Shown here piece after piece: positions 1 to 34,351 of a DNA stretch of 34,351 nucleotides; the first letter of the stretch is position 1; each line of letters starts with the position of its first letter. Source of the stretch: Candidatus Peribacteraceae bacterium (GTDB lineage: Bacteria > Patescibacteriota > Gracilibacteria > Peribacterales > Peribacteraceae); assembly GCA_028712095.1 (NCBI GenBank), contig JAQTQU010000010.1, forward strand, positions 1-34,351, given 5' to 3'. Under the pieces are notes generated by a model. The model did no database searches, was not told the origin of the DNA, and saw nothing but the letters and a program-made list of their open reading frames with translations. Both the position numbers and the translations under genes were made by a program.

Positions 1-32
<32 letters not shown>

Positions 33-240
33 GCAGTTCCATTCTGGCTGGTCGTCCTCTCAGACCAGCTACCCGTCATCGACTTGGTAGGCCGTTACCC
101 CACCAACTATCTGATAGGCCGCAGGCCCCTCCCGAACCGAAAAATCTTTCCCCTTGCGGGGGTATCCGGTATTAGTCCCGCTTTCGCGGGGGTATCCCTG
201 AGTTCGGGGCAGGTACCAACGTGTTACGCAGCCGTTTGCC

Positions 241-554
241 GTGTCCCGCCCATTCTATTGCCATGTTCCAAGACTGTTCTTCAGTCTTTGCTTGAGACGT
301 CCTAATCCACTTCCGTAAGCCTTCAATTTTCTTTCACGCGACACTGCGTCGTGTTCATCTTTAAAGGCTTCGTAGTAGATGAGCTCCCAAGGTCCCTTAT
401 CATGTGTAGACGTTGTTTTGCCATCATTGTGTTCCGCGAGTCTTCGCTCGAGATTATCCGTACGACCGATGTAGATCCATCGGCTTTTCGTGCTTTGGAG
501 GAAGTACACGTAGTGCATAAGGGGGATATGGTAGCAGCAGAATGGGCGGGGCAC
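241..554 (-). other. Expanded helix 6 (V1) arm of 16S rRNA: 16-bp stem around a ~280-nt apical insertion
   Basis: On the rRNA strand, GUGCCCCGCCCAUUCU (554-539) can pair with AGAAUGGGCGGGACAC (256-241), with 15 of 16 positions complementary and one C/A mismatch. The 282 nt between the arms (257-538) are almost entirely the GIY-YIG ORF, whose TAG stop overlaps the base of the stem. The insertion is at the tip of a variable hairpin, so mature 16S could tolerate it or have it trimmed. It is too short to hold both this ORF and a group I ribozyme. It resembles an rRNA intervening sequence in topology, but its coding content differs. Confidence 0.85.
255..518 (-). CDS. GIY-YIG nuclease-domain protein encoded inside the 16S rRNA
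   Basis: This is an 87-residue single-domain GIY-YIG protein of the UvrC/YhbQ superfamily. It starts MHYVYFLQS (the YVY half of the motif), continues with WIYIGRTDNLERRLAEHN (the YIG half and the catalytic Arg) and has a later Glu in the SRERKLK stretch, all expected of the fold. It is read in the same sense as the 16S, within the V1 arm. The ATG at 518 is chosen because an upstream extension to 578 would translate conserved 16S sequence. No Shine-Dalgarno sequence is visible. Small stand-alone GIY-YIG proteins are common in bacteria, and homing nucleases in rRNA genes are known in CPR genomes. Whether this one is expressed, and whether it cuts DNA at the empty 16S site, is inference. Confidence 0.85.
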   Translation of the reverse strand: MHYVYFLQSTKSRWIYIGRTDNLERRLAEHNDGKTTSTHDKGPWELIYYEAFKDEHDAVSRERKLKAYGSGLGRLKQRLKNSLGTWQ

Positions 555-633
555 TCGACTTGCATGTGTTAGGCGCACCGCTAGCGTTCACTCTGAGCCA
601 GGATCAAACTCTTCAAAAAGAAGACTTATTGAC

Positions 634-659
634 CTGGTTGTTCAAAGAAAAACAACTAG
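634..659 (-). other. Hairpin just upstream of 16S 5' end
   Basis: On the rRNA strand, CTAGTTGTT pairs with AACAACCAG around an 8-nt loop (one A/C mismatch), ending about 15 nt before the predicted mature 5' end. This is the usual place for leader structure involved in 16S processing. No processing enzyme site can be assigned from sequence. Confidence 0.4.
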
Positions 660-753
660 TTATTTACATTGTCATCCATGCATCGTCCCCGGGGACGGGG
701 AGATGATGGTTACTACTTCTCTACTCTGCGATGGTGTGAATGAGCTGCGCTCA

Positions 754-800
754 TTCACCCTGAGCGAGTCCCGCAGGTGCGGGACGAGTCGAAGGGTGAA
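754..800. repeat. REP-like palindrome, copy 1, overlapping a competing hairpin at 736-758
   Basis: TTCACCCT (754-761) pairs with AGGGTGAA (793-800), and a nested GTCCCGC/GCGGGAC stem (768-774/779-785) splits a loop of the form GAGCGA...GAGTCGA. The same GAGCGA-GTCGA loop appears in the palindrome at 4473-4520 with an unrelated stem, which points to a repeat family. The adjacent perfect hairpin GTGAATGAGC-TGC-GCTCATTCAC (736-758) shares TTCAC at 754-758, so the two structures exclude each other in the transcript. Confidence 0.6.
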
Positions 801-933
801 GGACCTTACCTTTCCCACTTACGGCTCCACGATGGAAACGGCCGCGCTCCCGCGGCCGCGGGACGCGAGCCAACAAGGGAGCAGAAGGAAAGGTCTCTCC
901 CGTCCTGTTATTGGCAGGACAGGAAGCAGGGGC

Positions 934-961
934 ATTGTAAGCTCCCAACGAAAGGCGTCAA
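934..961 (-). promoter_or_regulatory. Probable 16S rRNA operon promoter (P2)
   Basis: On the minus strand, TTGACG (961-956) is followed after 16 nt by TACAAT (939-934), a good sigma70 match, with initiation expected near 927. Transcription would run about 310 nt of leader into the 16S. It lies just after the terminator-like hairpin of the preceding small gene, which supports it as the rRNA promoter. Confidence 0.6.
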
Positions 962-973
962 GGAATTTTGGCG

Positions 974-993
974 GAGAAGAGGCCGCTCTTCTC
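974..993. terminator. Terminator-like hairpin after the 994-1314 gene
   Basis: GAGAAGAG (974-981) pairs perfectly with CTCTTCTC (986-993) around a 4-nt loop, directly after the TGA of the minus-strand gene. There is no run of T on the exit side, so intrinsic termination is uncertain. Confidence 0.35.
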
Positions 994-1314
994 TCAGGCT
1001 TCGGTTTGAGCAGTCCGTGCAGCCGCAAGCGCCGCCTGGAATCGTTCATGCGCTATCTGAGTCTGGTCAATGAGTGTGAGCCCAATCTGCGCTTCGCAGA
1101 GCGCGCGATCCGAGGGCTGCATTGCCGCGACCGCCTGCGCACAGGCTTCGGGATCCTGCGCAAGAAGGTTGGTGATTCCACCCCGTTCCGTCATGGCTTC
1201 CATTGCGCGGGTTTGGATGTATGCCTGGTGCGTGATGGGTGTTGCCGCCACGTCGCAATCAATGTGTGCAGCCCTGTTGCAGGCAGCAAGTAATGTTTCT
1301 TGAAGAGCGTTCAA
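994..1314 (-). CDS. Hypothetical protein, about 106 aa
   Basis: I do not recognise a family. Codon use from about 1310 downward (GCG, CTC, CAG, GAA) matches the other genes, and the product is Ala-rich, mostly helical, with four cysteines and no membrane segment or signal peptide. The frame is open up to an ATG at 1389, but that N-terminal stretch contains AT-rich codons (AGA, TTA, ATA, ATA) and a consensus promoter at 1337-1364. I therefore prefer the in-frame TTG at 1314. An ATG at 1350 or 1389 is the alternative, in which case the promoter match would be internal. It lies between the methyltransferase gene and the rRNA promoter on the same strand. Function unknown. Confidence 0.5.
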   Translation of the reverse strand: MNALQETLLAACNRAAHIDCDVAATPITHQAYIQTRAMEAMTERGGITNLLAQDPEACAQAVAAMQPSDRALCEAQIGLTLIDQTQIAHERFQAALAAARTAQTEA

Positions 1315-1336
1315 GCAGGAGGGGGGAAACAGTTTT

Positions 1337-1364
1337 ATTATAGCATACATGGTTTGTATGTCAA
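1337..1364 (-). promoter_or_regulatory. Consensus sigma70 promoter (P1)
   Basis: On the minus strand, TTGACA (1364-1359) and TATAAT (1342-1337) are both perfect, separated by 16 nt, and TGC before the -10 makes it an extended -10 element. Start near 1330. It faces the small hypothetical gene and, beyond a hairpin and P2, the 16S gene. Confidence 0.7.
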
Positions 1365-1373
1365 AAAACTTTC

Positions 1374-2465
1374 CTAAGTTTCTATCCATGTCCGCTTGAG
1401 TGGATCCGGCGGATGCCCTTTGCCCGGGATACCCTTATACGCGGGTTGATGAAAGATTTGGGCAAAGGGTGGTGGGTCGAAGTTCCCGGGGACGAGGGGG
1501 GCTAAGACGAAGAACGCGTTCACGCCGCAGGGGTCGGTGGCGACGAGGGTGTATCCCTTCTCCCGTCCCAATTTCTCGAGCGCCTTCAGGCTCGCTCCCT
1601 GATAGTCCGAACCATCCCATCGGAATGCGGGGTCGTAGGGGATCGTCACGCTTAAGTTCGGTCCCTTGTTCGCGTTGTATTCCATGATCACCACGCGGGG
1701 ATGGAAATTTTGGATCGCCTTCCACACCCAGTAGTCGTTACCGTCGATGTCGATCGAGAGGAGATCGAACTCCGGTGGCACACTGTACTTCTCGAAGAGC
1801 GTCTCAATGTTTTCTGCGGTGATGAATTCTTGATGGACCCCGAGGGAATGATTATTTCCACCTTTGTCCGGCGACAAAGGTGGAGCCAAAGCGCCGGCGC
1901 GCCAATCCCCACTCCGCCCGGCCCCGTGCCTCCTCGCCGACTCCTCCAAGGCTTCGGAGTCGCCTCGTCGGCGCGCGCTGCTCTCATGCAGCGCGGGGCC
2001 TTCCTCTTCACCCCCCGTGGCGCGCCACCCTCCCTGTTGGCTGTTGGCTGTTTGTTCATGTATGTGTTTGTTGTTTTGTTTGTGGATGGTCGTCGGCCAC
2101 TCTCCGCCATCCATCAGGAGGCCGGTCCATCCTCGATGTTTCAAAAGATAACGGCAGTTACACTGCAGCCCATCTTCCACGCCGAACTCCACGCACACAC
2201 GGTTGGTCGTGCCGATCTTTGCGAAGACCGCCGCGATGATCCCGTCCTCCCCATTTTGCGAATACTCCCGGCGTTCGATGAAGGGAATGCGCCGGGCGAA
2301 GACGGAGAGATCGCAGATGGGCTTTTTCATCCAGCAGAGCCACGGGAGCACGACGTGTGCCCGGAACCATCCACGGAACCAATCCAAGGACTTCTTGCTA
2401 CGTTTGCGGATGCGGGTGAGGAGGGGCACGGGAGCAGTATGCAGTATGCGTACAGTACGCTGCAT
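1374..2465 (-). CDS. FkbM-like SAM methyltransferase-fold protein carrying an in-frame repeat insertion
   Basis: 363 aa. The N-terminal core reads YSQNGEDGIIAAVF, then FVEFG-type VCVEFGVEDG (SAM-binding motif I region), CNCRYLL and GWTGLLMDGG. The C-terminal core resumes with HQEFITAENIETLF, FDLLSIDIDGNDYWVW and VVIMEYNANKG. This pattern resembles FkbM-type methyltransferases seen in glycan clusters; the exact subfamily is not recognised. Between MDGG and the HQEF block lie about 85 low-complexity, Arg/Ser/Gly-rich residues encoded by palindromic repeat DNA (1855-2105), which the family does not need. The ATG at 2465 sits inside a repeat, so translation may begin further in; the next Met is residue 46. 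The reading frame is intact, but whether the protein folds is uncertain. Confidence 0.65.
   Translation of the reverse strand: MQRTVRILHTAPVPLLTRIRKRSKKSLDWFRGWFRAHVVLPWLCWMKKPICDLSVFARRIPFIERREYSQNGEDGIIAAVFAKIGTTNRVCVEFGVEDGLQCNCRYLLKHRGWTGLLMDGGEWPTTIHKQNNKHIHEQTANSQQGGWRATGGEEEGPALHESSARRRGDSEALEESARRHGAGRSGDWRAGALAPPLSPDKGGNNHSLGVHQEFITAENIETLFEKYSVPPEFDLLSIDIDGNDYWVWKAIQNFHPRVVIMEYNANKGPNLSVTIPYDPAFRWDGSDYQGASLKALEKLGREKGYTLVATDPCGVNAFFVLAPLVPGNFDPPPFAQIFHQPAYKGIPGKGHPPDPLKRTWIET
1855..2105. repeat. ~250-bp block of palindromic repeats inserted in frame in the methyltransferase gene
   Basis: The block begins with a 12-bp perfect hairpin (1857-1868/1873-1884, loop CGGC). It then has CGCCGAC/GTCGGCG (1935-1941/1967-1973) enclosing GACTCC/GGAGTC, and an 8-bp hairpin CGCGCTGC/GCAGCGCG (1974-1995). 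After these come GGCGCGCC sites, tandem CTGTTGG units and a T/G-rich tract. It encodes no conserved residues of the methyltransferase yet preserves its frame. A 15-nt segment, GTTTGTGGATGGTCG (2078-2092), recurs at 32382-32396 in another hairpin-bearing intergenic region. Confidence 0.65.
2436..2449 (-). repeat. Left copy of GCATACTGCATACT inverted repeat
   Basis: On the minus strand this reads GCATACTGCATACT and matches 3327-3340 on the plus strand exactly, so the two copies are inverted around the 2543-3139 gene. It lies within a wider imperfect palindrome (about 2438-2467) that contains the start codon assigned to the methyltransferase gene. Confidence 0.55.
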
Positions 2466-2491
2466 ACCGATTTGCTGTTGGTGTCTTCATA

Positions 2492-2519
2492 TTGACATGC
2501 CCGATGGTAAGGATAGATT
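2492..2519 (+). promoter_or_regulatory. Promoter for the 2543-3139 gene
   Basis: TTGACA (2492-2497), a 16-nt gap and TAGATT (2514-2519) place initiation near 2526, giving a leader of about 17 nt before the ATG at 2543. Confidence 0.5.
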
Positions 2520-2542
2520 AACCACCCATTTCTCCAGCATTT

Positions 2543-3139
2543 ATGCTGATCCCGCGAGAAAAACTGCGCATTCCTGTTTATGGGAATGCAACAGATCAGA
2601 AGACTCCCAAACTTGTGCTTGGCAATGATCTCTGTCCACTCTTCTTAGAAGAATTTGGCGCAAAAATGAGAAGATTGCTTCTGGATATAGAGGATCAACC
2701 ACCCGATACGACGTATGCGGATACATTCGATGACACAACAGGTAAGGCCACCGGAGTCCTACAGACTAAAGATGATCTTCTGAGTGTTTTTCCCTATCAG
2801 GCCTGTCAGGCCGAATGGCTCGTGGAAGCAAGGAGCGACGACAACGCTGATATGTTCATTACATCATCTGCCATGAGACCAAAGACCAGATATCAGTATG
2901 CGCCATGGTTGGTTGCCAGAGTTCTGAGGGGTCTTGGAGAAGATAGAACTCCGGTTCTTCAGCATGCGATTGCCAATACTGTTGCCAAGCTCATGAATCT
3001 AATGATGAGAGGGGCGGCAAGCCTCGAAGCTACAGGAGCGGATACCCAAATACTCCTTCGGATTTATGATGGAATCCGAAGTGGCGGGGTTGACGCCGTT
3101 CATGCGGGTTCAGAGAAGATTCCTCTGCGAGACCGGTGA
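2543..3139 (+). CDS. Orphan hypothetical protein, 198 aa
   Basis: No family is recognised. The product is a soluble, probably mainly helical protein without signal peptide or transmembrane segment; its C-terminal half is rich in Leu/Ala/Met. Codon use differs from the neighbours, with AGA, ATA, CTT, CCA and TTG far more common, and local GC is lower. It faces away from the methyltransferase gene on its left, has its own promoter, and is bounded by inverted GCATACTGCATACT copies, with several palindromes on its right. These features suggest acquired DNA, but no transposase or recombinase motif is visible in the protein. The ATG at 2543 has no Shine-Dalgarno sequence. Confidence 0.6.
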   Translation: MLIPREKLRIPVYGNATDQKTPKLVLGNDLCPLFLEEFGAKMRRLLLDIEDQPPDTTYADTFDDTTGKATGVLQTKDDLLSVFPYQACQAEWLVEARSDDNADMFITSSAMRPKTRYQYAPWLVARVLRGLGEDRTPVLQHAIANTVAKLMNLMMRGAASLEATGADTQILLRIYDGIRSGGVDAVHAGSEKIPLRDR

Positions 3140-3268
3140 AGCTCTCCGGGTTCACCTTGCTCCGTCATAGCGGCTACGCGAAGGCGAGTGCCTGAAGCAT
3201 CCATTAGATATGCCTTCGACGAACCTTTGCGCCTGCCTGCCGGTAGGCGGGGAACTCGGCGTAGCAGG

Positions 3269-3300
3269 AGTTAGCTGCGGAATTAATTCCGCAGCTAACT
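3269..3300. repeat. Perfect 32-bp palindrome
   Basis: The sequence AGTTAGCTGCGGAATT is followed at once by its exact reverse complement, with no loop. A third partial copy, GCAGCTAACT, follows 3 nt later. A loopless palindrome of this length is rare; it could be a dimeric operator, a recombination remnant or part of a repeat element. Confidence 0.8.
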
Positions 3301-3326
3301 GACGCAGCTAACTCGTATTTTCTCCT

Positions 3327-3340
3327 GCATACTGCATACT
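3327..3340 (+). repeat. Right copy of GCATACTGCATACT inverted repeat
   Basis: This is an exact inverted match to 2436-2449. It ends 10 nt before the ATG of the glycosyltransferase gene. Confidence 0.55.
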
Positions 3341-3350
3341 ACATACCATC

Positions 3351-4511
3351 ATGCGCGTCTGCGTCCTCACGACCGTGCTCGATGTCTTCAAAGGAGGGAA
3401 TCATCTCCCGCTCTTTGCGGCGCTGCCAGATGTTCAGTTCACCGTGGTCACCGGCAGAATCCTCCCCGAAGGAGCAGCGCTCCCCGCGAATGTGCGGGTC
3501 ATCGATCTCAAGTTGAAGCTTGGCTCGTACTACTTCGGCTTTGCCGACTGGCGGTTCGCGCGTGCGGTGCTCAGGACCTATCCGGTCAGTCATCCCTTCT
3601 GGAAGGAATTTGACATCCTCCATTTGAATCAGGTTCTCGGTTCACAGTTTGCCGTTCTTCGGAAGGCGGGAGTTCCCGTGCTCTACGCCATCCACCATCC
3701 GGTCACGGCAGATCGTGAAGTTGCGATCGCGGAGACATCCTCCTGCGAACGGATACTGTGGAGGCTCAAATATTTCTTCCTCGTGCACCGGCAGCGCCGG
3801 CTCTGCCACTCACTGCCACATGTCATGACGGTGTCACATACGGTTCGTGATCGGCTGGTGCGCGAGTGCGGCATTCCGTCCGAAAAAATCTCCGTTGTGC
3901 CGAACGGGGTGGATGGAGAGCGGTTTGGATTCGCCGGCGATCAAACGCCGGATTTCGATGTGGTCGCTGTCGGGTCTTTCCTGCATCCTCGTAAAGGGTT
4001 TCGTTATCTGCTCGAAACATACTCGGCACTGGCCAAAGAGGGCATTCGCATTGCCGATGTCGGGAAACGCTCCCATGAGCAGCGGGCGATGCTCCGGGGC
4101 ATCCCCGGCCTGACCGCATTCGAAACTGTTTCGGATGTAAAGATCGTTTCGATCATTCAGCGCTCTGCAACTCTCCTCTCCACGTCCCTCTACGAGGGGT
4201 TCGGCCTCTCGCTCATCGAGGCGCTCGCCTGCGGCCGTCCGGCATTTGCCTTCGATGCCGGTGCGGTGAAAGAAGTCCTTTCACCCATTGATCCTTCACT
4301 GGTGGTTCCTCTCCGCGATAGTGCGGCACTCGTACGGCGTGTACGGGAGTTTCTCGCGTTCGCTCCCGAGGAACGTCTGAAGCGAGGCAACCGGTATAGG
4401 GAAGAAGTGTTGCAGCGCTATTCCCTCCGGGCGTCGGCCGATGCGCTGCGGGCGGTATATGAACGGCTCTGCAGCCGGGGTTCACCTGTGGTGAGCGAAG
4501 TCGAACCATGA
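3351..4511 (+). CDS. Glycosyltransferase family 4 (GT-B fold)
   Basis: 386 aa, the normal length for GT4. The N-terminal acceptor domain begins MRVCVLTTVLDVFKGG. The C-terminal donor domain carries VVPNGVD (residues 182-188), the VGSFLHPRKGF block, and EGFGLSLIEALACGRP (282-297), whose first Glu and downstream EAL/GRP residues are typical of retaining nucleotide-sugar transferases. Substrate cannot be told. The protein is cytosolic or peripheral, with no membrane helix. The last eight residues, PVVSEVEP, and the TGA stop are supplied by a repeat hairpin (4473-4520) and are not part of the fold. The next gene, an ABC exporter, starts 70 bp downstream, so joint work in making and exporting a glycan is likely. 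Confidence 0.88.
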   Translation: MRVCVLTTVLDVFKGGNHLPLFAALPDVQFTVVTGRILPEGAALPANVRVIDLKLKLGSYYFGFADWRFARAVLRTYPVSHPFWKEFDILHLNQVLGSQFAVLRKAGVPVLYAIHHPVTADREVAIAETSSCERILWRLKYFFLVHRQRRLCHSLPHVMTVSHTVRDRLVRECGIPSEKISVVPNGVDGERFGFAGDQTPDFDVVAVGSFLHPRKGFRYLLETYSALAKEGIRIADVGKRSHEQRAMLRGIPGLTAFETVSDVKIVSIIQRSATLLSTSLYEGFGLSLIEALACGRPAFAFDAGAVKEVLSPIDPSLVVPLRDSAALVRRVREFLAFAPEERLKRGNRYREEVLQRYSLRASADALRAVYERLCSRGSPVVSEVEP

Positions 4512-4520
4512 ACCCCGGCT
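4473..4520. repeat. REP-like palindrome, copy 2, ending the GT4 gene (possible terminator)
   Basis: AGCCGGGGTTCA (4473-4484) pairs perfectly with TGAACCCCGGCT (4509-4520). An inner TGGT/ACCA stem encloses the loop GAGCGAAGTCGA (4493-4504), the same loop type as copy 1 (754-800). The stop codon of the GT4 gene is in the 3' arm, and GGGGTTTT follows, so weak termination is possible. Confidence 0.65.
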
Positions 4521-4580
4521 ACGGGGTTTTCTCCCATACGTTTCTTGTGATCCTGCCGCCCTTCCGGTAGCTTTAAAGGG

Positions 4581-6395
4581 ATGCCAAAGAGCGAACGCAC
4601 GAATATGGGGAAGACTTTCTCTCTGCTCAGGAAGATTCACATCCATCCGGCGTACCTGCTGATTCCGCTCTTCTTTACTATTCTCGCTGCCGCGTTTGAG
4701 GGAGTTGGGATGGGATTACTGGTCCCGATGCTCAACGGGTTTCTAAACAAGAGCTTCTCGTTCGCGGCAACCACTCCCGTGCTCGGCAAAGCCGTCCGTC
4801 TGCTGCCGCAGTCTTTCCTCACCAATGACCGTTTACTTTTCGTCGTCTTCCTTGGTGGTTTCATCGCCGTGTACGTCACGAAGAATATTCTGCGGTTCCT
4901 TGCCAATGCCACGATGGGGTACTTTTCGGAACGCAGTCTGCACCATCTGCGCAAGGCGCTGTTCGCGAAGTACTTGAGCTTCGGCAAACTCTTCTTCGAT
5001 ACCACAAACGTGGGGCACCACTCCACACTGCTCCTGAATTTTTCGCAGAACGCGCTCTACCCGCTGTCGGCACTGGATGGTTTTGTGGGGTCGCTCCTTT
5101 CGCTTGTGGTGTACATGGTGGTGCTCGTCGGTATTTCGTGGAAGCTTACGCTGGTCGCCTTTCCTCTCTTTTTCATTCTTCATCTGGCGATCAAGTTCAC
5201 GATCACCCGCATCAAACGATTATCCCGTTCCATTGCGGAACAGGGGAGCGCACTGGGCAAAAAGTCCATCGAGATCCTCTCGACGATTCCCCTCGTGAAG
5301 TCCTACCAGACGGAAGCGCGTGAGCGGGATCACTACACGCGTATCAGCGACCAGAAGGCCGTGTACGATTTTCGCGTCCGGCTGCTGCTTGGCATGATTC
5401 TGCCGGTACAGGAGATCGTCACGCTCCTCGTGGTTTCCATCATCATGTTCGGCTCGCTGTACCTCTTTGGGCGCGAACAGATCGCCTCCGCTCCGGCGCT
5501 GCTGGTGTATTTCTACATCATCATGAATGCGTCGAGTAAGTTTGGAACAGTCTCGGGGTTTCGCGGGGTGATCGCGAATGCCAGCGGTCCACTGGATGCC
5601 GTGCTCGAAATCTTCGACGAGAAGGGAAAGTACTTCGTGCGGGGTGGTGACCGGGTCTTTTCCGGTCTTCAGCGCACCATTGAGTTTAAGGATCTGACCT
5701 TCAGTTACTTGCCGGATCGCGAGGTACTGCACAACGTTTCCTTTACAGTGGAAAAAGGGCGCATGACGGCTGTCGTCGGTCCCACGGGCGGTGGCAAGTC
5801 GACGCTCATCAGTCTGCTGATGCGGTACTACGACTGCCCTCCATCCTCGCTCTTCGTCGACGGAACGGATATCCGGGAATTCACCCTCGCTTCGTACCTG
5901 CACAGGGTTGCGCTCGTGAGTCAGGAAACACTCTTGCTCCATGACTCACTGCGGCACAACATCACCTACGGCCTCACCGATGTTCCAGAAGAGCGCCTTA
6001 CGGAGGTGATCAGGCGCGCGCGTCTGGAGGATTTCATCGGCAAGCTCCCCTTGGGGATTGAAACGCTGATCGGGGATCGGGGCGTGCGGCTGTCGGGCGG
6101 CGAGAAGCAGCGCGTGTCGATTGCCCGGGCGCTCCTCAAAGATGCCGAGATCCTCATCCTCGATGAGGCGACGAGTTCACTGGATAGCAGGACCGAATCA
6201 CTCATTCAGGAGGCGATCGACGACGCCGTGACCGGGCGTACCAGCATCGTCATCGCGCACAGGCTCTCTACCATCAAACATGCCGACAAGATCGTGGTGA
6301 TTGAAGAGGGGCGCGTTGTCGAAGAGGGCACGCTTGAGAACCTGCTACAGCAGAAAGGAGCGTTCTACGCACTGTGGGAGCAGCAGAGGTTTTAG
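4581..6395 (+). CDS. ABC transporter, fused membrane and ATPase domains (type I exporter, MsbA-like)
   Basis: 604 aa, a half-transporter expected to work as a homodimer in the cytoplasmic membrane. The membrane domain (about residues 20-330) has hydrophobic segments near 25-50, 85-105, 165-205 and 270-315. The ATPase domain follows: Walker A GPTGGGKST (400-408), Q-loop VSQE (Gln448), signature LSGGEKQR (504-511), Walker B ILILDEATSSLD (524-535) and switch His560 in IAHRLSTI. All catalytic positions are present. Family members export lipids, lipid-linked sugars, peptides or drugs; glycosyltransferase neighbours on both sides favour a glycan or glycolipid. The ATG at 4581 is used, with Met9 (4605) as an alternative; neither has a good ribosome-binding site. 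Confidence 0.93.
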   Translation: MPKSERTNMGKTFSLLRKIHIHPAYLLIPLFFTILAAAFEGVGMGLLVPMLNGFLNKSFSFAATTPVLGKAVRLLPQSFLTNDRLLFVVFLGGFIAVYVTKNILRFLANATMGYFSERSLHHLRKALFAKYLSFGKLFFDTTNVGHHSTLLLNFSQNALYPLSALDGFVGSLLSLVVYMVVLVGISWKLTLVAFPLFFILHLAIKFTITRIKRLSRSIAEQGSALGKKSIEILSTIPLVKSYQTEARERDHYTRISDQKAVYDFRVRLLLGMILPVQEIVTLLVVSIIMFGSLYLFGREQIASAPALLVYFYIIMNASSKFGTVSGFRGVIANASGPLDAVLEIFDEKGKYFVRGGDRVFSGLQRTIEFKDLTFSYLPDREVLHNVSFTVEKGRMTAVVGPTGGGKSTLISLLMRYYDCPPSSLFVDGTDIREFTLASYLHRVALVSQETLLLHDSLRHNITYGLTDVPEERLTEVIRRARLEDFIGKLPLGIETLIGDRGVRLSGGEKQRVSIARALLKDAEILILDEATSSLDSRTESLIQEAIDDAVTGRTSIVIAHRLSTIKHADKIVVIEEGRVVEEGTLENLLQQKGAFYALWEQQRF

Positions 6396-6410
6396 AGTCG
6401 TTGCAGGGGC

Positions 6411-6439
6411 TTCCTTTGGCGCGTTCTATTTGGTATAAT
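6411..6439 (+). promoter_or_regulatory. Extended -10 promoter of the 6573-7478 gene
   Basis: TATAAT (6434-6439) is preceded by TGG, giving an extended -10 element, with only a weak TTCCTT at -35 (6411-6416, 17-nt gap). Start near 6446, leaving a leader of about 125 nt, longer than usual in this window. Confidence 0.6.
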
Positions 6440-6465
6440 GAACTAAATTGACAAATAACACAAAA

Positions 6466-6600
6466 ATGAGTAATAATAACAATATTCCGATCACGGGGGT
6501 CGGGAGGAACGAGGGAACGCAGACTCCGAATTCCATTGGGATCGGAAGTCTGCTCATTCACAGGAGACGATTATGTCCAAACAGGCTCTTGCCGCGCTAG
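6466..6600 (+). other. Possible leader ORF (44 aa) overlapping the next gene's start
   Basis: An ATG at 6466 opens MSNNNNIPITGVGRNEG and ends at TAG 6598-6600, 28 bases into the next gene. It lies about 20 nt after the predicted transcription start and has no Shine-Dalgarno sequence. The region also contains a bulged hairpin (GACTCCGA...TCGGAAGTC). It may be a translated leader or simply open by chance. Confidence 0.25.
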
Positions 6601-7478
6601 AGGCGGCAGTCACGGCCGTCCTACAGGCGGTCGGCGGGGACCTGAAGGTTCTCGTGGAAAAGCTGAGGACGGTCGATGCAGCCTTCGATGCTGCGGTGGC
6701 GGAGGCGGGTGTCGGTGCCGTCCGGGCAGCACTCAGGACTTCCGTTCTTCCACACGTCAAAGTGCCGGAAATTCTGGCCAAGGTGGACTTCGCAAGCTCA
6801 TTAGTCTCGGATCATCGGCCATTCTTCCGTACGACCATGGAAGTCATTGCGGAAGATGCTGACAGCATGGATCTCCAGCAGCTCCTCTCGGCGGTTGGTG
6901 CGTGCCGCAGGAACCTGGGCTACATGTCCATGATGGCTTTCGCCGAGCTTCTCCGCAGCAAGCTTGCAGGAGACCAGTTGCCTGCAGCTTCCAACCTGCG
7001 GTGCAAGGCGCTCTACGAACTCCACATGGCTGCCTATCAGCAAGCAGAGGCTGCCTCGGGAGAGACCGCACAGGCTCTGTATCAGAGGTCTAAGGAGCTC
7101 GCCGAGCAGTCCGCCGAAGAGGCGCGCAAAGCTGGCGACCCGTGTGGTGCGCTCTTTGCACTCATGAACGTCAGCGGCCTCCTACTCCCCAAGATGGGAC
7201 AGTGGGAGGAGGGTTACGGGCTCTCCGAGCAGGTTAGCTTCGAAGCCGAAGTACTGGCCGTGGAAGCGCCCGACGATGAGGCGCGCAAGCGCCCCCTTCG
7301 TGTCGCGATGAACGCCTATCTGCACCGTGTCGACATGCTGACACGGAACGGCGGACGAAAGGGTGCGGTCGAGGCGTTGCTCGCGCAGCTCAACGGCAAC
7401 CCGATCTACCAGGCATGCCGCGAGCATGCCGACGTGGCGGCTCTCGTGCAGAGGGCGCAGCGGTATGTGAAGGTTTGA
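6573..7478 (+). CDS. Hypothetical helical protein, 301 aa
   Basis: No family is recognised with confidence. The sequence is almost entirely alpha-helical and Ala/Glu/Leu-rich. Its central and C-terminal parts (about residues 140-285) contain spaced pairs such as ALYELHMAAYQQAEAA, ALYQRSKELAEQSAEEA and GALFALMNVSGLL, which resemble TPR-like helical hairpins. No signal peptide or membrane helix is seen. Unusually for this window it has a clear Shine-Dalgarno sequence, AGGAGA, 5 nt before the ATG, and a strong extended -10 promoter, so it may be well expressed. It sits alone between the ABC exporter and the KpsS-like gene and is closed by a large hairpin (7474-7528). A scaffold or regulatory role would be guesswork. 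Confidence 0.8.
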   Translation: MSKQALAALEAAVTAVLQAVGGDLKVLVEKLRTVDAAFDAAVAEAGVGAVRAALRTSVLPHVKVPEILAKVDFASSLVSDHRPFFRTTMEVIAEDADSMDLQQLLSAVGACRRNLGYMSMMAFAELLRSKLAGDQLPAASNLRCKALYELHMAAYQQAEAASGETAQALYQRSKELAEQSAEEARKAGDPCGALFALMNVSGLLLPKMGQWEEGYGLSEQVSFEAEVLAVEAPDDEARKRPLRVAMNAYLHRVDMLTRNGGRKGAVEALLAQLNGNPIYQACREHADVAALVQRAQRYVKV

Positions 7479-7528
7479 ATGAGCAGAACCTTGGGGCCAT
7501 CGACAGGATGTCGATGGCCCCATTCAAA
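7474..7528. terminator. Large perfect hairpin after the helical-protein gene
   Basis: GGGGCCATCGAC (7493-7504) pairs perfectly with GTCGATGGCCCC (7510-7521) around a 5-nt loop. An outer TTTGAATG/CATTCAAA pair (7474-7481/7521-7528) encloses it and includes the stop codon. The exit side has A rather than T, so it could be a 3'-end stabiliser, a protein site or a non-canonical terminator. Confidence 0.55.
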
Positions 7529-7582
7529 AATCACACGAAGACTTCCTTGTTGCCGCTGCGATTTCTCGCCATACTTTTTTCG

Positions 7583-9067
7583 ATGCCAACTCCCATCCGG
7601 GCCATCGTGGGGCGGTTCTCCGCAGGATTTTCCTTTCGGATGATCGAGCAGGTACTCCGCGATTACCCGTTCGAGCACTGCGGCATTATTTCAAGCGGTA
7701 CTACACCACGGTATTTCCATGCAATTCCACCGGAGCATCAGCACTGGTTCGCCTCGAGTCAGATCAGAGGCTGCGAGTATCCCGGCGTCGCATGGGAAAA
7801 ATTGTTGCCGCTCGATGAAGAGCTGATCGAGAACATGCGGGAGTGCGAAGCAACCTTCATGGAGATGGTGACGCGGCTCGAATGGAAAAAGCGCGTTTCG
7901 TACGACACCCGCAAGCAGTGGTACTTCCGACACCTCAGGTTCTGGAATGACTACATCACCCGAAACCGCATCAACCTCTACCTCTCGGCGTGGATCCCGC
8001 ACGAGATCCCCGACATCGTCATCTACTATCTCTGCAAACTGAAGAAGATTCCGGTGGTGTATTTCGGCATCTCCTCCATTCGCGACACTTCGTTCATCGA
8101 ACATGATTGGCAGGAATCCAACATCCAGACGGGGGAACGGTATGCCGAGTTCCTCGCTCGTACCCCTGACACGACGGATCCCCTTACCATTCCATTGCAC
8201 GAGCGATTCGATCAGCGCTATCGGGCGCTCATCCGCTCTTCGGGCGAGATCCCGCCACTGGAGCAACAGGAGGTGGATGTGTCCTACACCAAGTCCGTGT
8301 ACCGGGTACTTCTGCGAACACCCCTGAAATTGCTTCGTTTCGCGCTGCTCTACCTCACCCCTTCCGGGATCAGCCGCGCATGCAGTGCCTGGCAGTGGAG
8401 GAAAGCACGGCGGAAAGTGGATGCCTTCTATGACGCGCATGCGGTCGAGCCCGATTTGAACCACTCATTCGTCTACATGCCGCTCCACTTTCAGCCTGAA
8501 GCGACCACGGTGCCTCAGGCAGGAGGCTACGAAGATCAGCTTCTGGTCGCGCAGATGATGGATGCGTACCTCCCGGATGATGTGTTGATCTATGTGAAGG
8601 AACATCCGCGGTCGAGTGGGACACAGAAGCGCGGCATTGAGTTCTACAACAAATTCCTTGAGCTCAAAAAAGTGCGGTTCATGCCGCGTACATTCAATAC
8701 ATTCGTCCTGCGCGAACATTGCAGAGCCACGGTGACCTCTGCGGGGACAGCCGGATTCGAGGGGCTCTTTCGGGGCAAACCGGTCCTCCTTTTCGGCCAC
8801 TGCTATTACCAGTATGCCCCCGGGATCTATCGTATTCACACGAGTGGTGATTGCCGCGAGGCCGTCCGCGCGGTGTTTACAGAAGGTCGCTCTCCCACCC
8901 GGTTGCAGTGCAGACTGTTCATGAAGGCTATGGAGGAAACGGGCGTGCACGGCGTGACGGATCCTTTTTGCTTCAATGTGTCGCGCCTTACCGAAGAACA
9001 GAATGCCGATGCCTGTAGTGCGGCGATCATGGAAGAACTCCGGGCCCTCTTCGGCCGGGCGGCCTAA
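7583..9067 (+). CDS. KpsS/capsule-synthesis-like glycosyltransferase, paralogue 1
   Basis: 494 aa. The C-terminal half matches the capsule polysaccharide synthesis (KpsS/KpsC-type) pattern: FVYMPLHFQPEATT, IYVKEHPRSSG, VRFMPRT, then TSAGTAGFEGLFRGKPVLLFGHCYYQYAPG. Characterised KpsS and KpsC enzymes are beta-Kdo transferases that use CMP-Kdo. The protein is a clear paralogue of the minus-strand gene that it meets tail to tail (9064-10587) with a 4-bp overlap. I take ATG 7583 because upstream in-frame ATGs (7508, 7514) fall inside a perfect hairpin and the paralogue aligns from about here. Given two CMP-nonulosonate pathways nearby, transfer of such a sugar is a reasonable hypothesis, not shown. 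Confidence 0.75.
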   Translation: MPTPIRAIVGRFSAGFSFRMIEQVLRDYPFEHCGIISSGTTPRYFHAIPPEHQHWFASSQIRGCEYPGVAWEKLLPLDEELIENMRECEATFMEMVTRLEWKKRVSYDTRKQWYFRHLRFWNDYITRNRINLYLSAWIPHEIPDIVIYYLCKLKKIPVVYFGISSIRDTSFIEHDWQESNIQTGERYAEFLARTPDTTDPLTIPLHERFDQRYRALIRSSGEIPPLEQQEVDVSYTKSVYRVLLRTPLKLLRFALLYLTPSGISRACSAWQWRKARRKVDAFYDAHAVEPDLNHSFVYMPLHFQPEATTVPQAGGYEDQLLVAQMMDAYLPDDVLIYVKEHPRSSGTQKRGIEFYNKFLELKKVRFMPRTFNTFVLREHCRATVTSAGTAGFEGLFRGKPVLLFGHCYYQYAPGIYRIHTSGDCREAVRAVFTEGRSPTRLQCRLFMKAMEETGVHGVTDPFCFNVSRLTEEQNADACSAAIMEELRALFGRAA

Positions 9068-10587
9068 GCTCCGGAACGCTCGGACACCGCTGCGAGGATT
9101 TTTTTCTCAAAGAGCGCGCCCACCAGTTCGGATTTCTGTTCCTGTGTGTACTCTTCAAACGGACTGTCGGGCGGGCCAGGGAAAGGAGTGGAGCATCTCT
9201 CGAGTGCTTTGAGGAACATGCGGACGTCGTGGATCGAATGTGATTCTTTCTGACTCATGATTTGCTTGATGGCTTGCTCGCAGTCGGCGGCAGTGCGGAT
9301 GCGGTGGACGCCGGGCGCGTACTGATAGACGAAATGTCCGAACATCAGCACAGGTTTTTGGCGCATCACCGCCTCGAAGCCGACGGAACCCGTTGCGGTG
9401 GCGACCGCCAGGCAGCGATCGACCAGCTCGTACGTATCGGTTGTCCTGGGGATGAATGTCACGGATGGAATGGCGAGAAGGGATTGGTAGAACGCTTCAC
9501 TGCGCCACCGTTCGCTCTGCGCGGGGTGCTCTTTCACGTAGATGGCCACGCGCGGGGGGAGGTAGTGGGCCAGAAGCTGGATGATGCGTTCCTGTTCCGC
9601 ATATGCTCCTGCAAGTGGAAGCGTCGTAGCCTCGGGTTGGTAGTGTAAAGCGATGTAAATGAAGGGCTTGCTGAGGTCCGGCACCCGGATGTGCTGGTCG
9701 TAAAATCCGATCGCCTTGTGCTGGCGAAGCTTGCGGGACCAGAACTCCTGCGAAAACATGGAGGTGAGGAACCTCCGTGGATCCCTGCGGATGATCTTGA
9801 GTGCCTGTTTCCACCATCGCGAGACGAAACTCTGCGGGGTCAGATTCACCTTCTTCGGCTTGTACCAGGGGTTCGGCTGCTTGTTCCTGAACAGATTGAA
9901 GTTCGCTTCGTAGTTTTTCGAGAGCTCCACAGGCTTGTTCGGGTCCCGGTACTCCTCGCGGAGCCTCAAGAGCGCCTCGCGCAGTTCCGGTGCGGGATCT
10001 TCCCAGTCCGTCACGACGAATGACGTATCAATGGTGAAGATTCTCGCGAGGTAGAGGATGGGAATGTTCTTCACCTTGCAGAGCCCGTAGAGCACGTAGT
10101 CGTAGCACTGGTGCGGTTCATGGTTCATGAGGACCACGTCGATTTTTTTTGAGTCGAGCACGTGGTTCCAGTACCGCAGGTTGGCGTAGTAGATGCGTTT
10201 GCGCTCGGCGTAGGGCACGTCGCCTGACACGAGGAATTTCTCCATTTTGTTCGCGTAGCGATCCACCATATCCATGAACACCGCTTCGTAATGCCGCATT
10301 TTTTCGATCAATGCTTCATCAATCGGTGCGCAGGCATTCAATTCCTCATCGCTGTACCGTCCCTCACGGAATGGGGGCGCCGGTAGCCAGATGTGCTCTT
10401 CGGCATTGAGGACGGGCAATCCTTCCTTTTTATCGCACACGGAGATGCAGGTTCCCAACGGAATGTTCTTAAACGCCCGCTCGAGTGGATACTTCTTATC
10501 CAATGGGTCGCCGTCAAAAGCCTTCAGGATGACATTCAACTTCTCCATCTGCGCGATCATACCGAACAGTCGCACGCATTCAATCAT
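9064..10587 (-). CDS. KpsS/capsule-synthesis-like glycosyltransferase, paralogue 2, last gene of the pse operon
   Basis: 507 aa. It shares with its paralogue PIDEALIEKMRHYEAVFMDM, FIYIALHYQPEATTLP, IYVKEHPAQS, FIPRTTDTYEL and TGSVGFEAVMRQKPVLMFGHFVYQYAPG. The GFEA..R.KPV..FG block is the KpsS-like signature. The start at 10587 is preferred over Met at 10614 because it overlaps the end of pseI by 8 bp and is preceded by GAAGGA 9 nt upstream, an acceptable ribosome-binding site. It is translationally linked to the pseudaminic acid synthase, which makes it the best candidate here for a pseudaminyl (CMP-sugar) transferase. That is inference from context plus the Kdo specificity of known relatives. 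Confidence 0.78.
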   Translation of the reverse strand: MIECVRLFGMIAQMEKLNVILKAFDGDPLDKKYPLERAFKNIPLGTCISVCDKKEGLPVLNAEEHIWLPAPPFREGRYSDEELNACAPIDEALIEKMRHYEAVFMDMVDRYANKMEKFLVSGDVPYAERKRIYYANLRYWNHVLDSKKIDVVLMNHEPHQCYDYVLYGLCKVKNIPILYLARIFTIDTSFVVTDWEDPAPELREALLRLREEYRDPNKPVELSKNYEANFNLFRNKQPNPWYKPKKVNLTPQSFVSRWWKQALKIIRRDPRRFLTSMFSQEFWSRKLRQHKAIGFYDQHIRVPDLSKPFIYIALHYQPEATTLPLAGAYAEQERIIQLLAHYLPPRVAIYVKEHPAQSERWRSEAFYQSLLAIPSVTFIPRTTDTYELVDRCLAVATATGSVGFEAVMRQKPVLMFGHFVYQYAPGVHRIRTAADCEQAIKQIMSQKESHSIHDVRMFLKALERCSTPFPGPPDSPFEEYTQEQKSELVGALFEKKILAAVSERSGA

Positions 10588-11656
10588 TTCCTGCCGTTCC
10601 TTCATTCCCTTCAATCATTGTCCACGAGAGAGGGGTTCCCCGCTCAATGTCGCTTTTGGTGTGCTTGCTCAGAACATTCGGGAGTTCTTTTGGTGGCAAA
10701 CCGTTTGCAGGGCGGATGGAGCGGATATTTTTCTCTGTGAAGACTTCTCCTTTCGCGATCGGTTCAACGGCATAGAGCGAACGCCTGAATTTTTTGCTCG
10801 TTTTCTCTTTCTCACTCGGTTCGTATGACACTGTGCCAAGTGCGCGTTCCGTTATGCGCACGGCATCCACCATGGCACGGAATTCCTGCGGCTCCAGTGA
10901 GAAAGCAGTATCGGGTCCCGGTTCCTTTCTCGAAAGGCAGAAGTGTTTTTCGATGGCGCAAGTACCCAATGCCACTGCAGCTATGGGAATGGCGAGTTCG
11001 AGTGAGTGATCCGAGAGGCCGACAGGAACTTTGAAGCGTTCGCGCATATCCGGAATCGTGCGCAGGTTCATCTCCTCGGGCGGGGCGGGGTAGGTGCTTG
11101 TGCACTTCAGCAAAATGATCTGGTCATTACCGACTGATTGTGAGCACGCAACGGCTTCCTGAATCTCCTGCTCGCTTGCCATGCCCGTCGAAATGATCAT
11201 TGGCTTGCCTTTGCGCGCTGCAAACGCGATGAGGGGGAGATCAGTGATCTCAAACGAGGCGATCTTGTAAGCGGGCACGTTCATCTTTTCCAGAAATTCG
11301 ATGGCCGTGGCGTCGAAAGGACTTGAAAAGCAGTCGAGCCCCAGACGTTCTGCTTCTGCCTTGAGCTTGGGCTGCCACTCCCATGGTGTCATGGCCTCGC
11401 CGTAGAGCTGGTGCAGTGTTTTGCCCTCCCACATCGTTCCTTTGATTCTGAATTCTTCACGATCACTCTCAATCGTCATTGTATCAGCGGTGTAGGTTTG
11501 CAGCTTCACAGCATCCGCCCCTGATTCCTTCATGGCGCAGATTGTTTCGATGGCGCGATCGAAATTTCCTCCATGGTTCGCCGAGAGTTCTGCGATGATG
11601 TAGGCGGGATGTCCCTCTCCCACAGCGCGGCCGTTGATGGAAATTATATCTTTCAT
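10580..11656 (-). CDS. pseI: Pseudaminic acid synthase PseI (NeuB family)
   Basis: 358 aa, normal family length. It condenses 2,4-diacetamido-2,4,6-trideoxy-L-altrose with phosphoenolpyruvate. The N-terminal TIM barrel shows YIIAELSANHGGN (residues 19-31), a PseI-type version of the site that reads EAGVNHNG in sialic/legionaminic synthases, then DAVKLQTY, KIASFEITD, STGMAS, CTSTYPAP, VGLSDHS and IEKHF. The C-terminal 60 residues (SLYAVEPIAKGEVFTEKNI, ...GTPL) form the SAF/antifreeze-like domain. The ATG at 11656 overlaps the preceding gene's TGA as ATGA. A TTG 12 nt upstream is less likely. It lies between the methyltransferase and the KpsS-like gene of the operon. Confidence 0.92.
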   Translation of the reverse strand: MKDIISINGRAVGEGHPAYIIAELSANHGGNFDRAIETICAMKESGADAVKLQTYTADTMTIESDREEFRIKGTMWEGKTLHQLYGEAMTPWEWQPKLKAEAERLGLDCFSSPFDATAIEFLEKMNVPAYKIASFEITDLPLIAFAARKGKPMIISTGMASEQEIQEAVACSQSVGNDQIILLKCTSTYPAPPEEMNLRTIPDMRERFKVPVGLSDHSLELAIPIAAVALGTCAIEKHFCLSRKEPGPDTAFSLEPQEFRAMVDAVRITERALGTVSYEPSEKEKTSKKFRRSLYAVEPIAKGEVFTEKNIRSIRPANGLPPKELPNVLSKHTKSDIERGTPLSWTMIEGNEGTAGND

Positions 11657-12429
11657 CGGGAGCGCCAAACCCAGAGTTTCGTCTGGCCGAAACCTTCCAC
11701 CAATGCCGGCAGCTTCAGTGCCAATGCATTGATGGGATCGTCGTATTTCGGTTCCTCGCCTTTCAAAGTGGCAATGTGTGCATTGATGATCCGACTAAGG
11801 AAGTAATACGTGCCGCTAAAATCCTCCACGTCTTCCAGTGTGAGTCCTGGTAGAGAAAGTTTTTCCATGACGTCATCATCGATGTAACAGTTATGCCAGG
11901 GGATCGGTATTTCGCTCAATCCGATATGTGCGCGCAGTTCATTGATGCTTTGTATGCCCCGCATGCTGTTCTCGCACATGAGATAGCAGCCGCCGGGAGC
12001 GAGAAGCTTTGTGATGTTTTTAATCGCCTCTTGCTGTGCGCTCGTGTCAGAGAGATTGATCAATGTGCGTTCGGTGTAGATGACGTCAAATTTTCCCATG
12101 TCCGTTGGCAGTTGCGTGGCGTCTCCCACCAGGAATTCGGTACTTCCCTTCAGCGTTTCCTTTGCAGCAAGCTCTTGGGCTGCGGCCACCATTTTTTCTG
12201 CGTTGTCGATGCCTGTCACAGTCACAGCGTATCGTCGTGCCAGCTCTATTGCGGTAATGCCGTTTCCACACCCAATATCCAAAACCGTCATGCCGTCTTT
12301 CACATGCGTGGCAATGGCTTCAATTTCCAGTTTTTTGGCGATGACATCCTGCGTGCCTGCCTGTAGGCCGAGGTGGGCCCTGTTGTTCCAGAAATCTTTT
12401 CTGGCCTGCGGGTCATTGGCGTGATTCAT
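11653..12429 (-). CDS. Class I SAM-dependent methyltransferase in the PseH position of the pse operon
   Basis: 258 aa. SAM motif I is VLDIGCGNGITAIELARRY (about residues 48-66), followed by the acidic GID after strand 2, VGDATQLP and KFDVIYTERTLINL. The C-terminal half looks like a substrate-binding region (IPIPWHNCYIDDD). It begins at ATG 12429, overlapping pseG by 17 bp, and ends in ATGA overlap with pseI, so it is embedded in the operon. Many pse operons have the acetyltransferase PseH at this point, and this protein has no GNAT features. It may methylate the sugar, an intermediate or the finished glycan. The acceptor is not predictable. Confidence 0.85.
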   Translation of the reverse strand: MNHANDPQARKDFWNNRAHLGLQAGTQDVIAKKLEIEAIATHVKDGMTVLDIGCGNGITAIELARRYAVTVTGIDNAEKMVAAAQELAAKETLKGSTEFLVGDATQLPTDMGKFDVIYTERTLINLSDTSAQQEAIKNITKLLAPGGCYLMCENSMRGIQSINELRAHIGLSEIPIPWHNCYIDDDVMEKLSLPGLTLEDVEDFSGTYYFLSRIINAHIATLKGEEPKYDDPINALALKLPALVEGFGQTKLWVWRSR

Positions 12430-13462
12430 GCGTGAGGTGTTGCATGACCGAGAGTACACGAGAGCATCCCAGCCCATCTACTATTCCTTGGCCTTTCATG
12501 CTCGTCGAGCGACGTAGAGATGGATCTGACAGAACGGATATCAGCAGGGAAATCAGAGATCGGTCATTCGCTTTCGTATTCCATCCGGCGTTCACGATCG
12601 CATGAGCCTGCTCAAGGGCGTGCACATTACGTTCCTGATTATCAGCCGTGATGAACACGATGGCCGGCAGTCCCATATACAGCAATTCATAGCACGTTGA
12701 GCCTCCTGCCGTGATGCCAATATCAGCTTCCGCCATCAGCGCAGCCATATTCGTGACATTGAAAAGAAGATGTGTGGGGTGGCGCGATATTACTGCCGCT
12801 TTTTCCAGCAGTTTCTTGTGCGGGTTGGCGGCACCACTGACGATGGTGATTTCCAACCCTGTCCGGTCAAGGTTCTGCAGACACTGCAGTATCCTTCCCG
12901 TTGTATTTTCAGAATCGGCTCCACCCATACTGATCAGGATCTTGGTGGCTTCTTCGGTAATAAGTCGGTCATGCCTCTTCCACTGCACAAATTCCTGGCG
13001 CAGTAGCGCGTACTCCTGTCCTAGCAGCAGTTGTGGCGATACTCCGTCGCTTTGATACTCCATTTCCTCGGCATAAAAATTCTGGTTAAGGATGATGTCG
13101 GCTGCGTATTGCTTAGCATGTTCATAGTCATCGATAAACAGAAGGTGAACGCCTCCTTCCCGAATAGTTTTTTGATAATCGCCGTCGAATTGGTAGCCGT
13201 CCACGATAATCCAGTCCGCCCCGTGCTCGCGGGCAAGGTTTGCTGTTTCAGTCGCATCCTCTCTGCTTCCCGGTCTCGCCTTCATCGAGATCACCGCGCA
13301 ATGTTCCTCTTGTAAGCGGTCTGAGATTTTTTCTTCGTTCGGTGTCATGACGAATGTTGATGAGTGCCCGGCTTCACGCGCCGCTTGCGCCAGTGCCAGA
13401 CAGCGCATTACGTGCCCGAGGCCGATTGCGGCATTGCCGTCGGCACGAAAGAGAAGTTTCAT
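12413..13462 (-). CDS. pseG: UDP-2,4-diacetamido-2,4,6-trideoxy-L-altropyranose hydrolase PseG
   Basis: 349 aa. It removes UDP from the altrose intermediate before PseI acts. The GT-B-like N-terminus reads RADGNAAIGLGHVMRCLALA, placing a His at residue 17, the position of the catalytic His in Campylobacter PseG. ISMGGAD (start of the second domain) and GGSTCYELLYMGLPAIVF (nucleotide-binding part) follow, as in MurG-like folds. It overlaps pseF upstream by ATGA and the methyltransferase downstream by 17 bp. Length and motif order are normal. Confidence 0.92.
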   Translation of the reverse strand: MKLLFRADGNAAIGLGHVMRCLALAQAAREAGHSSTFVMTPNEEKISDRLQEEHCAVISMKARPGSREDATETANLAREHGADWIIVDGYQFDGDYQKTIREGGVHLLFIDDYEHAKQYAADIILNQNFYAEEMEYQSDGVSPQLLLGQEYALLRQEFVQWKRHDRLITEEATKILISMGGADSENTTGRILQCLQNLDRTGLEITIVSGAANPHKKLLEKAAVISRHPTHLLFNVTNMAALMAEADIGITAGGSTCYELLYMGLPAIVFITADNQERNVHALEQAHAIVNAGWNTKANDRSLISLLISVLSDPSLRRSTSMKGQGIVDGLGCSRVLSVMQHLTHESRQ

Positions 13463-14226
13463 GACTGCGCAAGAGGAAGGAATGCCGCATCTTTCTCCAA
13501 TGACTGGCGGTATCCTTCATTGGGATCGATGCCTTCGTTCAGCTTTTGTATTTCCGGATGAGTTTTGAGCAAAGACAGAATCTCCTCCTGACTGAAAACA
13601 CCGTCGCCGAGTTCCTTATATACCGCCCGGACGAAATCCAAGTCACGCTGTTCATCCACTGTCCAGCGCAGAGTGGAGCGATCTGTCTGCTGTGTAATTT
13701 CTTTGACACGGAAAAGAGTGGGGTTTTTGTAGATGAAGGGCGTGACGTGCTCACGTTCCGAAGGAAGACGAGCCTGCTCCCACACGCGGGCGAGGGTTTG
13801 CAGAGAAAAGGCTTCGGTATCGAGACCTTTAGGATACGTTCTGTGCAACGCATTGCTCACATAGTCATAGTGCTCATCGAGCGCATCGATCACCATGCGG
13901 ATGACGACGGGATCCAGCAGGGGACAATCGGCAGTCAGACGCACGATATGATCCGCGCCAGAGGATTTTGCTGTCTGATAGTAGCGATCCAGCACGTCAT
14001 CGAGACTTCCCCGGAAGCAGGGTACGTCTTGTGCCTTACAGAAGGCCTGGACGGGATCATCCGTCTTTTCGGTTGATGTTGCGACGATCACTGCGTCGAA
14101 CACGCCCGCGGCTTTGGCCCGGCGAACCACATGGGTGAGCAGGGGAGCACCTGCAACGTCTGCCAAAATTTTGCCCGGCAGCCGCCGGGAGCTCATGCGC
14201 GCCTGAATGATGGCTATGGTCTTCAT
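13459..14226 (-). CDS. pseF: Pseudaminic acid cytidylyltransferase PseF-like (SpsF/CTP_transf_3 family)
   Basis: 255 aa. It begins MKTIAIIQARMSSRRLPGKI, the cytidylyltransferase/SpsF nucleotide-binding loop. VIVATSTEKTDDPV, a DDVLDRYY motif, VRLTADCPLLDP and LRWTVDEQRDLDFV follow, as in the SpsF/PseF group. It would activate the finished sugar as CMP-Pse. The start at 14226, 10 nt after the pseC stop, is preferred to Met at 14298, whose extension overlaps pseC and has no homology. SpsF-type proteins are a broad group, so the substrate rests mainly on its place between pseC and pseG. Confidence 0.85.
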   Translation of the reverse strand: MKTIAIIQARMSSRRLPGKILADVAGAPLLTHVVRRAKAAGVFDAVIVATSTEKTDDPVQAFCKAQDVPCFRGSLDDVLDRYYQTAKSSGADHIVRLTADCPLLDPVVIRMVIDALDEHYDYVSNALHRTYPKGLDTEAFSLQTLARVWEQARLPSEREHVTPFIYKNPTLFRVKEITQQTDRSTLRWTVDEQRDLDFVRAVYKELGDGVFSQEEILSLLKTHPEIQKLNEGIDPNEGYRQSLEKDAAFLPLAQS

Positions 14227-14236
14227 GCGTGTGAGC

Positions 14237-15433
14237 TCAGTGTTTCGCGGCGTAGTGGGCGAGGACTTTTTGCAGTGCCTCGATGACATCCTGAACATCC
14301 CGGTCGGTCATTCCTGCGAACATCGGCAGCGAAATGATGCGCTCGTATGCGTGTTCCGCGATGGGGCAGAGGCCGGGCTTGGTACCGAAGGTCTGCCGGT
14401 AGTACGGGTGCAGGTGCACCGGGACGTAGTGCACGTTCACGCCGATGTTCTCCGCACGCAGCGCCCGGAAGATCTCGTTGCGGTTCGCGGAGAGGCGCTC
14501 CAACTGCAGTTGAATAACATAGAGGTGGTAGGCATGTTCCACATTCTTTCGTACCTGAAGTGGTGCAACCCCTGTTATCGTTTGGAACGCGGCATCGTAC
14601 TTCTTTGCAATTTCCCGACGACGAAGGGTCCACGCGGGCACACGCTTGAGCTGGCTTAAGCCCAGTGCGCACTGAATGTCGGTCAGGCGGTAGTTGTACC
14701 CCAGATCCGTGACCTCGTAGAACCACGATCCCTTCTCCTGGCGTTCGCGGTGGTCGGTGGTCATGCAGTGGTTGCGGAATCGACGCATGCGTTCGGCGAT
14801 GTGCGCATCGTTCGTGGTCACCATGCCGCCTTCGCCCGTGGCGAGAGGCTTCACCGGGTGGAAGCTGAAGGTACTGATGTCCGCGAGCGAGCCGACGGGC
14901 TTTCCTTCATCGGTGCCGCCGAGAGCATGGCAGGCATCTGCCACGAGGATCAGGTTGTGTTTCTGCGCGACCTTGCGAAGAGCGGCGTAGTCACACGGCT
15001 GGCCGGCGTAATCCACCGCGATAATCGCTTTCGTCTTCGGCGTGATGCACGCTTCAACCGTCGGTGGGTCCAAGAGCAGTGTTTCGGGATCGCAGTCCGC
15101 GAAGACGGGCCTGGCTCCGAGAAAGGCAGCCGCGTTCGCCGTCGCGGCGAAGGTCATGGGCGGCACGATCACCTCATCACCAGATTGTATCCCCGCGCCA
15201 TAGAGCGCCACATGCAGCGCGGCGGTGCCGTTACTGACAGCAACGGCTTCTTTTGTATGTGTCACTGCGGCGAATGCCTGTTCAAACTCCGCGACCTTGG
15301 GTCCCGTGGTCCACCAGTCCGATCGCAGCACCGCATTCACGGCCGCGATATCTTCCTCGCTTACGGATTGATGTGCGTAGGGGAGGAGCGTTGTGCGTAC
15401 GGGGGAGCCGCCGTGGAGGGCGAGAGGTTGCAT
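14237..15433 (-). CDS. pseC: UDP-4-amino-4,6-dideoxy-N-acetyl-L-altrosamine transaminase PseC
   Basis: 398 aa, fold-type I PLP aminotransferase of the DegT/DnrJ/EryC1 family. It aminates C4 of the 4-keto sugar made by PseB. SNGTAALHVAL binds PLP phosphate, VADACHALGG holds the ring-contacting Asp, and FSFHPVKPLATGEGGMV places the Schiff-base lysine at about residue 195, with the HPVK form characteristic of PseC. GYNYRLTDIQCALGLSQL and HVHYVPVHLHPYY-type segments complete the family pattern. It starts 4 bp after pseB, so the two are co-translated or nearly so. Confidence 0.94.
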   Translation of the reverse strand: MQPLALHGGSPVRTTLLPYAHQSVSEEDIAAVNAVLRSDWWTTGPKVAEFEQAFAAVTHTKEAVAVSNGTAALHVALYGAGIQSGDEVIVPPMTFAATANAAAFLGARPVFADCDPETLLLDPPTVEACITPKTKAIIAVDYAGQPCDYAALRKVAQKHNLILVADACHALGGTDEGKPVGSLADISTFSFHPVKPLATGEGGMVTTNDAHIAERMRRFRNHCMTTDHRERQEKGSWFYEVTDLGYNYRLTDIQCALGLSQLKRVPAWTLRRREIAKKYDAAFQTITGVAPLQVRKNVEHAYHLYVIQLQLERLSANRNEIFRALRAENIGVNVHYVPVHLHPYYRQTFGTKPGLCPIAEHAYERIISLPMFAGMTDRDVQDVIEALQKVLAHYAAKH

Positions 15434-15437
15434 GGGT

Positions 15438-16430
15438 TTAGCACGCAGCGGACGGTTCTGATGTCTGCAAAAGCTTCAGCAATTGCTGCTGGGTGAGCCA
15501 CTCGGTATTCGTATCGCTGTTGTAGCGCCAGTTCTCCTTCGGGTGGGAACCTTTCCAGTGGTCGAAACCCCACGAGTCCTCTTCGGGTTCGATCACGAAC
15601 ATATCGGGAAGCTCCACCGTATGGCGCGCTTCGTCCTCCGAGAGCAGACACTCATGCAATTTTTCGCCGGCACGGATGCCCGTGATTGTTTTTTTGCATC
15701 CGGGGGCGATGGCATCCACCAGGTCGGTGAGACGGGCACTGGGGATCTTGGGCACAAAAATCTCGCCGCCGTGCATGTCCGTGAGGCAGCGGAGGACAAA
15801 ATTCACGCCCTGCTCAAGGGTGAGCCAGAAACGCGTCATGCGTTCATCAGTGATCGTAATCGTTCCTGTGCGGCTTTGTTTGCGAAATATCGGCACCACG
15901 CTGCCGCGGCTTCCCATGACGTTGCCGTATCGTACACAGCTGAAGAGTGTTCCTCCTGATCCGGAGTAGGCGTTGCCCTGCACGAACAACTTTTCCGCGC
16001 AGAGCTTGCTGGCGCCGTACAGGTTCACCGGATTTACTGCCTTGTCGGTACTGAGGGCGAGTACTTTCTTCACGCCAGCATCGATGGCGGCATTGATGAT
16101 GTTCTGTGCACCGATGATGTTCGTCTGGATCGCCTCGATGGGGTTATATTCACAGACGGACACGTGCTTGAGGGCAGCGGCATGAATGACAATGTCCACG
16201 CCGTTCATGGCGCGGCGCAGTCGGTCACGATCACGCACATCCCCGATGAAGTAGCGCATGCATTTGTCGTTGAAACCCTCCGCGCGCATTTCGTGCTGCT
16301 TCAGTTCATCCCGGCTGAAGACGATCAATTTGCGGGGATGTGTTCCCTTCAACACCATTTCGACAAATTTCTTGCCGAACGACCCCGTGGCGCCCGTCAC
16401 CAAAATGGAGAGATTTGGATCGATAGTCAC
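15438..16430 (-). CDS. pseB: UDP-GlcNAc 4,6-dehydratase (C5-inverting) PseB
   Basis: 330 aa SDR-type enzyme, the first step of pseudaminic acid synthesis. TGATGSFG (12-19) binds NADP(H). The catalytic set is STDKAVNPVNLYGASK, with Asp129, Lys130, Tyr138 and Lys142. The Tyr is retained, as in inverting FlaA1/PseB enzymes and unlike the LegB-type paralogue in this window (28758-29804), which has Met. SRDELKQHEM and AALKHV are PseB signatures. The first codon is GTG at 16430. An extended -10 element lies directly in front, which suggests a leaderless or nearly leaderless message. It is the first gene of the seven-gene minus-strand operon. Confidence 0.95.
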   Translation of the reverse strand: MTIDPNLSILVTGATGSFGKKFVEMVLKGTHPRKLIVFSRDELKQHEMRAEGFNDKCMRYFIGDVRDRDRLRRAMNGVDIVIHAAALKHVSVCEYNPIEAIQTNIIGAQNIINAAIDAGVKKVLALSTDKAVNPVNLYGASKLCAEKLFVQGNAYSGSGGTLFSCVRYGNVMGSRGSVVPIFRKQSRTGTITITDERMTRFWLTLEQGVNFVLRCLTDMHGGEIFVPKIPSARLTDLVDAIAPGCKKTITGIRAGEKLHECLLSEDEARHTVELPDMFVIEPEEDSWGFDHWKGSHPKENWRYNSDTNTEWLTQQQLLKLLQTSEPSAAC

Positions 16431-16437
16431 AAGGGCG

Positions 16438-16446
16438 ATCTTACCA
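16438..16446 (-). promoter_or_regulatory. Extended -10 promoter of the pse operon (leaderless start)
   Basis: On the minus strand, TGG (16446-16444) precedes TAAGAT (16443-16438). No good -35 is visible. Initiation 6-7 nt on would fall at or next to the GTG start codon of pseB. Confidence 0.45.
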
Positions 16447-16551
16447 TAAGTCTGTTTTATTCCGCCTGAAATCCTCTCTTTTACTGAATGGTATTCCGGG
16501 AGGGATTTCTGATTTCATCGGTTATTGGCAGGCGGTAAGGAATCCTGTCTC

Positions 16552-17823
16552 TCAGCAGGGAATCTTTGTGATCAATCCATTGCGATGAAACTGATCGAGG
16601 TAGTTCAAGACAAGGTCGAAATCCAAATCCAGCTCGTCAGAGATTTCAAAAACACTTTGCCGACCTTCAAGGCGCAACATTATCTGTTCGATATTCCGAT
16701 TGAGTGCCAGATCCGTCTCTGGATTGACGAAGAGGCCGTAGCCTGAAAGAAAAACAGGACCCTTGAATGTTCTTTTCGGCATGTAATCACGATCTAGGAT
16801 GGAGAGCAATTTCAAGATCAGATCCCTCGATTCGAACAATCTTTTTTCCGAAATAACGCCAAGATTATCGTCGCTGGAATGATATTCCGGATAGGGGAAT
16901 CTACTGAGAGATATTGTTGGAATATCCACCCCCGGGCCGTTCCAAACCATTTCGTCGTTACAGACAATTTTTCTAAATGCCCCCTCTCTAAAGGTATCCG
17001 TGTTGTTTTTTAGGATGGAACGTGCCATGCGATCGAGTTTCGAATCATCCTGCCTTGTTCGTTGTAGCGCGTGCGTGTTGTCGTTGCCCAGCATTTCGAG
17101 GAACAGACCGTATTTTACATGGGGAATGATTTTCTCATTTTGACTCAGATAGGCAATGGAGCCGATGGTCTCGGGAACGAATAAGGCCTTATAGGTATAG
17201 TAATTTTTTGTTTTTTGAAGCGTCTGAATCACATCTGCAACGACAGCGACACCGCTCAGATCATCGTTGACCATCGCAGGGTGACAGAGATGTGCCAGGA
17301 TGACGATGGTTTCGTCCGTTTCTCCCGGGACGGTGCAGTCACCGACTTTGAGGGTTCCCTTTTCAAATGAGGATCTGATGACAACTCGGTATTTTTCTCC
17401 TTTCAGCTTTTCGAGCTTGCTGTGCGGCATGCAAAATCCCCAGTCACGGTCATAGTATTTGTAGCCAAATGGAATGGCATCAGGACGTTGGGGATTTGTT
17501 TTTATGTGTGAAAGCAATTCATGTCTTGAGACAATAGAGTCTATTGGAAGGGAGTAGGAGATGACATGCAGAGGGTGATTGGCCAAATCCAGGATGCGCT
17601 GACCGGTCTCCGCGTCTTCGATAAACGCTTCATTAATTTCCCATTTCTCCGGGACCGTCCATGTCCAGCATTTCGTCCCGGAGGAGATTTCATGAATTTT
17701 TAGCGGGAGATGGTTTTGCAGGTACTTTAACGACTCATCGAACCCGCTGGAAACAATGTCCCTCCGGCGGTACCAGAGGTTTTCGATACAGTGCATCATG
17801 TCAAACTCATGGTTTTCGGGCAT
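16552..17823 (-). CDS. DUF4910/DUF2172 zinc aminopeptidase-like protein with C-terminal winged helix
   Basis: 423 aa. The M28-like metal site can be followed as HLCHPAMVNDDLSG (His181, Asp187), FVPETIGS (Glu218) and HSSDDN (His315). These residues fit a zinc exopeptidase fold. The last 50-60 residues, LRLEGRQSVFEISDELDLD and on, fit the small winged-helix domain usual in this family. Such proteins often lie in surface-polysaccharide clusters, but I know of no settled physiological substrate; hydrolysis of an amide on an amino sugar or peptide is possible. It overlaps the preceding methyltransferase by 17 bp, so the two form one unit, separated from pseB by 121 bp and a promoter. Confidence 0.85.
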   Translation of the reverse strand: MPENHEFDMMHCIENLWYRRRDIVSSGFDESLKYLQNHLPLKIHEISSGTKCWTWTVPEKWEINEAFIEDAETGQRILDLANHPLHVISYSLPIDSIVSRHELLSHIKTNPQRPDAIPFGYKYYDRDWGFCMPHSKLEKLKGEKYRVVIRSSFEKGTLKVGDCTVPGETDETIVILAHLCHPAMVNDDLSGVAVVADVIQTLQKTKNYYTYKALFVPETIGSIAYLSQNEKIIPHVKYGLFLEMLGNDNTHALQRTRQDDSKLDRMARSILKNNTDTFREGAFRKIVCNDEMVWNGPGVDIPTISLSRFPYPEYHSSDDNLGVISEKRLFESRDLILKLLSILDRDYMPKRTFKGPVFLSGYGLFVNPETDLALNRNIEQIMLRLEGRQSVFEISDELDLDFDLVLNYLDQFHRNGLITKIPC

Positions 17824-18538
17824 AGCATTCGAGAAGATTGCGAGGGAAGGCGAAACGGATGTCCTTTTTGATTCTCAGGAGTTTCAGGAAGAAGGCAAAC
17901 AGATCTTTTGTAGGTTTTGCGTACGGAGTTTCACGATAGGGATATTCAAATCCGAGTATTTCAAAACCGAAATTTGTCAGGATTTGCTCTAATATGAGAT
18001 CCGAGGGGAGCAGGAAGTTGTACTCCTTTGCGATCATCGGTAGATCATTGAAAAGCTTGTAGTAGATACTATTGATGTTTGGGGTTGCCAAAAAAACGAT
18101 GCCTCCCCCGCGCTTGAGCCAATAGAAACATTCTCCGATTTTTGCAATTGGGTCTGGCAAGTGCTGAATCGTCCCACGGAAAATAATGAGATCAAAAAAA
18201 TCATCCATCATGTCCATCTCTGTTATTACCCCTCTTTTTTCCGCCTCTGCGCGTGCAAAATCCGATAGTTCGATGCCGAATTTTTTCCAGTTTGGAGGGA
18301 ACTTCGCGAGGAAATTTCCTGTTCCGCATCCGATGTCTAATACGTTTCCGCCCGCGGAGAGATCGAAGTATTTACGGAGATGGGCGAACTCAATTTCCTG
18401 CATACGCTCGCGTTTTCGCATTAACTCCTCGCTTTCAAAGTACGGTTTTCCGTACAAATTCTTCAATCGTTCGATGGTTTCTTGCCGCACACCATACCGC
18501 TTGCGGATATACGCGTCGTCTTTCGTGGTTGCAATCAT
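17807..18538 (-). CDS. Class I SAM-dependent methyltransferase
   Basis: 243 aa from ATG 18538. Motif I is NVLDIGCGTGNFLAKFP, followed by GIELSDFARAEAEKRG and a short FFDLIIFRGTIQHLPDP with post-motif residues typical of methyltransferases joined to glycan clusters. The C-terminal part is basic and hydrophobic (LLRIKKDIRFAFPRN). The frame stays open to 18922, but that extension runs antisense through the CMP-sugar synthetase gene. A few residues before Met (FNWWSTTFYHG) look protein-like, so an undetected upstream non-ATG start is possible. It is transcribed divergently from the CMP-sugar synthetase and overlaps the DUF4910 gene. The acceptor is unknown. Confidence 0.82.
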   Translation of the reverse strand: MIATTKDDAYIRKRYGVRQETIERLKNLYGKPYFESEELMRKRERMQEIEFAHLRKYFDLSAGGNVLDIGCGTGNFLAKFPPNWKKFGIELSDFARAEAEKRGVITEMDMMDDFFDLIIFRGTIQHLPDPIAKIGECFYWLKRGGGIVFLATPNINSIYYKLFNDLPMIAKEYNFLLPSDLILEQILTNFGFEILGFEYPYRETPYAKPTKDLFAFFLKLLRIKKDIRFAFPRNLLECYARKP

Positions 18539-18640
18539 GGAAGGATAGTAATCGATCCTCTTGGTTGCCGGTAGTGTGCCATGATAGAAAGTCGTTGACC
18601 ACCAGTTGAATAATACCGGCAGGAGCAGGACAATCCCGCT

Positions 18641-19363
18641 ATGGATTCCCTTCTCATCACCCTCTGCGCACGTGGCGGCTCCAAGGGCATTCCGGGCAAG
18701 AATATCCGGCCGATCAACGGTGTGCCGCTCATGGCCTATACCATCCGTCATGCGCAGGCATATGCCAAAAAGACGGGAGCGGACATCGCACTCTCCACGG
18801 ACAGTGATGAGATTCGAAACGTTGCGGCGCAGCATGGCCTCAAGAGCGATTACATCCGTCCCGCGGATCTTGCTTCGGACACGGCGGGCAAACTCCCCGC
18901 GTTGCAGCATCTGCTGCTGCATGAGGAGCAGCGCCTGAAAAAGCGGTACGATTATCTGCTCGATCTCGATGTCACTTCACCACTCCGTACCGTCGCGGAT
19001 TTGGAACAGGGGTTCGCACTCCTCGAGAAGGATCCGAAGGCGCTCAACCTCTTCTCTGTCAGTTCCGCCCGCAGAAATCCATACTTCAATATGGTGGAGC
19101 AGAGTCCTGATGGATATTTCCATCTATGCAAGAAGACGGCTGATATAGCTCTTTCACGGCAGGGGGCTCCGAAGGTTTACGATATGAATGCATCCTTCTA
19201 CATTTATCGCCGTTCATATTTCGATACAGACCCTCAGAGCGCTCTTTCGGAACGCTCACTGATCTACGTGATGCCGCACCCGTGTTTTGACCTGGATACA
19301 CAGGAGGATTTTGCGTTTCTCGAGTATCTGGTCGCTCAAGGCCAACTCAACTTCTTCTCATGA
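18641..19363 (+). CDS. legF: CMP-legionaminate/CMP-sialate synthetase (LegF/NeuA family)
   Basis: 240 aa, a length typical of LegF-type enzymes without the extra phosphatase domain of some NeuA proteins. It starts MDSLLITLCARGGSKGIPGKNIRPINGVPL, the CTP-binding loop, then ALSTDSDEI, LDLDVTSPLRT (metal-binding Asp) and NASFYIYRRSYF. It would activate a nonulosonate with CTP, giving a CMP-sugar for transfer. It is a different subfamily from the SpsF-like PseF (13459-14226), so each nonulosonate branch has its own activating enzyme. ATGA overlap with the next gene. Legionaminic specificity rests on the legB-C-H-G-I genes nearby. Confidence 0.9.
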   Translation: MDSLLITLCARGGSKGIPGKNIRPINGVPLMAYTIRHAQAYAKKTGADIALSTDSDEIRNVAAQHGLKSDYIRPADLASDTAGKLPALQHLLLHEEQRLKKRYDYLLDLDVTSPLRTVADLEQGFALLEKDPKALNLFSVSSARRNPYFNMVEQSPDGYFHLCKKTADIALSRQGAPKVYDMNASFYIYRRSYFDTDPQSALSERSLIYVMPHPCFDLDTQEDFAFLEYLVAQGQLNFFS

Positions 19364-20271
19364 ATATTCTCATTCTCGGTCTCGGCTCCATTGCCAAGAA
19401 GCATATTGCGGCGCTGCGCGCGATTGGAGTAGACGCGAGGATCTCTGCTTTGCGCTCCTCACGGGATGCCGAAAAGTTCGAAGATATTCAGAACATCTAT
19501 TCACTCGATGAGCTCCCTTCATCTCCGGATTGCGTGATCATTTCGAATCCAACCAACCTGCATTTCGCCTCCATCAAACAGGTTCTGCCATTCCAGTGTC
19601 CGCTCTTCATCGAAAAGCCAGTGGTACTGACAGAAGAGGAGGCAAAGAAGCTCGTGACACTCCTTCCCGGAGATGCGGTGACGTACGTGGCGTGCGTGCT
19701 CAGGCACCATCCCTGCCTGCAGTTTGTCCGCGATCACCTGAATGGTGCCCACAAGCAGATCAACGAGGTGAATGCGTACTGCGGTTCCTTCATGCCCGAG
19801 TGGGTGAAAGGGAAAGACTGGCGGCAGAGCTTCCGCTTCGATCCTGCTCAGAGCGGGGGCGTGCACCTGGAGCTCATTCATGAGATGGATTATGTCTCCT
19901 GGCTCTTCGGCAAGCCGTCTTTCGTTGCACACACGCTTCGCAATGTCTCTTCTCTCAAGATGCCGGCGCCGGATTACGCACACTACGTGCTGGGTTTTGA
20001 CTCGTTCACTGCCACGATCACTCTCAATTACTTTCGCAGGGATGCCAAACGGACACTCGAAATCGTCTTTGAAGATGAAACATGGTCGGTGGATCTGCTG
20101 AAGTACACGATTGATGCGGGGGGAAAGCGGATATTTTCCTCCCCGCTCACCATGCCGGATCTATACTGCGCGCAGATGCGCTACCTCCTCGACTGTCTGA
20201 AGACCGGTAAAAAGCCGATGAATGCGGCCGAGGAAGCCTGCGACGTTTTACGCTTAAGCCTCCATGAGTAA
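19360..20271 (+). CDS. Gfo/Idh/MocA family NAD(P)-dependent oxidoreductase
   Basis: 303 aa. The Rossmann loop GLGSIAKKH (7-15), the family EKP motif (residues 85-87, in LFIEKPVVL) and the GGVHLELIHEMDYVSWLFG segment, which holds the C-terminal catalytic His/Asp pattern, are present. It is somewhat short for the family (about 330-360 aa) but not evidently broken. It overlaps legF by ATGA and the next SDR gene by 8 bp. Oxidoreductases of this family lie with legF/ptmA-type genes in other nonulosonate clusters and may act on the amino-sugar precursor or the finished nonulosonate. The substrate is unknown. Confidence 0.85.
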   Translation: MNILILGLGSIAKKHIAALRAIGVDARISALRSSRDAEKFEDIQNIYSLDELPSSPDCVIISNPTNLHFASIKQVLPFQCPLFIEKPVVLTEEEAKKLVTLLPGDAVTYVACVLRHHPCLQFVRDHLNGAHKQINEVNAYCGSFMPEWVKGKDWRQSFRFDPAQSGGVHLELIHEMDYVSWLFGKPSFVAHTLRNVSSLKMPAPDYAHYVLGFDSFTATITLNYFRRDAKRTLEIVFEDETWSVDLLKYTIDAGGKRIFSSPLTMPDLYCAQMRYLLDCLKTGKKPMNAAEEACDVLRLSLHE

Positions 20272-21001
20272 TCTGCAGAAGCACATCATCGTCGTCACGG
20301 GAGGGGAGGGACTTCTCGGAAAAGAACTGGTTGCCCAGTGCGGAGCGGCCGGTGCCACGGCCATTTCCGCCGATATTCACTGCGAGACGGACATTGCGAA
20401 GGGCACCGTGCGCATGGATATCACGGACAGCGATTCCATCCGTTCCTGCGTTGCGGAAATCCAGAAGAAATTCGGTGCCCTGCACGGCTGGATTAACAAC
20501 GCCTACCCCCGCACGGCGGATTGGGGACTTCCGTTTGAAAAAATTCCTCCCGCTTCGTGGGATGAGAACGTAGCGATGCACCTTGGCGGATACTTTCGCT
20601 GCTGCCAGGTCGTATTGGAGCACATGAAAAAGGCGAAAGGGGGATCGCTGATCAATATCGGATCGATCTACGGGTTCGAAGCGCCGGATTTTTCCGTGTA
20701 TGAAGGAACAACCATGACGATGCCCGCCGCCTACAGCGCGATCAAGGGCGGTATCATCAACCTCACGCGGTATCTGGCGGCCTACTACGGTCCGCAGGGC
20801 GTGCGCGTGAATGCCCTCTCGCCCGGAGGCATCTTCGATCGGCAGCCGGATTCTTTCGTGAAACGCTACGAGGCGCACACTCCTCTTGGGCGCATGGCTA
20901 CTCCGCAGGACATCGCTCCTGCGGCGGTTTTTCTGCTCTCCGATGATGCCCGTTATGTAACGGGGCAAAATTTGGTCGTGGACGGTGGGTGGTCGCTCTG
21001 A
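20264..21001 (+). CDS. SDR-family oxidoreductase, PtmA-like
   Basis: 245 aa classical short-chain dehydrogenase. TGGEGLLGK forms the cofactor loop, WINNAYPR the NNAG-equivalent (a form I associate with flagellin-modification PtmA proteins), INIGSIYG the catalytic Ser region and YSAIKGG the Tyr-x-x-x-Lys. It ends with VTGQNLVVDGGWSL, a complete C-terminus. In Campylobacter, ptmA lies in the legionaminic acid locus, and its precise reaction is not settled to my knowledge. It forms a three-gene overlapping unit with legF and the Gfo/Idh/MocA gene, and it meets the amidotransferase gene end to end with no gap at 21001/21002. Confidence 0.87.
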   Translation: MSNLQKHIIVVTGGEGLLGKELVAQCGAAGATAISADIHCETDIAKGTVRMDITDSDSIRSCVAEIQKKFGALHGWINNAYPRTADWGLPFEKIPPASWDENVAMHLGGYFRCCQVVLEHMKKAKGGSLINIGSIYGFEAPDFSVYEGTTMTMPAAYSAIKGGIINLTRYLAAYYGPQGVRVNALSPGGIFDRQPDSFVKRYEAHTPLGRMATPQDIAPAAVFLLSDDARYVTGQNLVVDGGWSL

Positions 21002-22279
21002 TCACTGCACGATGTAGCGCAGCTTCCAGCCTGTGTCCGTTTTTTTCCACAGGCTGGGATCACGGTACGCATCAATGGTCTCCCAGAATTTTTTCTCATC
21101 AATATCGATGTACTGAAGGAAATCCTTGAAATAGCGCTGCGGGAACTCTTCGCCGAACCGCTGCACCAGCGCCACCCCTTCTTCCCGTGTGATTTCTCTG
21201 TTCCGGATTTCCTGTGCGGCGTCCTGCGTCGCGCGTCCGTAACCGAACTTGGTGAGCGTCGTGTAGTAGAAGAAGTCGTCCGTGCGGTCATCCAGACTGT
21301 TGTATTTGCTATAGGTTCCCGGTGTGCGCTCGGGAGCGGTCTCGAACCCGCAGTGCTTTACGGCGTAGTAGAAGGCTTCCTGCGGGTGCCAGTTCAAGTA
21401 GTAGCCCAGATAGTGAAATTCAATCTTCTGCTTCTCGATTTCGAACGGATCTGCCGGAAAGTAGGGGGCCAGATCTCCTTTCGGAACTCCTTTTTCCAAA
21501 TACTCGGCGACCGAAACGCCGCCCAGATAAATCTCGTCGAGGTTTTTGCCCAGTAGAAAATCGAAACGGAAGCCGGCATTGTTCTTGTCGTCGCTGGAGA
21601 ATTTTTTCTGGTGGATCGACACGTTGGCGCCATACTCCCCCGGACTCTCGCCGTAGAAGATCAGAGGGATGTTGTATTTGATAGCCATTTTCACGGCGAA
21701 TGTCTTTTGCCCCAGGATGAACGGCTGAAACGGGTGCAGCAGATGGAGGAAGGCGTTACGGGTGAGGAGGCGGTGCGTTTTGCCATTGGGGGTGAAGAGG
21801 AAGTTGTCGAATCCCCCGGTGTGAATCCAGTTCTGAAAATTGCGGAAGCCGATGTCCGTGTACAGGTGCGGTGCCCATGTGACGGTGAGCGGGTGCATGC
21901 CGTACTTGTATTTGAGGACATGAGAGGCGTAGCAGCTGTCTTTTCCACCGCTCCCCGGCACGAGCACGTCGTATGAACCGTCTTTGCTCCTGTACTGCGT
22001 AAGCAAATCGATCAGCTCCTTTTCACGCTCTTGCCAATTGATCGTTCCATCGTATTTGGCTTCGCAGAACCGGCAGGCGCTGCACACACCCTCTGCATCG
22101 AAGTCGATGTACCGGTGCTTGAGGCGGATATTGTGTTGATATTCGTTGCAGGAAGACGGCCGCGTATTGGGCATGACACACTTCTTGCAGAATTGTACGG
22201 TGGACGGAAGTCCGTACTGGCGTTCGCTCTTCGTTTCCGGAACGGAGTGATGGTCAGTGGGGATTTTGGGGCCATCCAT
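21002..22279 (-). CDS. N-acetyl sugar amidotransferase (PseA/WbpG family, PP-loop ATPase)
   Basis: 425 aa. Two cysteine clusters typical of the family (CKKCVMPNTRP at residues 31-41, and CSACRFC, Cys66/69/72) precede the PP-loop VLVPGSGGKDSCYASH (SGGKDS at 110-115), which adenylates the substrate. The rest follows the family pattern to the C-terminus. WbpG of Pseudomonas works with dedicated HisH and HisF to turn an acetamido group into an acetamidino group, and PseA of Campylobacter is needed for acetamidino-pseudaminic acid. HisH and HisF homologues are encoded just upstream on the same strand, so the same reaction is likely. The start at 22279 is preferred over earlier Met codons at 22345 and 22319, but no ribosome-binding site settles it. 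Confidence 0.9.
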   Translation of the reverse strand: MDGPKIPTDHHSVPETKSERQYGLPSTVQFCKKCVMPNTRPSSCNEYQHNIRLKHRYIDFDAEGVCSACRFCEAKYDGTINWQEREKELIDLLTQYRSKDGSYDVLVPGSGGKDSCYASHVLKYKYGMHPLTVTWAPHLYTDIGFRNFQNWIHTGGFDNFLFTPNGKTHRLLTRNAFLHLLHPFQPFILGQKTFAVKMAIKYNIPLIFYGESPGEYGANVSIHQKKFSSDDKNNAGFRFDFLLGKNLDEIYLGGVSVAEYLEKGVPKGDLAPYFPADPFEIEKQKIEFHYLGYYLNWHPQEAFYYAVKHCGFETAPERTPGTYSKYNSLDDRTDDFFYYTTLTKFGYGRATQDAAQEIRNREITREEGVALVQRFGEEFPQRYFKDFLQYIDIDEKKFWETIDAYRDPSLWKKTDTGWKLRYIVQ

Positions 22280-22381
22280 TGTGCGTCGGGGTGACGGGGA
22301 GAGACCGACGTGCGGCATTCTGTGCTCCGCGTGCCGATTTATCAATGCTTCGGCTCTCCATTTCGTGCCTTTTCGAACCGT

Positions 22382-23128
22382 CTATCCGCGGAGGAAGATC
22401 ACGAACGAGGTGCCCGGGACGTGGTACAGTGGCAATTCCCGCCCGAGTTCGTTCAAGAAGCGGCTCACGCTCTCGTAGGTCAGGTAATCGTGCCAGAGGA
22501 TCATGCCTTTCTCTTTGATCAAACGTCTCGCATGGAGGGTGTCGTTTTTGACGTAATCGTAATCATGGCACCCGTCCACGAACACGCAGTCCATGCTTTG
22601 CTCGAACGGGGAGTAATCGAAGGTCGCGGAGTCGCCGGTGAGTTGCGTGATGCGCTCTTGTTCCGGGGTACCGAGAAACTTGGCACCGATAACAGGTTTC
22701 TCGACATAGCGGCGTTCTCCCGCAGAAATCGGGATCGATGTTTTGTCGACTTCTGACGCGGGCAGGTCGAGCGTGTGGATGCGAAGCAATGGGAAATTTT
22801 TCGCGAGCAGGTACGATGTTTGGCCAAGGTAGGTGCCGAATTCAAAGAACGACTGCACGCCGCACGATCGGATGAGACTCAGGAGCACATATTCCTCTAA
22901 GAGGGAGGTGTTGCCTTTCTTCGCTTCGTAGGTGAGCGTGAACGGGGTGCCAAGACCGAGACGAGGGTCCGTGAGCGGGAGAGATGCGACGGGGGAGCGC
23001 CTCCGCAAATTGGCCGTCGCGGAGTACTCGAGGACATGGACCGTCAGCGCTTTCAGAAACGATGGTCGCCATGCATTGCCGATCAGTGCACGAAGGCCTT
23101 TCCAGACATTGTTACGCGTGATTTTCAT
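22382..23128 (-). CDS. Class I SAM methyltransferase (Methyltransf_24-like) within the amidotransferase operon
   Basis: 248 aa from ATG 23128. The longer open frame to 23509 is antisense or out of frame in hisH and is rejected. SFFEFGTYLGQTSYLLA is motif I, IHTLDLPASEVD the acidic loop, and DCVFVDGCHDYDYVKND the metal/catalytic region typical of the Methyltransf_24 group. ILWHDYLTY follows. It lies between hisH and the PseA-like gene, with gaps of 32 and about 100 bp, so it is probably co-transcribed with the acetamidino module. N-methylated acetamidino nonulosonates are known in bacteria, which makes methylation of the amidino or hydroxyl group plausible, but the acceptor cannot be read from sequence. 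Confidence 0.85.
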   Translation of the reverse strand: MKITRNNVWKGLRALIGNAWRPSFLKALTVHVLEYSATANLRRRSPVASLPLTDPRLGLGTPFTLTYEAKKGNTSLLEEYVLLSLIRSCGVQSFFEFGTYLGQTSYLLAKNFPLLRIHTLDLPASEVDKTSIPISAGERRYVEKPVIGAKFLGTPEQERITQLTGDSATFDYSPFEQSMDCVFVDGCHDYDYVKNDTLHARRLIKEKGMILWHDYLTYESVSRFLNELGRELPLYHVPGTSFVIFLRG

Positions 23129-23160
23129 GGGTGGCGGCAAGTATAGCAGTCGCGCGCCAC

Positions 23161-23796
23161 TCAGCGAGCGAGGGCGACGAAATTTTTCAGAATCCTCAGG
23201 CCGGCTTCTCCGCTTTTCTCCGGATGGAACTGGCAACCGATGATCGGGCCTTTCCCGATGACCGATGCAAACGTCAGCCCGCCGTACGTCGTTTCGGCCA
23301 GGATATGCGCGGGGTCGTTGGGTTTTAGAAAATACGAGTGGATGAAGTACATGTCCGCGCCGGGCACCACTTCTTTCAGTACAGTTCCTTCCCATGTGTG
23401 CCCTGCCGGAGGAATGATGGAATTCCAACCCATGTGCGGTGTTTTGGCCCCCTGTTCCAATACTGGAAAATGCACCACTTCTCCAGGTAACAGACCAAGG
23501 CCTTTCCACTCGCCGAATTCATATCCCTTTTCAAGCAGGAGTTGTGCACCGAGACAGATACCAAGAATAGGTTTCCCTTTGGATGCCGCGGCTTTTACTT
23601 CATCGAGCAGGCCGCGTACCCGCAGCCCTTCCATCCCTGCCTCAAACGCTCCCTGCCCCGGGAGCACGAGGGCGGCTGCGTCGCCTATCTCCTTCGGGTC
23701 CTCGCTCAGGATGACATCCTGCGTGAAGCGCCTGAGCGCCTTCATGGCGCTAAAGATGTTCCCGATGCCGTAGTCAACGATGCAGATGTGAGCCAT
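23161..23796 (-). CDS. hisH: HisH-type glutamine amidotransferase subunit, dedicated to the sugar amidotransferase
   Basis: 211 aa class I glutaminase. The triad is Cys81 (LGICLGAQLLL), His191 and Glu193 (GCQFHPEKSG). VLPGQGAFEAGM and HMGWNSI are HisH signatures. It releases ammonia from glutamine for channelling through the HisF partner. The start at 23796 lies 5 bp after the HisF stop; Met at 23865 would add residues antisense or out of frame in hisF. No other histidine gene is present, and the neighbours are a PseA/WbpG homologue and glycan genes, so a role in acetamidino-sugar formation is much more likely than histidine synthesis. Confidence 0.92.
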   Translation of the reverse strand: MAHICIVDYGIGNIFSAMKALRRFTQDVILSEDPKEIGDAAALVLPGQGAFEAGMEGLRVRGLLDEVKAAASKGKPILGICLGAQLLLEKGYEFGEWKGLGLLPGEVVHFPVLEQGAKTPHMGWNSIIPPAGHTWEGTVLKEVVPGADMYFIHSYFLKPNDPAHILAETTYGGLTFASVIGKGPIIGCQFHPEKSGEAGLRILKNFVALAR

Positions 23797-23801
23797 GGGC
23801 G

Positions 23802-24563
23802 TTATGCGTGACGAATGGGAATTTTTTTGGTCATCAATTGTTCCTTGAGGGCGCCAATCGTCCATTCGTCATAGTGAAGAATGGAGGCAAGGCACACCGC
23901 ATCGGCGTGACCTTCTTGAATTGCTTCCGTCAGCGACGCGGCATCCATCGCACCGCCATGGATGATCACCGGAACATCGGCGAATGCCGTCACTGCGGCG
24001 AGCAGCCCCCGGTCATATCCTTTCTTTGTTCCATCGAAGTCCACTGAGGTGAGCAGAATTTCCCCCACGCCCATCGCAAGCGCGCGCTTGATCCACTCGA
24101 TCGCGTCCAATCCCGAGTGCTCGCGGCCGCCGTCGGTATACGCTTCCCAGCGGCCCGGAGCGCTTCGCTTCGCTTCGACCGATAGCACGATGCACTGCGC
24201 GCCGAACTGGTGCACGGCCTCGGAGAGGAGGGCAGGATTGAGAGTCGCGTACGTATTGATCGCAACCTTGTCCGCTCCCGCGCGCAGAAAGTTATTGATG
24301 TCGTGCAGCGATTGGATTCCTCCGCCCATGGTCAGCGGGATGAAGAGCTCGTTGGCAATAGAGCGCATCAGGTCGAAATCGGGGCTCCGCTGGTAGAGCG
24401 AGGCGACGATATCCATGGCGATGAGTTCGTCGGCTCCCTGTTCAAAGTACTTGCGGGCAAGCTTCACAGGATTTCCGATGACGCGCAGACCCTCGAGGTG
24501 GATGCCCTTCACCACGTTCGGTCCTTTGATGTCGAGCCGGGGGATGATGCGCACGCTATGCAT
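23802..24563 (-). CDS. hisF: HisF-type ammonia-channelling subunit with Glu in place of the catalytic Asp130
   Basis: 253 aa (beta/alpha)8 barrel, full HisF length. Asp11 (RLDIKG), Asp51 (AMDIVAS), the GGGIQS phosphate loop, AINTYA and YTDGGREHSGLDAIEW are present. The second catalytic residue of canonical HisF, Asp130 in the IDAKR motif, is Glu here (LSVEAKR), while residue numbering stays in register. This fits a barrel kept for ammonia channelling but no longer making imidazole glycerol phosphate. It is the first gene of the minus-strand operon hisF-hisH-methyltransferase-amidotransferase, divergent from legI across 182 bp with a strong hairpin. Confidence 0.92.
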   Translation of the reverse strand: MHSVRIIPRLDIKGPNVVKGIHLEGLRVIGNPVKLARKYFEQGADELIAMDIVASLYQRSPDFDLMRSIANELFIPLTMGGGIQSLHDINNFLRAGADKVAINTYATLNPALLSEAVHQFGAQCIVLSVEAKRSAPGRWEAYTDGGREHSGLDAIEWIKRALAMGVGEILLTSVDFDGTKKGYDRGLLAAVTAFADVPVIIHGGAMDAASLTEAIQEGHADAVCLASILHYDEWTIGALKEQLMTKKIPIRHA

Positions 24564-24582
24564 CGGGCATAGTGTACTAATG

Positions 24583-24615
24583 CATGGAGGACAAACCTAC
24601 GGTTTTTCCTCCATG
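24583..24615. other. Long hairpin in the hisF/legI divergent promoter region
   Basis: CATGGAGG (24583-24590) pairs with CCTCCATG (24608-24615), continued by A91/T07 and AAACC/GGTTT (24593-24597/24601-24605) around a 3-nt loop, with a single C/T mismatch. It ends 20 bp from the hisF start codon and could act as an operator or leader structure. Confidence 0.5.
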
Positions 24616-24641
24616 ATCCACTTTTTCCCTCATTAGGGTGC

Positions 24642-24669
24642 GGCTCCAGCGCCGGGTCCCGGCGGAGCC
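24642..24669. repeat. GC-rich palindrome between hisF and legI
   Basis: GGCTCC, bulge AGC, GCCGGG, T, CCCGGC, GGAGCC: 12 base pairs around a single-base centre. A bidirectional terminator is unlikely between divergent genes, so a dispersed repeat is the better reading. Confidence 0.5.
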
Positions 24670-24690
24670 ACCCAGCGCTTCGCCGCATTA

Positions 24691-24718
24691 TTTTCAATAT
24701 TACAGGATGTAGTATAGA
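24691..24718 (+). promoter_or_regulatory. Possible promoter of the leg operon
   Basis: TTTTCA (24691-24696), 16 nt, TATAGA (24713-24718). Start near 24725, 21 nt before the legI ATG. The -35 match is weak. Confidence 0.35.
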
Positions 24719-24745
24719 TTTACCTTCTCTTTGGCTCCTCCTCAT

Positions 24746-25795
24746 ATGACCAAGGAATCGTCTCCCCGCCTATCCGTGTTTGTCATCGCCGAAGCCGGCG
24801 TGAACCATAATGGCAAGGAGGATCTGGCCATGCGTCTGGTGGAGGCCGCCAGCGATGCCGGGGCGGATGCCGTTAAATTCCAGCTGTTTGATCCGGACGA
24901 GCTGGCTGGCAAAGCGTCGTTGGCTACGTATCAGGAGGGCAAGGATGCCTGGCGCGACCAGAAGGAGATGCTCACGTCTCTCATGCTGCCGAAGGAGGCA
25001 TACCGGCGGCTCGCCGCCCATACAAAGGAACGAAAGATCGAACTGATCGTGACGCCGTTCGACGTCGTGTCTGCCAGATTTCTGCTCTCTCTTGGTCTCA
25101 AGACGCTGAAAATCCCCTCCGGCGAGGTCACGAATCTTCCGTTCCTGAAAGACGTAGCCGACCTCGGTGTCGATATCATCCTCTCTACGGGTATGTGTTC
25201 CCTCGAAGAGGTGAAGGAAGCCGTCGAAATTTTCCGCGCGACGAAAGTCCCACTTACCCTGCTCCACTGCGTCAGCGCCTATCCCGCGCCCACCGACCAA
25301 ATCAATCTGCGGGCCATGGAAACTCTGCGTCAGGAATTCCATGTTCCCGTCGGCTATTCCGATCACACGGAGGGTGTTGCCGTGGCTTTGACGGCTGCAG
25401 CGCTTGGCGCACAGGTCCTCGAAAAGCATTTCACCCTCGACCGGTCTCTGCCCGGCCCCGATCACGCGGCATCGTTGGAACCCGGGGAACTCACGCAGAT
25501 GATTCGCATCATCAAGGATGCAGAGGCGCTGAAGGATGTGCCCATCCTTCAGGAGGCCCTGGGGAACGGCGAGAAAAAATGTCAGCCGTGTGAAGAGAAC
25601 GTGCGTTCAGTCGCGCGACGGAGCATCGTCGCCTGTCGCGATCTTAAGAAGGGCCAGTCTCTCACAGCGGAAATGATCGCCATTCGCAGGCCGGGCACGG
25701 GTATCGCACCGAAATTCGTGCAGGATGTCATCGGCAAGAAGGCCAAAAAGGATATTCTGTCCGGGACGCCGCTCACCTGGGACATGTTTGTATGA
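24746..25795 (+). CDS. legI: Legionaminic/sialic acid synthase (LegI/NeuB family)
   Basis: 349 aa. It condenses a 6-deoxy-2,4-diacetamido hexose (or ManNAc) with phosphoenolpyruvate. VIAEAGVNHNG is the NeuB/LegI form of the active-site segment, against ELSANHGG in the PseI paralogue here. DAVKFQLFDPD, KIPSGEVTN, STGMCSLEE, HCVSAYPAP, VGYSDHTEG and EKHFTLDR follow. The C-terminal SAF domain covers RSIVACRDLKKGQSLTAEMI to the end. The ATG at 24746 is chosen over a TTG 15 nt upstream. The next gene starts in ATGA overlap. It opens an operon legI-legG-legH-legC-legB. Confidence 0.93.
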   Translation: MTKESSPRLSVFVIAEAGVNHNGKEDLAMRLVEAASDAGADAVKFQLFDPDELAGKASLATYQEGKDAWRDQKEMLTSLMLPKEAYRRLAAHTKERKIELIVTPFDVVSARFLLSLGLKTLKIPSGEVTNLPFLKDVADLGVDIILSTGMCSLEEVKEAVEIFRATKVPLTLLHCVSAYPAPTDQINLRAMETLRQEFHVPVGYSDHTEGVAVALTAAALGAQVLEKHFTLDRSLPGPDHAASLEPGELTQMIRIIKDAEALKDVPILQEALGNGEKKCQPCEENVRSVARRSIVACRDLKKGQSLTAEMIAIRRPGTGIAPKFVQDVIGKKAKKDILSGTPLTWDMFV

Positions 25796-26940
25796 AGAAG
25801 ATTCTCGCCATCACCGGCACGCGCGCGGATTACGGGATCTACGTTCCGGTCTTTCGGGCAATCAAGGCCCGTAAGGAATTGCGTCTCGAAGTGGCGGTGG
25901 TCGGCATGCACCTGAAGCCGGAATTTGGTTCAACGGTCGAGCAGATCCGCCGAGATGGATTCAATGTCGTTGCCGAAGTCGATACACTCACGCTCGCGGA
26001 TACCCCTGCGTCCATGGCGGAGTTCGTGGGCAAGACGACGACTGAGTGCGCGCGCATTTTCGTTGAACGCAAACCTTCCCTTGTGCTGGTGCTTGGGGAT
26101 CGCGGCGAACAACTTGCGGCGACCGTTGCGGCAACGTACTGCGGTATTCCCGTCGCGCAATTGCATGCGGGCGAGCTCTCCGGGTCCGTGGATGATCCCG
26201 TGCGTCATGCCATTTCGGAGCTCGCCACTATTCACTGCACCTCCACGGAGGAGGATGCTGAGCGCGTGCGCCGCATGCTTGGTGGCCGTGGACGACAGGT
26301 GCACTGCACTGGTGCTCCGGCGATCGATACCATCATCTCGTTCTCGCCGGTTCCGAAACCGGAATTGCTCGGCGGGGTCGGGTTGCCGCCCGCTTCACCG
26401 TTACTTCTTTTTCTTCAGCATCCTGACACACTCGATGCGCTGTCTCCCGAGGAGCAACTAAAGCCCTCGCTCAAGGCACTGGAATCCTTTGAGGGCAGTA
26501 TCATGATCGTCGGATCGAATGCCGATGCCGGCGGTGTGGCGATGAACGAGATGCTCCGGGGATTCGTGCAGAAGAGGAAGAACGCGCGTTTCGTGCAGAG
26601 CCTTCCTCATGCCGTTTACCTTTCGTGGATGGCTGCTGCGGACGTATTCGTCGGCAACAGCAGCAGCGGTATCATTGAAGCGGCGTCTTTCCATCTTCCC
26701 GTTGTGAATGTCGGCGGCCGCCAGCAGGGTCGAACCCGTTCAGGGAATGTCCTCGATGTTCCGTATGATGCCAAATACATTCAGCATGCCATTCAGACTG
26801 CGATAAGCGATACGTCTTTCCGTGCGAAACTCAAACAGTGCAAGAATCTCTACGGCGATGGAAAGGCTGGCGGGCGGATCGCAGATATTCTGCGTACCTT
26901 CCTCATGGAGCATCCGGCGTCTTCTGGCTATACTGCATGA
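25792..26940 (+). CDS. legG: UDP-sugar hydrolysing 2-epimerase (LegG/NeuC family)
   Basis: 382 aa. It removes UDP and inverts C2 of UDP-2,4-diacetamido-6-deoxy sugar (LegG) or UDP-GlcNAc (NeuC). ITGTRADYG (7-15), VLGDRGEQL, HAGELSGSVDD and the C-terminal GNSSSGIIEA with NVGGRQQGR are family markers. Overlaps with legI (ATGA) and with legH (ATGA) indicate coupled translation. Legionaminic rather than sialic use is inferred because the operon also carries a 4,6-dehydratase, an aminotransferase and an acetyltransferase. Confidence 0.93.
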   Translation: MKKILAITGTRADYGIYVPVFRAIKARKELRLEVAVVGMHLKPEFGSTVEQIRRDGFNVVAEVDTLTLADTPASMAEFVGKTTTECARIFVERKPSLVLVLGDRGEQLAATVAATYCGIPVAQLHAGELSGSVDDPVRHAISELATIHCTSTEEDAERVRRMLGGRGRQVHCTGAPAIDTIISFSPVPKPELLGGVGLPPASPLLLFLQHPDTLDALSPEEQLKPSLKALESFEGSIMIVGSNADAGGVAMNEMLRGFVQKRKNARFVQSLPHAVYLSWMAAADVFVGNSSSGIIEAASFHLPVVNVGGRQQGRTRSGNVLDVPYDAKYIQHAIQTAISDTSFRAKLKQCKNLYGDGKAGGRIADILRTFLMEHPASSGYTA

Positions 26941-27566
26941 CCATGGCATCTCTTCCACTCATTCTGTTCGGCGCCGGAGGACACGGAAAGGTCGTCGTCG
27001 ATGCCGCGGCAAGCAGCTGGCGCGTCCTCGGTTTCATTGATGATGTCCGCACGGGGGAGCATGGCGGGTACCCGATTCTCGGTAACCAGAAAGCACTGGA
27101 GAAATTGCAGAAGGAAGGAGCGTACTGTTTAGTCTCGATCGGCGATTGCGCGGCACGGGCAAAGGTGCAGCAGATGCTCGAAGGCATGGGATTCCCCATG
27201 GCGACGGTCATCCATCCTTCCGCAGCAGTTTCTAAAAGTGCGCGTATCGCTCCGGGCAGCGCCATTCTTGCGCAGGTCAGCGTCGGACCGGATGCTGTAC
27301 TGGGCAAAGGATGCATCGTGAATACGGGTGCTTCCGTTGACCATGACTGCTCTGTCGGTGACTACACGCACATCGCTCCGGGCGCCCGCGTCGCAGGCGG
27401 TGTCAAAATCGGGACGCAGACATTCATCGGAATCGGAAGCTGTATCCGGGAATATTGTTCCATCGGGAGCCAAGTTGTCATTGGCGCGGGTGCCGCGGTT
27501 ATTTCGGATTTCGGCGACGGAGTGACGGCTCTGGGCGTACCGGCGGTGAAGCGGGTCGCCTCCTGA
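26937..27566 (+). CDS. legH: NeuD/PglD/LegH-type sugar N-acetyltransferase (left-handed beta helix)
   Basis: 209 aa. The N-terminal sugar-nucleotide-binding part begins LILFGAGGHGKVVVDAA. The C-terminal hexapeptide-repeat beta helix runs from ATVIHPSAAVSKSARIAPG to the end, and the catalytic His lies in NTGASVDHDCSVGDY. In the legionaminic route it would acetylate the 4-amino group left by LegC. It could also be a NeuD-type O-acetyltransferase. The start at 26937 overlaps the legG stop as ATGA; Met at 26943 and 26838 are alternatives. This is the only N-acetyltransferase in the window, which matters because PseH is missing. Confidence 0.88.
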   Translation: MTMASLPLILFGAGGHGKVVVDAAASSWRVLGFIDDVRTGEHGGYPILGNQKALEKLQKEGAYCLVSIGDCAARAKVQQMLEGMGFPMATVIHPSAAVSKSARIAPGSAILAQVSVGPDAVLGKGCIVNTGASVDHDCSVGDYTHIAPGARVAGGVKIGTQTFIGIGSCIREYCSIGSQVVIGAGAAVISDFGDGVTALGVPAVKRVAS

Positions 27567-27619
27567 AACAGCGGTAAACGTTCGCATCTGTATGTGGATT
27601 TGGGCTATCGTATCCGGTG

Positions 27620-28753
27620 ATGCAGCAGACAATTTCCCTCTCCATGCCCGATATCAGCGAGGAGGATATTCAAGCGGTGGTCGCTGTCTTGCGTACAACC
27701 TCTCTCTCGCTCGGACCAAAACTCCGCGAGTTCGAGCAGAAGTTTGCGCAGTACGTCGGCACGAAAGAGGCTGTGGCGGTGAGCAACGGAACATGTGCGC
27801 TCCATCTGGCCATGCATGCACTGGATATTCATGACGGAGACGAGGTCATCACCACGCCTTTCAGCTTTATCGCTTCGGCGAATTGCATTCTCTTCGAGCG
27901 GGCAAAACCGGTCTTCGTGGATATCCTCCCGGACACACTGTGCATCGATCCTGCGCAGGTGGAAGCGGCGATCACGCCGCGCACGAAGGCGATCCTCGCA
28001 GTGGACGTGTTCGGTTACCTCGCGGAGTGGAAGGAGCTCAGAGCGATCGCAGACAAACACTCTCTGCTCCTGATCGAGGACAGTTGCGAGGCGATGGGAT
28101 CGGAGCGCGAGGGAAAACGAGCGGGTTCTTTCGGCGATTGTGCGGTGTTCGCCTTCTATCCCAACAAGCAGATGACGACGGGGGAGGGAGGGATGTTCGT
28201 CACCGATCGTCCGGATCTCGCCCGGATGGTGCGCTCCCTCAGAAACCAGGGTCGTGACGATGAGGACGCATTTCTGGTTCATCATCGTCTTGGTTTCAAC
28301 TATCGCATCAGTGATATCAACTGTGCTCTCGGCTTGAGTCAGCTCCGCAAGCTCCCCGTCATGATCCAGAAGAGATCGCAGGTTGCACTTTGGTACAGAG
28401 AGGGCCTTGCCGATGTCTCAGAGCATGTCCATGGTCCCGCGGACCAAGAGGGGGTTCAGGTGAGCTGGTTCGTCTACGTTGTCCGGCTCGGTGATCAGCA
28501 CGGTCCCAAGGATCGTGATTTCCTGATCCGATTTTTGAAGGAGCAGGGCATCGGCTGCAATATGTATTTTCCCTGCATCCACCTGCAGCCGTTCTACCGC
28601 GAAAAATTCGGCTTTCGGGAGGGGGCGTTTCCCATGACGGAACACATCGCGGAGCGGACGCTCGCCCTTCCCTTTTCGTCCCGAATGTCGGCGAAGCACG
28701 TTGCACAAGTCTGCGAAACGTTGAAAGATGGGCTCTTGCATCTCCCCTCGTAA
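27620..28753 (+). CDS. legC: DegT/DnrJ/EryC1 aminotransferase (LegC-like)
   Basis: 377 aa PLP enzyme. SNGTCALHLAM, LLIEDSCEAMGS (ring Asp at about 154) and FAFYPNKQMTTGEGGM, with the Schiff-base Lys at about 183, are all present. GFNYRISDINCALGLSQL follows. YPNKQ rather than HPVKP at the lysine separates it from the PseC paralogue. It would aminate the 4-keto product of the adjacent legB enzyme. A GTG at 27617 is an alternative first codon. It lies 53 bp after legH and 4 bp before legB. Confidence 0.9.
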   Translation: MQQTISLSMPDISEEDIQAVVAVLRTTSLSLGPKLREFEQKFAQYVGTKEAVAVSNGTCALHLAMHALDIHDGDEVITTPFSFIASANCILFERAKPVFVDILPDTLCIDPAQVEAAITPRTKAILAVDVFGYLAEWKELRAIADKHSLLLIEDSCEAMGSEREGKRAGSFGDCAVFAFYPNKQMTTGEGGMFVTDRPDLARMVRSLRNQGRDDEDAFLVHHRLGFNYRISDINCALGLSQLRKLPVMIQKRSQVALWYREGLADVSEHVHGPADQEGVQVSWFVYVVRLGDQHGPKDRDFLIRFLKEQGIGCNMYFPCIHLQPFYREKFGFREGAFPMTEHIAERTLALPFSSRMSAKHVAQVCETLKDGLLHLPS

Positions 28754-28757
28754 ATCC

Positions 28758-29804
28758 ATGTCTTTCTTTACAGATAAAACCATCCTTGTCACCGGCGGCA
28801 CCGGATCCATCGGATCGGAGGTGGTGCGGCAGCTTTTGGCGTTCAAGCCGAAGGCGATCAGAGTGCTTTCACGCGATGAACATAAGCAGTACCTTCTGGA
28901 GCGGGAACTGGGGACGCAAGTGCAGGAACATGTTCGCTATTTGTTGGGGGATGTTCGCGACTATCAAAGGATGTTGCGTGCCATGGAAGGAGTGGATTTC
29001 GTGTTTCATTGTGCGGCGTACAAGCATGTGCCCTTTTGCGAATACAATTCCTTCGAGGCAGTGAAGACGAATGTCATTGGCACGCAGAATGTGATTGACG
29101 CGGCCATCGCGCAGGGTGTTGGCAGAGTACTCCTCATTTCCACTGACAAGGCAGCTAGTCCGTCGAACGTCATGGGTGCCACGAAACTACTTGCGGAGAA
29201 GATGATGACGTCGGCCATGCACTTCGCTGGTCCGCGGCCCATTCGTTTCGCCTCTGTGCGCTTTGGCAATGTTCTTGCATCCCGCGGATCGGTACTTCCC
29301 CTCTTCTGCAAGCAAATTGAACAGGGTGGCCCTGTCACGGTCACCGATCCCAAGATGATCCGGTTCTTCATGTCCATTCCCCAAGCCGTCTCTCTCCTCT
29401 TTCGTGCCATGGAGCGCATGGAAGGAGGGGAGCTTTTCATCCTCAAGATGCCGGTACTGCGTCTGGGTGATATGATCGACGTACTCATCGAGGAACTTGC
29501 TCCGCGCTATGGCCGGCAGAGCACCGTGATCAGGCAGCAGGTGATCGGCGCGCGGCCCGGTGAAAAGATGGAGGAAATTCTGATGACCGCCGAAGAGGCG
29601 CAGCATGCGACTGAAGAGCAGGACATGTTTGTCGTTCATTCTCAAATTGTCATTCCCGGCGAGCAGCAGATTAAGCGGAAATTGGGCGTTTCGAGCAATG
29701 CCTGCGATTCCTCCAAGATTCAGCCGCTCACAAAGGAGCAAATTCGCACGCTGCTCTCCGATGTTCTTATAGAGTACTTCCGCCTGGCTAGGCTCCCTTC
29801 CTAA
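28758..29804 (+). CDS. legB: NDP-GlcNAc 4,6-dehydratase, retaining type (LegB/PglF-like catalytic domain)
   Basis: 348 aa soluble SDR of the polysaccharide biosynthesis protein family. TGGTGSIG (12-19) binds cofactor. The active-site stretch is STDKAASPSNVMGATK: Asp130, Lys131 and Lys143 are kept, but the usual Tyr is Met139. Met at this place is typical of the retaining PglF/CapD-type dehydratases and fits the D-glycero-D-galacto stereochemistry of legionaminic acid, in contrast to Tyr138 in PseB here. It lacks the membrane domain of PglF. The start MSFF at 28758 is preferred to an in-frame start at 28728 inside legC. Confidence 0.88.
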   Translation: MSFFTDKTILVTGGTGSIGSEVVRQLLAFKPKAIRVLSRDEHKQYLLERELGTQVQEHVRYLLGDVRDYQRMLRAMEGVDFVFHCAAYKHVPFCEYNSFEAVKTNVIGTQNVIDAAIAQGVGRVLLISTDKAASPSNVMGATKLLAEKMMTSAMHFAGPRPIRFASVRFGNVLASRGSVLPLFCKQIEQGGPVTVTDPKMIRFFMSIPQAVSLLFRAMERMEGGELFILKMPVLRLGDMIDVLIEELAPRYGRQSTVIRQQVIGARPGEKMEEILMTAEEAQHATEEQDMFVVHSQIVIPGEQQIKRKLGVSSNACDSSKIQPLTKEQIRTLLSDVLIEYFRLARLPS

Positions 29805-29819
29805 AGATCCTGTCGTCCC

Positions 29820-30863
29820 ATGCCCAAGAAGCGCGCCCTCATCACCGGCATCACCGGACAGGACGGTTCCTACCTCGCGGAGTTCCTGTTGTCGAAGGGG
29901 TACGAAGTGCACGGCATCGTTCGCCGATCTTCCACGTTCAACCGCGGGCGTATCGAGCACCTGTTCAAAGATATCGCGCGTGATGCCCCGGATTTCCAGC
30001 TGCACTACGGTGATCTGGGCGATTCGAATTCTCTCATCCGCATTCTCTCGACTGCAAAGCCGGATGAGGTCTACAACCTCGCCGCGCAGAGCCACGTCGG
30101 CGTGAGCTTCGACATGCCGGAGTACACGGGGGACATCACGGCGCTCGGCACGACGCGCCTGCTTGAGGCCCTGCGCACGAGCGGACTGCCCGCTCACTTC
30201 TACCAGGCGAGCTCGAGCGAGCTCTTCGGCAAAGCCGTTATCTCACCTCAGACCGAGGAAACCCCGTTCTACCCGCGCAGTCCCTACGGCTGTGCCAAGG
30301 CCTACGCGTTCTACCTCACGCGCAACTACCGCGAGAGCTACGGTATGTTCGCGGTGAACGGCATCCTCTTCAATCACGAGTCTCCGCGCCGGAGCGAGAA
30401 CTTCGTCACGCGCAAGATCACTCTGAGTATCGCCAACATCCTTGCCGGCAAGCAGGAGTGCCTGTATCTCGGCAATCTGGAGGCAAAGCGTGACTGGGGG
30501 TACGCCAAAGAGTTCGTCGAAGGCATGTGGATGATGCTGCAGCAGCCGGAGCCGGATGACTACGTGCTCGCCACAGGCAGGACGGCGACCGTGCGCGAAT
30601 TCCTGGAACTGTCCCTTGCAAAAGCGGGTATTGCCTTTGATCGCTCCGGATCGGGAACGGACGAGACGTACCGTGATACGAAGTCCGGCAAGGTCATCGT
30701 ACGCCTCGACCCCCGCTACTGCCGACCAGCGGAAGTGGATTGTCTGCTCGGCGACGCCACCAAGGCGAAACAGCAATTGGGTTGGCAACCCAAAACCACG
30801 CTGGCCGAGCTCGTGGGGCTCATGATGGAGGCCGATCTGAAAGCCATGGGCGTGAAGGTGTAG
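29820..30863 (+). CDS. gmd: GDP-mannose 4,6-dehydratase (or GDP-heptose 4,6-dehydratase-like)
   Basis: 347 aa. [15 protein letters not shown] is the Gmd cofactor loop. [48 protein letters not shown] (catalytic Tyr/Lys), [12 protein letters not shown] and [14 protein letters not shown] are all Gmd signatures. It makes GDP-4-keto-6-deoxymannose, a precursor of fucose, rhamnose or perosamine. Close relatives act on GDP-manno-heptose, and heptose-activation genes follow directly, so that substrate should be considered. No partner reductase or aminotransferase for this product is visible before the right edge. It lies 15 bp after legB. Confidence 0.93.
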
Positions 30864-30929
30864 GCCGGATCTCTCGTGTTTTTTGTGGCTCCGTGACCGT
30901 TTTTGTGGCAAGATGGCCCCTACGCGCCT

Positions 30930-32276
30930 ATGGCATTCGTCCATCCCCGATCACGGCAGTCGTTCTTCTCCGGTTCCTCCGTTCACAAGGAGAAGAAGCA
31001 GTGGGGCGAGGAACATTGGATCGTGAACAAGGAGTACTGCGGCAAGAAGCTCCTCCTCAAGAAAGACCGCCGATGCAGCCTGCACACGCACAAGGAGAAG
31101 GATGAAGTCTTCTACGTGCAGCAGGGCCGTGTGCTTCTGGAGCTGGGCAAGGAAAAACGTGAGCTCAACCCCGGCGATTTCGTTCACATTCCCGCCGATA
31201 CTCCGCACCGCTTCACGGGTATGGAAGACAGCGAGATGTTCGAGTTCTCCACCACGCACCGCGAGGACGACAGCTTTCGCACGGAGTACTCTGGCCACGT
31301 GGAGCAGGAACGCTATGACCGGCAGTCCGCCCTCATCCGTTCGTTCAAGAAGTGCTCGGTGCTCGTCGTGGGTGACGTGATGCTCGATACGTACTTCTCC
31401 GGTTCCGTGGACCGCATCTCGCCCGAAGCCCCGATTCCTGTGGTTCACTTTCGGGAGAAGGCGTCATTTCCCGGCGGCGCGGCGAATGCGGCGCGCAATA
31501 TCGTGGCACTCGGCGCCCGAGCGACGCTCATCGGCCTCAAGGGCAAGGATGCGCCGGGGGCGGAACTTGAAGCGCTCCTCCGCAAGGGCAAGGTGCGGTC
31601 GCGTCTGCTCGTGGATGCGCAGCGCTTCACGACGCAGAAGCAGCGTATCGTCGCGGGGTCCTCGCACCAGATCGTCCGTCTCGATTTTGAGGAACAATCT
31701 TCTCCCTCGCCAGCACAGGTGCGCGCTCTTCTTCAGTACGTCGAGCGGGAGTTACCCAAGCACGATGTCCTGCTCCTCTCGGATTACGCCAAAGGCGTGT
31801 TCTCGCCCGCTGTTCTGCGGGCATGCATCGCCCTCGCGCGGCGGAAGAAGAAGCCCGTGGTGCTCGACCCCAAGCCCCTCGATGCCTCGTACCTCGTCGC
31901 CGCCCGCGGCGTGACGCTCATCACACCCAACCGCCGGGAGGCCTTGCTCCTCACGGGGCGGGCGGATCTTTCGGCCGAGGAGGCGGGCAAGCTACTGGCG
32001 GGCGCGCTCAAGACCGACGTGCTGCTCACCCTGGGGGCCGATGGCATGCTCCTCGCGCATCCCCGCAAGGCTCCGGAACGCTTCTCCACGTTCGTGCGCG
32101 AAGTGGCCGACGTGTCGGGAGCGGGGGATACGGTAGTCGCCGTTCTGGCGGTCGCTCTCGGGCTCAAAGGCAAGCTCCTCGATGCCGTGGATCTCAGCAA
32201 CCGCGCCGCCGGCATCGCCGTCGGCAAGGCGGGCACGGCAACGGTCACTCCCGCGGAACTTCTGGATGTCTTATGA
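30930..32276 (+). CDS. Fusion: cupin domain + PfkB-family heptose-7-phosphate kinase (HldA/HldE N-domain)
   Basis: 448 aa from ATG 30930 (a TTG 27 nt upstream is in frame). Residues about 25-115 form a cupin: LHTHKEKDEVFYV supplies His52, His54 and Glu59, and DTPHRF supplies His93, the usual metal ligands. Such cupins occur in mannose-6-phosphate isomerase-type proteins. Residues about 140-448 are a sugar kinase: VVGDVMLDTYFSGSVDRISPEAPIPV and GGAANAARN match HldE/RfaE, and DVSGAGDTVVA (394-404) holds the catalytic Asp400. In E. coli the kinase is fused to a nucleotidyltransferase; here that domain is on the next gene. The cupin could act as an isomerase or sensor; its role is open. Confidence 0.88.
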   Translation: MAFVHPRSRQSFFSGSSVHKEKKQWGEEHWIVNKEYCGKKLLLKKDRRCSLHTHKEKDEVFYVQQGRVLLELGKEKRELNPGDFVHIPADTPHRFTGMEDSEMFEFSTTHREDDSFRTEYSGHVEQERYDRQSALIRSFKKCSVLVVGDVMLDTYFSGSVDRISPEAPIPVVHFREKASFPGGAANAARNIVALGARATLIGLKGKDAPGAELEALLRKGKVRSRLLVDAQRFTTQKQRIVAGSSHQIVRLDFEEQSSPSPAQVRALLQYVERELPKHDVLLLSDYAKGVFSPAVLRACIALARRKKKPVVLDPKPLDASYLVAARGVTLITPNRREALLLTGRADLSAEEAGKLLAGALKTDVLLTLGADGMLLAHPRKAPERFSTFVREVADVSGAGDTVVAVLAVALGLKGKLLDAVDLSNRAAGIAVGKAGTATVTPAELLDVL

Positions 32277-32326
32277 CATCGAATCTCCCATGACACTTTT
32301 CTTTTTCTCCTGCCCCCTCACCCTAC

Positions 32327-32351
32327 CCTCTCCCCCCTTCGGGTGGAGAGG
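32327..32351. repeat. UUCG-loop hairpin between the two heptose genes
   Basis: CCTCTCC (32327-32333) pairs with GGAGAGG (32345-32351), with further pairs closing a TTCG tetraloop. It lies in a 146-bp gap with a CCCTCACCC...-type sequence often dispersed in genomes. GTTTGTGGATGGTCG (32382-32396), just after, also occurs at 2078-2092. Confidence 0.5.
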
Positions 32352-32422
32352 AGATCAGGAAATGTATCGGAGAGGGGAGCCGTTTGTGGATGGTCGAAGG
32401 TTTTAGATGTTTCTGATTTTTT

Positions 32423-33409
32423 ATGAAATTTCTCCTCCTCGATTTCGATGGAACGCTGATCGAAGATAACGGGGGAGTGGCTTACGATCCGCCGCGCGTC
32501 ACTCTGCTTCCGGGTGTCGCGGAGGGGCTGAAGAAGCTGCAAGACGCCGGATGGCGGTTTTTCATCGTCACGAATCAGTCCAAGATCGCCCGCGGCATCG
32601 CGACGGAGGAGAACGTCGATGCCTGCATCAGCCGCGTGATCCAATTATTGCAGGAAGAGGGCGTCCGCATTGACGCCGCCGAGAAGTGTCCGCACCGCGT
32701 GGAAGATGCGTGTGTCTGCCGCAAGCCCAAAGCCGGCATGTGGGAGGCGCTCCGCAAGCGCTTTCCAGGCCTCACAGCGAAGGAAACCATTCTCGCGGGA
32801 GACATGGATCGGGACATGCAGATGGGCCAGGCGATCGGCTGCCGGACCGCGCGTATCTTCGTCTCCCGGCATCCGAGAAAGTTCTCTTCCACATACCTCG
32901 TTCGCTCCCTTTCCGAGCTCGCCGATCTTCTGCTGGCACCTGCGGAACGCATTCGCTCTCTCACTGATGTCGCGCGATGGGCGGAGGAGGAGCGTGTGCA
33001 GGGAAAGACGGTTGTCACCACGAACGGCGCGTTTGATTTTTTCCACGACGGGCACCGGTTCCTCCTTGAGGAGGCGCGCAAGCATGGGGATGTGCTCATC
33101 GTGGGCGTGAACAGCGATGCTTCCGTGCGGAGAGCGAAGGGCGAAGGGCGCCCCTTGCAGAATGCGGAGACCCGCGCGCTCTCCGTGGCCCGGTTCGCGG
33201 ATGCCGTCTTCATCTTCGATGACGATGACCCGCGTTCATGGTTGCCCACGATCAAGCCGCAGATGCACGTGAATGCCGCGACGTACGGCGAGCAGTGCGT
33301 CGAGCGCCCGATCCTCGACCAGATCGGAGCGAAGCTCGTCCTCGTCCCCGTGAAGCAGGAATTGGGCTCCACGTCGCAGTTCCTCTCCGATGTTCATCCT
33401 CCCGCCTGA
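32423..33409 (+). CDS. Fusion: GmhB-type heptose-bisphosphate phosphatase + HldE C-domain-type nucleotidyltransferase
   Basis: 328 aa. Residues 1-165 are a HAD phosphatase: DFDGT (7-11), VTNQS (49-53), CPH..., CVC (Cys89, His91, Cys97, Cys99, the zinc site of GmhB) followed by RKPKAGM, and GDMDRDM. Residues about 190-328 are a cytidylyltransferase-like domain: TTNGAFDFFHDGH with the HxGH motif, GVNSDASVRRAKGEGRP and a late STSQF. The usual VKGGDY lysine loop reads VNAATYG, so nucleotide or substrate choice may differ. Together with the kinase this would give NDP-heptose from heptose-7-phosphate. The 1-bp overlap (TGATG) with the next glycosyltransferase implies coupling. Confidence 0.88.
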   Translation: MKFLLLDFDGTLIEDNGGVAYDPPRVTLLPGVAEGLKKLQDAGWRFFIVTNQSKIARGIATEENVDACISRVIQLLQEEGVRIDAAEKCPHRVEDACVCRKPKAGMWEALRKRFPGLTAKETILAGDMDRDMQMGQAIGCRTARIFVSRHPRKFSSTYLVRSLSELADLLLAPAERIRSLTDVARWAEEERVQGKTVVTTNGAFDFFHDGHRFLLEEARKHGDVLIVGVNSDASVRRAKGEGRPLQNAETRALSVARFADAVFIFDDDDPRSWLPTIKPQMHVNAATYGEQCVERPILDQIGAKLVLVPVKQELGSTSQFLSDVHPPA

Positions 33410-34351
33410 TGTTCCGAACCCTCCTGCTCGGCACGCTCACGACACTCGCGCTCCCCTGGCTGCTCCTCAAGGCGCGCAACCGCGCTCGGCGGAAACCCGA
33501 ACGGCGCCGCGTCCTCGTCGTGCAGGCGGCGAAGATCGGGGACATGGTCTGCATGACGCCGCTCTTCCGCGCTCTGCGTGAGCACGGGGATCACGTTACG
33601 GTTCTCTGTCTTCAGCGCACGGGCGATATACTCGTGGGAAATCCGAATGTCGACGCGATGATCCACATTGACGATCCACAGTACCGCGGATCGGCGGGTG
33701 CCTTGCGGCTCTGGAGTACGTTCATGCGCGGGCAGTTCGACGTGAGCATGGTTGTCTTTCCCGCGTCGTTCCTCAGCATGATGGGGCTGTGGTCGGCCGC
33801 TCCCGTCCGCATCTACACGCGGGGGAGGGTGTTGAGTTTGCTTGAACGGTGGTTCAGGATCTTCTACACCCATCGGGCGCACTACGGGCGGCATACGCGG
33901 ACGTACGATCACTACATGTCTCTGGCCGGACTCCTCGGCGCTGCGCCCGTGCCGTACCGTCATGAGATGTTCCTGAGTGATGCCGAGGAGCAGTTCGCCT
34001 CAGATTGGTTGCAGCGTCACGGCATCGGCTCCGGTCAGCTTTTCGCTGCCATCTCCCTGCGTGCGGGCAACGCGCTCAAGGAATGGCCGATCGAGCGGTT
34101 CGTCGCGGTGGCGCGGCACGTCATCGATCATCATGGCATGTCCGTCGTTTTCCTCGATACCGATATGCGCGTGACGAGGCAGGCGCTCAGCCTCCTCCGC
34201 GATCCTTCTCGCGTGACGGAGGCGCACGACCTCTCGCTCCGGCATCTTGCGGCGGTGATCAAGCGAGCCTCTCTCTTCGTCGCGGTCGATACGGGCCCGC
34301 TCTACATGGCGCATGTGTTCGGTGTGCCGCTCGTGGATATCATCGGCCCCG
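33409..34351 (+). CDS. Glycosyltransferase family 9 (heptosyltransferase-like), C-terminus beyond the window
   Basis: 314 residues are visible and the frame is open to the right edge. An N-terminal hydrophobic stretch (LLLGTLTTLALPWLLL) may anchor the protein. VVQAAKIGDMVCMTPLFRALR is the GT9 N-terminal motif, VDAMIHID and FDVSMVVFP follow, AISLRAGNALKEWPIERFVAVA starts the donor domain, and VAVDTGPLYMAHVFGVPLVDIIGP is the GT9 nucleotide-sugar site (DTGP). GT9 enzymes such as WaaC and WaaF transfer heptose from ADP-heptose. Placement straight after the heptose-activation genes supports that donor. Acceptor unknown; CPR bacteria generally lack lipid A, so a core LPS role is not assumed. Confidence 0.88.
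   Translation, partial: MFRTLLLGTLTTLALPWLLLKARNRARRKPERRRVLVVQAAKIGDMVCMTPLFRALREHGDHVTVLCLQRTGDILVGNPNVDAMIHIDDPQYRGSAGALRLWSTFMRGQFDVSMVVFPASFLSMMGLWSAAPVRIYTRGRVLSLLERWFRIFYTHRAHYGRHTRTYDHYMSLAGLLGAAPVPYRHEMFLSDAEEQFASDWLQRHGIGSGQLFAAISLRAGNALKEWPIERFVAVARHVIDHHGMSVVFLDTDMRVTRQALSLLRDPSRVTEAHDLSLRHLAAVIKRASLFVAVDTGPLYMAHVFGVPLVDIIGP

Follow-up and report, generated by a model that had tools for sequence, protein, structure and literature searches.

A candidate mobile element with a GIY-YIG gene and terminal inverted repeats in the V1 loop of a Peribacteraceae 16S rRNA gene

GIY-YIG genes in rRNA insertions and related systems

Insertions in rRNA genes are a known feature of CPR bacteria, but those that carry GIY-YIG open reading frames (ORFs) had lacked an explanation. 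The accessible text of Tsurumaki et al. 2024 (PMC11270868) states that no rRNA insertion with a GIY-YIG ORF in the CPR resembles either intron type, that these ORFs are sparse, and that they are seemingly outside of spread by homing. As far as that text goes, GIY-YIG ORFs in non-intron CPR rRNA insertions were thus already known, and the rRNA-housed GIY-YIG ORF that the initial annotation of the DNA described here had pointed out is not without precedent. The locus that we describe shares with those insertions the protein domain, the host clade, the lack of a group I or group II match, and the scattered, less conserved sites, but the main text of that paper (PMC11270868) describes no inverted-repeat unit, no occurrence outside of rRNA, and no promoter.

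Other described systems resemble the locus in part. Classical rRNA intervening sequences (IVSs) with an S23p / 23S_rRNA_IVP gene, as in Coxiella burnetii (PMC4990558), likewise combine a repeat stem, an ORF in the loop, a variable helix, and a sporadic distribution, whereas here the ORF encodes a predicted GIY-YIG nuclease and copies of the unit occur in RNase P RNA genes, at tRNA gene 5′ ends, and between genes as well, where some of them are flanked by 4-bp duplications. Fungal mitochondrial mORFs are intronless endonuclease ORFs in conserved genes, one of them GIY-YIG, but they reside in protein-coding genes, the ends of which are duplicated, and comparable terminal inverted repeats are not described in the accessible part of that report (PMC3630166). 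Bacterial insertion sequences and MITEs come close in their short length, terminal inverted repeats, 4-bp duplications (here at some of the copies classed as intergenic), and ORF-less derivatives (here in genome G710); unlike insertion sequences, the unit encodes no known transposase domain, only a GIY-YIG protein of ~85 amino acids (aa), and shows no duplications in RNA genes. By sequence and modeled fold, this protein is closest to UPF0213 and SLX1, with catalysis predicted; it differs from these GIY-YIG nucleases, which are chromosomal, non-mobile proteins, in its putative mobility. To our knowledge, GIY-YIG nucleases have not been known as drivers of bacterial insertion elements, and the literature that we searched, whose coverage excluded most subscription journals and preprints, yielded no description of a GIY-YIG element bounded by terminal inverted repeats.

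An interrupted 16S rRNA gene

The window, i.e., the whole 34,351-nt stretch of Candidatus Peribacteraceae DNA that was analyzed, is the start of contig C29 (G000:C29) in a 1.25-Mb genome. Its relatives, which include the named CPR loci L033 and L034 and have small genomes, suggest that the host belongs to the CPR. It opens with the 5′ part of a 16S rRNA gene (Table 1), which covers model positions 1 to 354 and is truncated at the latter by the contig end at position 1; the remainder of the host 16S was not found in the 1.25-Mb assembly. Within this gene, an insert of ~300 nt, made of an intact ORF between two arms, takes the place of the 6-bp hairpin of same-genus relatives.

Table 1. Features of the interrupted 16S rRNA gene and the adjoining ORFs in the window.
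Feature	Position	Strand	Evidence
Partial 16S rRNA gene, interrupted by the element	1..619	minus	Rfam SSU_rRNA_bacteria RF00177, 264.7 bits
Entire insert including arms, replacing the V1 / helix 6 hairpin loop	241..554	minus	Empty-site comparison with L012, L018, L019, L026
5′ arm / left terminal inverted repeat GTGCCCCGCCCATTCT	539..554	minus	Repeat pairing; element consensus CCCCGCAC(C/T)TTTT
3′ arm / right terminal inverted repeat AGAATGGGCGGGACAC	241..256	minus	Pairing with the 5′ arm
Extended -10 promoter-like box TGCTACCAT, 9 nt upstream of ATG	528..536	minus	Motif search
Predicted GIY-YIG nuclease ORF, 87 aa, in rRNA sense	255..518	minus	PF01541, E = 2.1e-17; AlphaFold2 pLDDT 84; nearest structures UPF0213, SLX1
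131-aa ORF adjoining the 16S	994..1389	minus	No known domain
363-aa ORF adjoining the 16S	1374..2465	minus	Weak FkbM methyltransferase match; interrupted by GC-rich stretch at ~1900 to 2040

The insertion-free state of the locus can be read from close relatives. Alignment to such relatives, which had been proposed as a check, revealed that the four same-genus sequences of Table 1 carry at V1 the short hairpin GTGGGTTTAGACCCAC, or a version that differs by one letter. One of them (L026) matches the window by 98% over 149 nt of leader and 16S start, and the 16S downstream of the insert matches congeners at 92 to 97%. That conserved 16S lies on both sides, as the initial annotation had stated, holds in so far as both flanks match congeners, with the reservation that the gene is partial. 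These matching flanks argue against an assembly chimera, which we rejected on this ground. We regard it as scarcely credible that the arrangement is such a chimera, or else a decayed relic without function: The contig does stop within the 16S and the assembly lacks the remainder of the gene, but the arms pair across both junctions, the reading frame is intact, and equivalent arrangements recur in other genomes. A group I or group II intron was rejected as well, as the insert is too small and window positions 1 to 1000 match no Rfam intron family at E ≤ 10. Both of the outcomes that had been named as grounds for abandoning the earlier reading, a chimera and a ribozyme intron, were thus looked for and met with congener-like flanks and an absence of intron matches at that threshold.

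The anatomy of the insert was largely reproduced. The two arms pair at 15 of 16 positions (GTGCCCCGCCCATTCT against GTGTCCCGCCCATTCT, the reverse complement of the 3′ arm), with a C versus A as the sole mismatch; the outer GTG of the 5′ arm pairs with CAC and was assigned to the host stem. The inverted-repeat score of the window flanks is 13, a value that only 0.13% of mispaired flanks reach, and RNA folding of the insert region gives z = -5.75. The GC content of the insert is 47%, versus 59% in the flanking 16S. As previously described, the ORF is complete and open from the ATG at 518 to the TAG at 255 and runs in the sense of the rRNA, both lying on the minus strand; its stop codon shares 2 nt with the 3′ arm.

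Besides PF01541, the 87-aa protein has weaker Pfam matches to PF10544 and PF13455. Pfam shows only GIY-YIG and related domains, i.e., no known transposase domain (DDE, HUH, or serine or tyrosine recombinase) and no S23p / 23S_rRNA_IVP. Its best matches in sequence and in fold, the latter from the AlphaFold2 model, are UPF0213 proteins and the structure-specific nuclease SLX1, and five residues (Y16, G18, R26, H30, and E62) are invariant in an alignment of eight such proteins. Judged by these comparisons, the window protein has the GIY-YIG fold and motif, and nuclease activity is predicted.

Repeat-bounded relatives across the phylum

A profile of the eight proteins, which contains no repeat sequence, was used for a phylum-wide search, and the flanks of 136 distinct relatives were scored for inverted repeats. 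A score of at least 11 was reached by 16 of 18 and 19 of 23 relatives in the two top classes of profile score (35 of 41 together), compared to 13 of the 95 relatives below these classes and 0.8% of shuffled flanks. In the top classes, the repeats are near-perfect and share the start CCCCGCAC(C/T)TTTT; the left-repeat consensus over 35 aligned repeats reads C C C C G C A C C/T T T T T, and the units span 281 to 328 nt. Some high scorers in which no repeat was detected keep a CCCCGCAC-like sequence 5′ of the ORF (L208-type starts; L205, L184). When left and right repeats of different sites were compared, 36% had an arm match of at least 7, versus 3% for shuffled sequence. The window repeats CCCCGCCCATTCT fit the consensus moderately, with a mean cross-site score of 5.0 versus 4.1 for shuffled repeats, and because of this weaker fit, the membership of the window copy rests on protein, architecture, and site along with the repeats.

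The relatives reside at a variety of sites. The host genome has one copy of the window type, and elsewhere no close copy was found (48 to 51% identity). In the same genus, L026 carries a different GIY-YIG ORF in V2, flanked by 20-bp perfect repeats, and further family members lie in V2 (L041, L045), at the V9 tip (L049), and in 23S (L043, L048, L052, L111). Three of the 23S copies share sequence around what we take to be helix 25, and L048 presumably lies near helix 63 (E. coli 23S). Among the best phylum-wide matches, L201 (in V1), L183, and L199 are in 16S and L187 is in the spacer just 3′ of 16S; L182, L184, and L190 are in RNase P RNA genes by Rfam, to which L186 and L204 are assigned only by an adjoining RNase P-like GAGGAAAGTCCG motif; L185 and L193 sit at tRNA gene 5′ ends; and other copies are intergenic. 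The search of other V1 arms that had been suggested yielded L201, L215, and L228, so that V1 copies, with the window, number four. These occupy at least three positions in a quick protein tree with SH-aLRT support, which indicates that V1 was entered by proteins from at least three places of the tree. No relative was found in the viral contigs that were searched.

Given repeats that recur in V2, V9, 23S, RNase P RNA, tRNA-adjacent, and intergenic copies, the arms of the window insert are best read, from sequence, as terminal inverted repeats of a mobile element and not as a host helix; the earlier description of a stretched V1 stem does not hold in that sense. The proposal that a minimal, nuclease-encoding mobile element occupies a tolerant loop is strengthened by the copies elsewhere and by the empty sites of congeners.

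The insert could instead be a GIY-YIG version of the classical rRNA IVS, where the arms amount to a lengthened rRNA helix, maintained for removal by RNase III, and the ORF is a passenger that spreads by recombination of rRNA genes. We consider this unlikely. The shape is that of an IVS, as in Coxiella: The window insert has terminal inverted repeats that extend an rRNA helix, and an ORF in the loop. The sites match too, 23S helix 25 being a classical IVS site; a 23S_rRNA_IVP ORF occupies the same V1 loop in L098; ORF-less stem insertions are frequent at V1, V2, and V9; and the host has RNase III. Against it, the same repeat-ORF-repeat unit, with 4-bp duplications at some copies, is found between protein genes, where the processing of rRNA plays no role, and two copies within one genome (G678) share nothing but the unit. 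The earlier statement that this is not a classical IVS stands for the encoded protein, which is not S23p/IVP, and falls short for the shape and for the site, where a relative of the same class carries a true 23S_rRNA_IVP ORF.

Several neighboring observations concern other insertions and other GIY-YIG genes. The L098 insert (positions 1131 to 1589) places the classical 23S IVS protein (PF05635) in the 16S loop that the window element uses. One 16S gene (L217, G500:C1) holds both a group I intron (784 to 1037) and a GIY-YIG repeat-bounded unit. ORF-less stem-forming insertions are common in V1/V2 (L011, L002, L014, L029, L096, L100, L101, L102) and V9 (L029, L070, L096); some of these may be remnants of the element and others AT-rich expansions. 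A second branch of the same GIY-YIG proteins (L035, L037, L044, L046, L050, L056, and about 40 other loci) is encoded 40 to 330 nt 3′ of a wide variety of tRNA genes, on the same strand. In the space between, palindromic units often begin directly 3′ of the tRNA CCA and end in TGGC.CCGCCA-like, tRNA-3′-end-like copies, and from its sequence, this branch looks like a separate repeat system tied to tRNA ends. In L206 and L209, a GIY-YIG gene lies 16 to 17 nt upstream of a tRNA-Trp gene, and 5′ of the GIY-YIG gene is a partial copy of that tRNA with a CCCCGCC hairpin at its end (a partial tRNA duplication). GIY-YIG matches in families f10 and f14, and in some other families from the class of the host, contain two to four in-frame TGA codons, which suggests that TGA serves as a sense codon there; no consistent pattern of this kind was seen in the family of the host itself.

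Movement, expression, and a proposed mechanism

Movement of the unit is suggested by genome G678, where two copies (L203 and L214) are found at different places of one contig, in unrelated surroundings, and can be aligned from repeat to repeat only. They differ at 30 coding positions, 25 of which are third positions (dN 0.026, dS 0.66). The V2 trio likewise shows dN of ~0.2 against dS of 1.5 to 2.4, i.e., a dN/dS of ~0.1; by these ratios, the ORF is under purifying selection. For L214, no relative with the locus was found from which an empty site could be read. Such a comparison was obtained for the insertion site of G625: The genome G700 is uninterrupted there and reads GTGGGGGTTGACA, while the congener G710 carries, at the site of the full G625 element, an ORF-less unit of roughly 100 nt (L234 / L247) bounded by CCCCCACACC / GGTGTGGGGG, which by its structure is a MITE-like derivative.

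Direct repeats of 4 bp (including TTGA, TCAA, TAAA, TATG, TGTG, and AGAA) flank 8 of the 19 copies classed as intergenic, compared to 0.5 expected from mispaired flanks, with the CCC and GGG runs taken as the ends of the unit, a choice made post hoc after a first test with the outer repeat ends as boundary had been negative. The set of 19 predates the last Rfam scan and includes two 16S copies (L217 and L223), neither of which is among the duplicated eight. None of the 18 RNA-gene copies, window included, has a target duplication in tests for 3 and 4 bp, and entry into RNA genes may accordingly differ from the intergenic route.

An intronless homing endonuclease gene would move differently: The nuclease would cut insertion-free alleles, flank-directed repair would copy the gene in, and the repeats would be by-products. 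The sporadic presence, the empty alleles in congeners, and single sites filled in several genera (16S V2 in G004, G059, and G081; one 23S site in G001, G081, and G096) are in line with homing. It does not, however, account for conserved repeats, movement among unrelated sites, and target duplications, and the accessible text of PMC11270868 judged GIY-YIG ORFs in CPR rRNA to be outside of a homing context; we hold this explanation to be very unlikely.

The preferred reading is a mobile element. Sequence comparison establishes the anatomy of the unit, its presence at unrelated sites, a similarity that ends at the repeats, purifying selection, and the empty sites in congeners, and it points to 4-bp target duplications at intergenic copies. 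We think it probable that the insert is one copy of a mobile element of ~280 to 330 nt, with terminal inverted repeats of 12 to 22 nt and a single GIY-YIG gene. The element would start with CCCC(G/T)CAC(C/T)TTTT, followed in most copies by an extended -10 box and then by the ~85-aa ORF, a nearly leaderless gene whose stop codon would abut or overlap the right repeat. Of the 10 elements in the first set, 8, among them the window copy, have an extended -10 box (TGnTAnnnT) that ends 6 to 9 nt upstream of the ATG, where 0.15 were expected; none of 46 long window ORFs has one. This suggests a nearly leaderless mRNA from the element's own predicted promoter, and the protein would be made from that promoter and not from the rRNA.

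In the proposed mechanism, the nuclease would cut empty sites and the element would then be copied in. In RNA genes, it would enter short hairpins rich in GC, e.g., CCCCGCAAGGGG, and the hairpin stem would merge with the repeats. The empty hairpin of relatives at V2, V9, and the shared 23S site is often CCCCGCAAGGGG. The V1 empties of the genus are GTGGGTTTAGACCCAC and not CCCCGCAAGGGG, so that this target does not obviously fit V1, and since GCAA loops are common at those sites and the V1 empties differ, a common CCCCGCAAGGGG target is a suggestion only. Once transcribed, the element would form a hairpin on a tolerant helix and leave the 16S functional. RNase III or other trimming might excise the insert from the rRNA precursor as in a classical IVS, or the insert might be retained as a helix extension; since the host encodes RNase III, excision of the IVS type is as possible as retention without splicing.

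We see an even chance that these copies represent a new class, i.e., a minimal autonomous element in which an ~85-aa GIY-YIG nuclease replaces the transposase on CCCCGCAC-type repeats, which makes 4-bp duplications in ordinary DNA and is specialized in the loops of hairpins in essential RNAs (16S, 23S, RNase P RNA, tRNA edges), with the element folded out of the functional RNA by its repeats. Its length of ~300 bp would, if so, place it among the smallest self-sufficient mobile elements. Copies in V1, V2, and V9 lengthen or break amplicons, and 16S surveys are thus affected. If the insertions are copies of one repeat-bounded element, this would provide a mechanism for part of the CPR rRNA insertion pattern, that of a selfish gene inside essential RNAs without splicing.
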